A stretch of 64,000 bases of DNA from an uncultured Candidatus Competibacteraceae bacterium. Lineage in GTDB: Bacteria; Pseudomonadota; Gammaproteobacteria; Competibacterales; Competibacteraceae. The translations under genes and the position numbers were made by a program. This document shows, one piece after another, positions 1 through 64,000 of the stretch (positions within the stretch are counted from its first letter, which is position 1; every line of letters begins with the position of its first letter). The notes under the pieces are model-generated. The model had not been told where the DNA came from. It searched no databases and saw only the letters and a list, made by a program, of their open reading frames with translations. The DNA lies in contig CAIRMO010000034.1 of the NCBI GenBank assembly GCA_903879705.1, forward strand, positions 1-64,000, given 5' to 3'.

Positions 1-103
1 CCACCCCTCCTTATCCAAGGAGGGGATAAAACCAGCACGGTACATCGCTTTTTCCCCTCCTTGAGTAAGGAGGGGTGGCCCCGTCAGGGGCCGGGGTGGT
101 TCG
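1..103. repeat. Two-armed dispersed repeat, copy 1 (cut by window edge)
   Basis: Two inverted arms face each other around a spacer of about 26 bases. Each arm contains a CCCCTCCTT-n4-AAGGAGGGG hairpin followed by a GGCCGGGGTGGTTCG-type outer end. The left arm is cut by the window edge and the right arm ends at 103. Related arms occur at 9049-9075 and as a complete pair at 56398-56546, so this is a non-coding mobile or expanding repeat. No transposase for it is visible here. Confidence 0.8.
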
Positions 104-118
104 CTCCTCAGCGAGGGG

Positions 119-153
119 AAATTCCACAACTCCAACCGGATCGCTATACTTCC
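119..153. repeat. Short repeat shared with 20720-20756
   Basis: The segment beginning AAATTCCACAACT and ending near CTATACTTCC is closely matched by 20720-20756. In both places it directly follows a palindromic repeat. It may be an extension of those repeats or a separate family. Only two copies were noticed by eye. Confidence 0.4.
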
Positions 154-195
154 CCTCCTGACTGCAAACAAGACGGGTTGGAACCGACTTTCGCG

Positions 196-348
196 ATGAA
201 TCCGGGAATCACGACTGCGCAACGGGTCGCAGTATTAATCGATCAGTATCGTGAAGATGAAGAAAATGGCGCTGATGCGATGGAATCTCTGCACGATGGA
301 AAAACGCCGATTCCGTGGCCACGGGTAAAGATGGAGTTAGGGCTTTGA
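196..348 (+). pseudogene. Antitoxin remnant (ribbon-helix-helix/RelB type, C-terminal half)
   Basis: The 50-codon frame ends in IPWPRVKMELGL, the kind of tail found in small RelB/ribbon-helix-helix antitoxins, where this part wraps around the toxin. The preceding DQYREDEENGADA stretch also fits such proteins. The DNA-binding half that should come before it is absent. The sequence upstream is repeat DNA, so the gene looks truncated. Its stop codon overlaps the degraded toxin frame that follows, as in an intact module. The assignment rests on motif recall. Confidence 0.45.
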
Positions 349-455
349 TCTGTGGCAACTGGAATTAAAGCCTTGCGCAGTTCGTGTATTGGCTAAACTG
401 ACGCCACAATTGAGCAACGTATCCGGGATTTTCTTGATGACGTGCATCAGGTTTT
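345..455 (+). pseudogene. RelE/ParE-type toxin remnant (frameshifted, truncated)
   Basis: Read across two frames, this gives WQLELKPCAVRVLAKL followed by DATIEQRIRDFLDD, which matches the start of RelE-family toxins. A TTG at 345 overlaps the antitoxin stop, but two extra bases near 351 break the frame. A second shift at about 400 is needed to continue. The match ends just before aroK, so the catalytic C-terminal half is missing. No functional toxin can be made from it. Confidence 0.5.
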
Positions 456-469
456 AGCACCGCCACCTC

Positions 470-997
470 ATGTCTACCGCTATCCCCCGCATTTTCCTGA
501 TCGGCCCGATGGGCGCCGGCAAAACCACCATCGGCCGGCGGTTAGCGCAAACGCTGCGCTGGGGGTTTATCGACAGCGACCAGCATATCGAACAGTGCGC
601 CGGGGCCAGCATCCCGCTGATCTTTGAACTGGAGGGTGAACCCGGCTTCCGTGCCCGCGAAAAAGCCGCTATCGCCGAACTCACCCAGCGCCCGGATACG
701 GTTTTGGCCACCGGCGGTGGTACCGTACTCAACCCGGACAACCGCCGTTGTCTAGCCGGACGCGGCTTTGTCGTCTACCTGTCCGCTTCGGTGGATGAAC
801 AACTCCGCCGCACGCGCCTGGATAACCAGCGCCCACTGCTGCAAACCGCCGATCCGGGCGCGAAACTGGCACAATTATTTGCTCAACGCGATCCGCTCTA
901 TCGTCTCATCGCCGACTGCGTGATCGCCACCGAAGGTTACACCCCCGGCCAAGTGGTCCGAGACCTGCTGCGGCAGTGGGAAACCCGTCCATTCTGA
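470..997 (+). CDS. aroK: Shikimate kinase
   Basis: This 175-residue protein phosphorylates shikimate at the 3-hydroxyl with ATP in the chorismate pathway in the cytoplasm. The Walker A loop GPMGAGKT lies at residues 12-19. The shikimate-binding region (IDSDQHIE) follows, then the GGGTV strand, and the lid region has R-x-x-R residues (LDNQRPLL). The length matches the family. The gene is followed after about 20 bases by aroB, the common gammaproteobacterial pair, so the two are probably co-transcribed. The ATG at 470 has no strong ribosome site but gives the expected N-terminus. Confidence 0.95.
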
Positions 998-1017
998 TTC
1001 TGCCCCGGAATTCCGTC

Positions 1018-2100
1018 ATGCCCACCCTGCACGTTGAACTCGGCGACCGCCGCTATCCCCTCCACATTGGTCCCGGCCTGCTCGACCAGCCCGACCTGCT
1101 GCAATCGCATCTGCCTGGCCGGCAAGTGCTGGTGGTCACCAATACCACCGTGGCCCCGCTCTACCTGGATCGGGTCCGCGCCACGCTAACCGGCTTGCGC
1201 CACCATGCCCTGATTCTGCCCGATGGCGAATCGTTCAAAACCCTGGACACGCTGAATCAGGTTTTTACTACCCTGCTCAACCACCGCTTCGACCGCCATT
1301 GCGCGATTATCGCCCTCGGCGGCGGCGTGATCGGCGACCTGGCCGGTTTTGCCGCCGCCTGCTACCAGCGCGGCGTTGCCTTCATCCAGATCCCGACCAC
1401 CCTGCTGGCCCAGGTGGATTCCTCGGTCGGCGGTAAAACCGCCGTTAACCATCCGCTCGGCAAAAATATGATCGGCGCGTTCTACCAGCCGCTCTGCGTC
1501 GTAGCCGACACCGAAACGCTCAACACCCTGCCCGATCGGGAACTCAGCGCCGGGCTGGCCGAGGTGATCAAGTACGGTCTGATCCGCGACCGGCCGTTCC
1601 TGGACTGGCTCGACGCCCACCTGGAGGACCTGATCAACCGTGACCCCGCCGCACTGAGTCAGGCGATTGAACGCTCCTGCCGCATCAAGGCCACCATCGT
1701 CGCCGCCGACGAACGGGAAACCGGCGAGCGGGCGCTGCTCAATCTGGGCCACACCTTCGGTCACGCCATTGAAACCGGCATGGGTTACGGCGTCTGGCTG
1801 CACGGCGAGGCGGTAGCGACCGGAATGGTGCTGGCGGCGGATCTGTCGGCGCGGCTGGGCTGGCTGAATCCGGCTCAGGTGGAGCGGGTGAGAGTGCTGC
1901 TGACCCGCGCCGGCCTGCCGCTGACCCCGCCACCGGAACTGACGCCCGACGATTTTTTGCGGCTGATGGCGGTGGACAAAAAGGTTCAGGATGGGCGGCT
2001 GCGGCTGGTACTACTACGAGACTTGGGGCAGGGGGTCATTGCCGAGTCGGTGGATGCCCGGCAGTTGCGGGCAACGCTGGCGGCGGATAGCTTTGGCTGA
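1018..2100 (+). CDS. aroB: 3-dehydroquinate synthase
   Basis: This 360-residue enzyme converts DAHP to 3-dehydroquinate using NAD and a divalent metal. The NAD-binding [13 protein letters not shown] and the metal-binding histidines in [10 protein letters not shown] and LHGEAV are visible. The ATG at 1018 is chosen over an in-frame GTG-type start at 976 because it gives the usual beginning ([14 protein letters not shown]) and does not overlap aroK. It forms a pair with aroK. Downstream genes run on the opposite strand. Confidence 0.95.
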
Positions 2101-2154
2101 TTCGTTCACGCCTCTCGTCCTCTGGAAGATGGGCCGGGAGTGCGAGCAGTCGCT

Positions 2155-2616
2155 TCAACGCCGCCGCATGGGCCGGGCGATGATCCGGTCGGTCCATTCC
2201 AGAATCGCCCGCACCCGTGGGGTCAGCAAGCTCCACACCGCGGTGCGGTCAACCCAGCGGAACTCGCTGTGTTCGGGCCGGCCCAGTTCCGGGTTGGTCG
2301 GCAACCACACCGCAGTGCTGGCCGCTTCGGCGATGTAGTAACGGGCCACCTTGCAACCCTGATTGTAGGGATGAGTCTCCCGATATACATCGCCCCAGCG
2401 AAACCGCAGGCGGGTCAGCGTGGTTTCCTCTTCCACCTCCCGAATAGCGGCTTGCAACGGCACTTCATCCGCCTCGACTATGCCCTTGGGAAAATCCCAG
2501 TAGTTGTAGGCGCGCAGCAGCAGATACTCATAATGATCGAGGCTCCAGTGGATGACCACTACCCCGGCGGACAGAATCCGGGGATGGGCCGGCTTGGGCA
2601 CAGTCAGGCCGTTCAT
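2155..2616 (-). CDS. Nudix hydrolase
   Basis: This 153-residue Nudix-fold protein has its box at about residues 45-67: GIVEADE, then REVEEETTL. Members of this group hydrolyse nucleoside diphosphates linked to another moiety; the overall look is like bis(5'-nucleosyl)-tetraphosphatases. The box's usual glycine after REVEEET is a threonine here, a mild departure; the catalytic glutamates are kept. Its ATG overlaps the hemE stop by four bases (ATGA), so translation is probably coupled to hemE. The substrate cannot be told from sequence. Confidence 0.85.
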
Positions 2617-3692
2617 GTGCCACGATCCGGCTGGCGGGACCTGCTCAGTTCATGCACCGCCGCGACGAGCGCCCCTACCCGGTCCGGATCAACGCCGGGC
2701 TGGATGCCATGGCCGAGATTGAAGATATGTCCAGGCCCGGTGCCAAAATCCGCCAGTACCTGAGCCGCCTGCGCCCGAATCCGTTCCGGGGCGGCATAAA
2801 GTACCGCGGGATCGAGATTGCCCTGCAACGCCACGCGCGATCCGATCCGCCGCCGGGCTTCGCCAAGATCAACGGTCCAATCCACCCCCACCGCGTCGCA
2901 ACCGGTCGCGGCAAGGTCTTCCAGCCAGGCCCCGCCACCCTTGGTGAACAGAATGATCGGCACCCGCCGCTGTTCCGCCTCGCGGGTCAGGCCCGCCACG
3001 ATCTGTGCCAGATAGGCCAGCGAAAATTCCCGATAGGCGCGGGGGGCGAGGATCCCGCCCCAGGTGTCAAATACCATGACCGCCTGCGCCCCGGCGGCGA
3101 TTTGCCCATTCAGATAGACCGTGACCGCCCGGGCAACGGTATCCAGCAGGCAATGCAGCACGCTGGGCTGGTCGTACAACAGCGCCTTAATCCGGGCGTA
3201 ATCCTTGCTGGAGCTGCCTTCCACCATATAGGTCGCCAAGGTCCACGGACTGCCGGAAAAGCCGATCAACGGGACGCACCCATCCAGCTCCCGCCGAATC
3301 AGCCGCACCGCGTCCAGCACATAGCGCAGCTCCACTTCCGGATCGGGAACCGCCAACCGGGCGATGTCCGCCGCCGAGCGCAACGGGCGGGCGAACCGCG
3401 GGCCTTCGCCATCGCTGAACGACAAGCCCAGTCCCATCGCATCCGGCACGGTCAGAATGTCGGAAAACAGAATGGCGGCATCCAGCGGAAAGCGGGCTAG
3501 CGGTTGCAGGGTGATCTCGCAGGCCCAGTCCGGGATCTGGCACAGCGCCATGAAACTGCCGGCGCGGGCGCGGGCGGCGCGGTATTCCGGCAGATAGCGC
3601 CCGGCCTGGCGCATCAGCCAGATCGGGGTGACATCGACCGGTTGCCGTAACAAGGCGCGCAGCAGTCGGTCGTTGTGGAGTACAGCGTTCAT
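2613..3692 (-). CDS. hemE: Uroporphyrinogen decarboxylase
   Basis: This 359-residue cytoplasmic enzyme decarboxylates the four acetate side chains of uroporphyrinogen III to give coproporphyrinogen III in haem synthesis. The signature [12 protein letters not shown] near the N-terminus and [13 protein letters not shown] in the middle are typical, and full length is present. Its last codon overlaps the start of the Nudix gene. The 200 bases upstream of its start hold no gene and probably carry its promoter. Confidence 0.96.
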
Positions 3693-3894
3693 GGCTTCTC
3701 GGAGTTTGCTCAGTGCGGTAGTTATTCTATAGCCAACATTCTAGTCAAAAATCGGCCAAGGCCCGAAAACGGCAGCCATGCACCCATTATCAAGAGATGA
3801 TGCCAATTATTTTTCAAAAACTTAGCTCCAAATCCAGCGAAAGCCAAGGTAAAAGCACCCATCCCGGTTCAGTGATCATCCCCTGCGTCAGGTT

Positions 3895-5943
3895 TCAGAC
3901 CACGTCAAACCGATCAAAGGTCATGGTGAACTGACCCCGGCCCCGGGTCATGCCACGCAGGTCAGTGATATAGCCGAGCAGTCGATCCAGCGCGCAGTCG
4001 CAGTGAATGATCGTCATCCCGTCCAACGCAGTGGTATCCCGGATGACCGCATGGCGCGACTGCAAATCGCCTAGGACGGTGCCAACCTCACTGTCGGGAA
4101 CCACCACTTCGGTCGCCATGATCGGTCGCATCACCAGGCCGCCAGCCCGCGCCAGCGCTTTGCGAGTCGCCTCGGCCACGGCTATCCGCACCGCTGATGG
4201 GCTGGACGACGCGCCGAACAGTTCCACCTCCAGCACCCGCACCGCCACATCCTGTAACGGCGCTCCGGTCGTCGGACCCCCGGTCAGCGCATCATCGACT
4301 CCACCCGCCACCGCGTCCCGTTGGGCGGGATGCAGTTCGACGCCATCTGGATGGACTCGCGGCGTGGCTTCGATGGTGACCCCGGTTCCCCGTCCAAACG
4401 GTTCCACTCTTACCCGTGCGCCGGCTTTCATCTCCAGTTTTTTGCCATCCGGTTGCTCGATCGTCCGGTGGAACTGGTTCTGCGATTCGGCGGCTTGCCC
4501 AATCGTCTCGCGGGTGACCACATCAGGATTACCCACCCGGAGGTTGACGCCAAATTCGCGTTTCAGCCGCTCGCTGGCAATTTGCAGATGCAGTTCGCCC
4601 ATGCCGCGCAACACCCGCTGCCCAGTTTCCTGATCCTCCTCTACCCGCAGCGTCGGATCTTCCTGCTGCAACTTGTCCAGCGCCTCCAGCAATTTTTCCT
4701 CATCGGCGCTGGATTGCGGCTCAATTGCCAGTCCTAACACCGGTTCGCGGGTTTCGATCCGCTCCAGCCACAGCGGATGGCTTGGGGCGCCGAGGGTGTC
4801 GCCGGTGGTAGCCCAGTGCAACCCGGCCAGCAACACGATCTGGCCGGCGGTCGCTTCGTCAATTCGCGCCTTGTGATTGGCGTCCACCTCGAACAGCCGC
4901 GCTGCCCGTTCCAGCCGCACCGTCCCGTTCGGGCCAGGGATCGCCACTTCGTCGCCAGGTCTGAGCCTGCCGCGATAGATCCGGGCGAAGACATGGCGGC
5001 GGCCTTCCCACAATTGCACCTTGAACGCCAGCGCTGCCAGCGGTCCACTGGCGTCCATCGTCACCCATTCCTCGCTGCCATCAGGCCGGTGCGCCAGACT
5101 CGGCGGGCGTTCAGTGGGGGCCGGCAACAACCGCACTACCCCATCCAGCACCGGTTGCACCCCTTGATTGCGCAGGGCGCTGCCGGCGAACACGGGATGA
5201 ATTTTGCCGGCCAAAGTGGCTTTACGCAGTGCCACCCAGACCGCTTCGGGGTCCGGTTCCTGTTCGGTTAGCACCAACTCCGCCAGTGCGTCATCCATTT
5301 CCGCCGCCGCCAGCAGCAGGTTTTCCCGCCACGGTCGCAGCCGTTCCCAGGTCACGGCATCGCAGGGCGTAACGTGTACCTGCTCGCCGCGTTCACCCCC
5401 GAACCGGAGCCGGGTTTGGTCGATCAGGTGAATGACCGAACCATCGGCCTCGGGCGGCGGCACGGTTACGGCGACCGGCTCCGCGTTCAACCGGTCACGG
5501 ATCGTCGCCAGCGCCCGCCCAAAATCAGCGCCGGGCCGATCCAGCTTGTTGATGAAGAACAGCGCCGGCAACTGGAAGCGGGTGCGTTGCCGCCAGACGG
5601 TTTCAGTTTGCGGCTCCACCCCGCGCACCCCGTCCAGCACGATCACGCAGCCATCCAGCACCCGCATCGACCGTTCGACTTCGATGGTGAAATCGACGTG
5701 GCCGGGGGTGTCAATAAGCTGAATCAGATGATCGCGCCACTGCAGGCGGGTCACGGCGGCAGTGATGGTGATGCCGTGTTGCTGCTCCTCGACCATGTAA
5801 TCCATGTGGGCCGCGCCCTCATGGACTTCGCCGATTTTGTGGGACGCGCCGGCGTAATACAGCATCCGCTCAGTCAGAGTGGTTTTGCCGGCATCGACAT
5901 GGGCAGCAATGCCGATATTACGAGTTCGCGCCAAGTCAACCAT
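3895..5943 (-). CDS. Elongation factor G paralogue (EF-G-like GTPase)
   Basis: This 682-residue translational GTPase has G1 AHVDAGKTT, G3 DTPGHVDF, G4 NKLDRPGAD and the later EF-G domains. The start at 5943 (MVDLARTRNIG) is preferred over an in-frame start at 6054 because the latter would lie inside the upstream gene and adds a non-homologous tail. The switch I motif reads HGITI where canonical EF-G has RGITI. No rpsL, rpsG or tuf is adjacent, so this is likely a second EF-G-like protein rather than the housekeeping copy. Its role (translocation, recycling or ribosome rescue) is unknown. Confidence 0.85.
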   Translation of the reverse strand: MVDLARTRNIGIAAHVDAGKTTLTERMLYYAGASHKIGEVHEGAAHMDYMVEEQQHGITITAAVTRLQWRDHLIQLIDTPGHVDFTIEVERSMRVLDGCVIVLDGVRGVEPQTETVWRQRTRFQLPALFFINKLDRPGADFGRALATIRDRLNAEPVAVTVPPPEADGSVIHLIDQTRLRFGGERGEQVHVTPCDAVTWERLRPWRENLLLAAAEMDDALAELVLTEQEPDPEAVWVALRKATLAGKIHPVFAGSALRNQGVQPVLDGVVRLLPAPTERPPSLAHRPDGSEEWVTMDASGPLAALAFKVQLWEGRRHVFARIYRGRLRPGDEVAIPGPNGTVRLERAARLFEVDANHKARIDEATAGQIVLLAGLHWATTGDTLGAPSHPLWLERIETREPVLGLAIEPQSSADEEKLLEALDKLQQEDPTLRVEEDQETGQRVLRGMGELHLQIASERLKREFGVNLRVGNPDVVTRETIGQAAESQNQFHRTIEQPDGKKLEMKAGARVRVEPFGRGTGVTIEATPRVHPDGVELHPAQRDAVAGGVDDALTGGPTTGAPLQDVAVRVLEVELFGASSSPSAVRIAVAEATRKALARAGGLVMRPIMATEVVVPDSEVGTVLGDLQSRHAVIRDTTALDGMTIIHCDCALDRLLGYITDLRGMTRGRGQFTMTFDRFDVV

Positions 5944-5971
5944 TTGGCCTTCAACCTTTAACCTTTGACCT

Positions 5972-7324
5972 TCACACAATCCGCCGGCATTCCAGATAAA
6001 ACCGCTTCTCATCGGCCTCACCCATCGAGAAGGTTTTACGCGGTAATGCGCCATCGCGGATCACGGTGCGGAAGAAATCGTTCTTGTCCAGCGCCGGTAA
6101 ATAGAAACCGATATTGCCGGCTATTCCGCCGAGTTGCTCCAACGCCGCCTCGCCGTGAATATAATCGAGCCGGGCCGCAGGCAGAGTCGGCAGGTAATCA
6201 TCCAGGAACGCTTGCAAGGTCGTGACCGGCAAAAGCAGGCGGGGCTGCCCGATGTGCAACACTCCGCAATAATCTCGGCTGACGAAGGCGATCGCCTGTC
6301 CACGGGGCTGCTGTTGCCATTCCACCCATGTCTGTTTGGCCGCCGGCCATGACGGGCAATCCAGCAGGGTCAACGTGGAGCCTTGCGTCACGCAGAACGC
6401 GGCCAGTGCCGTCAGCAACGAATCCGGATCAACATTAAACACCGCCCGGTGAATCGCCTCAAACTCCAGACCGTCATCATGGAGATTGACCAGTTCCACC
6501 AGCGCATGACGGGCCGGATGATTCATGATCGCGACGGGATCAAGCGCGCTGCGTTTGAGGTCCTCCCAGAACAGCTTGGCCGTGGCAAAGGCGTGGTTGC
6601 CATCGCCCAGTGCATACAGCAAAACCGGTTGGTTAATCACGCCATAGCGGGCGTTGAACTCCACCGGGTCACCCAGTCGGGCCAGTTGTTCGATCACCCA
6701 CTGAATGAGCAGCGGATGATCAACCATCCAGCCACGCACCCGCCCGCCATTCAACATCAGCGGGGTGTTGTACAGTGGCTGCAGGGGTTCGGCGAACAGT
6801 GGATCGATCACCAGGTGTTCCGGATCATCGATCAGCACCATGACGTGCGGCAGCTCCAGCGGTGCTAACTCACGCACCCGGATTCGCGGCGGCAACCGCT
6901 CCATGATGGTGCCTTCGGTCGGGCGAATTAGGGTTTTCGCACCGGGCGTGAAGTCGTAATGTTCCAAATCCAGCGCCGCGATCAGTCCCTTGCGGATCCG
7001 ACCCGATGCCATTTCCCGCTCGATCAACATCAATCCCGGTGGTTGCTCGGCCAGGATGCCTTCGGCCAGATAGCGGCGCATGGCGTCATGAATGGCGGCA
7101 ATACGCGGTGCCTCGTCGGCAGCACCCAGAAACACCTCCGGCAACATCAGCCGCAAGGTGGAAGGCGCAGCGCCAACCAGGGCATCGACCTGCGCCCAAT
7201 ACTCGGGCTGCGAGGTGTATTGATCGCAGGCGATCACCGCCCATTTCGTCAGGTCAACGCCCACGCCGGGCAACAACAATTTTGGAACCTGTAGGCCAAT
7301 CGTGGCAAAATTCATTAAATTCAT
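5972..7324 (-). CDS. DUF1015 family protein
   Basis: This 450-residue protein shows features I associate with DUF1015: an early CDQYTSQPEYW stretch, IRPTEGTI, and LGDGNHAFATAK in the middle. A GGAG site sits six bases before the ATG at 7324, which fixes the start. It is followed after 28 bases by the EF-G-like gene and may share its transcript. No membrane segment or signal peptide is apparent. The biochemical role of the bacterial family is not established to my knowledge. Confidence 0.8.
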   Translation of the reverse strand: MNLMNFATIGLQVPKLLLPGVGVDLTKWAVIACDQYTSQPEYWAQVDALVGAAPSTLRLMLPEVFLGAADEAPRIAAIHDAMRRYLAEGILAEQPPGLMLIEREMASGRIRKGLIAALDLEHYDFTPGAKTLIRPTEGTIMERLPPRIRVRELAPLELPHVMVLIDDPEHLVIDPLFAEPLQPLYNTPLMLNGGRVRGWMVDHPLLIQWVIEQLARLGDPVEFNARYGVINQPVLLYALGDGNHAFATAKLFWEDLKRSALDPVAIMNHPARHALVELVNLHDDGLEFEAIHRAVFNVDPDSLLTALAAFCVTQGSTLTLLDCPSWPAAKQTWVEWQQQPRGQAIAFVSRDYCGVLHIGQPRLLLPVTTLQAFLDDYLPTLPAARLDYIHGEAALEQLGGIAGNIGFYLPALDKNDFFRTVIRDGALPRKTFSMGEADEKRFYLECRRIV

Positions 7325-7488
7325 CAGTTTCTCCAGTGAAGAGAAGCAGGCATCTCGCCCGCTGATCGCGCAAAATCCTGTACCAGCTTAGCAAATGATT
7401 CCGTCCCTTTCAGCAGGGTGTCTGGTCAAGGCGTATCATTCAGCAACTCTACCGGCCCATGCTCCATACCCTTTTCGAGTAACCCCCC

Positions 7489-8802
7489 ATGCGCAAATTG
7501 ATCACGGTCGTGGTTGTCATCCTTTTGGTATTAATCCTGATGGCGGGCGGCGTCTGGGGTTATTTGTGGTACAGCACTAAACAGCAAGTGGATCAGTGGG
7601 TGGCGATGGCGAAACCGTTCGCCGAGATCAGCTACAGCGGCATTGATATCTTGCCGACGGGCTCAATTGCGGTCAACCGGTTGCGGATCGCGCCCAATTT
7701 CGTCAGTGACTCAATAACCATTGGGGCGATCCGAATCAACACCAAGAATATCCTGGCGTTGCTCAATGTTCGTCGGCAAATCAGCCAAGGCAACCTGCCC
7801 GAAGCGCTGGGGATTTCGTTCCACCAGTTCGAACTGCCGCTGCATGGCGGCATTTTGGGCGGCAAACCGGCCACGCCCGGCGCTGGCGGGCCTTTCGACA
7901 ATCTGGAAGCGCTCGGTTGCGGCCCGATCCTCCATCTCGGCGGTACCGAATGGCAGGGAATGGGCTATGAACAGTTCATCAGCAACATCGAAATCGGCTA
8001 CCGCCTCGACCTTGCGCATCAGGTGCTGAACCTGCAAGTGGACAGCCAAACCCGCGACTGGGCCACGCTGAATCTGGAGATCGGTTTTGCTCTGACCGCG
8101 CCGACCACAGCGATCATCGAATTGAAGGGTGCGCTGACGCCCAAGCTGGCTAACCTCAATTTTGTGATTCGCGACGATGGTTTCAATGCCCGCCGTAACA
8201 ACTACTGCGCCGCCAAGGCCGGCAAGCCGATTCCCGATTACATCGCCGATCATGTGCGGTTGGTGGTGGAACGGCTCCGCGCCAATGGCATTGACCCAGG
8301 GCCGGGATTGATCGATGCCTACCGGCGTTATCTGACGGAGAGTGGCGAAATCACCATCACCGCTACACCGCCCGCGCCGATTAATCCTGCTGAAATCCCC
8401 GCTTATACGGCGGCGAATGCCATCATGTTGCTGGGTCTGAAAGTGAAGGTGAACCAGACGGTCATCGCTGATCCCGGCGTGGACTGGGACGCCGCCAAAG
8501 TGGCCCGCGCCTTGGGGGTCTCCTCAGCCAAGCAGACGCCGCAGGAAGAAATCGTCGCCGTTGTGGAAGAACCGCAAAAGCCAGCGGTGATTCAGAAGGT
8601 GTATCACTCGATTCCGGTGGGCGAACTGGGTCAGCATGTTGGCAAGATGGCGAAGCTGCGAACCAGCACCGGCGCAAATTACAAAGGCCAGTTGGAAGTG
8701 GTTGCGGAAGGTCTGCTCAGAATCAGAATCAGCAAATCCGGCGGCAATGCGACGCTGTCGCTGCGTACTAATGACATTACGGCGGCGGAAGTGCTGTATT
8801 GA
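7489..8802 (+). CDS. Membrane-anchored protein with Sm-like C-terminal domain, unknown function
   Basis: The 437-residue product begins with one hydrophobic helix (residues 4-25) with no obvious cleavage site, so it is probably anchored in the inner membrane with its bulk outside. The middle (about 40-340) is a large unassigned region with regular alternating beta-like stretches. The last 65 residues (GKMAKLRTSTGANYKGQL onward) look like a small beta-barrel of the Sm type, with the pattern G-K-x-V/A-x-L, G-x-x-x-x-G, then alternating hydrophobics. It stands alone between divergent DUF1015 and convergent ubiV. Confidence 0.75.
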   Translation: MRKLITVVVVILLVLILMAGGVWGYLWYSTKQQVDQWVAMAKPFAEISYSGIDILPTGSIAVNRLRIAPNFVSDSITIGAIRINTKNILALLNVRRQISQGNLPEALGISFHQFELPLHGGILGGKPATPGAGGPFDNLEALGCGPILHLGGTEWQGMGYEQFISNIEIGYRLDLAHQVLNLQVDSQTRDWATLNLEIGFALTAPTTAIIELKGALTPKLANLNFVIRDDGFNARRNNYCAAKAGKPIPDYIADHVRLVVERLRANGIDPGPGLIDAYRRYLTESGEITITATPPAPINPAEIPAYTAANAIMLLGLKVKVNQTVIADPGVDWDAAKVARALGVSSAKQTPQEEIVAVVEEPQKPAVIQKVYHSIPVGELGQHVGKMAKLRTSTGANYKGQLEVVAEGLLRIRISKSGGNATLSLRTNDITAAEVLY

Positions 8803-8838
8803 ATGCGCGGCGAGTGGGTCGGTTTTATGAAACGGAAC

Positions 8839-9048
8839 CGCCGCATCGAACCACCCCGGCGCTTCGCGCCACCCGCCGCATCGAACCACCCCGGTGCTTT
8901 GCGCCACCCGCCGCATCGAACCACCCCGGCGCTTTGCGCCACCCGCCGCGTCGAACCACCCCGGCGCTTTGCGCCACCCGCCGCGTCGAACCACCCCGGC
9001 GCTTTGCGCCACCCGCCGCATCGAACCACCCCGGCGCTTTGCGCCACC
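8839..9048. repeat. Tandem array of six 35-bp units
   Basis: Six head-to-tail 35-base units start at 8839, 8874, 8909, 8944, 8979 and 9014. They differ only at a few bases (cgcatc/cgcgtc, cttcgc/ctttgc). Each unit holds GAACCACCCCGGC and GCGCCACCC, which is the outer part of the dispersed two-armed repeat; the array leads straight into one hairpin arm at 9049. The unit is not a multiple of three and no spacers separate units, so this is neither coding nor CRISPR. It fills the gap between two convergent genes. Confidence 0.9.
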
Positions 9049-9075
9049 CCTCCTTGTCCAAGGAGGGGAAAAACC
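9049..9075. repeat. Hairpin arm of the two-armed repeat, copy 2
   Basis: CCTCCTTGTCCAAGGAGGGG, followed by a run of A, is the same hairpin arm as at 1-26 and 56421-56445. It borders the tandem array and sits just beyond the ubiV stop codon. Read toward either gene it could act as a transcription stop. Confidence 0.7.
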
Positions 9076-9081
9076 CCCCGC

Positions 9082-9990
9082 TCAATTCGTTAGTTGCATG
9101 AGTCCCGGCTGCCCCTGCCAATAACCATTGCAAGCGCCATAGGGCAACGCGGCATTGATCTGCTGCGCTGCTTCAACCGGATCGCGGTCGCCGCGCAACC
9201 CGGCGGCGAACGCTCCGATCACGGTTTCCAGCCCTTCCGGTTGCGGGCTGATGCGTAAAACATCGACTTTCAGTTCCTGCAACGCCGCTAATTCTCCTAG
9301 CAGGTTGCAGGTCTGGGCGGATTGAGTCTGGATGCCGTTGAGCGTTAGGAAGGTTTGGCCTTCGCGGGTGCTAAGCGTCAAGCCCTCCGGGTCATCCAGA
9401 CAGCGGTATTGGCAATCATCTTTGGGCAGATTGTGATAGCGGGCGGTGAAACAGCGGGCGGAGTACGCCAGCGGCAGCCGGCCATAGACAAACACCTCGG
9501 TTTCGACGCCCTCTGGCCGCTCGGTCTGAATCGACCTCAGCGTCTCCCGCGAGAGTTCCACCGGCATCACCCAGCGTTTCGCGCCCAGCCCGGTCAGAAA
9601 GCGCAGGGTATGGCCGTTGTAGACGTTGATCCCGGTGCCCAGCACGAAGGGGGTTTTCCGCTCGGCCAGCAATCGCACTGCGCCCAGATCATTGGCTTCC
9701 ACGGTAAAGCGGTCGTTCTCGCACAGCCGGCGCAAGGTCAGCAATTCCGACTCCGCCTCCAGCAAGGCCATCGTCGATAGCACCACCTCTTTACCGGCGC
9801 GGCTCAGTCGTTCCGCCAGATCCAGCCAGTCGCCGGTATTCAGCGTATGGCGCTTGGAGCAGACCGTTTCGCCCAGATAAATAATGTCCACTGGCGCGGC
9901 GCTCATGCGCTCATAAAAATCCAGCAGCTTATCCTTGGGCCAGTAATACAGCACTGGCCCCAACGCCAGTTTCGGCTGATGTTCAGTCAC
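9082..9990 (-). CDS. ubiV: UbiV, oxygen-independent ubiquinone hydroxylation protein (U32 family)
   Basis: The 302-residue protein belongs to peptidase family U32. Four cysteines match the UbiV iron-sulfur pattern: C44, then C-x12-C-x3-C in the SARCF...DDCQYRC segment. With UbiU it hydroxylates the ubiquinone ring without oxygen, using prephenate as oxygen donor in characterised species. A GTG at 9990 (MTEHQPKLALGPVLYYWP) gives the expected length, 11 bases after the ubiU stop. A longer frame to 10077 would overlap ubiU and is less likely. Confidence 0.92.
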   Translation of the reverse strand: MTEHQPKLALGPVLYYWPKDKLLDFYERMSAAPVDIIYLGETVCSKRHTLNTGDWLDLAERLSRAGKEVVLSTMALLEAESELLTLRRLCENDRFTVEANDLGAVRLLAERKTPFVLGTGINVYNGHTLRFLTGLGAKRWVMPVELSRETLRSIQTERPEGVETEVFVYGRLPLAYSARCFTARYHNLPKDDCQYRCLDDPEGLTLSTREGQTFLTLNGIQTQSAQTCNLLGELAALQELKVDVLRISPQPEGLETVIGAFAAGLRGDRDPVEAAQQINAALPYGACNGYWQGQPGLMQLTN

Positions 9991-10001
9991 GGTGGTCGCC
10001 C

Positions 10002-11033
10002 TCACTGCCAGGTCCGGTGGTACGCGCCCAGCGTGGTCTGCTGGCCTTCGGAAACCTTGCCCAGCTCGCGCAGCCATTCCGGTTTCGGCGTGTAGGCGGC
10101 GGGATTGCGTCGGCAGGCGTCAATCGCTGCCCGCCAGACTTTGGTGACCTGGGTGACATAGGCCGGACTGCGCTGGCGGCCTTCAATCTTGATCGCGGCG
10201 ATCCCCATGTTGTGCAATTCCGGCAGCAATTCCAGAGTATTGAGGCTGGTGGGTTCCTCAATGGCGTAGTAGGTCTGATCGGCGACGGTGAACCGGCCTT
10301 TGCACAAGGTCGGATAGCCAGCCGGCTCGCCGGGCGCGTAGCGGTCGATCAGCAACCCGCCCAGCCGGGTTTCCAGTCCGTTCGCGGTTTCCTCCCAGCG
10401 CACCGCCTTGGCCGGCGAACAGACGCCGCACATGTTCGGGGATTCGCCGGTGACGTAGGACGACAGCAGGCAGCGACCCTCGACCATGATGCACAGTCCG
10501 CCGAACCCGAACACTTCGATGGGAACCGGACTGTGTTCGAGGGTGTGGCGGACTTGTGGCAACGACAGCACCCGGGGCAACACCACTCGGCGGATGCCGA
10601 ATTGCTCGTGGTAGAAGCGGATCGCTTCGTAGTTAGTAGCGGAGCCTTGCACCGATAGATGCAGCGGCAGGTCAGGATGCTGGCGGCAGGCGTAATCCAG
10701 GACGCTGATGTCGGCAGCGATCACCGCGTCTACGCCGAGATCGGCGGCTTGATCCACCGCTCGTTGCCAGCGTTCCCAACCGGCTGGTTGCGGGAAGGTG
10801 TTGAGGGCGACGAAGACTCGCCGGCCCTTGGCGTGGGCGTATTGAATGCCTTGCGCGGCGGTCTTGGCGTCGAAATTCAGGCCGGGAAAGTGGCGGGCGT
10901 TGGTGTCGTCGCGAAAGCCGATGTAAACGGCGTCAGCGCCATGATCGACCGCGGTTTTCAGCGAAGGCAGGTTGCCCGCGGGACAGACCAGTTCCAGCGG
11001 CTTGGCGGGGGTGGATGGAATGGAAGCAGCCAT
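10002..11033 (-). CDS. ubiU: UbiU, oxygen-independent ubiquinone hydroxylation protein (U32 family)
   Basis: This 343-residue U32-family protein has the UbiU cysteine spacing C-x6-C-x16-C (GLCIMVEGRC and GVCSPAK) for its iron-sulfur cluster, plus a later cysteine. It forms a heterodimer with UbiV. The ATG at 11033 (MAASIPSTPAKPLELVCPAG) is preferred over a longer in-frame start because homologues begin shortly before LELVCPAG. It is the first gene of the ubiU-ubiV pair. The third partner, the SCP2-domain protein UbiT, is not in this window. Confidence 0.93.
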   Translation of the reverse strand: MAASIPSTPAKPLELVCPAGNLPSLKTAVDHGADAVYIGFRDDTNARHFPGLNFDAKTAAQGIQYAHAKGRRVFVALNTFPQPAGWERWQRAVDQAADLGVDAVIAADISVLDYACRQHPDLPLHLSVQGSATNYEAIRFYHEQFGIRRVVLPRVLSLPQVRHTLEHSPVPIEVFGFGGLCIMVEGRCLLSSYVTGESPNMCGVCSPAKAVRWEETANGLETRLGGLLIDRYAPGEPAGYPTLCKGRFTVADQTYYAIEEPTSLNTLELLPELHNMGIAAIKIEGRQRSPAYVTQVTKVWRAAIDACRRNPAAYTPKPEWLRELGKVSEGQQTTLGAYHRTWQ

Positions 11034-11376
11034 GAATACTGACCTTTGTTTGGGGTGATCGGACTGGGTTAGAGGCCGGGTTTGCGCTTTTGATTCAGAT
11101 GAGTGGGACACTAATGGGCAGTTTACAACAGGTGAAAGGTGCGGGCATGAGAGCAAAATCAGTATTCCATTCAATCAAATTGACGCGAAATGAGGCGGGC
11201 CGCCCGAGGTGAAATTGCCATCGAGGACGGCATCAGAAACGCCTATAAAAAATTAATGTTGAAAAACTGAAATTTATAGCCGATGACCCTCGAAATTTGC
11301 ACCAATGTCCTCTACACTGACATTCGGTTCCTCAACGGAACCACATTCCACCCCCATCGCTTCAGGAGTCATCTTC
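11034..11376. other. Intergenic region between ubiU and the beta-helix gene
   Basis: This 343-base divergent intergenic region should hold promoters for both ubiUV and the secreted protein gene. An AT-rich stretch near 11245-11280 (AAAAATTAATGTTG and neighbours) is the likeliest promoter area for the rightward gene. No convincing -35/-10 pair, operator or RNA structure could be assigned. A ribosome site AGGAG at 11363-11367 serves the ATG at 11377. Confidence 0.4.
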
Positions 11377-14300
11377 ATGTTTCGCCGGTCATTCCCCACC
11401 CGAATTCCATTTTTTCTATTGATTTTGCTGATTATTTTTGGCTTTCCCGTCGCACAGGCCGCAACCTTTACGGTCATCAATCGCAACGACAGCGGCTTGG
11501 GTTCACTGCGCCAAGCGATTATTAATTCCAACAACGCTCCCGGTGGCGACACAGTTGTTTTCCAAACCGGTTTGTCCGGGACAATTATTCTCATCAGTGG
11601 TGAAATAGAAATCACCGGCACTCTCTCCATCGAGGGGCCAGGTGCCAATGTGCTGGCGGTTAGTGGTAATATTTTTTCACGGATTTTATCAATCGACAGC
11701 GGTGCTACAGTCGCTATCAATCGGTTAGCCCTCAAGAATGGTTACAGTGATCATGGCGGTGCTGTTTATAACCAAGGAACTTTAACATTAAGCCATAGTG
11801 TTCTGTCCGAAAATTCTATTAACGGAAGCGGCGGTAGTATTTATAACCAAGGCAGTCTGACCATCATTAATAGCACTTTGTCAGGCAATTCGAGCAATAG
11901 CGATGATGGTGGTGCCATTTACAGTAATGGCATTCTGACTATTACTAATAGCACGCTGTCCGCTAATAAAGCTAAGGGAGAAGGCGGTGCTATTTATATC
12001 TACGGAGGCACCACAACCATTACCAATAGCATTTTTTCTGACAATGAAGCTGATAGCGATAATGGTGGTGGTGGTATTTACATCTCCTATGGCACAGTAA
12101 CTATTGCTAATAGCACCCTGTCCGGTAACAAAGCGAACAGCGGTAATGGCGGCGGTGTTTACAACAACTCCAACGCTTTAACTGTTATCAAGAGTACCTT
12201 GTCCGATAATTCAGCCTATAGGGGTGGTGGCGGTATTTACAACTCCGGCGCTTTAACGGTCACCAACAGTACCTTGTCTGGCAATTCGGCGAATAGCGAG
12301 AATGGCGGCGGCATTTACAACGACTCCGGCGATTTAACCGTCACCAACAGCACTCTATCTGCCAATCTGGCAAATAGCAGGAGCGGTGGCGGCATTTTCA
12401 ACAGCTTCGGCGCTTTAACCGTCACCAACAGCACCTTGACTGGCAATTCCGCCCTCTACGATGGCGGCGGCATTCGCGTTTACGGTGGCACTTTGCGGCT
12501 CAACAACAGTCTGGTGGCGGGCAATCGGGCGGCGACCGGAGCCAGCGTTTCCAACTACTCAGCCAGCAGCTATCTTTCCCAAGGCTACAACCTGTTTGGT
12601 GAAAACGGGGATGCCGGGCTGGATAATGTCACGCCAGTAGCGGGAGCCGACCTCCTGTTAGCGGGAGCCATCGGCACTGCCATTTATCCACTGAACAATA
12701 ACGGCGGTCGGACTAAAACCCATCTCCCGGCTACGGGTAGTCCGGCAATTGATGCCGGCGGCAATGCGCTCATTCCGGTTGGTGTCGCCAGTGACCAGCG
12801 CGGCTATAAACCACGTATCTTTAATAACAAGGTGGATATCGGTGCAGTCGAAGTCGGCGCGACTCCACCCAATTACCCGCTGGCCGTAAATAAAATCGGC
12901 GGGAACGGCACTGTGATCAGCGATCCAGCGGGAATAAACTGTGATTCCGCTTGTCCCGAGATGACTACTGAATTTCTCGAAGGAACCAGCGTTACTCTCG
13001 TCGCCACGCCAGTTGCCGGCTACACCTTTACCGGCTGGTTTGGCGACTGCACCGGAATGACCTGCGCCATAACGATGGATGCGGCTAAAACGGTCACCGC
13101 CCAGTTTGCTAATATCCCGACCTATATCCTGACCGCCACGAAAACCGGCACCGGAACCGGCACCGTCACCAGCAACCCGGCGGGGATTAATTGCGGCGCA
13201 ACCTGCGGCGCGGGATTCATGAGCGGCACCAGCGTCACTCTCACGGCCACGCCTAACAGTGGTTCCATCTTTGCCGGTTGGAGCGGAGCCTGTAATGGGG
13301 CAACTTGCACCGTGACCGTGGATGCGGCCAAAAACGCCATTGCCACCTTCAATCTTATTCCGGTTTACACTCTGACTATCACCAAGCTCGGCACGGGAAC
13401 CGGGACGGTCATCAGCAACCCGGCGGGGATTAACTGCGGTATCACTTGCGCCGCAGGGTTCACCAGTGGTCAGAGCGTGATCCTCACTGCCACCCCGACC
13501 AGCGGTTCCACCTTTGCCGGTTGGAGCGGAGCCTGTAGTGGAAAGACTTGCACCGTGACTATGGACGCTGCCAAAAACGCCATTGCCACCTTCAATGTCA
13601 TTCCGGTTTACACCCTGACCATCATCAAGCCTGGCACGGGAACCGGGACGGTCATCAGCAACCCGGCGGGAATTAACTGCGGTTTCACTTGCGCCGCAGG
13701 GTTCATCAGCGGTCAAAGTATTACCCTCACGGCCATTCCCGGAGCTGGCTCCTTGTTTGTCGGCTGGAGCGGTTGCGTCATCAATCCAGCCAATCCCCGG
13801 CAATGCACCTTGACGGTCACCTCCAACCGCACCGTCATCGCCCAGTTCATCCGGCCCCCGGTGCTGACGGTCAGCAAAACCGGCAACGGCGCGGGTCTGG
13901 TTGTTGGCCCCGGCATCAACTGCGGCGTGGACTGCACTGAAACTTATCCCAACCCCATCACTGCCGTTGTCCTCACCGCCACTCCCGCCCTTGGCTCCGA
14001 TTTCATCGGCTGGACCGGTTGCACCCCCTTGGTGGCTAATCCTCGGCAATGCGCCGTAACGATGAACCAGGCCCGGATCGTCTATGCCCGCTTCACCACC
14101 ACCACGCCCGGCAAGAATGCGCTGACAGTCTACAAAGCCAGCCCCGGCCTTGGGACGGTGGTTAGCGCTCCGGCGGGTATTAATTGCGGTTCCACTTGCC
14201 TCGGCCAATCCGCCAATTTCACCAGCGGCAGCGCCATTCTCCTCACTGCCACTCCCACGATCGGCTCCACCTTTGTCGGCTGGAGTACCAACTGTACCCC

Positions 14301-14610
14301 TCTGGCCGCTAATCCCCGGCAATGCATGGTAATAATGAATACCGCCCGGATCGTGACGGTTCGGTTCAACCGCCCAGTCCTCACCGTCACCAAGATCGGT
14401 AGCGGTCTGGTGACCAGCGCACCGAGCGGCATCGCCTGCGGTCTGGTTTGTGCCGCGCCCTTCGACCTCAACGCCACTGTCATTCTCACCGCGACGCGCG
14501 CTCCCGGCTTCGGGTTCGGCAGTTGGCGCGGCTGTACGCCTCTGGCTAACCGTCAGCAATGCACCGTGACGATGAACCAGTCCAAGACCGCCACTGCTGT
14601 CTTTGAATGA
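11377..14610 (+). CDS. Large secreted beta-helix protein with InlB-type repeats
   Basis: The 1077-residue product has a signal peptide cleaved probably after PVAQA (residue about 28). Residues 29-400 form a right-handed parallel beta-helix: short repeats of the type LTVTNSTLSGNSAN...GGGIYN recur about ten times. A closing segment DQRGYKPR...VDIGAVEVG is typical of choice-of-anchor Q proteins. Seven tandem domains of about 75-85 residues follow, each with GINCG..C and GWSGAC..C patterns like divergent InlB B-repeats; the four cysteines per domain may form disulfides. The protein is likely surface-exposed or released, for adhesion or polysaccharide binding. No LPxTG, autotransporter barrel or PEP-CTERM tail is seen. 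AGGAG at 11363 fixes the start. Confidence 0.85.
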   Translation: MFRRSFPTRIPFFLLILLIIFGFPVAQAATFTVINRNDSGLGSLRQAIINSNNAPGGDTVVFQTGLSGTIILISGEIEITGTLSIEGPGANVLAVSGNIFSRILSIDSGATVAINRLALKNGYSDHGGAVYNQGTLTLSHSVLSENSINGSGGSIYNQGSLTIINSTLSGNSSNSDDGGAIYSNGILTITNSTLSANKAKGEGGAIYIYGGTTTITNSIFSDNEADSDNGGGGIYISYGTVTIANSTLSGNKANSGNGGGVYNNSNALTVIKSTLSDNSAYRGGGGIYNSGALTVTNSTLSGNSANSENGGGIYNDSGDLTVTNSTLSANLANSRSGGGIFNSFGALTVTNSTLTGNSALYDGGGIRVYGGTLRLNNSLVAGNRAATGASVSNYSASSYLSQGYNLFGENGDAGLDNVTPVAGADLLLAGAIGTAIYPLNNNGGRTKTHLPATGSPAIDAGGNALIPVGVASDQRGYKPRIFNNKVDIGAVEVGATPPNYPLAVNKIGGNGTVISDPAGINCDSACPEMTTEFLEGTSVTLVATPVAGYTFTGWFGDCTGMTCAITMDAAKTVTAQFANIPTYILTATKTGTGTGTVTSNPAGINCGATCGAGFMSGTSVTLTATPNSGSIFAGWSGACNGATCTVTVDAAKNAIATFNLIPVYTLTITKLGTGTGTVISNPAGINCGITCAAGFTSGQSVILTATPTSGSTFAGWSGACSGKTCTVTMDAAKNAIATFNVIPVYTLTIIKPGTGTGTVISNPAGINCGFTCAAGFISGQSITLTAIPGAGSLFVGWSGCVINPANPRQCTLTVTSNRTVIAQFIRPPVLTVSKTGNGAGLVVGPGINCGVDCTETYPNPITAVVLTATPALGSDFIGWTGCTPLVANPRQCAVTMNQARIVYARFTTTTPGKNALTVYKASPGLGTVVSAPAGINCGSTCLGQSANFTSGSAILLTATPTIGSTFVGWSTNCTPLAANPRQCMVIMNTARIVTVRFNRPVLTVTKIGSGLVTSAPSGIACGLVCAAPFDLNATVILTATRAPGFGFGSWRGCTPLANRQQCTVTMNQSKTATAVFE

Positions 14611-14659
14611 ACCGTCCCTGAGTCGCCGTTCCGCCGGGATGCACAGTCCCGGCGCGATG

Positions 14660-14688
14660 AAAAAAGCCCCGTTTCGGCGGGGCTTTTT
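14660..14688 (+). terminator. Rho-independent terminator
   Basis: A near-perfect hairpin AAAAAGCCCC-GTTTC-GGGGCTTTTT, flanked by A and T runs, lies about 50 bases after the beta-helix gene. It can act on both strands, but only the rightward gene ends here. Confidence 0.9.
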
Positions 14689-14746
14689 CGTGGGAACGGA
14701 ATCCGAATGTTCACCCTACCGCAGATTTCTTTTATGCTTAATCGGA

Positions 14747-14752
14747 TATACT
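14747..14752 (+). promoter_or_regulatory. Possible -10 box very close to toxin start
   Basis: TATACT lies only seven bases before the ATG at 14760, so transcription from it would start at or next to the start codon, giving a leaderless or nearly leaderless message. No good -35 box is seen at the right distance. No Shine-Dalgarno sequence precedes the ATG, which agrees with a leaderless start. Confidence 0.35.
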
Positions 14753-14759
14753 TTCTGAC

Positions 14760-15098
14760 ATGACCACATGGGCTGTCATTTTCACCCCAGAGGCGGAACA
14801 AGAATTCAAGGCGCTACCGGCTGATATGCAGGCGTGCGGGTTGCGCGTGATCGACTTGCTGCAAGCGAAAGGGCCGCACCAACTACGGGAACCTTACGTC
14901 AAGCCGGTAGAAGGGAAGCTTTGGGAGATGCGCCTACACGGTCGGGCCGGTATCGCTCGCGCTCTGTACTTTGCCCGCGTCGGTCGCCGTCTGTGTGTGG
15001 TTCGGGTATTCGTGAAGAAAACCGAACAAACGCCCCGCCATGAGATTGAACTGGCCTTACGCCGTATCACCGAGGTTGAACGCAATGAAGACGTTTAA
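14760..15098 (+). CDS. higB: HigB-type toxin (RelE superfamily, Gp49-like)
   Basis: The 112-residue basic protein carries the features of phage Gp49-like HigB toxins: an early FTPEAEQEFKALP, the central KLWEMRLHGRAGIARALYF strand pair, and VRVFVKKTEQTPRHEIELA near the end. Such toxins are ribosome-dependent or free mRNA endonucleases. The toxin gene comes first and overlaps the antitoxin gene by 14 bases, the typical HigBA order. The overlap suggests translational coupling. Confidence 0.85.
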   Translation: MTTWAVIFTPEAEQEFKALPADMQACGLRVIDLLQAKGPHQLREPYVKPVEGKLWEMRLHGRAGIARALYFARVGRRLCVVRVFVKKTEQTPRHEIELALRRITEVERNEDV

Positions 15099-15372
15099 CG
15101 AATTGAAGGCTGAATTGCTGCAAAATCCCGAGGTCCAGGCGGAATACGAACGGTTACGCCCGGAATTTGAACTGGCGAAAACCATCATTACCGCCCGCGC
15201 CGCCCAAGGATTGACCCAGGCGGAACTCGCCGCCCGCATGGAAACATCGCAGTCCTATATCGCTCGCTTGGAAAGCGGCCGGGTTTTACCGTCCATGAAA
15301 ACGTGGTTGCGCCTGGCTGCGGCAACTGGAACTCGCGCCAAGATCACCTTGGAACCCTTGGTGGAGCGCTAG
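15085..15372 (+). CDS. higA: HigA-type antitoxin (XRE helix-turn-helix)
   Basis: The 95-residue protein contains an XRE-type helix-turn-helix, with GLTQAELAARMETSQSYIAR at about residues 48-67 (the helix pair) and RLESG following. The N-terminal 40 residues (MKTFNELKAELLQNPEVQ) are typical of HigA partners. The ATG at 15085 is inside the end of the toxin gene. It should bind and neutralise the toxin and repress the shared promoter. Confidence 0.87.
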   Translation: MKTFNELKAELLQNPEVQAEYERLRPEFELAKTIITARAAQGLTQAELAARMETSQSYIARLESGRVLPSMKTWLRLAAATGTRAKITLEPLVER

Positions 15373-15380
15373 TCGGTTCG

Positions 15381-16406
15381 CTAAGAACCATACGGCAACG
15401 GCTCCAGCCACAGCGTCGGCCCGTCGGGGCTGAATAAATGCAGTGTTCCCGACTCGGTGCAATCGATCCGGGTCACCGCCACCACCACATAACGAGTCAA
15501 CACCTCATGGCGTTCGCGGGCGGCGTCAACCACTTGTCCAGCGATCGGCTCATCGCCGGCTTGCGCTGAAAACACCGGATCGCCAGGCCAGGGCGCACGG
15601 GCGCTATCCACCTTCGCCAAGACCATCCGCCGCTTGAGCTTGCCCAGATAGTGAGTACGCGCCACCACTTCCTGGCCAACGTAACAACCTTTCTGAAAAC
15701 TGATCCCGCCCAGCCAATCCAGATTCAGCATCTGCGGCAGGAAGGCTTCGACGGTTTGGGGATAAACCACCGGCGTCCCGGCCAGAATCTCCAGCGCCAC
15801 CCACCGTTCAGAATCAATTGCTGGATCGCCGCCAAGCGCTTTATCGATCTCCTGCATTGCCAGCGCCGGGCCATGCAATTCAAACCGCGGTATCAGACCG
15901 GGCAGGCGAATCACCGTGATCGCGGATTCATCTCCGGCGGTATGAATCACCCCATTTTCCGCCTCCGGGATCGCGCCCAGGTCCAGTTGTTTCATCACTA
16001 AAGCCGCCGCATTCGACCCCGCGACGCCGAAGCTCGCCAATCGGCTCCCAGCGTCTTCCAGCGTCACCTTGGCCCGCAATACATAGTTGCTGAGCCGCTC
16101 CAGGGTTGGCTGCACTAGATCGCGGGGCAATCCCAGATACACCGCATCCCCGCGCCGGAACAGCCGGAGACAGGCCAGCACCCGACCCTTGTGCGAGCAA
16201 TACGCGCCGATCAGACTGCGCTCCAGCGTTACTTCCCGAATATCACAGGTCAGTTGTCCTTGCAGGAACGAATCGGCATCTGGGCCACGCACCGCAATCA
16301 GGCCGGCATCGCATAACGCACTGGATACCGCGTCCTTTGTCACCGCCAACTGTTCCGGTTCCGGCTCGACCGTGTTGGGAAAATCGCCCGACTGTTGATC
16401 GATCAT
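15381..16406 (-). CDS. ygfZ: YgfZ/GcvT-fold folate-binding protein (iron-sulfur protein repair)
   Basis: This 341-residue folate-dependent protein supports assembly or repair of certain iron-sulfur enzymes. The family signature KGCYVGQEV, with its conserved cysteine, lies at about residues 240-250. The ATG at 16406 is chosen because GGAG precedes it at the right distance; in-frame starts at 16418 and 16451 lack this. It lies head-to-head with the sdh locus, whose products carry three iron-sulfur clusters, a fitting neighbourhood. Confidence 0.92.
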   Translation of the reverse strand: MIDQQSGDFPNTVEPEPEQLAVTKDAVSSALCDAGLIAVRGPDADSFLQGQLTCDIREVTLERSLIGAYCSHKGRVLACLRLFRRGDAVYLGLPRDLVQPTLERLSNYVLRAKVTLEDAGSRLASFGVAGSNAAALVMKQLDLGAIPEAENGVIHTAGDESAITVIRLPGLIPRFELHGPALAMQEIDKALGGDPAIDSERWVALEILAGTPVVYPQTVEAFLPQMLNLDWLGGISFQKGCYVGQEVVARTHYLGKLKRRMVLAKVDSARAPWPGDPVFSAQAGDEPIAGQVVDAARERHEVLTRYVVVAVTRIDCTESGTLHLFSPDGPTLWLEPLPYGS

Positions 16407-16598
16407 CTTGAACTCCATCTGTTTTTTGGCAACAGCGCTTCCTGTATCCACCCCCGGCTAAAACCCTTGGCGAGCTACGGATTCATTGCGATCAAGGGGC
16501 ATGAACGGCATAATACCGCGCCATAACCCACCGGGGACGCACCGCCGCAATGGCCTGTTTTCCGCCACTCCCCGGCATCCAAGCCACGAGAATCATTG

Positions 16599-16766
16599 AT
16601 GAACCAGAACGATCCGCAGCCGTTGCCGCTGCCCGCTACGCCCCCCGATCCACCGCCCGAAGCCGACCCGCTTCCCCAGCGCCCCAAGGAATACGGTGGC
16701 CCTAAAGGTCCCGAACCTACCCGCTACGGCGACTGGGAAAAAGCCGGGCGCTGCATTGATTTCTAA
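16599..16766 (+). CDS. SDHAF4-like succinate dehydrogenase assembly factor (DUF1674)
   Basis: The 55-residue protein has a proline-rich N-terminus and the conserved DUF1674 end EYGGPKGPEPTRYGDWEKAG. This is the motif of eukaryotic SDHAF4/Sdh8 and its bacterial relatives, which bind the free flavoprotein subunit SdhA during assembly. It lies 140 bases before sdhC on the same strand, strong support for the role. It is short but the C-terminal motif is unmistakable and the reading frame is intact. Confidence 0.85.
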   Translation: MNQNDPQPLPLPATPPDPPPEADPLPQRPKEYGGPKGPEPTRYGDWEKAGRCIDF

Positions 16767-16906
16767 TCAGCCCGCCGGCTGTTTTTCCCGCTATCTGCTC
16801 TCATCGAATCGATCCGGCGGTTTTTTTGCAGCCCGCGTTTTTGCAGCGCACAATCCTAAAGAGCAGTTCCCAAGTCTTACCACCGTGTTTTAAAGAGGAG
16901 AAACGT

Positions 16907-17296
16907 ATGTCAGCAGCCAACAAGCGGCCGCTATCGCCGTTCATGATCGGCCCCTACTACAAACCGCAAATGACATCGATTCTGTCCATCACTCACCGCG
17001 CCACCGGCGCTGCGCTGGTGGTCGGAACCCTGTTTCTGGTGTACTGGCTGGTCTCCGCCGCTCGCGGTCCCGGCTTCTACGACCAAGCCCAAGTGATGCT
17101 GGGTTCGATGCTGGGACAACTCGTGTTGTTCCTGTGGACCTGGGCGTTGTTCTATCACCTTGCCAATGGCATCCGCCACCTGTTCTGGGACGCCGGCTAT
17201 GGCTTTGAACTGGAAACGACGACCAAAACCGGCTGGTGGGTGGTGTGGTCATCCATCATTCTGACCTTCCTGTGCTGGCTGATTGCCGCGCCCTGA
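16907..17296 (+). CDS. sdhC: Succinate dehydrogenase cytochrome b556 subunit
   Basis: The 129-residue inner-membrane subunit has three transmembrane helices and binds haem b and quinone together with SdhD. The SITHRATGAALV signature starts helix one, and the haem-ligand histidine is in HLANGIRHLFWD. AGAGGAG at about 16895-16900 precedes the ATG at 16907, ruling out the longer in-frame start at 16826. It is followed after 13 bases by sdhD. Confidence 0.95.
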   Translation: MSAANKRPLSPFMIGPYYKPQMTSILSITHRATGAALVVGTLFLVYWLVSAARGPGFYDQAQVMLGSMLGQLVLFLWTWALFYHLANGIRHLFWDAGYGFELETTTKTGWWVVWSSIILTFLCWLIAAP

Positions 17297-17309
17297 GGAG
17301 CATAATTTC

Positions 17310-17687
17310 ATGAGCATTCGCACCCCGCTCGCCCGCGTTCGCGGCCTGGGCGCCGCCAAAGACGGCACTCATCACTGGTGGTTGCAGCGCGTAACCTCCG
17401 TCATCATGGTCCCGTTGATTCTGTGGTTCGTCATTTCCCTGCTGTCCGTCTCCCGCGCCGATTACGCCACCTTCCAGCTCTGGCTGAGCAACCCAATCCG
17501 GGCCGGGCTGATGGCCACTCTGCTGGTCACCGCGTTTTATCACGCCAGTCTGGGCATGCAGGTCATCTACGAAGACTATGTCCGTCCCGAAGGGGCCAAG
17601 GTTGCCGCGCTGCTGGCGACGCAATTCGTGTTATTCCTGCTGGGCGCCATTTCCGTCATCGCCGTGCTGAAAGTCGCACTGGCCTGA
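17310..17687 (+). CDS. sdhD: Succinate dehydrogenase membrane anchor subunit
   Basis: The 125-residue protein has three predicted transmembrane helices. HHWWLQRVTSVIM at the start of helix one and AFYHASLGMQVIYEDYV in helix two, with the haem-ligand histidine, are typical of SdhD. A GAGGAG site lies directly after the sdhC stop. It anchors SdhAB to the membrane and forms the quinone site with SdhC. Confidence 0.94.
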   Translation: MSIRTPLARVRGLGAAKDGTHHWWLQRVTSVIMVPLILWFVISLLSVSRADYATFQLWLSNPIRAGLMATLLVTAFYHASLGMQVIYEDYVRPEGAKVAALLATQFVLFLLGAISVIAVLKVALA

Positions 17688-17713
17688 CGCCCACCACCGG
17701 AGGCTGAGGTTTC

Positions 17714-19504
17714 ATGTCCAACGCATACCAACTCATTGAACATAATTACGATGTCGTGGTGGTCGGGGCCGGCGGAGCCGGGTTACGCGCCACCTTTGGC
17801 ATGGCGCAAAAAGGTCTGAAGACCGCCTGCCTGACCAAGGTGTTTCCGACCCGCAGCCACACCGTCGCCGCCCAGGGCGGGATGTCGGCGGCGCTCGGCA
17901 ACATGGGCCAGGACCTGTGGCAATGGCATATGTACGACACCGTCAAAGGCTCGGACTGGCTTGGCGATCAGGACGCCATTGAATACATGTGCCGCGAGGC
18001 CATGCCGGCGGTCATCGAACTGGAGCATTACGGCGTCCCGTTCTCGCGCACCGAGGAAGGCAAGATTTATCAGCGCCCGTTCGGCGGAATGACCACCAAT
18101 TACGGGGAAGGCACCGCCCAGCGCACTTGCGCCGCCGCCGACCGCACCGGTCACGCCATCCTGCACACCCTGTATCAGCAGGCGCTGCGGCACAACGCGG
18201 AGTTCTTCATCGAATACTTCGCGCTGGATTTGATCATGGATGACAGCGGTGCTTGTCGCGGCGTCATCGCCTGGAACTTGGCCGAAGGTACGCTGCACCT
18301 GTTCCGCGCTCATCAAACCGTGCTGGCGACGGGTGGCTATGGCCGCGCCTACTTCTCGGCGACCTCGGCCCATACCTGCACCGGCGACGGCAATGGCATG
18401 GTGCTGCGGGCCGGCCTGCCGTTGCAGGATATGGAATTCACCCAGTTCCACCCCACCGGCATTTACGGCTCCGGCTGTCTGATGACCGAAGGCTGTCGCG
18501 GTGAAGGCGGTTACCTGACCAATTCCAACGGCGACCGGTTCATGGAGCGCTACGCGCCGAACGCCAAAGATCTGGCCTCCCGCGACGTGGTCAGCCGGTC
18601 GATGACCATCGAAATCCGCGAAGGACGCGGGGTCGGCGAACACAAGGATCATATTTATCTGCATCTGGAGCATCTGGGCGCGGACGTGATCAACGAGCGG
18701 TTGCCCGGCATTGCCGAAACCGCCCGGATTTTCGCCGGGGTCGACGTGACCAAGGAACCGGCCCCGGTGCTGCCGACCGTGCATTACAACATGGGCGGCA
18801 TTCCCACCAATTATCATGGCGAAGTGGTGATCCTCAAGGACGGCAATCCCGATTACGTCATTCCCGGCCTGATGGCGATTGGCGAAGCGGCCTGCGTCTC
18901 GGTGCATGGCGCCAACCGGCTCGGCTCCAACTCGCTGCTCGACATCGTGGTATTTGGCCGGGCCGCTGCCAACCGCTGCGCCGCGTCGATCAAGCCCAAC
19001 AGCGCCCATTCAGCCACCCCGCAACCGGCGGTAGATAAAATCCTGGCCCGCTTCGACGGTCTGCGTAACGCCAAGGGTGAGAATCCGACCGCCGGTTTGC
19101 GGATGCGGATGCAGCGCACCATGCAGAACCACGCCGCGGTATTCCGCACTGGCGACTCGATGGCCGAAGGTATCAAGTTGCTCGAAGACGTCCATGACGG
19201 TTTTGAACATATCGCGGTCAGCGACCGCAGTCTGATCTGGAATTCCGATCTGGTCGAAACCCTGGAACTGGATAATCTGCTCGGCTGCGCGATGGTCTCA
19301 ATCAAGTCGGCGATCAACCGGCCCGAAAGTCGCGGTGCCCATGCTCGCGAGGATTATCCGGATCGCAATGATGAAGGCTGGATGAAGCACACCCTGGCGT
19401 GGCTGGGACCGAACAGCGCAGTCACGATTGACTATCGCCCGGTCCATACCTACACGCTGACCAATGAGGTGGACTACATTCCGCCCAAGAAGCGCACTTA
19501 CTGA
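17714..19504 (+). CDS. sdhA: Succinate dehydrogenase flavoprotein subunit
   Basis: The 596-residue catalytic subunit oxidises succinate to fumarate. The FAD-binding GAGGAG is at residues 18-23. The histidine that carries covalently bound FAD is H49 in [11 protein letters not shown]. The conserved HPTGIYGSG and the active-site region RDVVSRSM are present. It lies in the operon C-D-A-B with a GGAGG site in the 26-base gap after sdhD. The SDHAF4-like and SdhE factors encoded on either side both act on this subunit in known systems. Confidence 0.97.
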
Positions 19505-19520
19505 GAGAAGGAAGACGCTA

Positions 19521-20297
19521 ATGGCTCAATTCAATCTTCCGCCCAATTCCATCATCGGCACGGGCAAAACCTACTATGCCGGGGCCGGCACCAAGAATGT
19601 CCGGCGCTTCCAGATTTACCGCTGGGACCCGGACACCGGCGAAAACCCGCGGATGGACGCCTACGAGGTCGATCTGGCTGCCTGCGGGCCGATGATTCTG
19701 GACGCGCTGCTCAAGATCAAAAATGAGGTCGATCCGGGCCTGGCCTTCCGGCGCTCCTGCCGTGAAGGCGTGTGCGGGTCCTGTGCGATGAACATCGACG
19801 GCACCAACACGCTGGCTTGCACCAAGGCGATTGACGATGTGGCCGGCGAGGTCACGATTTATCCGTTGCCGCACCAGGCGGTGGTCAAGGACCTGGTGCC
19901 AGACCTAACCCATTTCTACGCTCAATACGCCTCGATCAAGCCGTGGCTGCAATCGGCCACGCCACCGCCGGAGCGGGAACGGCTGCAATCCAAGGAAGAT
20001 CGCGCCAAGCTGGACGGGTTGTACGAGTGCATCCTCTGCGCCTGCTGCTCGACCAGTTGCCCGAGCTATTGGTGGAACAGTGAACGCTATCTTGGCCCGT
20101 CGGTGTTGTTGCAGGCTTATCGCTGGATCGTGGACAGTCGCGACGAGTTCACCGGTGAGCGGCTCGATGATCTGGAAGACCCGTTCCGGCTCTATCGCTG
20201 CCACACCATCATGAACTGCACCAAAACCTGCCCCAAGAGCCTCAATCCCGCCAAGGCGATTGCGGAAATCAAGAAGCTGATGGTCGAGCGGCGGTAA
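19521..20297 (+). CDS. sdhB: Succinate dehydrogenase iron-sulfur subunit
   Basis: The 258-residue subunit carries electrons from FAD to quinone. The 2Fe-2S ligands are C80, C85, C88 and C100 ([11 protein letters not shown]). The C-terminal half has [12 protein letters not shown] and [12 protein letters not shown] for the 4Fe-4S and 3Fe-4S clusters. GAGAAGGAAG precedes the ATG at 19521. A repeat-derived hairpin separates it from sdhE. Confidence 0.96.
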
Positions 20298-20298
20298 A

Positions 20299-20393
20299 CA
20301 TCTCACCCTCACCCCCGGCCCTTCTCCCGCAAGCGGGTGAGGGGAGGGTTTTGATCCCAACCCCTTTCCCGCTCGGCGGGCGAGGGGTTTTCT
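20299..20393. repeat. Palindromic GC-rich repeat between sdhB and sdhE
   Basis: Two successive hairpins, one around CTCCCGCAAGCGGGTGAGG and one around AACCCC-n3-CCCGC-TCG-GCGGG-n3-GGGGTT followed by TTTCTTT, fill the gap. The second has the form of a terminator or attenuator (20359-20393), so sdhE expression may be reduced relative to sdhCDAB. Confidence 0.55.
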
Positions 20394-20411
20394 TTATCGG
20401 AGACGCGAATC

Positions 20412-20735
20412 GTGGCTGAACATCTGGGTAAATTGCGTTGGCGCTGCCGGCGTGGCATGAAAGAACTGGATTTGTTGACGCTCGGCTATCTGGAGCGGCA
20501 TTACCCAACGGCGTCGGCGGAAGAGCAACAGGCGTTTGCCGAGTTGCTGGAGGTGCAGGATCCGCTGCTGATGAGCTACATGGTTGGGCGGGAAATCCCG
20601 GTAGATGCGACGACGGCGCGGGTGGTTGGAGTGATCCGGACGTTGTTGAGTGCGGACGAAGAGGTAGCACGGGCATCCTGCCCGTGTTTAGTCCACGGGC
20701 AGGATGCCCGTGCTACGATAAATTCCACAACTTAA
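20412..20735 (+). CDS. sdhE: SdhE flavinylation factor with repeat-derived C-terminus
   Basis: SdhE promotes covalent FAD attachment to SdhA. The conserved RGMKELD is at about residues 14-20, and the body to about residue 85 matches the family. A GTG at 20412 is preceded by GGAG at 20399-20402. From about residue 85 the frame runs into a palindromic repeat and ends in a cysteine-containing tail (RASCPCLVHGQDARA) that is not SdhE sequence. The total of 107 residues is longer than the usual 80-90. The core looks functional. Confidence 0.88.
   Translation: MAEHLGKLRWRCRRGMKELDLLTLGYLERHYPTASAEEQQAFAELLEVQDPLLMSYMVGREIPVDATTARVVGVIRTLLSADEEVARASCPCLVHGQDARATINSTT
20664..20716. repeat. REP pair (BIME-like) overlapping sdhE 3' end
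   Basis: Two perfect 23-base arms (20664-20686 and 20694-20716) are inverted around a 7-base loop. Each arm has GTAG at its outer end followed by a palindrome, CACGGGCA-TCC-TGCCCGTG. A GTAG head plus a palindrome is the layout of REP elements mobilised by RAYT (TnpA-REP) transposases, and the inverted pair is the BIME layout. Confidence 0.8.
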
Positions 20736-20756
20736 ATCAGATTCCTATAGTTCCGG
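20720..20756. repeat. Short repeat shared with 119-153
   Basis: AAATTCCACAACTTAAATC and the following CTATAGTTCC match 119-153 with a few differences. The copy lies between the REP pair and the next inverted-repeat element. Confidence 0.4.
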
Positions 20757-20845
20757 TCTGAATCACGGATTCACCGGATACCCCGGATTTCACCGATGAA
20801 ACCCTTCCGGGCAATCGGTTAATCCGTGGCTATCCGTGATTCAGA
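20757..20845. repeat. MITE-like element, copy 1
   Basis: This 89-base element has perfect 14-base terminal inverted repeats (TCTGAATCACGGAT and ATCCGTGATTCAGA). A related element of 87 bases lies at 54714-54800 and shares the ends and the GTTAATCCGTGGC stretch near the right end. It has no coding capacity. Confidence 0.7.
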
Positions 20846-20905
20846 GGGGAGTGCTGATCGCTTAAGCCGGCTCTAACCGGCCGACACCGCCGTTCCGGCC
20901 AAGGG

Positions 20906-21103
20906 CTAACGATGCACCATCTGAATCAGCAACAGTATAAACAGCACGACCAACCCGATGGGAATCAGCGCCGCCGGCCAGTCTTTTTTAGCCGTTTGAC
21001 TCCGCGCCATTGCCGCCTTGATCCCGGGCCGAAACCACAAAATCACCAGCAGCGCCGCTAGCCCGCCCAGCAAAATTTCCCACCATGCCGCAGTTTCCAT
21101 CAT
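20906..21103 (-). CDS. Small two-helix membrane protein, unknown function
   Basis: The 65-residue product has two hydrophobic helices (about residues 8-24 and 44-62) joined by a basic loop (GIKAAMARSQTAKKDWP). A GGAGG site lies five bases before the start codon, which supports that it is translated. No family is recognised. It stands alone between the repeat cluster and the divergent aldehyde dehydrogenase gene. Confidence 0.65.
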   Translation of the reverse strand: MMETAAWWEILLGGLAALLVILWFRPGIKAAMARSQTAKKDWPAALIPIGLVVLFILLLIQMVHR

Positions 21104-21294
21104 TGCCTCCGCTCGCCAAATGGTTATCGGTCTGACCGGTCAAGCCTCGTTCCGGTTGCCGCCATATAAAGGATCATCCGGCAAAAACCGATCGTTTATG
21201 TCAACAAAGCCAACTCTTACAAGCCAAAGCCGGCCTGAAACTGGCTATATCGGCAGATGATCCCCCACCGTGCCATTCGCCGAGGACCGTTGCC

Positions 21295-22884
21295 ATGAAT
21301 ACTCCCCAAACCTTCGACCTCCAACAAACCGTCTGCGTCAATCCCGCCACCGGCGATATCGTCGGCTATTCGCAAATGAATACCGCAGAGGAAGCCCGTG
21401 AGGCGGTGCTAAAGGCCCGCGCTGCGCAACCCGCTTGGGCCGCGTTGCCCCTGGCGGAGCGGGTGCGCCACATTCGGCTGATTCGTGATTATCTGGTCGA
21501 TCATGTCGACGCGGTCAGCACCATCGTGGCCAACGATGTCGGCAAAACCCGGGTTGAGGCGCTGGCCACCGAAGTGCTGCCCAGCGCCATGGCCACCGAT
21601 TACTACGCCAAAAATGCCCGGCGCTTTCTCCAGCCGCGCAAGGTGCGCAGCGGTTCGTTGCTGTTCCTCAACAAGCGCAGCCGGATTTTCCGCCTGCCGT
21701 TTGGCGTAATCGGCATTATCGCGCCGTGGAATTATCCGCTCGGGATTCCGATGCACGAGATTATTCCGGCGCTGCTGGCGGGCAATACCGTCATCTTCAA
21801 AACCGCGCCGGAAACCCAGATGGTCGGGCGCAAGATCGAGGAGATGATTCAGGCTGCCGGATTGCCGGCTGACGTGTTCATTCATCTCAACATTCCCGGC
21901 ACGATCATTGGGCAAATTCTGCTGGAGCCGGAGAATCATGTCGACAAGCTGTTTTTCACCGGTTCGGTGCCGGTCGGCAAGATTCTGATGGCCAAGGCCG
22001 CTGAAAGTCTGGTGCCCGTATCGCTGGAACTGGGCGGCAATGATCCGATGCTGGTCTGCCCGGACGCCCCTCTGGAGCGGGCGGTCAATGGTGCGATGTG
22101 GGCCGGCTTGCAGAACAGCGGCCAGTCCTGCGGCGGGGTTGAGCGCATCTACGTTCACGAGGCGGTCTATGCGCGGTTTATCGCCCTGCTGAAACAGAAA
22201 GTGGAAGCCTTGCGGCAGGGGCCGAACACGGATCACAACGTCGATATCGGCGCGATGTGTACCGAACGCCAGATCAAGACGATTCAGTGCCAAGTGGATG
22301 ACGCCTTGGCCAAGGGCGCGACCGTGCTGGCTCAAGTCAAGATTGACCCGGCCCACACTCACGCCAACTTTTACCCGGTAACGGTGCTGACCGGCGTTGA
22401 TCACACGATGGAACTGATGCGTGAGGAGACGTTCGGGCCGGTGCTGGGGGTGATGAAAGTGGCCGATATGGAGCAGGCCATTGTGCTGGCTAACGATTCC
22501 AGCCTCGGCCTGACGGGTTCGGTGTGGTCCAGCAATACTCGCACGGCGGTGGCGCTGGGCCGGCGGATTCATGCCGGGGTGATCACGATTAACGATCATC
22601 TGCTGACCCACGGCATGGCGGAAACGCCGTGGGGCGGAGTCAAGGAATCCGGGATTGGCCGCAGTCACGGCGAACTCGGCTTTGACGAGATGACCCAACC
22701 GCAGGTCGTGACCACCGAATTGCTGCATTTTGCTAAACGCAACCTGTTTTGGCATCCCTATGACGCTAAACTGTATGAAGGTCTGAAAGGGGCGCTGTAT
22801 CTGCTGCATGGCCGTGGGTTTGGCCGTCGTCTGCGGGGTTTGCTACGCTTTGCAGCGCTGATTCCGAGAATGTTCAAAGATTGA
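21295..22884 (+). CDS. Aldehyde dehydrogenase family protein
   Basis: The 529-residue NAD(P)-dependent enzyme oxidises an aldehyde to its acid. The cofactor strand FTGSVPVGK, the general-base glutamate in SLELGGND (about residue 245) and the nucleophile in NSGQSCGGVER (about residue 280) are all present. The C-terminal 40 residues (KGALYLLHGRGFGRRLRGL...) are basic and hydrophobic, recalling the membrane-associating tails of some long-chain aldehyde dehydrogenases. The substrate cannot be assigned. The next gene starts 10 bases later, so the two may be co-transcribed. Confidence 0.9.
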   Translation: MNTPQTFDLQQTVCVNPATGDIVGYSQMNTAEEAREAVLKARAAQPAWAALPLAERVRHIRLIRDYLVDHVDAVSTIVANDVGKTRVEALATEVLPSAMATDYYAKNARRFLQPRKVRSGSLLFLNKRSRIFRLPFGVIGIIAPWNYPLGIPMHEIIPALLAGNTVIFKTAPETQMVGRKIEEMIQAAGLPADVFIHLNIPGTIIGQILLEPENHVDKLFFTGSVPVGKILMAKAAESLVPVSLELGGNDPMLVCPDAPLERAVNGAMWAGLQNSGQSCGGVERIYVHEAVYARFIALLKQKVEALRQGPNTDHNVDIGAMCTERQIKTIQCQVDDALAKGATVLAQVKIDPAHTHANFYPVTVLTGVDHTMELMREETFGPVLGVMKVADMEQAIVLANDSSLGLTGSVWSSNTRTAVALGRRIHAGVITINDHLLTHGMAETPWGGVKESGIGRSHGELGFDEMTQPQVVTTELLHFAKRNLFWHPYDAKLYEGLKGALYLLHGRGFGRRLRGLLRFAALIPRMFKD

Positions 22885-22894
22885 GGTTATTGCC

Positions 22895-24793
22895 ATGAAC
22901 GCCATGTCTGTCCTGCTCAGCCAAAATGCAACGCGCAAATCGATTCAGCGCGGCCAGAGCTATTTTCGGGATGGCGCGGTTGGCCGACTGGTTCGGCGCG
23001 GTGATGAACTGGAAGCCGATGTAGAAGGCACTGAATCCGATCCCTATCGGGTCTGGGTGCAGTTTGAAGATGACGAGGTGAGCGATACCGGCTGTACCTG
23101 CCCCTACGATTACGGGGGCTGGTGCAAGCACATCGTCGCGGTGCTACTGGCCTATGACCAACATCCGAATCAGGTGGTGATCCGCCCGCCATTGGCTACC
23201 CAGCTCGCGACCCTGGATCGGGAGCAATTACTGGCGCTGGTGCTGGAACTGGCCGACCAGACGGCCCGCCTGAACGAAACCATCGACGCGATTTTGCCTG
23301 ACATCACCCGGATCGCGCCCGTCGAGTCAGCCGCTTCGACGGTATCGACGGTATCGACGGTATCCACCGCATCGACCACATTGCCTGTTCCGCCCATCCC
23401 GCCGGAGCTGGTGAATGCCCAGGCGCTACGACAAGGCGTCCGGAACGCCATCAGCGCACATGGCGATTGGGATAACGACAGCGGGAATGACGACTACGGT
23501 ACCATCCATGACATCGTCGAACTGGCAAAACAAGCCCAGCCCGCGCTGGACGCTGGCGCTGGCCGGATGGCGCTGGCGGTTCTGGAAACCGTGACCGATG
23601 AGTTCAGCAACCACTGGCAAATCCTGGACGAACGGGGCGAGGATCCCGGCGATTTCTTCGACAAAACTCAGGCGCTGTGGAGCGAGGCGCTGCTCGATCC
23701 CGACCTGAGCGCCGAGGAACGCCAGCACTGGGTGGAGCGACTGGAAGACTGGGAGGTGGATTTCGACGAAACCGTGACTCCGCGCCTACAACTGTTGCAA
23801 ACCGCAGTCCGGCAAGGCTGGGACGATCCCACGCTGTGCGCCATTCTGCGCGGCGAGGAGACCTCAGAGGGCTTGTGGGGCGATGCGACGCCACCCTACG
23901 ACCAGCGGGTGCGGATCGCCCAGGCGCGATTGCGAATTCTGGAACAGACCGGTCAGCCGGAAGCCTATCTGAATCTGGCCAAGGCCGAACAGCAGTACGG
24001 TGATTACGCCCTCAAACTGCTGCAACTGGATCGAGTGCCGGATGCCATAACCGCCGGGCTGGAACTGCCGCTTTCCGATGGGGGAATGCTGGAACTCGCT
24101 AAGGCGCTTTACCAACGTGGCGAAATCGAAGCGGCGTTCCGGGTCGCGGAGCATGGCGCACAGCGGCCGGGTAACCTGGGGCCAAAAGGCGCCATGCTCA
24201 CGGACCGAGCGCGGGAAAGCGGGGAATTTGGTTTGTATGGCGCACGGTTTCAAAGCGAACTGGCGGGCTGGCTGCGCGACCGGGCGGCTGAACACGGCCA
24301 GATTGAGCGGGCGCTGGCGGCGGGTCTGATCGCGTTTCGCATCGCACCCAGCGTGGCTGCTTATCTGCGGGTGGAAGCGTTGGCCGGGGTGAACTGGCCC
24401 GAGGCGCGGCAGCCATTACTGGACGTTTTGCGTCAGGAAACCCGGGTCAGATCGGACGTCAAGATTGACATTTTCCTGCGCGAGAACCTGATCGATGATG
24501 CGATTGCGACCCTCGAACGCCATTACGCCTCACCTGAAACCTTGGCGCGGGTTATGGATGGCGCCATCAAACATCGGCCTGAATGGGTGATTGCCCAGGC
24601 TCGCAAGCTGGCCGAACCGATCATGGACGAAGCCAAGGCGGCCCATTACGAAGAGGCCGCCCAGTGGTTGCGCAAAGCCAAGCTGGCTTACGCGGCGCTC
24701 GGTCAGCAGGCGCAATGGCGCGATTATCTCGATGCCCTGCGCGACAAGCATCAGCGTAAATACAAGCTGACGCCACTGCTGAAGGCGCTGTGA
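22895..24793 (+). CDS. SWIM zinc-finger domain protein
   Basis: The 632-residue protein has a SWIM zinc finger at about residues 65-90 (CTCPYDYGGWCKHIVAVLL, the C-x-C-xn-C-x-H pattern), which binds DNA or proteins. The rest is mostly helical, with TPR-like stretches after residue 300 (EAYLNLAKAEQQYGDYAL). Between them is a low-complexity linker of VST repeats encoded by a 9-base tandem repeat. Such proteins often sit beside SNF2-type helicases, but none is found here. A GAGG site precedes the ATG. Confidence 0.85.
   Translation: MNAMSVLLSQNATRKSIQRGQSYFRDGAVGRLVRRGDELEADVEGTESDPYRVWVQFEDDEVSDTGCTCPYDYGGWCKHIVAVLLAYDQHPNQVVIRPPLATQLATLDREQLLALVLELADQTARLNETIDAILPDITRIAPVESAASTVSTVSTVSTASTTLPVPPIPPELVNAQALRQGVRNAISAHGDWDNDSGNDDYGTIHDIVELAKQAQPALDAGAGRMALAVLETVTDEFSNHWQILDERGEDPGDFFDKTQALWSEALLDPDLSAEERQHWVERLEDWEVDFDETVTPRLQLLQTAVRQGWDDPTLCAILRGEETSEGLWGDATPPYDQRVRIAQARLRILEQTGQPEAYLNLAKAEQQYGDYALKLLQLDRVPDAITAGLELPLSDGGMLELAKALYQRGEIEAAFRVAEHGAQRPGNLGPKGAMLTDRARESGEFGLYGARFQSELAGWLRDRAAEHGQIERALAAGLIAFRIAPSVAAYLRVEALAGVNWPEARQPLLDVLRQETRVRSDVKIDIFLRENLIDDAIATLERHYASPETLARVMDGAIKHRPEWVIAQARKLAEPIMDEAKAAHYEEAAQWLRKAKLAYAALGQQAQWRDYLDALRDKHQRKYKLTPLLKAL
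23336..23362. repeat. 9-bp tandem repeat inside the SWIM gene
   Basis: CGACGGTAT repeats three times, with a degenerate extension, encoding Val-Ser-Thr units of an interdomain linker. Being a multiple of three, the copy number can vary without breaking the frame. Confidence 0.7.
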
Positions 24794-24871
24794 AACGGCA
24801 ACCGAATCCGATCCCAGAACTGGTTGTTGTCAGTGCCAATCCGCCAATTTCTCAATGAACTACTGTGAACC

Positions 24872-25480
24872 ATGAAATCACTTCTTTTTACCCTGTCCTT
24901 GTTTTCGACTATGGTTTTAGCCCAGACCCCTGAGCCACCAAAGATCATCACGCAACAGAGCGGCAATATTACGAAACACTGGGCGGAAGGGAGTCTCGCA
25001 TCGACCCAAGCCGTCGGTTGCATTCCTTTGGCGGAAGCAAAAAACACCTTTACCCCGCCCGATCTGTATAAAGGCGTTGAAGCGTGTGTTTCTCAAAATA
25101 ACTATGACCTTGCGGTCAGATTGTTCATTCTGGCCGGTATGTATTCATGGTTTGATGCGGATCGAATCACCGACAAGACCGCAGCGCAAGCCAGAACCAT
25201 CCTGATCACCGATACCTTTGCGACGATGTCACAAGGCAAAAAGTCCAAATTCAGCAAGGCGCTTGAGCGCTTAACAAAAAATCCTGATCCGGCGCTGATT
25301 GAAAAATTATGCAATGAGGTGCAAAAAGTCGGTGCGCCGAACTATTATCCAAGCTACATGATTCTCCACGGCACAAAAACTTTCACCGGCAACCCACATG
25401 AGGAGGCATTAATTAAACACTTCGACGCTTCAAATGCTTGGAAAAATCTCCAATCGGAGTATCTCCATTGTCCAGACTGA
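24872..25480 (+). CDS. Secreted protein, unknown function
   Basis: The 202-residue product starts with a signal peptide (MKSLLFTLSLFSTMVLAQ, cleavage probably after LAQ or nearby). The mature part holds four cysteines, at the CIPL, EACV, KLCN and LHCP positions, and a helical body. No family is recognised. It is the first of four consecutive short secreted-protein genes on the same strand, in DNA visibly richer in A and T than the surroundings. Confidence 0.75.
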   Translation: MKSLLFTLSLFSTMVLAQTPEPPKIITQQSGNITKHWAEGSLASTQAVGCIPLAEAKNTFTPPDLYKGVEACVSQNNYDLAVRLFILAGMYSWFDADRITDKTAAQARTILITDTFATMSQGKKSKFSKALERLTKNPDPALIEKLCNEVQKVGAPNYYPSYMILHGTKTFTGNPHEEALIKHFDASNAWKNLQSEYLHCPD

Positions 25481-25541
25481 AGCCAAATCACTCCATCTTT
25501 TTTAACCAACAACCTTTTTTAACCCACAGCAGGAGATTTGT

Positions 25542-25805
25542 ATGAACGTAAAACTCAGTACTCTCTTTCTGATTGCCTCTGTTACGGTCAGCGGTCTAGC
25601 CTTTGCGGATGCGGATGATACCAAGTGGATCGCTCAGTGCGTGAAGGATAACAAGGACGCCGGCAAACCGCCTGAAGTAGTCCAAAAATATTGTGAATGT
25701 ATGAATGAAAAGATGGGTTCGAACGAAACCCAATCCGTCACTCAGTGGGAAAAAGCCCACCCGAACGAAGAAAAAGAGTGTGATGCCAAGGCGGGCTGGA
25801 AGTAA
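25542..25805 (+). CDS. Small secreted four-cysteine protein, unknown function
   Basis: The 87-residue product has a clear signal peptide ending near GLAFA (residue 22). The mature 65 residues are charged and contain CVKDN, YCECM and KECD, four cysteines that could form two disulfides. AGGAG lies eight bases before the ATG. No family is recognised; the cysteine layout suggests a small periplasmic helical protein. It belongs to the run of secreted proteins at 24.9-26.8 kb. Confidence 0.8.
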   Translation: MNVKLSTLFLIASVTVSGLAFADADDTKWIAQCVKDNKDAGKPPEVVQKYCECMNEKMGSNETQSVTQWEKAHPNEEKECDAKAGWK

Positions 25806-25836
25806 CCGCATTGTTTCGGCTTGGCGCTGATAACCC

Positions 25837-25879
25837 CCGTGGGTACAGATAAAACAGAAGTCCAAATCTGTACCCACGG
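25837..25879. promoter_or_regulatory. Perfect 14-bp inverted repeat in intergenic gap
   Basis: Arms CCGTGGGTACAGAT (25837-25850) and ATCTGTACCCACGG (25866-25879) are separated by 15 bases. No T run follows, so a plain terminator is unlikely. It lies 38 bases before the next gene and could be a processing hairpin, an attenuator or a binding site. Confidence 0.5.
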
Positions 25880-25917
25880 TGGATTCCGAACTACGGTTAA
25901 CCCACGAGGAAAGAACT

Positions 25918-26328
25918 ATGCGTAAGATGTTATTAAGTACGATTAGTCTGTTGGTCGCTTGCGGTACTGTCTATGCGGCGGGAAGCCCGGAAACGCCAGC
26001 AACAACTCCCACGGCAACAACTCCGGCGGTCACCGCTCCTGTAACTGCCGCTGCCGCTCCCGTAGTAACGACGGCCAGCCTCAGCGGAAAATGGTCATCG
26101 AATCTGGTTGGCGACGTGACCATTGAACAGACGGGCAACAAGATTATGGGTACCTACCATCACACTGATGATGATAACGTTACTCAAGATGGAAAGCTTG
26201 AAGGCGTTATCGAAGGAAAGACCATCAAAGCCAAATGGTGGGAGCGTCCAAAGGTCGGTAAAGGAGAAGAAAGTCGAGGCGATCTGGAATGGAAAATGGC
26301 TGATGACGGCAAAACACTCACCGGTTGA
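25918..26328 (+). pseudogene. Secreted protein interrupted by an in-frame TGA near its end
   Basis: Reading from the ATG at 25918 (GAGGA ribosome site) gives a signal peptide, an Ala/Thr/Pro-rich linker and a beta-rich domain (LSGKWSSNLVGDVTIEQTG onward). A TGA at 26326 follows KTLTG. The same frame then continues for 16 sensible codons (YRDEGDKDKTDWNLER) to a TAA at 26377-26379. A tryptophan codon TGG changed to TGA explains this best. The protein may still work without its last strand. Sequencing error or stop-codon readthrough are alternatives. Confidence 0.65.
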
Positions 26329-26437
26329 TATCGCGACGAAGGCGATAAAGACAAAACGGACTGGAATCTTGAGCGATAATTTTTCCACTGCCAGGATCAA
26401 AAGCAATCCCTGAATAAACATACGGGGGAGGGTAGTG

Positions 26438-26794
26438 ATGATTCGGAAAGTCCAATTGTTCAGTTTAGTGATTGGTCTGGTATTGCCGATCAGTGCTTTT
26501 GCGGTTGGAGCCATTGCCGTTGATGATGAGGAAGGACTGACTGAGCCCGGTTATGGACTGGTCACCGGCCGAGACTCGAAGGAACAAGCTAAACATGACG
26601 CGATGAAACTGTGTGCAAAATCAGGCAATGACGGTTGTGAAGTGGTCGCCTGGTTTGAAAATTGCGGAGCCTATGCTTCATCGAAGAAATTTTATGGCGC
26701 GGGATGGGGAAAAACCAAGGAGGCTGCTGAAATCATGGCGATGGAAAAATGTGGTAACGACAATTGTGAAATCGCCGTCTCTGAATGCGAATAA
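26438..26794 (+). CDS. DUF4189-like secreted protein
   Basis: The 118-residue product has a signal peptide ending near SAFA (residue 22). The mature part resembles DUF4189: a start VGAIAVDDEEG, two alanine/lysine-rich helices (SKEQAKHDAMKLC and KTKEAAEIMAMEKC), and cysteine pairs around each. The repeated helix-C-x4-C layout is typical. GGGGGAGG precedes the ATG; a GTG three bases upstream is an alternative start. It is the last gene of the secreted-protein run. Confidence 0.75.
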   Translation: MIRKVQLFSLVIGLVLPISAFAVGAIAVDDEEGLTEPGYGLVTGRDSKEQAKHDAMKLCAKSGNDGCEVVAWFENCGAYASSKKFYGAGWGKTKEAAEIMAMEKCGNDNCEIAVSECE

Positions 26795-26818
26795 TTTGAT
26801 CAATCAGTTCATAACAAT

Positions 26819-26865
26819 CCGGTTTTATCGGAAAAAAGTCTGATGACTTTTTCTGATTTAACCGG
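26819..26865 (+). terminator. Long imperfect hairpin, likely terminator
   Basis: CCGGTTTTATCGGAAAAAAG and its inverted partner ending ATTTAACCGG form a hairpin of about 20 base pairs with few mismatches. AGTTTT follows. It ends the secreted-protein run before argD. Confidence 0.55.
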
Positions 26866-26921
26866 AGTTTTCGATTCTCCGCGATTAGCCTTCAACCCAA
26901 CCCCGCTTCAGGATCATTTCG

Positions 26922-28142
26922 ATGAACTCTCTTCCGGTTACCCGCGATCTGTTTGATGCCTTCATGGTTCCCAATTACGCCCCGGCAGCCATGATTCCGG
27001 TGCGCGGCGAAGGCTCCCGGCTGTGGGATCAGGACGGGCGCGAATACCTCGATTTCGCCGGCGGCATCGCCGTGACCGGACTGGGCCACGCCCATCCCAA
27101 GCTGGTGGCGGCATTGATCGAACAGGCACAAAAACTCTGGCATGTCAGCAACGTGCTGACCAATGAACCGGCGTTGAAACTGGCCCGTCGGCTGTGTGAA
27201 CTGACCTTTGCCGAACGGGTGTTCTTTGCCAATTCCGGGGCTGAGGCCAATGAAGCGGCGCTCAAGCTGGCCCGCAAGTATTCCGCCGATCACTTTGCCC
27301 CTGACAAGCGCGAGATCATCGCCTTCACCCAGTCGTTTCATGGCCGCACCCTGTTCACCGTCACGGTCGGCGGCCAGCCCAAATACACCGAGGGTTTCGA
27401 GCCGCTGCCGCCGGGGATTACCCACGTCCCGTTCAACGATCTGGCCGCATTTGCCGCCGCTGTTTCCGACCGGACCTGTGCGGTGATGCTGGAGCCGGCG
27501 CAGGGTGAGGGTGGCGTGACCTGTGCGACCCCGGCGTTTTTGCAGGGTGTGCGCGAGTGGTGCGACCGGCATCAGGCGCTGCTGATTTTCGACGAGGTGC
27601 AATGCGGCAATGGCCGCAGCGGCCAGCTCTACGCTTACATGGCTTATGGCGTGGTTCCCGATATTCTCACTACCGCCAAGGGTCTCGGCGGCGGCTTCCC
27701 CATCAGCGCGATGCTGACCACTGCCGCGATTGCTGCCAGTCTGAATGTCGGCACCCACGGCACGACTTACGGCGGCAATCCGCTGGGCTGTGCGGTGGCG
27801 AGCGCGGCGCTGGCGATTTTCAGCGATCCCGAAGTGCTGGCTGGAGTGCGTCACAAGCATGAGGTGTTCATGGCTGGATTAAGCCGGATCAACCAGCGGT
27901 TTGGCATCTTCCGGGAAGTGCGCGGGATGGGGTTGCTGTTAGGCTGCGAACTGGTCGATGCCTGGCGGGGTCGCAGCCGCGAGTTCATCAAGGCGGCGCT
28001 CGACGAGGGACTGCTGATTCTGGTGGCCGGGCCGGACGTGATCCGGCTGGCCCCTTCACTGATTATTCCCGATGACGTGATCGAAGCCGGTCTGAACCGC
28101 CTGGAACAAGCCATTGCCCGTTTGCTGTCCACCGCCGCGTAG
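26922..28142 (+). CDS. argD: Acetylornithine aminotransferase
   Basis: The 406-residue class III pyridoxal-phosphate aminotransferase converts N-acetylglutamate semialdehyde to N2-acetylornithine in arginine synthesis; many members also act on succinyl-diaminopimelate. [15 protein letters not shown] is the PLP phosphate-binding segment, IFDEVQCG holds the cofactor aspartate, and the Schiff-base lysine lies in [11 protein letters not shown] (about residue 253). No other arg gene is nearby, so the exact substrate within the ArgD group is inferred from similarity. Confidence 0.92.
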
Positions 28143-28155
28143 GCGAGGAACTGTT

Positions 28156-28311
28156 ATGCAACGCGATAAAGCCGAACCGGTGCAGGTCCAATGCCCGCGC
28201 TGCCGCCATACCGAGATTATCTACATTCCTATTGAGGATATGCCGCGCTGTCCTGAATGCGGGGCGGAAATGATCATCCGGGAACTGCTGGATGAGGGCA
28301 AATCGAGCTGA
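28156..28311 (+). CDS. Small zinc-ribbon protein
   Basis: The 51-residue product has two CxxC knuckles, CPRC and CPEC, separated by 19 residues: a rubredoxin- or zinc-ribbon-like fold. GAGGAA lies seven bases before the ATG at 28156, and the gene begins 13 bases after argD, so it is probably co-transcribed with it. Function unknown; such peptides often bind RNA or serve as redox or zinc modules. Confidence 0.75.
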   Translation: MQRDKAEPVQVQCPRCRHTEIIYIPIEDMPRCPECGAEMIIRELLDEGKSS

Positions 28312-28442
28312 AGTCGGGTGCTTGTCGCGCAATTCCACCGATTTGTAATATCCTTTTTCCATGCGCTCCGGCTGTCGGTGGATGGCCGAAGCATCCTTTT
28401 AACGGTCAACCTCTCCCCATTTCCCCATTGGAGCATTCCCGC

Positions 28443-29243
28443 ATGAAAAACCGTCTGGTTGCGCTTGCCGCCCTCGCTGTATTTAGCAGTCTCGGCCTGT
28501 CGCCCGCCTGGGCCGGCAAACTGGAGCAAATCAAGACCGACGGCCTGCGGGTCTGTCTGGAGCCGGCCTATATGCCGTTCGAGATCACCGACAAACGCGG
28601 CGCGATTATCGGCTTTGATCCTGATTTGGCCGCGCTGATGGCCAAGGATTTGGGCGCGGCCAAACTGGAGCTGGTCAGCACTGGCTGGGATGGCATCATT
28701 CCGGCGCTGATCACGAATAAGTGCGACATCATCATGAGCGGGATGACCATTACCGACGAGCGCAAGCAGAAGGTGGATTTTTCCGACCCGTACATGCTGG
28801 TCGGCCAGACCATCCTGCTGCGTAAGGATTTGGCCGGTAAGGTCAAGTCCTACAAGGATTTGAACAAGCCGGAGTACAAGGTTGCTTCCAAGCTCGGCAC
28901 CACCGGTGAAATCGCTGCCAAGAAATACATCCCCAAGGCCAACTACTTCTCCTACGAAACCGAAGCGGAAGGCGTCATGGAAGTGGTCAACGGCAAGGTT
29001 GACGCCTTTGTTTATGACTCGCCCTATAACCTGATCGCGAATGTTCAGCGCGGCGAAGGCAAACTGGTGTTTCTGGATAAGCCGTTCACCGACGAACCGA
29101 TTGGCTGGGCAATGGCTCAAGGCGATCCGGCATTTCTCAAGGCAATCAACGGTTTTTTAGCCAAGATTAAGAAGGACGGCAGCCATGAAAAGCTCCGGCA
29201 AAAGTGGTTCAAAAATACCGATTGGCTGAAAGACGTGCAGTAG
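28443..29243 (+). CDS. Polar amino acid ABC transporter, periplasmic binding protein
   Basis: The 266-residue product has a signal peptide (cleavage near PAWA, residue 24) and the family 3 solute-binding fold. The start LRVCLEPAYMPFE, the IGFDPDLAALMAKDLG stretch and DIIMSGMTITDERKQKVDFS are characteristic. The ligand is a polar amino acid or opine; it cannot be narrowed by eye. It is directly followed by permease and ATPase genes, giving a complete importer in one operon. Confidence 0.92.
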   Translation: MKNRLVALAALAVFSSLGLSPAWAGKLEQIKTDGLRVCLEPAYMPFEITDKRGAIIGFDPDLAALMAKDLGAAKLELVSTGWDGIIPALITNKCDIIMSGMTITDERKQKVDFSDPYMLVGQTILLRKDLAGKVKSYKDLNKPEYKVASKLGTTGEIAAKKYIPKANYFSYETEAEGVMEVVNGKVDAFVYDSPYNLIANVQRGEGKLVFLDKPFTDEPIGWAMAQGDPAFLKAINGFLAKIKKDGSHEKLRQKWFKNTDWLKDVQ

Positions 29244-29245
29244 CC

Positions 29246-30214
29246 GTGCCCGCCAAACGACGTTCTCCCCAGTGGCCTTGGCAGGGGCTGCTGGTACTGA
29301 TTCTGGCCGGGCTGGCGGCTGGCCTGTGGTTCGCTACCCAGCGCATTCACTACGAATGGCACTGGGCGCGGGTCCCGCAATACTTCGCCTACCACGATGA
29401 AGCGCTGCAAACCGCGCCGGTCGCCGGGGTGGTTCTCGCTATCAGCCCCTCCGGCGCTGACAGCCGGATCGAGATTCAGCCCGACGGCGGCGGTCAGCCC
29501 GTCACGGTCACGGTCGAGACCGACACCCTCAAGGTGAAGACCGGCGATCCAGTGGCCGAGGATGCGGATCTGGGCATGGTGCGCTCGTGGAAGATCGGCC
29601 CGCTCACCTGGGGGCTGTGGGTCACCATCTGGATTTCCTTTATTTCCGGCTTGATTGGCATGGTGATCGGCCTGATCACCGGGCTATGCCGGTTGTCGCC
29701 CAATCCGACCCTGCGCGGGCTGGCGATCCTCTATATCGAGCTGATTCGCGGCACGCCGCTGCTGGTGCAGATTTTCATCTTCTATTTCTTCATTGGCACC
29801 GTGCTAAATCTGGATCGGACCGTGGCCGGGATTGGGGCGCTGGCGCTGTTTGTCGGAGCTTACGTCGCCGAAATCATCCGTGCCGGCATTCAGTCCATTC
29901 CCCGGGGTCAGAGCGAAGCCGCCCGGTCGCTGGGGATGAGCGCGACCGAAACGATGATTTATATCGTGCTGCCGCAAGCCTTTAAACGGGTATTGCCGCC
30001 GCTGGCCGGGCAGTTCATTTCGCTGATCAAGGATTCGTCGCTGGTATCGGTCATCGCCATTACTGATCTGACCAAGAGTGGCCGGGAGATCATCACCTCC
30101 AGTTTCGCCACCTTTGAAATCTGGTTCACGGTGGCGCTGCTGTATCTGGTGGTGACTTCGGTGCTGTCACAACTGTTGTTCTGGCTGGAACGGAGGTTTG
30201 CCCGCAGTGATTAA
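29246..30214 (+). CDS. Polar amino acid ABC transporter, permease with extra periplasmic segment
   Basis: The 322-residue permease starts with one helix (about residues 12-30). A periplasmic stretch of about 75 residues follows, with beta-rich sequence ([18 protein letters not shown]). The usual five-helix HisMQ-type domain then has its EAA loop near [11 protein letters not shown]. Typical permeases of this family are 220-250 residues and lack the insert, which looks like a small barrel-sandwich domain. The GTG at 29246 is two bases after the binding-protein stop; the start is uncertain because the ribosome site is weak. Confidence 0.88.
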
Positions 30215-30944
30215 GGTCAACAGGCTGTTCAAGATTTTCGAGGGCCGCAGCGGACAGGCGGTGCGGGCGGTAGACGATATCTCCACCCAGGTCGCCAAGG
30301 GCGAAGTGGTGGTGATCATCGGCCCATCCGGCTCCGGCAAGTCCACTTTTCTGCGCTGTCTCAACGGCCTGGAGGAGTTTGACGACGGCCAGGTCATCAT
30401 TGACGGGATTGACTTGACCGCCAGCAAAACCAACCTGAACGCGATCCGCCGGGAAGTCGGGATGGTGTTCCAGCATTTCAACCTGTTTCCGCACAAGACC
30501 GTGCTGGAAAACCTGACGCTGGCGCAGCAGGTAGTGCGGAAACGCAAGCCCGCCGAAGCCAAGGATAAGGCGATGAAATTGCTGACCAAGGTGGGCATCG
30601 CTGAGAAGGCTCAGGAATATCCATCGCGGCTGTCCGGCGGTCAGCAACAACGGGTGGCGATTGCTCGCGCTTTGGCGATGGACCCCAAAGTGATGCTGTT
30701 TGACGAACCGACCAGCGCTCTCGACCCGGAAATGGTTGGTGAGGTGCTGGACGTGATGAAGCAGTTGGCCAGGGAAGGGATGACGATGGTGGTGGTCACC
30801 CATGAAATGGGCTTTGCCCGCGAAGTGGCGAACCGGGTGCTGTTCATGGATTTTGGGCGGATTCTCGAAGATGCGCCGCCGGCGGAATTTTTCACCGCGC
30901 CCAAAGAACCCCGGGCGCAAACTTTTCTCAAGCAGGTGTTGTGA
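30207..30944 (+). CDS. Polar amino acid ABC transporter, ATPase
   Basis: The 245-residue ATPase drives import. It has Walker [10 protein letters not shown], the Q-loop in [11 protein letters not shown], the signature [15 protein letters not shown], Walker [14 protein letters not shown] and the switch histidine in VVVTHEMGF. The GTG at 30207, nine bases after GGAGG, overlaps the permease by eight bases, showing translational coupling. It closes the three-gene importer operon. Confidence 0.95.
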
Positions 30945-30957
30945 TCAAATTGTGACC

Positions 30958-31233
30958 ATGAACTGCCAAAATCTGCTTTTAGCCACGCTGCCTTGGTTAC
31001 TCGCCACGCCCGCCCTGGCGGTCAACAAATGCGTTGATGCCAATGACCGGGTCAGTTACCAGAACGGGCCATGCCCTACCGATGCGCATGGCGGCGAAAT
31101 GAATTTGAACATCAATCGTTCCTTTGCCGGAGAATCGGTGACTACGCCCAGCGGCGTAGACAGCGAACAGCAACCACAAAAACCCGCTCAGGACCTTGAT
31201 TCAACAGCCAAACCTCGCGCGGGTGGTTCCTGA
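30958..31233 (+). CDS. DUF4124-like secreted protein
   Basis: The 91-residue product has a signal peptide ending near PALA (residue 21). A short DUF4124-type module follows: KCVDANDRVSYQNGPCP, with a cysteine pair, as seen in many gammaproteobacterial envelope proteins. The tail is Gln/Pro-rich and disordered. It begins 13 bases after the ABC ATPase and may be transcribed with it. Function unknown. Confidence 0.75.
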   Translation: MNCQNLLLATLPWLLATPALAVNKCVDANDRVSYQNGPCPTDAHGGEMNLNINRSFAGESVTTPSGVDSEQQPQKPAQDLDSTAKPRAGGS

Positions 31234-31302
31234 GCCATTGCCGGCAACGGACAGTGGGCGTCTGACGGCATTTTCTGTCGACGCCGGAGATCAGGCGGCC
31301 GG

Positions 31303-32265
31303 TCAGGCAGAGCTGCACGAATAACGAATCAGGTCGGGATTGTCCTCCTTGACGGCCTGCCCCAGGCAAAGCAGACCCCGGTCATGCAGGGTAAATTCTT
31401 CGCGCCGGACAAAAAAGCGGGCACCATTCTCCATTAACACATAGGTGCCGTTGGTGCTTTCATCCTTGAGAATAAACTTGCCTTGGCGAAACTCGATGGC
31501 GGCGTGAATACGGGATACCAGCTCTCGATCCACCACCAGGCTGTTTCGGTCCCAGCGGCCCATTTTAAACGTCTGGCTGCGGAGCTGTTCGGGGAGCAGT
31601 TCAATGGGTTTGCCGCGATATTCCAGCACCAGTCGTGCTGCCAGCAGGTTACGCAAATCCTGATTGATGCCGATGCCCGCCATTTGAGTCAGGCTGGTGG
31701 TGTCGTTCCAGATCACCTCGGCGATTTCCATTTCGTCCTGTTTGCCCCGCACCGACGATTGACCCAGATTACGGGTCGCATAATTGAACGCACTCGGCAG
31801 GAATCTGACCGTTTCCCCGGTGGTGATGATCTGATCAGCCTTGGCCAGGGAGACCATCCGGGCGGCGACATTAACCGCGTCACCGAACACATCGTTATTC
31901 TCGACCAGCACGGGTCCGTGATGCAGACCGATCTTGATGGCGATATTGAGCTTGGCCAGCTCCGGGTCATCCTTGATGGCCAGGTGCATATCACAAGCTG
32001 CCTGCACCGCCTGTTCAGCGTCTGGAAATCGGCACATCAGTTCATCGCCGATGGTCTTGATCACCACCCCGCCATGAACGCCGGTCTTGTCGCTCAGCGC
32101 ATCCAGTACCCGGGTCTCAATCAGACGCGCCTGCACATCGCCATACTGCTCAAACAGGCGGGTGCTGCCGCAAATATCGGCAAACAGAATGGTAGCCGCC
32201 ACCTGTTCCTGGGGGGACGACCAGTTGCCCAGGATGGATTTCAAGTTGCCCAGCTTGAATTTCAT
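31303..32265 (-). CDS. Class III nucleotide cyclase fused to an FHA domain
   Basis: The 320-residue protein starts with a class III cyclase domain (residues about 22-190): FADICGSTRLF carries the first metal aspartate, IKTIGDELM the substrate-binding region, and DAVNVAARM the transition-state asparagine. Residues about 215-310 form an FHA domain with the phosphothreonine-binding residues kept (MGRWDRN and SRIHA). It should make cyclic AMP, or less likely GMP, and be steered by a phosphorylated partner. The ATG at 32265 is preferred over a GTG two codons earlier for ribosome-site spacing. No Ser/Thr kinase lies in the window. Confidence 0.88.
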   Translation of the reverse strand: MKFKLGNLKSILGNWSSPQEQVAATILFADICGSTRLFEQYGDVQARLIETRVLDALSDKTGVHGGVVIKTIGDELMCRFPDAEQAVQAACDMHLAIKDDPELAKLNIAIKIGLHHGPVLVENNDVFGDAVNVAARMVSLAKADQIITTGETVRFLPSAFNYATRNLGQSSVRGKQDEMEIAEVIWNDTTSLTQMAGIGINQDLRNLLAARLVLEYRGKPIELLPEQLRSQTFKMGRWDRNSLVVDRELVSRIHAAIEFRQGKFILKDESTNGTYVLMENGARFFVRREEFTLHDRGLLCLGQAVKEDNPDLIRYSCSSA

Positions 32266-32283
32266 GTCCACATCCCCACCCGC

Positions 32284-32949
32284 TTACGGGCAGTCGCAAT
32301 AGCCAAGCGTCGCCAGGTTTGCAACGATTCGGTTGATATTGTCATGCGCCGCCGGTCCATAACGCTGTTGAAAGAAATCAGTAAAAAAAAATGCTGGCCG
32401 GTTTTGCAGGGTCAGCAAAAATCGCAAATGCCCCGGATAGTATTGATCGTCAGTCAGATGGGCGCATTCGGCGCGAATCCGCCGCCCATCCTGCTTGCAG
32501 TCTTCCCAAGGCAGGCCAAAGCTGGACAGGTCAATATCGACCATGAATTGACCATCCCGCCATAGCGGCGGTGTCCGATGGGTGGTCGCCACGACCAGAT
32601 CGCTGACCGATTCCTGAAAATCTGCCGCTGCATCGGTCGCCGCCGACCATTCCTGAAACAGGTCAGCACTGCGCCGCTCATTATCCACCGCGCCGGGAAC
32701 ATAGATCGCGTCGTGGAACCAGAGCGCTATTTCAACGGCGTCGGGATGATCCATCAAGTCCACTGCCTGGTCGAATTGGCGTAGACAATGGCGGATATGC
32801 GTCAGCGTGTGGTAATGGCGATGCGGCTCGCGGTAGCGCTGAACCAGCTCGGCATAAGCGACTTCAGCCCGCCTCGGATCATGGTCCAGAGTGCGCTGCC
32901 ACAGCGCGACAAATCGCTCCCGTTCTTGTTTCCCGGTATTTGCACCCAT
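32284..32949 (-). CDS. HD-domain-like metal-dependent phosphohydrolase
   Basis: The 221-residue protein matches a widespread bacterial group of predicted HD-superfamily hydrolases: EPHRHYHTLTHIRHCL near residue 40 gives the metal histidines, and ALWFHDAIYVPG is the HD motif. The substrate is unknown. It starts eight bases after the nudC stop and ends 18 bases before the cyclase ATG, so nudC, this gene and the cyclase gene may form one transcript. Confidence 0.82.
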   Translation of the reverse strand: MGANTGKQERERFVALWQRTLDHDPRRAEVAYAELVQRYREPHRHYHTLTHIRHCLRQFDQAVDLMDHPDAVEIALWFHDAIYVPGAVDNERRSADLFQEWSAATDAAADFQESVSDLVVATTHRTPPLWRDGQFMVDIDLSSFGLPWEDCKQDGRRIRAECAHLTDDQYYPGHLRFLLTLQNRPAFFFTDFFQQRYGPAAHDNINRIVANLATLGYCDCP

Positions 32950-32956
32950 CAACAGG

Positions 32957-33790
32957 TTACTCCGTTTCCGGCGTCACAAAATCCTGAATCAACCGCCAGG
33001 CCATGCTCATCGGACTGGGCAAATCCGGCAGATCGTCGGGCGTAAACCAGTCAGCCTCGGCAATTTCCCGCCCATCTACCCGCACTTGGCCCCCAGCGTA
33101 ATCGGCAGTAAAGGCGATCATCAGCGAATGTGGAAAGGGCCAGGACTGGCTGGCGAAGTAGCGCAGGTTGTTGACCTGAAGCCCGACTTCCTCAGCGACT
33201 TCACGATGCAACGCCTGCTCCAGCGTTTCGCCGGCTTCCACAAAGCCCGCCAATACACTATAGACGCCGGGCGCGAATCGGGGCGCACGCGCCAGCAGAA
33301 TCCGGCCGTCGTAGACCACGCGCACCATGATCACCGGCGACAGGCGCGGATAGACGATCAACTCGCAAGCCGGGCAGCAGCGGGTACGTTCCTTGCCGCG
33401 CCGTTCGGTGGGCGTTCCACAGCGCCCGCACCATTGATGGGTTCGATCCCATTCCAGCAATTGCAACGCCTGGCCCGCCACGCCCAGCCAGGCCTCGTCC
33501 AGCCGGGTCCACAGCGCCCGCAAGCCCTCGAAGGTCCAGCCAGGTGGCGGTTTGGGTTGCTCGGCCTCGGCAGCGTAACAGGGCTGGCCGTGCAGCGTTC
33601 CCAGATACAGGCGGCGAACGGTCGGCCATTTGGCGAACGGCCAAACCGAGGCCAGCGGCAGTTCCAGGTCCGTTTCAGCGGATCGAACCAGTAATTCACC
33701 ATTGGCCGAGAACACCAGCCAGCGGGCCGGCGGTTCGAGATCGGTGGGCGGCAAAATGGCGGGCTGAAAATCATCCGGCAACATCAGCAT
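32957..33790 (-). CDS. nudC: NAD(H) pyrophosphatase / RNA decapping enzyme
   Basis: The 277-residue Nudix enzyme splits NADH to NMNH and AMP and removes NAD caps from RNA in studied species. The zinc ribbon CGRCGTPTERRG...CCPAC, the Nudix box GFVEAGETLEQAL...REVAEEVGLQ and the NudC-specific SQSWPFPHSLM are all present. The ATG at 33790 follows GGGAG at usable spacing; a TTG at 33817 is a less likely start. The first position of the usual SQPWPFP reads SQSWPFP. Confidence 0.93.
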   Translation of the reverse strand: MLMLPDDFQPAILPPTDLEPPARWLVFSANGELLVRSAETDLELPLASVWPFAKWPTVRRLYLGTLHGQPCYAAEAEQPKPPPGWTFEGLRALWTRLDEAWLGVAGQALQLLEWDRTHQWCGRCGTPTERRGKERTRCCPACELIVYPRLSPVIMVRVVYDGRILLARAPRFAPGVYSVLAGFVEAGETLEQALHREVAEEVGLQVNNLRYFASQSWPFPHSLMIAFTADYAGGQVRVDGREIAEADWFTPDDLPDLPSPMSMAWRLIQDFVTPETE

Positions 33791-33913
33791 GATCTTGTAG
33801 CTCCCGTTCCGTTTCAAATCATCCTGTCCGTCCGTTCGCAGCGCCCATCAGCAGATCATGCGGATGAAAGCCGGTGGTGACCGGTACGCCGCTGCCCATC
33901 GCTAAGGCCGTGG

Positions 33914-35788
33914 TCAGATCTCGACCAGCGTCCCCAGTTCAACGACGCGGTTGGTGGGAATCCGGAAGAAGTCGGTGGCGCTCTGGGCGTTGCGCAGCAT
34001 CCAGATGAAAAACAGTTCGCGCCACAACATCATCGGCGGGGCCAGCTTGGGCACCACCACTTCCCGGCTGAGGAAGAACGAGGTTTTATCGAGGTTAAAT
34101 TCGAGGCCCTTCGCCCCGCAGGCCTCCAGCGCCTTGGGAATATCCGGCTGCTCCATGAAGCCATACCGCACGAACACCCGGTAAAACGTCTTGCCGAGGT
34201 CGGTGATCTCGATCCGATCCGCATCCGCCACCGACGGGATTTCCGCGGTGAGGACGGTGATCAGCACATTGCGCGCATGCAGCACCTCGTTGTGTTTGAT
34301 GTTGTGCAGCAATGCCGAGGGCGCGCCCTCGGGCCGGCTGGTGAGGTAGACGGCGGTGTTGCTGACCTGCTTGAGCGGGGTCTTTTCGATCGATTGAATG
34401 AACTGATCGAGGGGCATGGTCAGGTTGCCCATCTCCTGAAACAGGAGATGTCGGCCCCGTCGCCAGGTGGTCAGCGTGGTAAACGACGCCAGCGCGATGA
34501 CGATGGGGAACCAGCCGCCTTGCAGCAACTTGATCGCATTGGCGGAGAAGAAGGCGAGATCGATCAGCAGGAGCGCGCCGAGCAGGGGCGCGGCCAGCCA
34601 CGGATTCCAGCGCCAGGCCAGGAACACCACGAACGCGACCAGAATCGTGTCGATCATCATGGTGCCGGTTACGGCGATTCCATACGCCGCTGCCAAGTTG
34701 CTGGAAGACTGGAAGCCGAACACCAGCGCCATGACCGCGACATAAAGCGTCCAGTTGGTGAATGGCACATAGACCTGGCCCGCTTCCATGTGCGAGGTGT
34801 GGACAATTTTCATCCGTGGCAGGTAACCGAGTTGCACCGCCTGCCGGGCGACCGAAAACGCACCGGAGATCACCGCCTGCGAAGCGATCACCGTCGCTGC
34901 CGTAGCCAGCACTACCATTGGAATCAACGCCCAACTCGGTGCCAGCAGGTAGAACGGGTTCTGGATCGCGCCGGGGTCTTTGAGCAGGAGTGCGCCCTGA
35001 CCGTAGTAATTCAGCACCAACGCCGGTAGCACGAACGTAAACCAGGCGGCACGGATCGGGAATTTGCCAAAATGCCCCATGTCGGTGTACAGCGCCTCGC
35101 CTCCAGTGACCGCCAGCACCACCGCGCCGAGTGAGAGGAAGCTATGCCACGGATCGTGGACCAGAAACTCCAGCGCATAGGCTGGATTGAGCGCCACGAG
35201 TACTGCCGGCGCTTGCCAGATGCTAATGATGCCCAGCACCGCGAGGATGCAAAACCAGACGCACATGACCGGGCCAAAGAAGCGACCGACCACGCCCGTG
35301 CCGTGGCGCTGAATCCAGAACAGGCCGGTCAGGACCACCGCGGTGATCGGCAGGACGTATCCCTTGAGCTGCGGTGCGACCACGTCCAGCCCCTCGACCG
35401 CACTCAGCACCGAAATGGCCGGGGTGATCATGCTGTCGCCGTAGAACAGCGCGGCGGCAAAGATGCCGAGCATGGTCACGAACCAGGTCGCGTGCGAGTT
35501 TTTGGTCAATTCGGTCACGCGGGCCAGCAGCGCCAGACTGCCGCCTTCACCGCGATTGTCGGCGCGCATGATGATGGCGACATATTTCAGGGTGACCAGC
35601 GCCATGATGGTCCAGAAAATCAGCGACAACACCCCGAGGATGCTGGCCGATTCCACCCCCATCGGGTGATGCCCGGCAAAGGTTTCCTTAAGCGCATAAA
35701 GCGGACTGGTGCCGATGTCGCCAAAAACCACACCAATCGCTCCGATAATCAGGGTTGACGGGCGGCTCTTGCTTTGAGTTGCGGACAT
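33914..35788 (-). CDS. kup: Kup-type low-affinity potassium transporter
   Basis: The 624-residue protein is a KUP/HAK/KT family potassium-proton symporter with about 12 membrane helices and a soluble C-terminal part. [17 protein letters not shown] opens helix one as in all family members. GGAG lies nine bases before the ATG. It stands as a single gene. With the Kdp pump broken 7 kb away, this is likely a main potassium uptake route among the genes visible here. Confidence 0.95.
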
Positions 35789-35836
35789 TGCAAGGTGCTC
35801 CAGTTTTGTTGTTATTCAAGAGATAAAAAGCGCACG

Positions 35837-36613
35837 TTAGCGTTCAACGAAAGCCCGCTCAATCACATAATGGCCGGGTTTACCGATATGCGGCGAGGGG
35901 GTAAGACCCCGGGCGTTCAGCAAAGCGCAGGTATCTTTTAACAGCCAGGGGCTGCCGCAAATCATCGCCCGATCCTGTTCGGGACTCAGCGGAGGCAGCC
36001 CGATGTCCGCAAACAGCTTACCGTTTTCGATCAGATCGGTCAGCCGCCCTTGATTGCGAAAGGGTTGGCGCGTCACGGTGGGGTAGTAGATCAGCTTCTC
36101 GCGGACAGTTTCGCCTAAAAATTCGTTGTTGGGCAGTTCGCGGATAATGAAATCGGCGTAGGCCAATTCGTTCACATAGCGGACGCCATGCACCAGCACG
36201 ATCTGATCAAAGCGGTCGTAAGTGTCGGGGTCCTTGATGATGCTCAGGAACGGCGCGAGACCGGTTCCCGAACTGAACAGATAGAGCCGCCGGCCGGGCA
36301 ACAAATCATCGATCACCAAGGTACCGACGGGCTTGCGACTGACCAAAACCGGGTCGCCTTCCTTCAAGTGCTGTAGCCGCGAGGTGAGCGGACCCTGCTG
36401 CACCTTGATGCTAAAAAATTCCAGGCACTCCTCGTAGTTGGCGCTGGCGATGCTGTAAGCCCGCATCAGCGGGCGACCTTCCACCTCCAGGCCGATCATG
36501 ACGAAATGGCCATTACGAAAACGAAGCCCGGGATCGCGGGTGGTTTTGAAGCTAAACAGCGTGTCGTTCCAGTGATGGACGCTCAGCACATGCTCGGTAT
36601 TAAACGCTTTCAT
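35837..36613 (-). CDS. fpr: Ferredoxin--NADP reductase
   Basis: The 258-residue flavoprotein moves electrons between NADPH and ferredoxin or flavodoxin. The FAD-binding RAYSIASANYEE, the pyrophosphate region GPLTSRLQ, and the nucleotide-binding LFSSGTGLAPFLSI are visible. The end (YVIERAFVER) has the aromatic/acidic look of the bacterial Fpr subclass. It supports iron-sulfur repair and anaerobic enzymes. It is a single gene. Confidence 0.92.
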   Translation of the reverse strand: MKAFNTEHVLSVHHWNDTLFSFKTTRDPGLRFRNGHFVMIGLEVEGRPLMRAYSIASANYEECLEFFSIKVQQGPLTSRLQHLKEGDPVLVSRKPVGTLVIDDLLPGRRLYLFSSGTGLAPFLSIIKDPDTYDRFDQIVLVHGVRYVNELAYADFIIRELPNNEFLGETVREKLIYYPTVTRQPFRNQGRLTDLIENGKLFADIGLPPLSPEQDRAMICGSPWLLKDTCALLNARGLTPSPHIGKPGHYVIERAFVER

Positions 36614-36737
36614 GATTTGGGCCGTAAAACACCGTCAGCCCGCCCGACCGCAACAGGCGACCGGGCAGGCTGGAAACGATGGATGATTGAATGGGGGAAA
36701 GGCGAAGATTATCACTACTTATTGCGAGTAGCGTGAT

Positions 36738-37907
36738 CTATTGGACACCGAGCAGCGCCAGCATGATCCCACCCGAAATGGCCGTGCCGAATACCCCGGC
36801 CAGATTCGGCCCCATCGCGTGAAAAATCAGATGGTTGTGCGGGTTTGCCTGGTTGGCGACGATGTGGGAAACCCGGGCGGCGATAGGCACCGAGGCAATG
36901 CCGGCTGAACCGATCAATGGGTTGATTTTATCTTTCAGGAACAGATTCATAATCTTTGCAGTGACCACGCCGGACGCGGTGCCGAACAGGAAAGCCAGCA
37001 GGCCAAGACCGACGATCAGGATCGTGTCCCAGGTCAGGAACTTGTCCGCCGCCATAGTCGATCCAATCGCTACGGTCAAAATCATGATGATGATGTTCAT
37101 CAGCGGGCCGGCCGCCGTCTTGGCCAGCCGTTCGGTGACGCCCACTTCCTTCAGCAGGTTACCCAGCATCAGCATGGTGATCAGCGGGGCAACCGGCGGG
37201 AAAAACAGGTTGACGATGACGGCGATCACGGCAGGAAAGACGATTTTTTCCAGCTTGCTGACTTTGCGGATCTGCGCCATTTCAATCCGGCGCTCCTCGG
37301 GCGTAGTCAGCAGCTTCATCACCGGCGGCTGAATCATCGGCATCAAGGCCATGTAGGAGTAGGCAGCGACCGAGACCGGGCCGAGTAGATGCGGTGCCAG
37401 CTTCACGGTCACGAAGATCGCCATCGGGCCGTCAGCCCCGCCGATAATGCCAATTGCGCCGGCTTCGCTGATGCTGAAACCGACCAGCTTGGCGAGAATC
37501 AGCGCCACGAAAATCCCCAGATGCGCCCCCGCCCCCAGAATGACCAGCTTGGGATTGGCGATCATCGGGCCGAAGTCGGTCATCGCCCCTACGCCTAAAA
37601 AGATCAGCGGCGGAATAATCAGCTTGGCGACGCCTTCATAGGCATAGTGGAACAAGCCACCTTCCTTCACTACATAGAGCAGCGCGGAAACCGGCGGGCC
37701 ACCGGGTACGTCAGGCGGTCCCGGCACGTTGGCGACGATGCAGGAAAACCCAATCCCGATCAGCAGCAACGGTTCGTAATGTTTGGCAATGGCCAGATAA
37801 ATCATGGTCCCGCCAATGATCATCATCACCAGGTTGCCCCAGGTGAAGTTCGCCGCTCCAGTTTGTTGCAGCAGTGCGTTGAAAAAGAACAGAACTTGAT
37901 CGAACAA
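36738..37907 (-). CDS. oadB: Sodium-pumping decarboxylase beta subunit
   Basis: The 389-residue membrane protein is the ion-translocating subunit of oxaloacetate, methylmalonyl-CoA or glutaconyl-CoA decarboxylases. GIIGGADGPMAIFVT holds the key aspartate, and SYMALMPMIQPP a conserved polar helix. A TTG start at 37907 follows GGAGGG at good spacing. The biotin-carrying alpha subunit is not in the window; a 56-residue membrane gene lies upstream. Which decarboxylase it serves cannot be told. Confidence 0.92.
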   Translation of the reverse strand: MFDQVLFFFNALLQQTGAANFTWGNLVMMIIGGTMIYLAIAKHYEPLLLIGIGFSCIVANVPGPPDVPGGPPVSALLYVVKEGGLFHYAYEGVAKLIIPPLIFLGVGAMTDFGPMIANPKLVILGAGAHLGIFVALILAKLVGFSISEAGAIGIIGGADGPMAIFVTVKLAPHLLGPVSVAAYSYMALMPMIQPPVMKLLTTPEERRIEMAQIRKVSKLEKIVFPAVIAVIVNLFFPPVAPLITMLMLGNLLKEVGVTERLAKTAAGPLMNIIIMILTVAIGSTMAADKFLTWDTILIVGLGLLAFLFGTASGVVTAKIMNLFLKDKINPLIGSAGIASVPIAARVSHIVANQANPHNHLIFHAMGPNLAGVFGTAISGGIMLALLGVQ

Positions 37908-37969
37908 CTCCCAACCCTCCAGTCTTGATTAGTGGTTTATCCAGTGATTACCCGGAATGACGCAGAAGC

Positions 37970-38140
37970 CTAATGGCCGCCTTCCTTCAGCTTTTTTTCG
38001 TCAATCTCCCCCAACCGGTTCAGGTACGGGAAAAGCGAAAGCACAAAGCCAATGCTGGAGATCACGACAAAACTCAGAAAGAAATCGATGATGCTTAACA
38101 GGATGGCGCCATAAACCGTATCTGGAATCATATGACTCAT
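37970..38140 (-). CDS. Small membrane protein upstream of oadB (possible gamma-like subunit)
   Basis: The 56-residue product has one long hydrophobic stretch (about residues 11-38) and a charged tail rich in lysine and glutamate (EIDEKKLKEGGH). Its size and position before oadB recall the small gamma subunits of sodium-pumping decarboxylases, but I see no diagnostic motif. The gap to oadB is 62 bases. The ATG at 38140 follows AAGG. It could equally be a separate anchor or regulator. Confidence 0.65.
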   Translation of the reverse strand: MSHMIPDTVYGAILLSIIDFFLSFVVISSIGFVLSLFPYLNRLGEIDEKKLKEGGH

Positions 38141-38208
38141 TTACCTTCAATGGGATGGATACAGCAGAATTGGGGACTGCCCATAAAACCGGTGACTCCA
38201 TTCAAGAA

Positions 38209-38604
38209 TCAGGAATAGAGATCGATCAATCGGCCACGGATCCGCAATGCCAGATCGCGCAATTCCCCCGGTTCGCGGAATGCCGCCAAAGCGGTATCGG
38301 CCTCTTGCCAATTTTCATCGTAGATGTAGCGTCGGGCGGCCATGGCGAACCGCTCATAAGCCGTTCCCGCGGCGAGGTTCAATAACTGGTCGATATCGGT
38401 TCGCGTCTCTTCGAGTACGGCCTGATCGGGCGCGGATTCCTCCAAGCCCCTGACGCGATGAGCCAGTGTCCGAATATCGTCCCGAACGATGGCCAGCAGG
38501 GTCAGGGTTTCGGCCAATACGTCCTTGAGCGTCGCGGTATCCTCAGCGGCTTCGGCGCGATAGATGAGATTCTCAATCGAGTGGTCTTGCGGGGGGCGGG
38601 GCAT
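38209..38604 (-). CDS. Helical protein, unknown function
   Basis: The 131-residue product is acidic, lacks signal peptide and membrane segments, and is predicted helical throughout, with heptad-like spacing around residues 15-60 (ENLIYRAEAAEDTATLKDVL). No domain is recognised. It sits between the oadB pair and kdpE on the same strand, 68 bases before the small membrane gene, so it may belong to the oadB transcript. Confidence 0.65.
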   Translation of the reverse strand: MPRPPQDHSIENLIYRAEAAEDTATLKDVLAETLTLLAIVRDDIRTLAHRVRGLEESAPDQAVLEETRTDIDQLLNLAAGTAYERFAMAARRYIYDENWQEADTALAAFREPGELRDLALRIRGRLIDLYS

Positions 38605-38791
38605 AGCCGGTTCCTCACGATGTTCACGGTAGGTTTTTGAACCTTGCGTTTTCTACCTGAAGCGCCGTAAAGAAAGGATAAAAATAGCGGGAAGGGATGT
38701 AAAAATTGCGTAAAAATTGCAGCGGGGAATAGCGAATACAGGGCCGGTTTTCAGTCGGTGAGCGGAAATCGACCGTCTGTCTGGTCGTCAA

Positions 38792-39496
38792 CTAATTTGG
38801 GCAAAACCGGTAGCCAATCCCGGTTTCGGTTTGCAAATGTCGGGGGCGGGCCGGATCAGCTTCCAGCTTCTGGCGTAAATGGCCCATGTAAATCCGCAGA
38901 TAGTGACTGCGTTCGACCGAGGCCGGCCCCCAGACATCCCGCAGCAATTGGCGGTGGGTTAACACCTTGCCAGGCCGGGCGATCAGTGTCGCCAGCAGCC
39001 GGAATTCAAGCGGCGTCAGGTGAACCGGCTGACCGTTGCAGGTCACTTGTCGATGCTCCAGATCAACATTGACAGCGCCGAAGCTAATCACCGTGACGCC
39101 ATCCGGTTCCCGTCCCCGCCGCCGACAGACCGCTCGCACCCGCGCCAGCAATTCCTCGACTCCGAACGGTTTAACCAGATAATCGTCGGCTCCGGCGTCC
39201 AGCGCCTCGACCTTGTCGTATTCCTCGACCCGCGCCGACAACACCAACACTGGTATTCCACTCCAGTTCCGCAAATCGCGGATGAAATCTACTCCGTCGC
39301 CGTCCGGCAGACCGAGATCGAGAATGACCAGGTCCGGCTTGCGGGTTCCCGCGTCCACCAGGCCGCGTTGCAAGGTTCCGGTTTCATACACCCGATGGCC
39401 TGCTCCTTCCAGCGCAGCCCGCACGAAGCGGCGAATGGCCTGTTCATCTTCGATGATGAGAACGGTCAACGGCGCTTCCAACGGAGCGCTGATCAT
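38792..39496 (-). CDS. kdpE: KdpE response regulator
   Basis: The 234-residue OmpR-type regulator has a receiver domain with acidic pocket IIEDE, phospho-acceptor in LVILDLGLPDGDG and lysine in LVKPFG. A winged-helix DNA-binding domain follows (LTPLEFRLLATLIARPG). With KdpD it controls the kdp operon in response to potassium limitation. The ATG at 39496 lies two bases after the kdpD stop, with GGAG inside the end of kdpD. It is intact although its main target operon here is broken. Confidence 0.94.
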   Translation of the reverse strand: MISAPLEAPLTVLIIEDEQAIRRFVRAALEGAGHRVYETGTLQRGLVDAGTRKPDLVILDLGLPDGDGVDFIRDLRNWSGIPVLVLSARVEEYDKVEALDAGADDYLVKPFGVEELLARVRAVCRRRGREPDGVTVISFGAVNVDLEHRQVTCNGQPVHLTPLEFRLLATLIARPGKVLTHRQLLRDVWGPASVERSHYLRIYMGHLRQKLEADPARPRHLQTETGIGYRFCPN

Positions 39497-39498
39497 GG

Positions 39499-42204
39499 CT
39501 ACCACTCCTCGCCGACATCGCCTTCGACTTCCAGCGGCGGCGGGGTTTCCAGCGGCAGAGTGAAGGTGAACACCGCACCGCCCGATGCCCGGTTCGCCGC
39601 CTGAATCCGGCCACTGTGGGCTTGAATAATAGCCAGACAGATCGCCAGCCCCAGACCGACGCCCGGCGCAGCCGATTCGGCATGTCCACGGGTAAATTTT
39701 TCAAACACGGTTTGCTCCTGCCCCGCCGGCAATCCCGGCCCTTGATCCCAGACTTCAACCTTGAGCCAGTCGCTATCCGTCACGGCAGTGATGCCGATCG
39801 CCACGCCGGACGAGGTGTATTTGGCGGCATTTTCCAGCAGGTTGACCAGCACCCGCTCGATCAACACCGCATCGCAATTGATCAGTGGCAACTCGGGGTC
39901 CAGCCGTAACCGCAACGGATGATCGTGTAGCGGCTGTTCCAGCATTCGTACCGCTGATCCGACCAGTTCTTCCAATGATTGCCAGTCTTTGCGGAGTCGC
40001 ACCCCGCCGGTTTGCAGCTTGGCCATGTCCAGCAGATTGTCGGCCAGCAAGGCCATGCGCACCGCCTGCTCGCGGATCGCGGTCAATGAGTCCTGATGGG
40101 GCGATTGCTCAGCCGTCAGCGCCAAGGCCAGGGTTTCCGCCAAGCCAATGAGCGCAGTCAACGGGGTGCGTAAATCATGGGAGAGCGCCGCCAGCAGCGA
40201 ATTACGTTGCCGCTCGGCTTCCATTTTCACCAGAGTATCGCGGGCCACCACCGCAAAATGCACCCGCTCCAAAGCAATGGCGATCAGCGCGGCAAAGGTG
40301 TCGAGCATTCGGCGTTGTTCGGGAATCAGCAACAGGCGACGCTGTTCAGGAGCCACCACCAACACCCCGCGCGTCCGCAGCGGCGCTTTCAACGGCAGAT
40401 ACAGTTGCGAAGCCGCCGGCAGGGTGTCGGTACCGAAACCCGCCGGGGTATTCCGGTCAAAACACCATTGCGCGATAGCCAAATCCACTTTCGGCTTGCC
40501 GGGCTGCACCGGCGGCAATTGCAACCGGTCGTGTTCATCCAGCAAGAGTAGCCGGACCCTGACCCGAAAGCTGGCCTCAATACAGCGTTCGCTGATCTCG
40601 ATGACCTGTTCATCGGTGAGGGCGCCAGACAGTTCACGGGCCATTTCGTATAAATGGCGGGCGCGTTCCTCGCGGGCGCTCGCCACCCCGGCCTGGTAGC
40701 GAAACCGGGCGGTCAGTTGCCCGACCACCAGGCTGACCAGCAGCATCACCGCGAAAGTCAGCAGGTAATGCCAATCATCAACCGCGAACGAAAATCGCGG
40801 CGGCACGAAAAAAAAGTTGAAGGCCGCCACACTGACCAGCGCTGCCAACATCGCCGGGCCACGTCCGTACCAGACTGCCGTACCGACCACTGCCAGCAGC
40901 AACAGCATGATGATGTTGATCAAATCGAGGTAGGGCGTCAGTGGCAGCACTGCCAGCGCGGTTCCCAGACAAATCAACAAGGCCGCGCCGTAGCGTTGCG
41001 GCGGGCGCGACCAGTACACCCGATCTTCGTCACCAGCCTCAACCACCGGACGGCGCGAACGGCGCGGCGCGTCATCCCGCGCAATCGCCAGCAGGTCGAG
41101 ATCAGGAGCCAAACGCGCCAGCCGGTCGGCCACTGTTGAGCGCGGCCAGCGCCAGCGACTGGGCCGGCTGCGCCCGATCACCAGCCGGTTCAGACCGTGG
41201 TGGCGGGCGTACTCAATCATCGCCGGCGCAATATCGTTCGCGGCCTTGGTGGCGGTGTGCGCGCCGAGGTCCTGGGCCAGTTTGAGCGTCGTCAGAATCG
41301 CCCGGCGGCGGTTTTCCGGCAACCGTTGCAAGGCCGGGGTTTCGACATAGAGGGCGTGCCAGCGGCAATCCAGCTTGGCCGCCAGCCGGCTGGCGGCTCG
41401 CACCAGCGCATCGGCAGCCGGATCGGGTCCAATGCCGACCAGCAACGCCTCCCCGAACGGAGCCGGGGCGCTGCCATCCTGCCGCCGGTAGCTTTGCATC
41501 TCGCCGTCCACCCGGTCGGCAGTGCGACGCAACGCCAGTTCGCGCAAGGCCAGTAAATTGCCCTTGCGAAAGAAATTCTGAATGGCGCGTTCCGCCTGAT
41601 CGGGCAGATAAACCTTGCCTTCCTTGAGGCGCTGCAACAACTCGTCAGGCGGCAGATCCACCAGTACCACCTCATCGGCCTGATCGAACACCCGGTCGGT
41701 TACCGTCTCCCAGACCCGGATACCGGTGATGCCGCCGACCACGTCATTCAGACTTTCCAAATGCTGGACGTTGATGGTGGTGAACACATCGATGCCAGCA
41801 TCGAGCAACTCCTCAACATCCTGCCAGCGTTTCGGATGCCGGCCACCGGGGGCGTTGCTGTGGGCCAGTTCGTCCACCAGAATCAGCGCCGGCCACCGCG
41901 TCAGCGCCCCGTCCAGATCGAACTCGCGTAGCACACGATCCCGGTGCAGAATTTCTTTAAGCGGCAGGATTTCGAGACCTTCCAGCAATACCGAGGTTTC
42001 CTGGCGACCGTGGGTTTCGACGACACCCACCACCACTTCCTCGCCTTGTTCGCGCAACTGGCGAGCAGCCAGCAACATAGCGTAGGTCTTGCCCACGCCC
42101 GCCGAAGCGCCGAAAAAGATTTTCAGCTTGCCGCGCCGAGACCGCGCTTCATCTTCCTTGAGGCGGTTCAGCAATTGGTCGGGATCGGGGCGCTGATCAG
42201 TCAT
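39499..42204 (-). CDS. kdpD: KdpD sensor histidine kinase
   Basis: The 901-residue membrane kinase has the KdpD N-terminal domain with P-loop [13 protein letters not shown], a universal-stress-like domain, four helices (about 440-540), a GAF-like region, the HisKA box [13 protein letters not shown] and the ATP-binding GPGLPAGQE. The ATG at 42204 overlaps the kdpC stop (ATGA). An in-frame upstream start at 42285 would run into kdpC and is rejected. All catalytic motifs are kept. Confidence 0.94.
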
Positions 42205-42788
42205 GGCCGGGTCTTGGCGGTCAAGGCATCCAGCGCCAGATTCAGTTCCAGCACATTGACCCGGGGTTCGCCAAACACGCCCCATTCCCGATCCTTGGTC
42301 TGTTGCATCACCAAGGTTCGCACCGCATCGGGCGACAATCCGCGCACCCGCGCCACTCGTGCTGTCTGATATTCAGCCGCCGCCGGGCTGATGTGCGGAT
42401 CAAGACCACTGGCCGAGGTTGTGACCAGATCAACCGGAATCGGCGCAGGATTGTCCGGATCAGCCTCGCGCAAGATCTTGACGCGGGACTCCACGGCTTC
42501 TTTCAGCGCGGGATTAAGCGGGCCAAGATTGGAACCACCAGAGGCTGCGGCATTATAGGGTTGTGGCGCAGTCGCCGATGGCCGTCCCCGGAAGTAGTTA
42601 GGATCGGTGAAATTCTGCCCGATTAACTTCGAGCCAATCGGTTGACCGTCGCGGAGAATCAGGCTGCCCGCCGCCTGAACAGGGAATAGCGCCTGACTAA
42701 TGCCCGTCACCAAGAGTGGGTACATCAGACCGGTCATCATTGACAGCAAAACGAACAACGTCAAAGCCGGGCGAATCAGAGTTTTCAT
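42201..42788 (-). CDS. kdpC: KdpC, potassium-transporting ATPase C subunit
   Basis: The 195-residue subunit has one N-terminal helix and the conserved [20 protein letters not shown]. The [14 protein letters not shown] stretch is also typical. KdpC stabilises the KdpFABC complex. The ATG at 42788 is typical ([11 protein letters not shown]); the frame extends further upstream only through repeat DNA. The gene itself is complete, but its partners KdpA and KdpB are damaged, so no working pump is expected. Confidence 0.92.
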
Positions 42789-42793
42789 GGTTT

Positions 42794-42853
42794 TAATACC
42801 AATTTTCGGTGAGTTTTCGTATTCAGGATACCCGCTTTCGCGGGTATGACGAA
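42794..42853. repeat. Palindromic repeat between kdpB and kdpC, copy A
   Basis: TAATACCAATTTTCGGTG leads to a hairpin ATACCCGC-TTTC-GCGGGTAT followed by GACGAAT. The same series, in the opposite orientation, lies at 45269-45344 before kdpA. The hairpin part alone resembles the common CGTCAT-CCCGC...GCGGG-ATGACG intergenic palindromes. Confidence 0.7.
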
Positions 42854-42891
42854 TAAAGAAAAAATCTATCGGCAAACGGTATAACCTTTCA

Positions 42892-43770
42892 TCATGCCAA
42901 ACCGACAGCCACAATCAGCAGATCAATCAGCTTGATGCCAATAAACGGAACGATGACCCCGCCCAAGCCATAAATCAGGAGATTGCGTCGTAATAACATC
43001 GCCGCGCCGAGTGGCCGGTATTTAACGCCTTGCAGCGCCAGCGGGATCAGAAAAATGATAATCAGTGCGTTGAAAATCACTGCTGATAAAATCGCCGAAT
43101 TTGGACTGGAAAGGCTCATCACATTCAGCGCGGCCAATTGCGGATAGGTGGTCACAAAGGCCGCCGGGACTATCGCGAAATACTTGGCGATGTCATTGGC
43201 CACGCTGAAAGTCGTTAGTGAACCGCGAGTCATCAGCATCTGTTTGCTGGTTTCGACAATTTCAATGAGTTTGGTCGGATTCGAGTCCAAATCCACCATA
43301 TTGCCCGCCTCTTTGGCCGCTTGTGTACCCGTATTCATCGCCACCGCCACATCGGCCTGCGCCAACGCGGGCGCATCGTTAGTGCCGTCGCCCGTCATTG
43401 CTACCAACCGACCCTCAGCCTGATGCTGGCGAATTAAAGCCAGCTTAGTTTCTGGAGTCGCCTCGGCCAGAAAATCATCGACGCCCGCTTCGGCAGCAAT
43501 GGCGGCAGCGGTCAAGCGGTTGTCGCCGGTAATCATCACCGTTTTGATCCCCATCCGCCGCAATTCAGCAAATCGTTCCTTGATACCGCCCTTGACGATG
43601 TCCTTGAGTTCAATGACACCTAACACTTTCGCGCTATCCGCGACCACTAGCGGCGTACTGCCCCGACGGGCTGTTTCATTCACTGTCCGCGCAACTGTCG
43701 CTGGAAAACTGCCACCCAAAATTTCGATATGCTGGCGAATGGCATCCGCCGATCCCTTGCGAATTTTATA
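42892..43770 (-). pseudogene. kdpB: kdpB, C-terminal fragment
   Basis: This is the last 40-45 percent of the KdpB P-type ATPase, starting at [14 protein letters not shown] and running through the [16 protein letters not shown] hinge to the C-terminal helices. The N-terminal part, including the DKTGT phosphorylation site and the first helices, is gone. It is replaced by an insertion-sequence remnant at 43771. An internal start could make a fragment, but it cannot be phosphorylated. Confidence 0.9.
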
Positions 43771-44033
43771 GCGGACCCCGGAAAATGGACCAGGGGCTTA
43801 GATAGAATGCCATGTAACGAACGAGGAGATCGACGTGGCAAGAAAGCAGTTTAGTAACGAGTTCAAAGCCAAGGTGGCCTTGGAAACCCTCAAGGGTGAG
43901 AAGACAATCGCTCAACTCTCATCGGAGTACGGGGTCCACTATAACAATAGCTGGGCCAGCAGCAGCTTCTAACCTATGTGGCTTCTATCTTAAATGACCC
44001 GTTCAGTGGTCTTGACTGAGGGGTCCACTTTAC
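43771..44033 (+). mobile_element. Internally deleted IS3-like insertion sequence remnant
   Basis: About 263 bases lie between the kdpB and kdpA fragments. The two ends share GGACCCC in inverted orientation (43773-43779 and about 44018-44024). Inside, a GTG with a GAGGAG site begins an OrfA-like frame. No OrfB sequence remains. The element probably arose by internal deletion of a full IS, or from recombination between two copies that removed the kdpA-kdpB junction. Confidence 0.75.
43835..43972 (+). pseudogene. Transposase OrfA fragment (IS3 family)
   Basis: The 45-codon frame begins [16 protein letters not shown] and continues ...[15 protein letters not shown], the first part of the helix-turn-helix of IS3-family OrfA proteins. 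The match stops after GVH, and the last ten codons are unrelated. Not functional. Confidence 0.8.
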
Positions 44034-45254
44034 TATCGAGGTCATTTTCATCTCGTAGGGTTCAACCTTTTTGCCCAGATATTCAGGAGTGCGGCCAATC
44101 ATCAATCCGGCAATAAACACCGCCATAATCGCAAAGATCAGCATTCCGTAGAGGCCGGAGCCGACCCCGCCGAATACCACTTCACCGAGTTGCATCAACA
44201 CCAGCGGAATCATCCCGCCGAGGGGCGTAAATGAGTCGTGCATGGCATTGACTGCGCCGCAAGAAGCGGCGGTAGTAATGGCGGCAAACAATCCTGAATC
44301 GGCAATCCCGAACCGGGTTTCCTTACCCTCCATATTCCTGCTTGCTGAATCAATTCCGATAGCAAAAAATAGCGGATTGCCCTGCTGTTCAAAATAGATA
44401 ACGGCAACCGCCATGACGATAAACAACACCATCATGGCGGTAAATACTGCCCAACCTTGCCGAATATCCCCGACGATCCGGCCAAAGGTATAGCAAAGGG
44501 CCGCTGGAATTAGAAAAATTGCCAACATTTGCAAAAAATTGGTTAGCGGCGTCGGATTTTCAAATGGATGCGCTGAATTGGCATTGAAAAAACCGCCACC
44601 GTTCGTCCCGATCATTTTAATCGCTTCCTGCGAAGCGACTGGCCCCATTGCCAAAGTTTGCGTTGCCCTTTCCAGTGTCGTCATCTCCTGGTAGGCGCTG
44701 AAATTTTGAATCACACCCTGACTCACCAGAAATACTGCAAACATCAGCGCCAGCGGCAACAGCACATAGAGCGTAATTCGGGTCAGATCGACCCAGGGAT
44801 TGCCAATGGTTTGCATGGTATGGCGGGCAAAACCGCGCATCAGCGCAATGGCAACCACAATTCCCGTTGCTGCCGACAAAAAATTCTGCACCGTTAAGGC
44901 CAGCATTTGTGTTAAATAGCTCATCGTCGTTTCGCCGCTATAGCCTTGCCAGTTAGTATTAGTGACAAAGCTGACCGCAGTATTAAATGCCGAATCGGGA
45001 CTGACATTAATGATCTGTTGTGGATTGAGCGGCAGCCAGAATTGGAATCGTTGCAGGGCAAAGACTGCGATCACGCCTAAACTATTGAATAACAGAATCG
45101 CCAGTGCATAGTTCAGCCAGCCCATTTCATTCTCTTTGTGGACGCCACTGAGGCGGTAGATCACCGCTTCAACAGGGCCACCAAATCGCAGCGCCAGTGA
45201 GCGACTTTCCATGACCTCCGCAATATAAATGCCGAGTGGTTTAACCAGAGCCAA
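44034..45254 (-). pseudogene. kdpA: kdpA, truncated at both ends
   Basis: The frame holds most of the potassium-binding subunit: [18 protein letters not shown], the filter-loop [17 protein letters not shown], and [16 protein letters not shown]. It ends after [17 protein letters not shown], where family members go on for roughly 140 residues; the frame then runs 20 codons into the IS remnant (to 43974). At the other end only part of helix one remains ([11 protein letters not shown]), preceded in frame by repeat DNA with no ATG; the nearest start is a TTG at 45254. The fourth pore repeat is therefore missing. Confidence 0.9.
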
Positions 45255-45268
45255 TAGAACCAGCCCCC

Positions 45269-45344
45269 GTTCGTCATACCCACTTTCGCGGGTATGACGA
45301 ACCCGGGAGACCTAAATGCGAAAATCTACTGGAAATTGGTATCA
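45269..45344. repeat. Palindromic repeat upstream of kdpA, copy B
   Basis: This is the same repeat as 42794-42853 in opposite orientation: hairpin CATACCC-n7-GGGTATG, then, on the minus strand, ATTTTCGCATTTAGG and GATACCAATTT. It has about 15 extra bases relative to copy A. It replaces the expected start of kdpA and the kdpF position. Confidence 0.7.
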
Positions 45345-45433
45345 ACAGAAATAAAAACAGACAAAAGGTCGATGCTCTCAAATCACAGCCTTCTGCTAAA
45401 CTGGACTAAAACCGTTCGGAGGAAGCCATTGCC

Positions 45434-46603
45434 ATGTCGCCACAACCCGCAGCGCCCGCCAACCAACACCCACAACCCCGCCGTTTTCCCTGCGCCCAAT
45501 GCGGTGCTGCCCTCGAATACGCGCCCGATGCCGACACATTGCGTTGCACCCACTGCGGCCATGAAAACCGCATCGCCGCCACCGCCGCGCCCATCGTAGA
45601 ACAGGATTTCCGGCAGGCATTGCGCGACCTGGCTGCTGCGGCCCCAGCCAACGACAGCGTCACGATTCATTGCGATTCCTGCGGTGCGTCCTACACCTTC
45701 GCGGTCGCGGTTCACGCTGGATTGTGTCCATTTTGCGGCGCGCCGGCAGTGGCCAAAACCGCCCAGCACCGACAACTGCAACCGCAAGCCCTGCTGCCCT
45801 TCCAGATTCCCCGCGATCAAGCCCGCACCGCGTTCCGGCAATGGCTGGGCAAACTCTGGTTCGCGCCAGGCGGCCTCAAGGATTATGCCCGCAACGATGC
45901 CAGCCTGACCGGGATGTACGTTCCCTACTGGACTTATGACGCCGACACTGCCACCCGTTACCAGGGCGAGCGCGGCGATGACTATCAGGTGCAGGAAAGC
46001 TATCGTGCGGTTGAAAATGGTCAGGAAGTGGAGCGCACCCGCATGGTGACGAAAACCCGCTGGACGCCCGTTGCGGGCCAGGTTGCCCGGTTTTTCGACG
46101 ATGTGCTGGTGCTGGCCAGCCAGTCGCTGCCGCGTGAGGTGACTGAACGGCTGGAGCCTTGGGATCTGGCGAACCTGACCCCGTATCAGGAAGACTATTT
46201 GAGCGGATTTCGCAGCGAGATGTATCAGGTCGAACTGGACGACGGCTTCGAGCGGGCCAAGGAGATCATGGCCCCGGTGATCCGGAACGACATCGAGCGC
46301 GACATCGGCGGCGATCACCAGCGGATTCAGACCGCCGACACCCGCTACGGCGACATCCGCTTCAAGCACATTCTGCTGCCGGTGTGGCTCTCCGCGTTCC
46401 GGTTTCGGGACAAAACCTACCGGTTTGTGGTCAATGGCCGCACCGGCAAAGTGCAGGGTGAGCGGCCTTATAGCGCCTGGAAGATCGCCTTCGCCATCCT
46501 GCTGACGGCGGCGCTGATCGGCGGCGGCCTTGCGGCCTGGCGCTACTACTCGGACCTGCAACACGCCGCACCGACCCCCAAGGCGCGGCTTTATCAGGGA
46601 TAG
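45434..46603 (+). CDS. Zinc-ribbon membrane protein, unknown function
   Basis: The 389-residue protein has two zinc-ribbon modules: CAQCGAAL...CTHCGHEN (about residues 20-45) and CDSCGASY...CPFCGAP (about 80-103). A large middle domain (QALLPFQIPRDQAR, MYVPYWTYDADT) follows, and one membrane helix lies near the end (about 350-370) with a short tail. Such proteins are often annotated as helicase- or primosome-related from the ribbons alone, but no helicase motifs are present. GGAGG precedes the ATG. Confidence 0.75.
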   Translation: MSPQPAAPANQHPQPRRFPCAQCGAALEYAPDADTLRCTHCGHENRIAATAAPIVEQDFRQALRDLAAAAPANDSVTIHCDSCGASYTFAVAVHAGLCPFCGAPAVAKTAQHRQLQPQALLPFQIPRDQARTAFRQWLGKLWFAPGGLKDYARNDASLTGMYVPYWTYDADTATRYQGERGDDYQVQESYRAVENGQEVERTRMVTKTRWTPVAGQVARFFDDVLVLASQSLPREVTERLEPWDLANLTPYQEDYLSGFRSEMYQVELDDGFERAKEIMAPVIRNDIERDIGGDHQRIQTADTRYGDIRFKHILLPVWLSAFRFRDKTYRFVVNGRTGKVQGERPYSAWKIAFAILLTAALIGGGLAAWRYYSDLQHAAPTPKARLYQG

Positions 46604-46606
46604 CCT

Positions 46607-49039
46607 TCAATCCGCAATCCCGGCCTTTCTCGCCCGATCCTGTTCCAGCAAGGCCCGGAATCCTGCTAACGGCAGCGGACGTCCGAAGTAGTAGCCTTGA
46701 CCCTCATCGCAGCCATGAGCGTGCAAAAACGCCAGTTGCTCGGGGGTTTCCACCCCTTCCGCTACCACCTCCAACCCCAGCCCGTGCGCCAGCGTAACAA
46801 TGGCGTCCACAATCGCGGCACTGCTGGCGCTGGTCGGCAGGTCCATGACGAAGGCGCGGTCAATCTTGAGGACATCCACCGGAAACTGTTGCAAATAGCT
46901 CAGCGACGAATAGCCGGTGCCAAAATCATCGATGGCGATCCGGGTGCCCATGGTCTTGAGCGCCCGCAGCATCGCCATATTCTCCTCATTGTTATGCATC
47001 AGAATGCTTTCAGTCAGTTCCAGTTCGAGACAAGCCGGATCAAACCCGGTCTTCACCAGCGCCTCCTGGATCATTTCCGCCAGGTTAGCCTGCCGAAATT
47101 GCCGACCCGACAGATTGACGGCGATCCGCAACCCGGGAAAGCCGTTTTGATGCAATTCACCGATCGTCTGGAGGGCGTCGCGCAGCACCCATTCGCCCAT
47201 CGGCAGCACCAGCCCGCTATCCTCCGCGATGGCAATAAACCGGGCCGGCGGCAACAATCCCCGTTCAGGATGATTCCAGCGGATCAGTGCCTCGGCTCCG
47301 GTAATAGCGCCCGCGTGGAAATCCCACTTAGGCTGGTAGTACACCTCCAGTTCCTGCCGCTCAACCGCGTAGCGCAGGCTGGCTTCCAGGGTCAACCGTT
47401 CGCGGGACATCATCGTGGCGCCTGACAGGTAAAACTGGTAAGTATTGCGCCCCATATCCTTGGCCCGGTACAGAGCGATGTCGGCATTTTTCAGCAACAC
47501 ATCGGCGGCGCGACCATCGCGGGGATATATACTGATGCCAACGCTACAGGTCACGATCAATTCGTGACTATCCAGCAGGTACGGTTCAGCCACTAATTCC
47601 AGCATCCGTTGCGCAATCCGGACCGCGCTTTCATCATTTTCCAGATCAGGCAATAGCACAGCGAACTCGTCGCCCCCCTGCCGGGAAATGGTGTCACCCT
47701 GGCGAACGCACTTTAGCAGTCGCGCCGCGACTTCCCGCAGCAGGCGATCGCCGACCGCATGACCCAGCCCATCGTTAATCAACTTAAAGCGGTCCAGATC
47801 CACCAGCATCATGCCGGCCAGGGTATGTTCGCGGCCAGCGCGCGCCACTGCCTGCTGCAAACGATCGCCCAGCAAGGCCCGATTGGGCAGTCCGGTAAGC
47901 GTATCGTGATGGGCAAGGCGCTCGATATGCTCTTCGGCCTGCTTGCGCTCGGTGATGTCCTGAATCACCATCACGAAGTAATCCACCGCGCCATTGGCCC
48001 GGCGCACACAGCGGGTTGAAACGCTGGCGTACAGCAAAGCGCCGTCCTGGCGGATGAACCGTTTGTCCATGGAATAGCCCTCGATGCGGCGGTTGATAAC
48101 CCGCTCAAACTGCGTCACATCCATGGCCAGGTCATCAACATGGGTCAGCTCGGCCCAGGTCATGCTGAGCAATTGCGTCCGCCGGTAACCCAAAATCTCG
48201 CAGAGCCGGTCGTTGACTTCCCACCAGCGCTTGTCAGCCCCGGTCAGGGCGATGCCGATCAGCGGCAGCTCAAAATAACTGCGGAACCGGGCCTCGCTGG
48301 CGCGCAGCGTCTCTTCGGTCTTCTTCAGCGCGGCAATATCGGCGCTGACCCCCAGGTAGCCAGCCAGCCGTCCGGCCCGATCACCGAGCGGCACAGCGCG
48401 GGTATTGAGCCATTTCACCCGGCCCGACGAAGTCTGGAACCGGTGATCAGCGGCGAATTCGAGGCCTTGCTCGATCGCCTGCCGCCAAATTTGCAGCACT
48501 TGGTCGCGATCATCGGGATGCAGCGCGTGAGTCCAGGCGACATCGGTCGCCTGGTCGGCGGTCAACCCGGTCAGCAAGTGCCAGCGGTTATTGACGTAAC
48601 GGCAGTCACCGTGGGCGTCGGTCATAAAAACGCCGGCGGGAAGCTGATCCAGCAGACTCCGAAAACGCTGCTCGCCCTCCCGCAGCGTTTCCGCCAGCGC
48701 CTGCTGGCGTTTGATCTCCGTTTCCAGTTCGGCCTGATGGTCATTTAGCATGGCGATCCGGCTCTGCAACTGCTCCCGTTCGATCTGCGCCCGCCGCCGC
48801 CAGCCCAGCAGCATGACCACGATCCCGCCGGCAATCCCGATTGCCACCAATCCGGCGCTGACCAATAGGTCGGTCTGGCCCAGGTCAAACCCGCCGACCC
48901 CACAACCCGCCAAGTCCGGCGACTCCCCGGCAACAGCCAGACTCGTCAGCCACCCACTCCCCGCCAGCACCGCCTGCCACGCCAACCGCGTTCTCTTGGC
49001 GAAGCCTTGATCCTGCCTGCCGTTTTTCATTGCGCACAT
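46607..49039 (-). CDS. PAS-PAS-GGDEF-EAL cyclic-di-GMP protein
   Basis: The 810-residue membrane protein has an N-terminal helix pair (about residues 20-80) with a periplasmic loop, then a coiled coil, two PAS domains (starting near RFRSLLDQLP and RFRSYFELPL), a diguanylate cyclase domain with intact GGDEF (about residue 456) and a phosphodiesterase domain with GAEALIRW. Both catalytic signatures are kept, so it may make or degrade cyclic-di-GMP. The ATG at 49039 follows AGAGG; other in-frame starts lie at 49063 and 49075. Confidence 0.9.
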   Translation of the reverse strand: MCAMKNGRQDQGFAKRTRLAWQAVLAGSGWLTSLAVAGESPDLAGCGVGGFDLGQTDLLVSAGLVAIGIAGGIVVMLLGWRRRAQIEREQLQSRIAMLNDHQAELETEIKRQQALAETLREGEQRFRSLLDQLPAGVFMTDAHGDCRYVNNRWHLLTGLTADQATDVAWTHALHPDDRDQVLQIWRQAIEQGLEFAADHRFQTSSGRVKWLNTRAVPLGDRAGRLAGYLGVSADIAALKKTEETLRASEARFRSYFELPLIGIALTGADKRWWEVNDRLCEILGYRRTQLLSMTWAELTHVDDLAMDVTQFERVINRRIEGYSMDKRFIRQDGALLYASVSTRCVRRANGAVDYFVMVIQDITERKQAEEHIERLAHHDTLTGLPNRALLGDRLQQAVARAGREHTLAGMMLVDLDRFKLINDGLGHAVGDRLLREVAARLLKCVRQGDTISRQGGDEFAVLLPDLENDESAVRIAQRMLELVAEPYLLDSHELIVTCSVGISIYPRDGRAADVLLKNADIALYRAKDMGRNTYQFYLSGATMMSRERLTLEASLRYAVERQELEVYYQPKWDFHAGAITGAEALIRWNHPERGLLPPARFIAIAEDSGLVLPMGEWVLRDALQTIGELHQNGFPGLRIAVNLSGRQFRQANLAEMIQEALVKTGFDPACLELELTESILMHNNEENMAMLRALKTMGTRIAIDDFGTGYSSLSYLQQFPVDVLKIDRAFVMDLPTSASSAAIVDAIVTLAHGLGLEVVAEGVETPEQLAFLHAHGCDEGQGYYFGRPLPLAGFRALLEQDRARKAGIAD

Positions 49040-49119
49040 TAAATTTGATTCCTCTGCTTTCATCAGACAAGGCACCGACGGCAGTCACCACGGTTGCGAG
49101 TTCATGAATGTTCGGGCAA

Positions 49120-49743
49120 TCACGGAAAATCCTTGGGTAAAGTTAAAACCGGAATGGGCGAAACCGGCAAGTTGGCAAAAACCACTCCCCAGTCAATCAA
49201 CAAATCAGGAAACAAACCGGGCGTCAGGGTTTCCCGCGTTTCGTGAATCGCGGGTTTGCCATAACGGCGATCCGCATTAAGCATGTAGACGCTCACGACC
49301 CGATCGGTGGGATGAACCAGCCAAACTTCTCGCACCCCGGCCCGTTCGTAGACGGCCAGTTTCTGAATCTGATCCTTGGCCGCGGTGCTGGGCGACAACA
49401 CCTCGATCACCCAATCCGGCGCGCCGCGAACCCCACGCTGATCGAGCTTGTCCGGATCGCAAACCACCAAGATATCAGGCTGCAATACCGTGGTGATGTC
49501 ATCATCGGCTTCCTTGCCGCGCGGCAGGCGAACATCGAAAGGCGCGACAAATACGCGGCAGGGCTTGCCACGTAAAAATGAACCAATCTCAATAAAAAGC
49601 TCGCCGACCACCGTTTGGTGGGCGAGCGTGGGACCGGCCATCGCATAAGCCTCGCCGTCGATCAACTCCCAGCGTTCGTCCTTCGGCCAGGCCAAGTAAT
49701 CCGCATAGGTAAATCCGGTCGATTTGAGCAGCGGTTGCCCCAT
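49120..49743 (-). CDS. Uma2-family (DUF820) endonuclease-like protein
   Basis: The 207-residue protein has the PD-(D/E)xK-like Uma2 fold: YLAWPKDERWELIDGEAYAM at the start, VLQPDILVVCDPDKLD in the middle and DWVIEVLSPSTAAKDQIQK with the conserved E and K. AAGGAG precedes the ATG at 49743; the open frame to 49899 overlaps the end of the potassium channel gene and is not used. The family is expanded in some bacteria with mobile DNA; its role is unsettled. Confidence 0.85.
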   Translation of the reverse strand: MGQPLLKSTGFTYADYLAWPKDERWELIDGEAYAMAGPTLAHQTVVGELFIEIGSFLRGKPCRVFVAPFDVRLPRGKEADDDITTVLQPDILVVCDPDKLDQRGVRGAPDWVIEVLSPSTAAKDQIQKLAVYERAGVREVWLVHPTDRVVSVYMLNADRRYGKPAIHETRETLTPGLFPDLLIDWGVVFANLPVSPIPVLTLPKDFP

Positions 49744-49852
49744 GATGGAATCTCCTTCAGTAACCATTGAGTGGTGGACAAAGGGCTTGACGAACCACAT
49801 ATCGTGTGTCAACACCGCACTCCAGAAGTGCAGCGGCAAAGCAAAACAGCGC

Positions 49853-51508
49853 TCAAATCGAGCGGCTGTCATTAGGCGCGGTCTGAAATTCGCGAGCATA
49901 GCGGTTCAGGCTATCGAGCGTTCCGCAGACAAACACCAAGTCATCGGGACGCACCCGAAAGGCGGGATCGAAGTTGACAAACACGGTTTGTTCCCGTTCT
50001 ACCGCCACGACCGCCGTCCCGGTGCGTTCGCGCACCGCGGCATGCCACGGATGTGATCCCGCCAGCGTTCCGGCTCGCACCCGAATAAATTTGAGGCGCT
50101 GTTCAACCGCAACCGCCTGTTCGCCCAGCAAATGATAGGTGAGAATTTGTCCCGCGACCTGTCCTACCGACAGCGCAAAATCCGCACCGACCTGGTACAA
50201 GCGGGCGACATTCGGAGCGCGGTTCACCCGGACGATCAGCGGGACTTCGGGCGCATAGTCGCGCACCACCGCTGTAGCGAACACACCTTCACTGTCGTTG
50301 CTCAAGGCTAACACCACCGCACTGGCCTGACGCACATTCGCTTTGTCCAGCGTCGCGTGTTCCAGCACATTACCGACGATGTCAACCCCGGGCGCGAGCC
50401 GTTCATCGATCACCGTGGTCAGTTCGTGGGCATCGCGCAGCATTTCCACCACCTTGCTGCCCACCGTGCCATAACCGGCCACGATGATCGGACCCGTGCG
50501 GCGAATCGGTGCAGCCAGCCGTTCCACCTCCACCAGATTAGCCCGTGCGCCCACCACCACCAGAATTGCGCCAGATTCGATCCGCATGGCGGATTCCGTC
50601 ACCGCGATGAATTGCCCGCCGTGCCACTGGCCGATGACCGTAACGCCATGCCGTTGGCGCAATTGCAATTCAGCCAGCGACCGCCCGGCCAGCGGACTGT
50701 CGGGCCGGACCCGGAATTCGGCCAGGGCGACGTGCGTGCCGAGCAACTGCAAGCCTTCCGCCGCAGGATTGATCCGGGTGCTGGCACGAGCGGCCAGCGC
50801 CGCACCGAGAACGTGGGTCGGCGTGTACACCGCAGTTGCGCCGACCTTGATCATCGGCGGCCGGTACAAGGGATTGTTGGCCAGCGCATAAATTGGCCCG
50901 GTAAAACCCCGCTCACGGGCCAGCAAAATGCAGGTGGCATTGGCATGATCATCAGCATTGGTAACCACCGCCCGCGCCTGCTCTACCCCCACTAATCCCT
51001 CGCGATCTTCATCGATCTGGCCGAGTACCACGGGATAGCCGCGATCCCGCAGATTGCGGGCCAGCAGCGCATCTTCCTCGAAAATCACGAACGGGGAGCC
51101 GATTCGCTGCAATTCTTCCAGCAACGAGTCAATCGCCGGACCATAGCGATAGAACAGCACCTGCCCGACCATCGGCGGCAAGCTGCGCGGTAGTCGCATC
51201 TCGAACCGTTCTTCGATGTAGGGCAGGACGTAGATGGGAAAGACCAGCACCACAAAAAACATTCCGACAAACTGGGTGAGGATTACGAACAGGATCATCA
51301 CCGGATGATGCCAGGGAGCGTAAGCGCCATAGCCGGTAGTAGTCAGGGTTTCGGAAGCCCACTCCAGACTGGACCAGATGTTGGCGGGTTTACCTTCCAG
51401 ATAAGTCGAGCCGAACATGTAAATGCTGCCAAACAGCAGCACTGCGGTAGGCAGGCTGATCAGCAGCGCCAGCAGGCGCCAGGTTGAACGTTGAAAGTGC
51501 TGGAACAC
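49853..51508 (-). CDS. Two-helix potassium channel with tandem RCK (TrkA) domains
   Basis: The 551-residue protein has two membrane helices (about 10-32 and 68-95) with a pore loop between them containing the filter TTTGYG. Two RCK modules follow: TrkA-N-like (about 115-250 and 345-460) and TrkA-C-like parts. The second nucleotide-binding loop reads IIVAGYGTVGSKVVEML, whereas the first has lost the glycine pattern (VLFYRYGPAIDSLLEEL). A GTG start follows GGAG. It should gate potassium flow in response to nucleotides or calcium. Confidence 0.88.
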   Translation of the reverse strand: MFQHFQRSTWRLLALLISLPTAVLLFGSIYMFGSTYLEGKPANIWSSLEWASETLTTTGYGAYAPWHHPVMILFVILTQFVGMFFVVLVFPIYVLPYIEERFEMRLPRSLPPMVGQVLFYRYGPAIDSLLEELQRIGSPFVIFEEDALLARNLRDRGYPVVLGQIDEDREGLVGVEQARAVVTNADDHANATCILLARERGFTGPIYALANNPLYRPPMIKVGATAVYTPTHVLGAALAARASTRINPAAEGLQLLGTHVALAEFRVRPDSPLAGRSLAELQLRQRHGVTVIGQWHGGQFIAVTESAMRIESGAILVVVGARANLVEVERLAAPIRRTGPIIVAGYGTVGSKVVEMLRDAHELTTVIDERLAPGVDIVGNVLEHATLDKANVRQASAVVLALSNDSEGVFATAVVRDYAPEVPLIVRVNRAPNVARLYQVGADFALSVGQVAGQILTYHLLGEQAVAVEQRLKFIRVRAGTLAGSHPWHAAVRERTGTAVVAVEREQTVFVNFDPAFRVRPDDLVFVCGTLDSLNRYAREFQTAPNDSRSI

Positions 51509-51567
51509 GTTCCGGATCTCCGCAGCAGCGGGAAACTAGGGCAGGACTTGCGCTGAACATTTTAATT

Positions 51568-51596
51568 CGTCATGCCCGCATACGCCGGGAATGACG
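51568..51596. repeat. CGTCAT-type palindrome
   Basis: CGTCATGCCCGCATACGCCG followed by GGAATGACG forms a hairpin of the common CGTCAT...ATGACG intergenic family, also seen near 42830, 45280 and 58500-58571. It lies between the channel gene and the lipoprotein gene. Confidence 0.6.
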
Positions 51597-51678
51597 GAAT
51601 GGACGGCGAGCGACCCGCCACACACCCACAGTCTGGATTTACGCCGCCGGAGCCGGATAACATCGGCGATCAAGTTGA

Positions 51679-52242
51679 TTAATTCAGATCGGGGTCCCGG
51701 AAATAGCGCGCACCCCAGTCAGCTTGAACCGACACGCCCTTTTCATTGAGCTTATAAACTTTGATGCTGATATCCCGGGAAGCATCGGACGGCGATCCGG
51801 AAGCGACAAAGTGCTGCATCCGCTTTAGATCGCGGAACACCAGCACCTGCCGGTAGGGCTTGACGGTAGCTTTGGGGCTGATGTCGGTGCGGGCCAGTTG
51901 CATATAGGTCGCCCGGCCACGTTTGTCCACCACGACACCACGCCCATGACTTTCCGCCAGCACTGCGTTCAAGCCGTTGACTTCGAACACGCCATAGCCC
52001 ATTGAGGCGTCAATTTCCTTCTGAACCGACGGCTTGAGTTGGTAGATCTGTTTTATAGTCTGATTGCGGATCTTGAGAATCGCCTGTTGCTGTTCCTGTT
52101 TGGCTTTATCACTAAGCTTGCCGCCCGAAGACCCCGCATTGACGGGTGGCGGCGCAGTGGCGCAACCCGTCACCAAGGCAGCCAGGATTAGCCCGGCCAC
52201 CAAAGCGGACGACCATGCAGTACGGGAGAAAGAAATGGGCAT
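51679..52242 (-). CDS. Lipoprotein, weakly Ysc84-like
   Basis: The 187-residue product has a lipoprotein signal with lipobox LVTGC (cysteine near residue 27). The mature part has a short helix (QQQAILKIRNQTIKQIY) and then ASMGYGVFEVNGLNAVL...GRGVVVD, a pattern resembling Ysc84/SYLF-type domains. That match is weak. The residue after the lipid cysteine is alanine, which favours outer-membrane sorting. It is a single gene. Confidence 0.75.
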   Translation of the reverse strand: MPISFSRTAWSSALVAGLILAALVTGCATAPPPVNAGSSGGKLSDKAKQEQQQAILKIRNQTIKQIYQLKPSVQKEIDASMGYGVFEVNGLNAVLAESHGRGVVVDKRGRATYMQLARTDISPKATVKPYRQVLVFRDLKRMQHFVASGSPSDASRDISIKVYKLNEKGVSVQADWGARYFRDPDLN

Positions 52243-52248
52243 GGCATC

Positions 52249-52509
52249 TCACGCGGTAGAAGAAAGTGCAGTCAAGGATAAGGGTTCCCGCGCTCGCAGC
52301 CGATTCAGGACCGGATCGGAGTTGCGGCTCTTGAGAAAAATGCTGATAAAGCGATCATCGGATGTTTTGCGATTGAGCAAGCCGGTCAGTTTGTCGTGGG
52401 CATTTTCATGGATCAACGCCAGATCGTTCTGATAACTGCACAGAAATCCGGCGATCAACCGGTGATCGGTGTTCAGATGGCCTGGTATATCCAGACCGGG
52501 TATCTGCAT
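52249..52509 (-). pseudogene. Diguanylate cyclase remnant (start of GGDEF domain only)
   Basis: Within this frame NDLALIHENAHDKLTGLLNR is the linker and opening helix of a GGDEF domain (the D-x-LTGLLNR start). The frame then runs about 12 residues in register (KTSDDRFISIFLKS) and turns into unrelated sequence before any GGDEF signature. The upstream sensory part is also not continuous. It is best read as a decayed gene fragment between two small secreted-protein genes. Confidence 0.5.
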
Positions 52510-52645
52510 TGGTTTTTTTACCCGCGACGAGAGACGCCGGATATGGGTGGCCTAGCACCCGAACCGTGATTTTAGCCCCCGCGACGACAATCATCCGATG
52601 ATCAATCGAACGGTTGTCGGTTAAAAAAATCAATAGCCAGGCGTT

Positions 52646-53032
52646 TCAATAATTGACCCACGTTCCACCTCGACACCCTTGCCGATTGGTCCAGCCATCA
52701 CGATTACCATTGACCCAATTCCGGTCAGGCCGGTTGCCGTTACGAGCATCCCCGCTATCTCCGCCCTGTAACCGAGTGTCCCCATCGTTGCTGTTCACCC
52801 AGTGGCCGCCGCTGCCACTACTGTTGAGCCAGTGGTTATTCGTTGGACAATCATTCCAGTTGACCGCCCGCGCCGCCGGCCAAGGCGCAAGCAGTCCGCC
52901 GCCAATAACTCCGCTAATTACGACCTGTGACCATTTCCCTAAACTGCGCAGAAATGCGCGCCGCGATGACGTCATCGACGGTTCAACGGCGGGTTGCTGA
53001 ATCATGGGTTCACCCCTTCGGCTCTTATTCAT
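52646..53032 (-). CDS. Tat-secreted W-x-N repeat peptide (candidate cyclophane RiPP precursor)
   Basis: The 128-residue product has a twin-arginine signal (SSRRAFLRSLGKW, then VVISGVIGGGLLAPW, cleavage near AARA). The mature 70 residues are Gly/Asn/Asp-rich and contain W-x-N five times (HWLN, HWVN, NWVN, GWTN, TWVN) plus one WND, and end in TWVNY. Aromatic-x-Asn motifs in a Gly-rich, secreted chain are the substrate pattern of radical-SAM cyclophane-forming enzymes (GrrA/OscA1-like and triceptide families). No radical-SAM gene lies in the window, so this is a hypothesis. The start at 53032 or 53005 is open. It directly follows a coiled-coil membrane gene. Confidence 0.6.
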   Translation of the reverse strand: MNKSRRGEPMIQQPAVEPSMTSSRRAFLRSLGKWSQVVISGVIGGGLLAPWPAARAVNWNDCPTNNHWLNSSGSGGHWVNSNDGDTRLQGGDSGDARNGNRPDRNWVNGNRDGWTNRQGCRGGTWVNY

Positions 53033-53041
53033 CGCCAACCC

Positions 53042-53494
53042 TCACCAATTCACTTCATCCCGTTTCTGGCTTTGGCTCTGGCTCTGTTTCACCCACTGCT
53101 CCTGATAAGTCTGCAACTGCTTTTGCACGAACGCTTCATAAGTCACGCGACTGTCCTGCAACCGCTTAATCTCTGCCTTCAGCGCCTCTATCGCAATCTG
53201 GCCATTCCCGGTTGCTTTCTGCAACGACTCCAGAGCGCCGGTCCATTGATCAACCGTCGTTTTTAACCGCTGCAACTCCTGAATCTGAGCCTGCACTGCC
53301 TGTAGTTCCTGGCTGGACTGCGCCATAGCTTGGGTGACAGCCTGATCCTGTCGCCATAAATGCCACAGATACGCATTGCCACCAATACTCAATGCCAACA
53401 CCGTCAGGCCGGCCCATTTAAGCGCATGGTGGGACGAAGATGTCGCAGCGGGTATGAGTACAGGAACCATTGGCGTCCCATTTTGATCAGTCAT
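53042..53494 (-). CDS. Membrane-anchored coiled-coil protein
   Basis: The 150-residue product has a short cytoplasmic start, one membrane helix (about residues 26-45: WAGLTVLALSIGGNAYLW) and a long coiled coil rich in Gln, Ala and Leu (about 48-140). It ends in KRDEVNW, which curiously also carries a V-N-W triplet. The next gene, the W-x-N peptide, begins nine bases after its stop, so the two are almost certainly co-transcribed. The role is unknown; a scaffold or partner in export of the peptide is conceivable. Confidence 0.75.
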   Translation of the reverse strand: MTDQNGTPMVPVLIPAATSSSHHALKWAGLTVLALSIGGNAYLWHLWRQDQAVTQAMAQSSQELQAVQAQIQELQRLKTTVDQWTGALESLQKATGNGQIAIEALKAEIKRLQDSRVTYEAFVQKQLQTYQEQWVKQSQSQSQKRDEVNW

Positions 53495-53509
53495 AGCGGC
53501 TTACCAGGG

Positions 53510-53620
53510 CTATTTGATTTGAATCCTTGAAAGCGCCTCATCAGCCATCCGCCGCGCCAGCATCGCCTTATCCAGTGGTCCAAATTTCGAGGTCAGTTGG
53601 TGCTGCAAGAGAGACGACTC
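53510..53620 (-). pseudogene. DUF4351-like fragment
   Basis: The 36-codon tail ESSLLQHQLTSKFGPLDKAM continues to RIQIK. It resembles the end of DUF4351 proteins, which often belong to Rpn-type nuclease or transposase-like proteins. The upstream part is missing and replaced by TnpB debris. Not functional. Confidence 0.45.
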
Positions 53621-53629
53621 ACCGTTGCA

Positions 53630-53755
53630 TCAACCATGACATTTCATTCCACGGTTGACTTCCTGCTTCAGCGAGGCCGGTTTCACCAGGGTTGTTAAAT
53701 CCTGGTCAGTGCCTTCCTCTCCACAGGCGTTACTTCCCGCCAAGCTGGCGGTAGG
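53630..53755 (-). pseudogene. TnpB (IS200/IS605 OrfB) C-terminal remnant
   Basis: The frame reads ...NACGEEGTDQDLTTLVKPA, then SLKQEVNRGMKCHG and a stop. The DLTTLVKPASLKQE stretch is very characteristic of the tail of OrfB/TnpB proteins of IS605-type elements. Only about 41 residues remain; a stop codon precedes them. TnpB proteins are RNA-guided nucleases, but this copy lacks the RuvC-like core. Confidence 0.85.
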
Positions 53756-53930
53756 TTACTGAGAACAATAGAGATTGTATGACGAAAACCCACGAAAGTC
53801 AACCAACTTTATCACCATCAACAGCCCATCCATTAAGTTTCATAACGCTATGAATGGTAATGTATGACTATATCCATTTCAACTACTGTCAACCTCATCA
53901 GCGCCAGGCTGATCCATGGCTTCCGTTCGT

Positions 53931-53980
53931 TGACATCCTCCTTGCCCCGAAGGGTCTGCCCTCGCGAATGCGGGGGACAG
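53931..53980. repeat. IS200/IS605-type end, copy 1
   Basis: TGACATCCTCC, then CCCTCGCGAATGCGGGGGAC with hairpin potential, matches the inverted sequence at 54373-54424. GGATGTCA-type ends with subterminal hairpins are typical of IS200/IS605 elements. No tnpA or tnpB lies between the two copies. Confidence 0.65.
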
Positions 53981-54372
53981 GTCTTCCTCTGTAGAGGGTA
54001 TAATGCCCCATACCGGGAACACCGAATATTCTCTGATTCCCCTTTGCAGCAAGCCACAAAGGTGGCACAACCGACCGGCGACAGGTCAGCCGAAACCAAT
54101 GCTTTTGAACACGATTAAGATTTTATCTGCCCATCTTTTGAACAGAACCACATACCTTAAATTGCCAAAGAGCGAACTACCGTCGGTGGCGTCATCGCGA
54201 TGGCCGACATGAAAAGTATAGCTGAAAAGAAGGCGAACTTCGTTCACCGCACTATCCATCACCGGCCTGAAGGCCGAGGCTTTCCGCGCAATTCGGGTAG
54301 ATCCTGTTTCTGCGAAAGCGGACACGGGTAGGACCCGGTGAAGCAGGAAACCATGATAGTGATGTCAGGGAT
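53981..54372. other. Non-coding stretch between two IS605-type ends
   Basis: These 392 bases hold no frame I can support. The sequence has mixed composition and short hairpins (GGCCTGAAGGCC near 54264). It may be a decayed non-autonomous element or the remains of a transposase gene. Nothing else is recognised in it. Confidence 0.4.
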
Positions 54373-54424
54373 CCCCGTCCCCCGCATTCGCGAGGGCAGG
54401 CCCTTTAAAGCGGGGAGGATGTCA
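54373..54424. repeat. IS200/IS605-type end, copy 2 (inverted)
   Basis: GTCCCCCGCATTCGCGAGGG followed by CAGG...GCGGGGAGGATGTCA is the inverse of 53931-53980. It ends 23 bases before the Sm-like gene, so it could affect that gene's expression. Confidence 0.65.
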
Positions 54425-54447
54425 ATGTTGTCCTGTTGGGAGAAATC

Positions 54448-54693
54448 ATGATGAACATCGCAACTACGGCTGAATCGTTGGCCCTCAGCCAAGGCGATAC
54501 GATTGAGAAAGTTCTAATCGCCCAGAAAGGCAAAAAAGTCACGATCCGGCTGGGATCGGGCGAAGATCTCAGCGGAACGGTCAAGGAAGTAAATGGTTCG
54601 CTGGTGCAATTGAGCGAGCTGAATGGCAGGGAATTTTACGACGCGGTGATCACAACTAAAAGCATCGCGGCGGTGATCATCCGCACTCGATAG
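54448..54693 (+). CDS. Small protein with Sm-like fold
   Basis: The 81-residue product has a short N-terminal helix, then a five-strand pattern typical of the Sm/Hfq-type barrel: GKKVTIRLGSGEDLSGTV, NGSLVQLSELNG, and IAAVIIRTR at the end. The C-terminal domain of the protein at 7489-8802 has a similar pattern. GGGAG precedes the ATG. It is not Hfq (no YKHA or NTVSTV motif). It might bind RNA or form rings; no partner is evident. Confidence 0.65.
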   Translation: MMNIATTAESLALSQGDTIEKVLIAQKGKKVTIRLGSGEDLSGTVKEVNGSLVQLSELNGREFYDAVITTKSIAAVIIRTR

Positions 54694-54713
54694 CGCGATG
54701 TTCGACACTCACA

Positions 54714-54800
54714 TCTGAATCACGAAGTTAAAGGATTACACTGATCACGGATTTAAAAAAATCCCTGCCCTCCGTTAATCCGTGGCATCCATGATTCAGA
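54714..54800. repeat. MITE-like element, copy 2
   Basis: This 87-base relative of 20757-20845 has TCTGAATCAC at the left end and ATCCATGATTCAGA at the right. The CGTTAATCCGTGGC stretch is shared with copy 1 and the centre differs. It has no coding capacity. Confidence 0.65.
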
Positions 54801-54933
54801 ACCTTGCGGATGAAATCGACAATCAGATCTGTGCTGCTGACTCTGACGATCACGGGAAAATCTAGGGGAGGAAAATTTCTATCGCGATCTCACGCGGTCC
54901 CGTCAGCGGTCACTACTTCGCCGCGAGCCGGAA

Positions 54934-57900
54934 TCAGGCCCTAAACCGCGCACCCTCCACCACCCGCGCCCGACCTAGCGCCGCCAGCGTTTCCAGCAGC
55001 GCGGTCAGCGGTTTGAGTTTTGCACCTTCAAAGCGAGCGGCCAGTTCAACCGGGGTTTGCGGTGCGCCGGCTTCGGTCAGCACTTCAGTCACGGCCCGCG
55101 CCTGTTCCGGCAGGGTTTTCGGCCAAGGTCGCAAGGTGGGTAACGGGCTGGTTTCGACTACGTCGGCATCGATCTCGGTTTGGGTGGCCGAAGTCGGTTG
55201 ATCAGGCGCTTGAAAGGCCGGACGCAGCCAGCGAATCACGCCCTGTCGTTCCTCAGCGGCCCGTTCAGCGTTCAACGCCACCAGCCGCTCCAACACCACA
55301 GCGGCGAAGGTATCGCCCACATCCAGCAGCGGGATTAAGTCGTTCCAGCCGTAAGTCGCTAGCGTCGCCCGGTCGATCTGATCGTGCAACTCGCGCAGCA
55401 GGGTCACCAAACCCTGTTCGTGAATCTTTAGCTCTGCCGAGGTCAGCGGTTCCCCGGTGCGAAGCTTGGCCAGCACGTTGTACAGCCCGGTCAAGGTCAG
55501 ATCGGGATGCAGGATTTGCCGCTGTTTGCGATGCGCGTCCAGCCGCTCGCCCAAAGCGCGAAGTTGGGCCTGTTGAACGGGGCTGGCGGCGGGAAAGGGG
55601 AATTTCTCGAAACAGGCGGTTTTGACGTAGACAGAACCCATCCCAAGCCAACTGCCTGTTCCCCTCGCCCAAGCGACATGCACCCGCGACGACAGCATCG
55701 CCAAGTGCCAGGCATCCTCACTGGCAATAGATACCAGCTTGTTGTCGGGCAGAATCGCCGCCTCCAGAAATTGAAAAACCTGATGCTTGGCGGTTTCGAC
55801 GGTGGCGATGTAGCGGGTTAGGCCATTCAGTTGTCGGCGTAATTTGGGATTCGGTTCGCCAAATAGCCACCAGTTCAAGCGTCGGCTGTCGCGCTTATTC
55901 TGATCCCGTTCCGGCTTCACCCGCTCGACGATCCACTGATAAACCTCCGGGAATCGGTCGCGCACCTGGTCGATGCTCAGGCCAAACAGGTCAATAACCA
56001 GCACGTTGCGCGGGATTGCGGCTAAATCCTTGCCGTGGCGATACGGGCGGATGTGCCGATCCAGACCGGGGATTCGCCCTAAACCGAGCGCGACAGCCTG
56101 TTCCGGGGTGACGATGAAACCGCTGCCAAACAGTTGTACGCCGCGATTGCTCAACTCCAGATTCGCCTGCAATGAAACCGCGCTCGCCACATCCGCGCCG
56201 ATGGTTAAATCGGCGTTAATCCGCCCGTAACGTGACGTTAAAACGACCTTGATCGCATCGCCGTCCGCGCCGCCTTCGCCGGCGACCGTCCATAACCAGC
56301 CCGGCGCTGCCCCGGCGGTTCCGACAGTCATCGCGATCCGCACCGCGGCACCGTCGCTGGCCGCGACCCAGGGATGGTCGGGAATGGCAAAGGTGAGGCT
56401 AACCACCCCGGCGTTTCGCGCCACCCCTCCTTGAAAAGGAGGGGAATTCAGGGCGCGTTCATCCGCCACACCTGCTGATTCCACTGGTTTTTTTCCCCTC
56501 CTTCGATAAGGAGGGGTGGCCCCGCCAGGGGCCGGGGTGGTTCGAGGATTTTGCGCGTGTCCCCCCAAATGCCCGGCCACCACCCGCCGATTGAAGGTCT
56601 GGCGCAAGCTATTGGTGGTGATGAAGCCGAACCGTCGCACCGCACCCTGCCGGGTCAACAGCGCCGCCTGATGCCACCAGTACATCACGAAATCCGCCGA
56701 CTCCGGCACCTCCGGCCACGCCGCCCGCACGGCCTCGGCGTAACCCTCGCCCAACGCCGTCCGCATCCAGCCCGCGCCGATGAACGGCGGATTGCCAACG
56801 ATAAAATCGGCTTCAGGCCAGGTGGTCGGGCGTGGATTGCGATAGCGTTCCACTGCCACCCGCGCCGTTTCATCCGGCACCGCTTCGCCGGTCACGGGAT
56901 GAGTCCGACAGGTCCGCCCGTCCCAGCGGGTCAGCGCTTGGCCGTGATCGTCCAATACCGGCTCCGCGCCATCATGGGTCAGCACCGCATCCCGACATTC
57001 GATATTCCCAAAATTCCGCAGCACCGGTTCCGGCGGGAACGCCTGACCCCGAGTGCGGAAATGCCATTGCAGATAGCCGATCCACAGCACCAGTTCGGCA
57101 ATGGCCGCCGCACGGGGATTGATCTCCAGTCCGAGCAACTGATGCGGATCGACCGCCACTCCGGCCAGTTCCAGCACGCCCTGCCGGTCGCCCAGTTCCT
57201 CCAACTGGTTGAGGATTTCGCCCTCCAGCCGTTTGAGATGCTCCAGGGTGACATAGAGAAAATTGCCCGATCCGCAGGCCGGGTCCAGCACCCGCACCGC
57301 ACATAACCGCCGGTGAAACTGGCGAATTTCGGCGCAGGCCGCTTTCAGTTTGCCCTCAGTCGCCAAGGTCAGCGCCGCCGCCTGGGCATCCTCCCAATCG
57401 GCCCGCAACGGCTCGATCACGGTCGGCAACACCAGCCGTTCCACATAGGCACGGGGCGTGTAATGCGCCCCCAGCCGGCTGCGTTCGCCGGGACTCAAAG
57501 CCCGCTCCAGCAACGTCCCGAAGATTGCCGGTTCCACTTCCCGCCAGTCGGCGCGTGCCGCTTCCCGCAACAACTCAATTTGGGCGCGATTCAGCGGCAA
57601 CGCCTCCGGGTGTTTGAACAGCTTACCGTTGAAGCGCGGCAGCGCCGCCCGGATCGCCACCGAAAATCGCCCGGCATCCATCGCCTGCCACAATTCACTG
57701 ACCATCTGCGCGAACGGTTCCGGGGCTTGAATCAGACTGTCGAGCAGATCGGTGAAGGCGCGGGCCGGTAACAAGCCCACGTCCTCGGCAAAGCAGGTGA
57801 ATAGGCAGCGGGTCAGAAAGCCGGCCACCGTTGCCGGATCGTGGCCGGCTTCTTCCAGCGTCCGTGCGAGTTCGGCCAAATGCTGGGCGATGGCAAAGGT

Positions 57901-58488
57901 CACTCGCGCCGAGCGCCGGGTCGGATCGAGATTCAGCGGGTCCAGCCACACCGCCCGCAGCCGCGCCCGCACCGCCGGATCGCGCAAGTCTTCCAGGCGA
58001 ATCCGGTGACTGCGCGGATCGGGAAACGGAATATAAGTCGCACCGCTGCGGGTGAAATCGGCATAGAGTTCAATCACCTGCCCGACCTCAACCACGATCA
58101 CGAACGGCGGGCGACCCTCGCTGACCGGTAGAGCGCGGGCGTAGCCTTCACCCTGACTCCTCGCCCGCAACAGCGCCGCATCAAAGCCCTTGGCGGCCAG
58201 CCCTGGCTTGAGCTTCTTGGCCTCCAGCACGAACGCGCCCCGCCGGTACAGATCGATAAAGCCCACCGATTCTGAACCGTCGCCATGCCGGAAATTGACC
58301 CGTCGCTCGAACACATAGCTGTCCTGCTCCGGCTGACCGGTGGCCGGTTCTGGCAATGGCACGTCGAGCAGAGCGCAAAGCTGGGTCAGGAACAGTTGGT
58401 AATTGGCACGTTCCGACCCGTCGGCGTACAGCCAGTCGGCCAGAAAGACATCAAGCGGGTCGGAAGTCGGAGCGGAAACGGTATCCAT
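54934..58488 (-). CDS. MmeI-like (type IIL) restriction-modification enzyme with in-frame repeat insertion
   Basis: The 1184-residue single-chain enzyme has an N-terminal nuclease domain ([19 protein letters not shown], a D...ExK site at about 75-95), a helical linker, an adenine methyltransferase with motif [13 protein letters not shown] (about residue 400) and motif [11 protein letters not shown] (about 565), and a C-terminal target-recognition region. Such enzymes methylate and cut with one chain and one specificity. Residues about 647-697, between HAQNP and [11 protein letters not shown], are encoded by a two-armed DNA repeat and look foreign ([18 protein letters not shown]). Whether the enzyme still works is unknown. 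No separate S or R gene is adjacent. Confidence 0.87.
56398..56546. repeat. Two-armed dispersed repeat, copy 3, inside the restriction-modification gene
   Basis: Left arm 56401-56445 and right arm about 56492-56545 are inverted copies of the same unit: AACCACCCCGGC outside, then GCCACCCCTCCTT-n-AAGGAGGGG. The spacer between arms is about 45 bases. The element is read through in frame without a stop on the gene's strand. CCTC occurs on both flanks and could be a target-site duplication, but four bases is weak evidence. Confidence 0.85.
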
Positions 58489-58497
58489 ACTATCGTT

Positions 58498-58575
58498 TTC
58501 GTCATACCCGCGAATGCAGGTATCGAGTCTTTTCAGAGGGTCACTGGATTCCCGCTTATGCGGGAATGACGGAAA
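58498..58575. repeat. CGTCAT-type palindromes upstream of the restriction-modification gene
   Basis: CGTCATACCCGCGAATGCAG and, 40 bases on, GATTCCCGC-TTAT-GCGGGAATGACG. These are two members, one decayed, of the CGTCAT palindrome family. They occupy the gap between the metallophosphoesterase stop and the restriction-modification gene start. Confidence 0.65.
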
Positions 58576-58614
58576 GCAAAGGTCGTGTCACAAGGTCCAT
58601 ATTGCTGTTAAAAC

Positions 58615-60357
58615 TTACTGAATTGGTAACCCGTAATTGGCGATTTTTGCCTGCATAGTGGGACTTAATTGTTTTACCAGCTCGGCATTATAAGCATGGG
58701 AGGTAGTATCCTTGAAAGTGGTCGCACCAAATATCCGTGCAGCACCGATAGCATAGCCTCTCGATTTTGCCGCAGGCGATCCTTCAACTACTGCGGGATC
58801 GACATTAGTGATCATGATTGAAACGGTATTGTCGCTGTTGCGGCGAATATCGAACGTCCTGAATTGCTGTGGAAAATCCCGGAGCGATGCCGTCTCGACT
58901 TCCCAAAAACTTTGTTCTGGATGGTCAGTAAAGTCAGCGGCATTATTCGGTTGGGGAGTGACCACGTTCATGTGGCGATGCCCCGAAATCCATAACAGGA
59001 GGTTCGGATAGGTGTGAAGATCAGCGAGCATCTTTTTGTCATTCTGAAAAGAAAGACTGGTGATTCTGGTATCGGTAAGGCTCGTTTGCGGCAGGATCGG
59101 GATATGCGCCGCGATGATCATGAGCTTGTCTTCGTTCTGACCCTTCTGGAGTTCGCCTTTCAGCCAGTCGATCCGGGTCTGGTCGAGACAACCGGCGGCA
59201 TAATTGAGCTGGTCAGGTCCCTTGCAGGTGTCGTCAAGTACGATGACCTTGATCGGAACACCCGGTGTTGGCTCGAAGCTATAGCAGGTAAAGTTTTTCT
59301 CAAGGTTGGCCTGGGTAAAGCCGTGACCGTCCGGGCTGGACGTCGTGTTAAAAAATTCATTCATCCACTTCAAGCTTGAGGAATCAGGAGTCGCGAGCGA
59401 GTGGCGATTTTCGTCAGCAATGACTTTCGGGGGGCTGGGAAAAAGCTCTTCCGGCCCCGCCCCGATGATCTCTCCGTAAGGAGTCGAGCCGTCCACCACG
59501 CCCATATAAGCTCCGGTTCCATTGACGGCATTCGAGGCCGGATCAGGATCATTTCGCATGTTAATGATGGTGTCCGCCACATGGGCCTGCCTGGTTTTAG
59601 TGTTCTCATAGGTAGAACCCATCCAGAACTGATCGTGGTTACCAATGACCTGAAACCAGGGGATCGTCTTGTTAAGCCCGACCGCCTTGAACGGTTGTTG
59701 ATAATCAATGGCGTCCGCTCCAGCATGAGCACCTGAACTGGGCGTAATCACCTTGCCGTCAAGGACATCGAGATACCATCTAATCTCATTATACTGAGTG
59801 TTGTTGATGGTATCCCCGAGCGAAATGCCAAAATCAAATGGCGATTTTTTATGTAGTGCGTTAATCGTCTGGACGGCCGCATCGAGAACCTGGATTGTCG
59901 AGAGGATGATGGGCGAATAGGCCGATGTCAACATCGAAGAACCTGACCCATATCCGGCTGCGCTCAAACCAATGTAGATCGGCTGGGCCGGAGATTCCTT
60001 ATCGGCGATATGAATATCGGTGATGGCAAAAAATGATAGCAACCGCGCTGCATTAGGGGCGTTGGTGTAACCGGGTGCAAGTTTAGTCCGCTTTTCGTGA
60101 GGCAGCGGGACGCCTTTCTGCCAAGCGCTATAACCGTATTGCTCGTATAGCGATACGTCTCCAGGGCGAATATGCAGCGTGTTCGGAGATAGCGCCACGG
60201 GAAGAATCTGCTGTTCGGCAGTCGTAAAAACATCCTTGGCGATCGGCCATTCGTTAATCTGCGGGGCCGAGTTATCGTCACTGCCACAGGCAGCCAGTTG
60301 TAATGGGAGTATCAGAGTAAAAATTAACCTGAAAGGGCTAAAATTTTTACTGCACAT
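58615..60357 (-). CDS. Metallophosphoesterase lipoprotein
   Basis: The 580-residue product has a lipoprotein signal with lipobox LAAC (cysteine about residue 24). A calcineurin-type phosphoesterase domain follows with the metal motifs in order: FFAITDIHIAD, SLGDTINN, VIGNHDQFW, IIAAHIPIL and WISGHRHMN. The layout resembles the bacterial TIGR03768 (RPA4764-type) group. It is likely attached to the periplasmic or outer membrane face and hydrolyses a phosphoester; the substrate is unknown. AAGGA precedes the ATG. Confidence 0.88.
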   Translation of the reverse strand: MCSKNFSPFRLIFTLILPLQLAACGSDDNSAPQINEWPIAKDVFTTAEQQILPVALSPNTLHIRPGDVSLYEQYGYSAWQKGVPLPHEKRTKLAPGYTNAPNAARLLSFFAITDIHIADKESPAQPIYIGLSAAGYGSGSSMLTSAYSPIILSTIQVLDAAVQTINALHKKSPFDFGISLGDTINNTQYNEIRWYLDVLDGKVITPSSGAHAGADAIDYQQPFKAVGLNKTIPWFQVIGNHDQFWMGSTYENTKTRQAHVADTIINMRNDPDPASNAVNGTGAYMGVVDGSTPYGEIIGAGPEELFPSPPKVIADENRHSLATPDSSSLKWMNEFFNTTSSPDGHGFTQANLEKNFTCYSFEPTPGVPIKVIVLDDTCKGPDQLNYAAGCLDQTRIDWLKGELQKGQNEDKLMIIAAHIPILPQTSLTDTRITSLSFQNDKKMLADLHTYPNLLLWISGHRHMNVVTPQPNNAADFTDHPEQSFWEVETASLRDFPQQFRTFDIRRNSDNTVSIMITNVDPAVVEGSPAAKSRGYAIGAARIFGATTFKDTTSHAYNAELVKQLSPTMQAKIANYGLPIQ

Positions 60358-60494
60358 GATTTAAATTCCTTATCGAAGTGATAACGGCTTACCAAAAAGA
60401 GGTCAAACCTCTTATTTCGATTTTCAGGCGGTTTTCACGCAATCACCGGAAAAATCTGGAAAGGTAGAACATCTGCGGAATGTTGACGAAACCC

Positions 60495-60809
60495 CTAGTT
60501 GCCTGGGTCTCCCATACCCCCGATGTTCTCTCCCAATGGCCGGCTAAACGTATATTGGGCAGGTCTACCCATGAGGGTTTGCGCGGATTGGTTGGTGCTG
60601 CCATTGATTAGGGTAAAGGGCAGTCCGATCACAAAGATGACCGATCCCAACGCCGTTGCGGCCAAGCCACCGGGGCGCGCCAGCAGCAGATCGGTCGCCG
60701 TAGCGCCAGGGGTGGGTTGCGGAGGTGGCGGGCGGTTTTGCGCACCCGTCGGGCTGACGGTCAACGTCAGGGTGAAAGCCAGAATGGGGACTATGTTTCG
60801 CGGGATCAT
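60495..60809 (-). CDS. Small exported protein, unknown function
   Basis: The 104-residue product has a signal peptide (MIPRNIVPILAFTLTLTVSP, cleavage near TGAQ), a proline-rich linker, a hydrophobic stretch (ATALGSVIFVIGLPFTL) and an end GRPAQYTFSRPLGE. This end is found in a group of small proteobacterial envelope proteins whose role I do not know. The ATG at 60809 is chosen because it begins the signal peptide. Confidence 0.7.
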   Translation of the reverse strand: MIPRNIVPILAFTLTLTVSPTGAQNRPPPPQPTPGATATDLLLARPGGLAATALGSVIFVIGLPFTLINGSTNQSAQTLMGRPAQYTFSRPLGENIGGMGDPGN

Positions 60810-61179
60810 GGTTGAATGCCTCGATGTATGCCAAAGCAATGGGTTAGATGCAATGGTTTAGAAGTACCCAAATTTTCGTTAACGGATGAAACGAAAATTC
60901 TGCACATTATTACCTTGGTAAATTTTCCCGTGATCATGGTGAGTTGCGGGTGGACTGAACCGTCGGGGATCTGCCAACCCATTGATATAATTGATTCACA
61001 GATATAATTGATTCACACCTTGGGTGCCTGCGCGATCTGGGGATCGAATCACAGGAAAATTTAGAGGAGGTAAATCATGGGGACAGGAAGTGAGCAGTCC
61101 TCACAAGGTCCGGCTGTCCTCTACTACCGGCACCGTGCCGACCATCGGAGTCACCGCCGCGCCTATTTTCATTGCGATC
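60810..61179. other. Intergenic region with a 17-bp tandem duplication
   Basis: These 370 bases lie between a leftward small gene's start and the end of the chemotaxis receptor gene. GATATAATTGATTCACA occurs twice in tandem at 60984-61017. A strong ribosome site (GAGGAGG, 61063-61069) stands before an ATG at 61077 that opens a 51-codon frame to 61232, overlapping the receptor gene's end; I do not accept it as a gene. ATCAC-n-GGAAAAT-n-TAG before that site also occurs near 54849. Confidence 0.4.
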
Positions 61180-62733
61180 TCATTGCCGGAAAAAGGCCAT
61201 CAACTGCTGGAGTCTGGAAGTTTGGTCATTAATAGCCTGACTGGCCGCCGCCGTCTGGGCCACCAGCCCGGCGTTTTTCTGCGTGACCTGATCCATCTGG
61301 ATGATCGCCTTGTTAACCTGATCAATCCCGCTGGCCTGCTCGCGGGTGGCAAGGGCAATCTCAGCCACAATGTCGCTGACTTTTTTGACTGAGACCAGAA
61401 TGGCCTGCAAGGTTTGTCCCGATTGTTCTACCAGTTTGCCACCCTCGCCAACCTTGGTCACGCTGTCCGTAATTAACGCCTTGATCTCTTTGGCGGCATC
61501 AGCGCTGCGTTGGGCCAATTTTCGCACCTCGCCGGCCACTACCGCAAAGCCCCGGCCCTGTTCGCCAGCTCGGGCCGCTTCCACGGCGGCATTGAGCGCC
61601 AGCAGATTGGTCTGAAAGGCGATTTCGTTAATCACGCCGATAATGTCGGCAATTTTGTGGCTGCTCTGGTGAATCGCCGCCATCGCCGTGACCGTCCGTT
61701 CGACCACCCGACCGCCCTCCTCAGCCTGGGTTCGTGCGGCACCGGCCAGATCATTAGCCTGAACCGCGTTGTCGGCGCTGTTCTTAACCGTTGCGGTGAG
61801 CTGTTCCATGCTGGCGGCGGTTTCCTCCAGCGCCGCGGCTTGCTCCTCGGTGCGCTGGCTCAGATCGGCGCTTTCCTGCGCGATCTCTTTTGCCGCTGTG
61901 CTGACCTCATCGATGGTGTCCATCACATTGCTGACGATGTTGCGCAGTTCCAGAATCATGGTTTGCATTGCCGCCTGCACCCGGGCGACCTCATCGCGCC
62001 CGGTGACGGTCACATCCTCGTTCAGGTCGCCATGGGCGACTTTTTCTGCGGTGATCACGACCCGGTTCAACGGATGCACAATGCTGCCGGCCAGCCACAG
62101 CCCGGCCACGCCCAGCACAAGCATCAGCGCCAAAGTACTCTCGCCCATTCTTATAGCACCGTGCTGGAATTGCGCTTCGATATCATCGATGTAAACCCCC
62201 GTGCCAATAATCCAGCCCCAAGGCTTGAATTCCTTAACGTAGGAAATTTTGTTCACCGGTTCCGTAGCCCCCGGCCTGGTCCACACATAAGGCACGAATC
62301 CGGCCCCGCTCCGCTTGACGACCTCCACGAATTCCATAAAGAGCAGCTTCCCACCCGGATCCTTGAAGTTTCGCATGTCCTGGCCGTCCAGTGCCGGTTT
62401 AATGGGATGCATAACCGTCCGGGGAAACAGATCATTGATCCAGAAATAATTGTCCTTGTCGTAGCGTAATGCCTTGATGTTGGCTAACGCTTCTTTCTGC
62501 GCCTCTACCTCAGTCATGGCACCGCTGGCAGCCAAATCATGAAACCGGGTCAAGATACTCGTCGCGGTCTCAATCAAAAATTCCAACTGAACTTTGCGAT
62601 CATCGAGCAACTGATTTTTGAACTCGTAAAGATAAATCACGGTTCCAAAGCCAATCGCGGCGAAGGCCATGCCCAGAATCACCCAAATGCGCGTCGCGAT
62701 CTTGATGCGCGTTAGCATCGTCTCATTTTTCAT
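61180..62733 (-). CDS. Methyl-accepting chemotaxis protein
   Basis: The 517-residue receptor has a first helix (about 16-36), a periplasmic single-Cache domain (about 40-175, with DKDNYFWINDLFPRTVMHP and the GWIIGTGVYIDDI end), a second helix, HAMP, and the signalling domain with the conserved hairpin tip EIAFQTNLLALNAAVEAARA. No CheR-binding pentapeptide is present at the end (MAFFRQ). AGAGGT precedes the ATG. The Cache type often binds small organic acids; the ligand is not known. Confidence 0.92.
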   Translation of the reverse strand: MKNETMLTRIKIATRIWVILGMAFAAIGFGTVIYLYEFKNQLLDDRKVQLEFLIETATSILTRFHDLAASGAMTEVEAQKEALANIKALRYDKDNYFWINDLFPRTVMHPIKPALDGQDMRNFKDPGGKLLFMEFVEVVKRSGAGFVPYVWTRPGATEPVNKISYVKEFKPWGWIIGTGVYIDDIEAQFQHGAIRMGESTLALMLVLGVAGLWLAGSIVHPLNRVVITAEKVAHGDLNEDVTVTGRDEVARVQAAMQTMILELRNIVSNVMDTIDEVSTAAKEIAQESADLSQRTEEQAAALEETAASMEQLTATVKNSADNAVQANDLAGAARTQAEEGGRVVERTVTAMAAIHQSSHKIADIIGVINEIAFQTNLLALNAAVEAARAGEQGRGFAVVAGEVRKLAQRSADAAKEIKALITDSVTKVGEGGKLVEQSGQTLQAILVSVKKVSDIVAEIALATREQASGIDQVNKAIIQMDQVTQKNAGLVAQTAAASQAINDQTSRLQQLMAFFRQ

Positions 62734-63248
62734 AACTACCTCTTTTAGCCGCGTTCCCTGATTGTGGGGAACCACGGCCCTTTGGTGGTTTTGTTGCGAC
62801 TTTGTTGGTTTTTTATCGCAACTTATTTGTTTTTTATCAAAACCGGAAAGCAGCGGCTTGAATTCGCTGATGAATGGCTGAATGGCTGAATGGCCACCCG
62901 CCTTGACTCGACGGGTGCGGATGGCAAAACGGATTCAGCACTGCCGCTCCTACCGCAAGCATTGAAAAAGTATAGTCCACCAGTTAAAGCAAGCGACCCC
63001 GAAATGATGATTTTTGACCGATAAATGCGCCTCTGGTCCGCCGTTGTCGCACTGCCCAAATCTGGCGCGATTTCGATTTAATGATATTCATTAAGTGACA
63101 GTTCTAATTTTAAAATGTGCCGAAAAATTTATGTTGCAACGCGGCAAAATAAGCCTTATAGTCTACGAAGTGGAATTAACCCATCAAAGTTTCACTACTC
63201 AACTATGTTGTTTATCCAGTAGTAGTCACAATAATGAGGAGCAATACC
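62734..63248. other. Intergenic region with promoter signals
   Basis: These 515 bases separate two divergent genes. A GTTGCGA...TCGCAAC hairpin lies at about 62791-62822, TGAATGGC repeats three times at 62871-62894, and a 13-base palindrome AATGATATTCATT lies at 63080-63092, resembling half of an iron-box-like site. The predicted promoter at 63134-63162 follows it. No gene is supported here. Confidence 0.45.
63134..63162 (+). promoter_or_regulatory. Predicted sigma-70-type promoter
   Basis: TTGCAA and TATAGT are separated by exactly 17 bases, close to consensus on both boxes. They point toward the small membrane protein gene at 63249. A 13-base palindrome 40 bases upstream (63080-63092) could be a regulator site. 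Confidence 0.5.
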
Positions 63249-63443
63249 ATGAATCTCAGACACCTTGTTGTTTTTGTCGCATCCCTAGTCCTTTTGATGA
63301 TCTCCATATCACTGCTGACCCAGATCTTTGATCAATATGGTGCGCTTATTAGCGAACTGTTGACGCTCTACGGCGTTGGCGCCATGGTGGGTTGCAGCTT
63401 GGCGGCGGCATGGCTGATGGGGGAATTCACCGATCAGCATTAA
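63249..63443 (+). CDS. Small two-helix membrane protein, unknown function
   Basis: The 64-residue product has two hydrophobic helices (about 6-26 and 40-58) and a short acidic tail. GAGGAG lies eight bases before the ATG, and a good promoter stands upstream, so it is likely expressed alone. No family is recognised. The second helix contains glycine and alanine at spacing that would suit helix packing. Confidence 0.72.
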   Translation: MNLRHLVVFVASLVLLMISISLLTQIFDQYGALISELLTLYGVGAMVGCSLAAAWLMGEFTDQH

Positions 63444-63660
63444 CGCACTCGCGTTGTGGTCTACCAAGAATATTTATTATTGCCCATCCAAAAAAACCGT
63501 GATACTTCGGACACAGCCCGTTAATTACTGAACAGGACTTTTGCTAATAAATTTATTTTTAATCAAAAGCCTGGTGTTTGTATTCTTTAAACACGGTCCG
63601 AAGTATTTGCGGTTATCACTTAGTGGACTACTGCGTGGGGTGGAATGTCGGCTTTAATCT

Positions 63661-64000
63661 TTAACCCGTCTTTTCCACCAAGTGCAGAAACAGTTCCTCC
63701 AGTCGGTTCGCCTTATTACGGAGACTAGCGACCTCAATCCCGCGTTCCGACAACTGTCGAAACAGGGTGTTAATTCCCAGGGCCTTCGCCACCTCGACCT
63801 CCAGCGTTAATGGATCCAGTTGCCATAATGGATAACCGGGAATTTCGGGAGTCTTTGGCAAGGGTTCACGCAAGTTCAAGATAAAAGTCTCGACATGCAG
63901 CCGGCTTAACAAGGTCTGCATTCCGGTATTTTCGATGATCTGGCCTTGGTCAATAATGGCAATATGCCGACACAGGCTTTCCGCCTCTTCCAAATAATGG
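63661..64000 (-). CDS. ABC transporter ATPase, C-terminal part (cut by window edge)
   Basis: The frame enters from the window's right edge with HYLEEAESLCRHIAII, the part after the switch histidine in ABC-2 type exporter ATPases. The DQGQIIENTGMQTLL segment and a C-terminal extension of about 75 residues follow. Walker motifs lie outside the window. The upstream permease, if any, is not visible. Confidence 0.85.
   Translation of the reverse strand, partial: HYLEEAESLCRHIAIIDQGQIIENTGMQTLLSRLHVETFILNLREPLPKTPEIPGYPLWQLDPLTLEVEVAKALGINTLFRQLSERGIEVASLRNKANRLEELFLHLVEKTG

Follow-up and report, generated by a model that had tools for sequence, protein, structure and literature searches.

A probable orphan precursor of a Tat-exported, radical-SAM-modified peptide family in the Competibacteraceae

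A small gene on the minus strand of the window (the whole analyzed stretch, 64,000 nucleotides of a Competibacteraceae contig) is probably an orphan precursor of a RiPP family that is exported by the Tat system and modified by a radical-SAM enzyme. The reading that fits best is that of a divergent precursor, fixed in the Competibacteraceae next to a gene for a membrane coiled-coil protein and modified in trans. It counts against this reading that neither a maturase gene nor that of the maturase's partner lies beside this copy. The relevant features, all on the minus strand, are as follows.

52646–53005, minus: coding sequence of the Tat/W-x-N precursor, 119 amino acids, stop codon included; ATG start proposed from orthologues
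52865–53005, minus: leader (residues 1–47), by sequence a twin-arginine signal peptide; cleavage predicted after ARA, region conserved
52925–52966, minus: SRRAFLRSLGKWSQ, twin-arginine motif and the family LG[KR]WS element
52850–52858, minus: motif 1, WND, invariant in seven orthologues
52823–52831, minus: motif 2, WLN, invariant in seven orthologues
52793–52801, minus: motif 3, WVN, with V or I between the invariant W and N
52709–52717, minus: motif 4, WVN, with V, M, or L between the invariant W and N; tandem duplicate in genome G001
52685–52693, minus: motif 5, WTN, invariant
52652–52660, minus: motif 6, WVN, invariant, followed by the C-terminal Y/F
53042–53494, minus: 150-residue protein with one transmembrane-like segment and a coiled-coil-like remainder, co-directional with the precursor

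The minus-strand ORF 52646–53038 reads SRRAFLRSLGKWSQVVISGVIGGGLL...AARA/VNWNDC...TWVNY, and its signal sequence, SRRAFLRSLGKWSQVVISGVIGGG, is of the twin-arginine type. The mature chain carries WND, WLN, WVN, WVN, WTN, and WVN, together with two cysteines; hence the Tat signal, the five W-x-N motifs plus a WND, the TWVNY end, and the two cysteines described in the original prediction are all present. The chain length given there, 70 residues, is revised to 72, the probable length after cleavage at ARA|V, and the start is moved from TTG 53038 to ATG 53005. The TTG is probably not used, as the G001 orthologue begins at the equivalent of ATG 53005 and has no usable start upstream; a GGGG Shine–Dalgarno-like run precedes this ATG. 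Searches of Pfam and NCBIfam with the window peptide gave no match.

Peptides of the window type, each with the same kind of coiled-coil gene next to it, occur in seven genomes from two genera of the family. In the codon-level comparison, dN of the mature part is 0.01–0.28 versus dS from 0.46 to saturation, indicating purifying selection, and dN is well under dS wherever dS can be estimated; since the pair is conserved and its codon-level evolution is purifying, both the precursor and the coiled-coil gene are real. In the seven orthologues all 12 tryptophan and Asn/Asp positions of the motifs are invariant, whereas of the remaining 60 positions in the mature chain 27 are (Fisher p = 0.0003). 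Three linkers vary in sequence, two of them in length as well; there is hardly any change around motifs 5 and 6, and in G001 a ten-residue unit with motif 4 is duplicated. This is the retention of W-x-N under linker drift that had been proposed as a check on homologues, and the window peptide thus shares with triceptides a repeated aromatic-x-Asn core motif under constraint. Both cysteines are retained in seven out of seven orthologues and are rare in the other family precursors displayed.

Of 96 relatives, 29 have homologues of the window peptide recognizable by sequence. Its own genome holds four Tat/W-x-N peptide loci, namely, the window (contig C34) and loci on contigs C37, C40, and C47, and the window gene almost certainly forms a set of related precursors with the other three; none of the peptides scores above an NCBIfam cut-off. 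Among 110 precursors of the family, 83% of core tryptophans have Asn at +2, and the residue after the motif is R in 61% and G in 21% of cases. The motifs of the window peptide are followed by C, S, S, G, R, and Y, respectively, and its linkers contain no Gly-runs; since these features are atypical, the copy may have left the substrate set. Cysteine is absent from most family precursors. In leaders of distant precursors RRxF is found in 40 out of 41 and WS in 41 out of 41, and the window leader, SRRAFLRSLGKWS, has both the RRxF[LF] twin-arginine motif and the WS element; the mature chain, with five W-x-N and a WND, also conforms to the family, whose members have at least three W-x-N. The Tat signal, previously regarded as an oddity of this gene, is therefore the standard leader across the family, and TatC is present. 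Adjacency of maturase and precursor is typical of the family, not universal: for the window copy a maturase gene is present in trans on C40, and the C37 and C47 precursors likewise lack a neighboring maturase.

The maturase gene, encoding a radical-SAM/SPASM protein, lies on C40 (2471–3613, minus strand), directly upstream of the gene for a paralogue of the window peptide, in line with the earlier expectation that the modifying enzyme would be encoded elsewhere. Its CxxxCxxC and SPASM cysteines are intact, and it matches the SPASM model TIGR04085 with 52 bits (cut-off 27); the genome thus encodes a radical-SAM/SPASM maturase tied to the precursor family, another feature of triceptides. Against the full-length NCBIfam models listed all its scores are below cut-off, the best being sulfatase maturase (138 bits), DynA (130), and GrrM (87). 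Its sequence relatives among solved structures are anSMEs, with ChlB a weak match. Across the Competibacteraceae the orthologues are 79–95% identical, many of them with a Tat/W-x-N peptide nearby; 26 out of 39 family genomes have both maturase and peptide, two only the maturase, four only the peptide, and seven neither (Fisher p = 0.0006, a test that ignores shared ancestry). All seven genomes with a window-type peptide encode the maturase and the partner, and in G001 a single contig carries both the window-type peptide and the maturase, 24 kb apart.

The search for the maturase across contigs of named genomes found carriers in Competibacteraceae, Chromatiaceae, Accumulibacter, Acidobacteria, Verrucomicrobia, Eremiobacterota, and Hydrogenedentes, as well as in Syntrophobacteraceae and related Desulfo- lineages. 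Plasmid records contained no maturase at E ≤ 1e-60, and a class-wide sample yielded the maturase or the window-type peptide in the genus of the window only, owing to the few carriers in that sample. Contigs of MAGs labeled “Synechococcaceae cyanobacterium” and “Phycisphaerales” carry a maturase 85–87% identical to that of Competibacteraceae, and are probably misnamed or mixed bins. In distant bacteria the genes form a cassette in the order peptide, pseudo-radical-SAM protein, maturase. Among the 44 distant loci whose upstream sequence was long enough (Hydrogenedentes, with too little flank, being left out of the count), a Tat/W-x-N peptide is encoded upstream of the maturase in 41, a Cys-rich protein of about 275 residues in 42, and both in 39; a flanking control gave no similar peptides in 219 kb. 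The enzyme-and-peptide family is widespread, and it appears to be undescribed. A SpoIIAA-like gene (PF11964) follows the maturase-linked peptide in the genome of the window (L069:1435–1797) and in G001 (L230:8367–8747), and other loci of the Competibacteraceae have a SnoaL-like gene close to the maturase. A role for either gene was considered and set aside, neither having been seen in the distant cassettes inspected.

In the genome of the window the partner, a protein of about 275 residues that has a radical-SAM-like predicted fold and lacks CxxxCxxC, adjoins the C37 peptide. It belongs to no Pfam family, scores above no NCBIfam cut-off, and has no relative in the PDB by sequence. The best fold match of its AlphaFold2 model (pLDDT 95) is ChlB (Foldseek probability 1.00, TM 0.56–0.60, identity about 11%), and in a viral structure library the best matches are Fe–S oxidoreductases and radical-SAM proteins; with E-values of only 0.0016 and 0.0011, it is TM values of 0.5–0.6 and the concordance of the two libraries that carry the assignment. 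In the alignment only four cysteines are invariant, all of them C-terminal, and CxxxCxxC is not conserved; the protein should therefore be a pseudoenzyme, and is plausibly a substrate-binding subunit. The partner gene, beside the C37 peptide, is away from the maturase, and the same split in most Competibacteraceae genomes implies that action in trans is normal in this family of bacteria. As one peptide sits beside the partner and another, on C40, beside the maturase, these enzymes already have several precursors to act on at unlinked loci.

The chemistry of the family most likely resembles that of triceptides, whose enzymes XncB, OscB/GrrM, and MscB form three-residue cyclophanes, OscB being reported to join Trp C7 to the Asn/Asp C-beta (PMC11002830). 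Both have a repeated aromatic-x-Asn core and a radical-SAM/SPASM maturase. The maturase described here, however, falls well short of the NCBIfam cut-offs set for the named triceptide maturases, and what is new relative to triceptides is the Tat leader and export, the pseudo-radical-SAM partner gene, and precursors scattered from a single maturase that serves several of them. Gly-rich repeats with Trp-x-Asn are also seen in the GrrA/OscA1–GrrM system (TIGR04260/TIGR04261), whose leader differs from the RRxFLxxLGKWS found here. The suggested membership in that system did not survive: the maturase scores 86.5 bits against the TIGR04261 cut-off of 310, the window peptide has no match to TIGR04260, and the best TIGR04260 match in its genome (18.6 of 31 bits) lies on the strand opposite the C40 peptide. 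DynA is among the top profile matches of the family maturases (117–149 bits), which remain below the 450/650-bit cut-offs of DynA/DarE. Precursors of dynobactin and darobactin contain a single modified core rather than many repeats.

ChlB, the top fold match of the partner, is a radical-SAM multiple cyclophane synthase (PDB:9gm3/9gmc; JACS 2025 and Nat Chem 2024 reports, cited in PMC12636437); it is the radical-SAM part of a protein fused to an alpha-KG HExxH domain, whereas no such domain was noticed here. Bufferins and oxazolins, MNIO-modified RiPPs with signal peptides, which are called rare on RiPP precursors (PMC12452194), similarly replace the typical leader with an export signal, but combine Sec with MNIO chemistry rather than Tat with radical-SAM. 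Text searches of the literature retrieved no paper on Competibacter or twin-arginine radical-SAM peptides; an earlier mention in the JACS 2022 triceptide survey is possible.

Taken together, these data suggest the following scheme. The precursor would be synthesized in the cytoplasm, where the Tat signal with its conserved LGKWS element would also serve as the leader read by the maturase, the catalytically dead radical-SAM-fold partner probably assisting in leader recognition. The C40 maturase would then join Trp(i) to Asn/Asp(i+2) in up to six motifs, and the rigidified chain would exit via Tat, which takes pre-structured cargo; this mode of transport, we infer, fits modification before export. 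After export the chain would be cut after ARA, a Cys–Cys disulfide may arise in the periplasm, and the coiled-coil protein possibly holds the peptide near the inner membrane. A wider, tentative reading is that of an undescribed multi-phylum RiPP family with a maturase and a degenerate radical-SAM subunit, whose Tat-exported multi-repeat precursors cross the membrane pre-structured, one Competibacteraceae maturase serving several unlinked precursors, including the membrane-partnered and possibly disulfide-bearing branch of the window.

The main competitor, which we consider unlikely, is that the window peptide is of RiPP descent and no longer modified, acting as a Tat-exported, disulfide-bonded periplasmic structural peptide together with its coiled-coil neighbor. 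It would account for the absence of a local maturase, the divergent residues after the motifs, the two cysteines of all seven orthologues, and the conserved partner gene of its own, but fits poorly with six W-x-N/D pairs kept in two genera despite linker drift, duplication of motif 4 as a unit in G001, retention of the LG[KR]WS leader element, and retention of maturase and partner in seven out of seven genomes. The related alternative of the original prediction, an unmodified peptide representing a new repeat type, is likewise less likely than modification.

Even less probable is a different maturase chemistry, for example, oxidation of the backbone or the beta-carbon, a Cys thioether, or a Trp–Asn bond that does not give a three-residue cyclophane. 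The distance of the maturase from characterized enzymes, seen in its NCBIfam scores, and the anSMEs as its solved homologues would leave room for this; yet the W(i)–N(i+2) arrangement prevailing among the 110 precursors is the spacing of the three-residue cyclophane enzymes (PMC11002830), the fold of the partner is closest to a multiple cyclophane synthase, and a thioether would find no cysteine in most members. That the W-x-N are a chance or low-complexity feature of an unrelated secreted protein, as the lack of Pfam and NCBIfam matches might suggest, is extremely improbable: shuffled mature residues contain 1.1 W-x-N on average and at least five in 0.06% of shuffles (p = 0.0006), homologues exist in almost a third of the relatives, and the invariant motifs in their alignments already refute it. 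An orphan precursor modified in trans remains the preferred reading of the window gene.

Signal peptides reported for RiPPs are of the Sec type (PMC12452194), and a Tat family suggests that modification before export yields a chain needing the route of folded proteins. The pseudo-radical-SAM partner may represent a new mode of leader recognition. Since one maturase serves several unlinked precursors, genome mining confined to local clusters overlooks peptides of this kind, as the window gene illustrates. Prochlorosins are a precedent for one enzyme acting on many scattered precursors.

The gene of the neighbor ends 36 bases upstream of the precursor and agrees with the earlier description of a co-directional coiled-coil membrane gene, with one hydrophobic transmembrane-like segment and a coiled-coil-like remainder. 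The protein resembles the N-terminal part of HemX from its own genome (E = 4e-8) over a region that starts at the end of the transmembrane segment and takes in the coiled coil, a similarity that may partly reflect coiled-coil bias; it is not itself assigned to HemX, having no Pfam match to the HemX domain PF04375. Its C-terminus is V-x-W in seven out of seven orthologues, the preceding tail varying in length and composition. One may guess that it tethers the exported peptide to the inner membrane or serves there as its receptor. Elsewhere in the window, a stretch of about 500 bp (53930–54425) has inverted repeats of 59 nt at its borders, 81% complementary, and ends of the type TTGACATCCTCC...GGAGGATGTCAA, possibly a non-autonomous IS200/IS605-like element. 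An MmeI-like restriction–modification gene at 54934–58488 (minus strand) has, by eye, an apparent in-frame, repeat-like insertion at about 56340–56520, in or just past the methyltransferase region.
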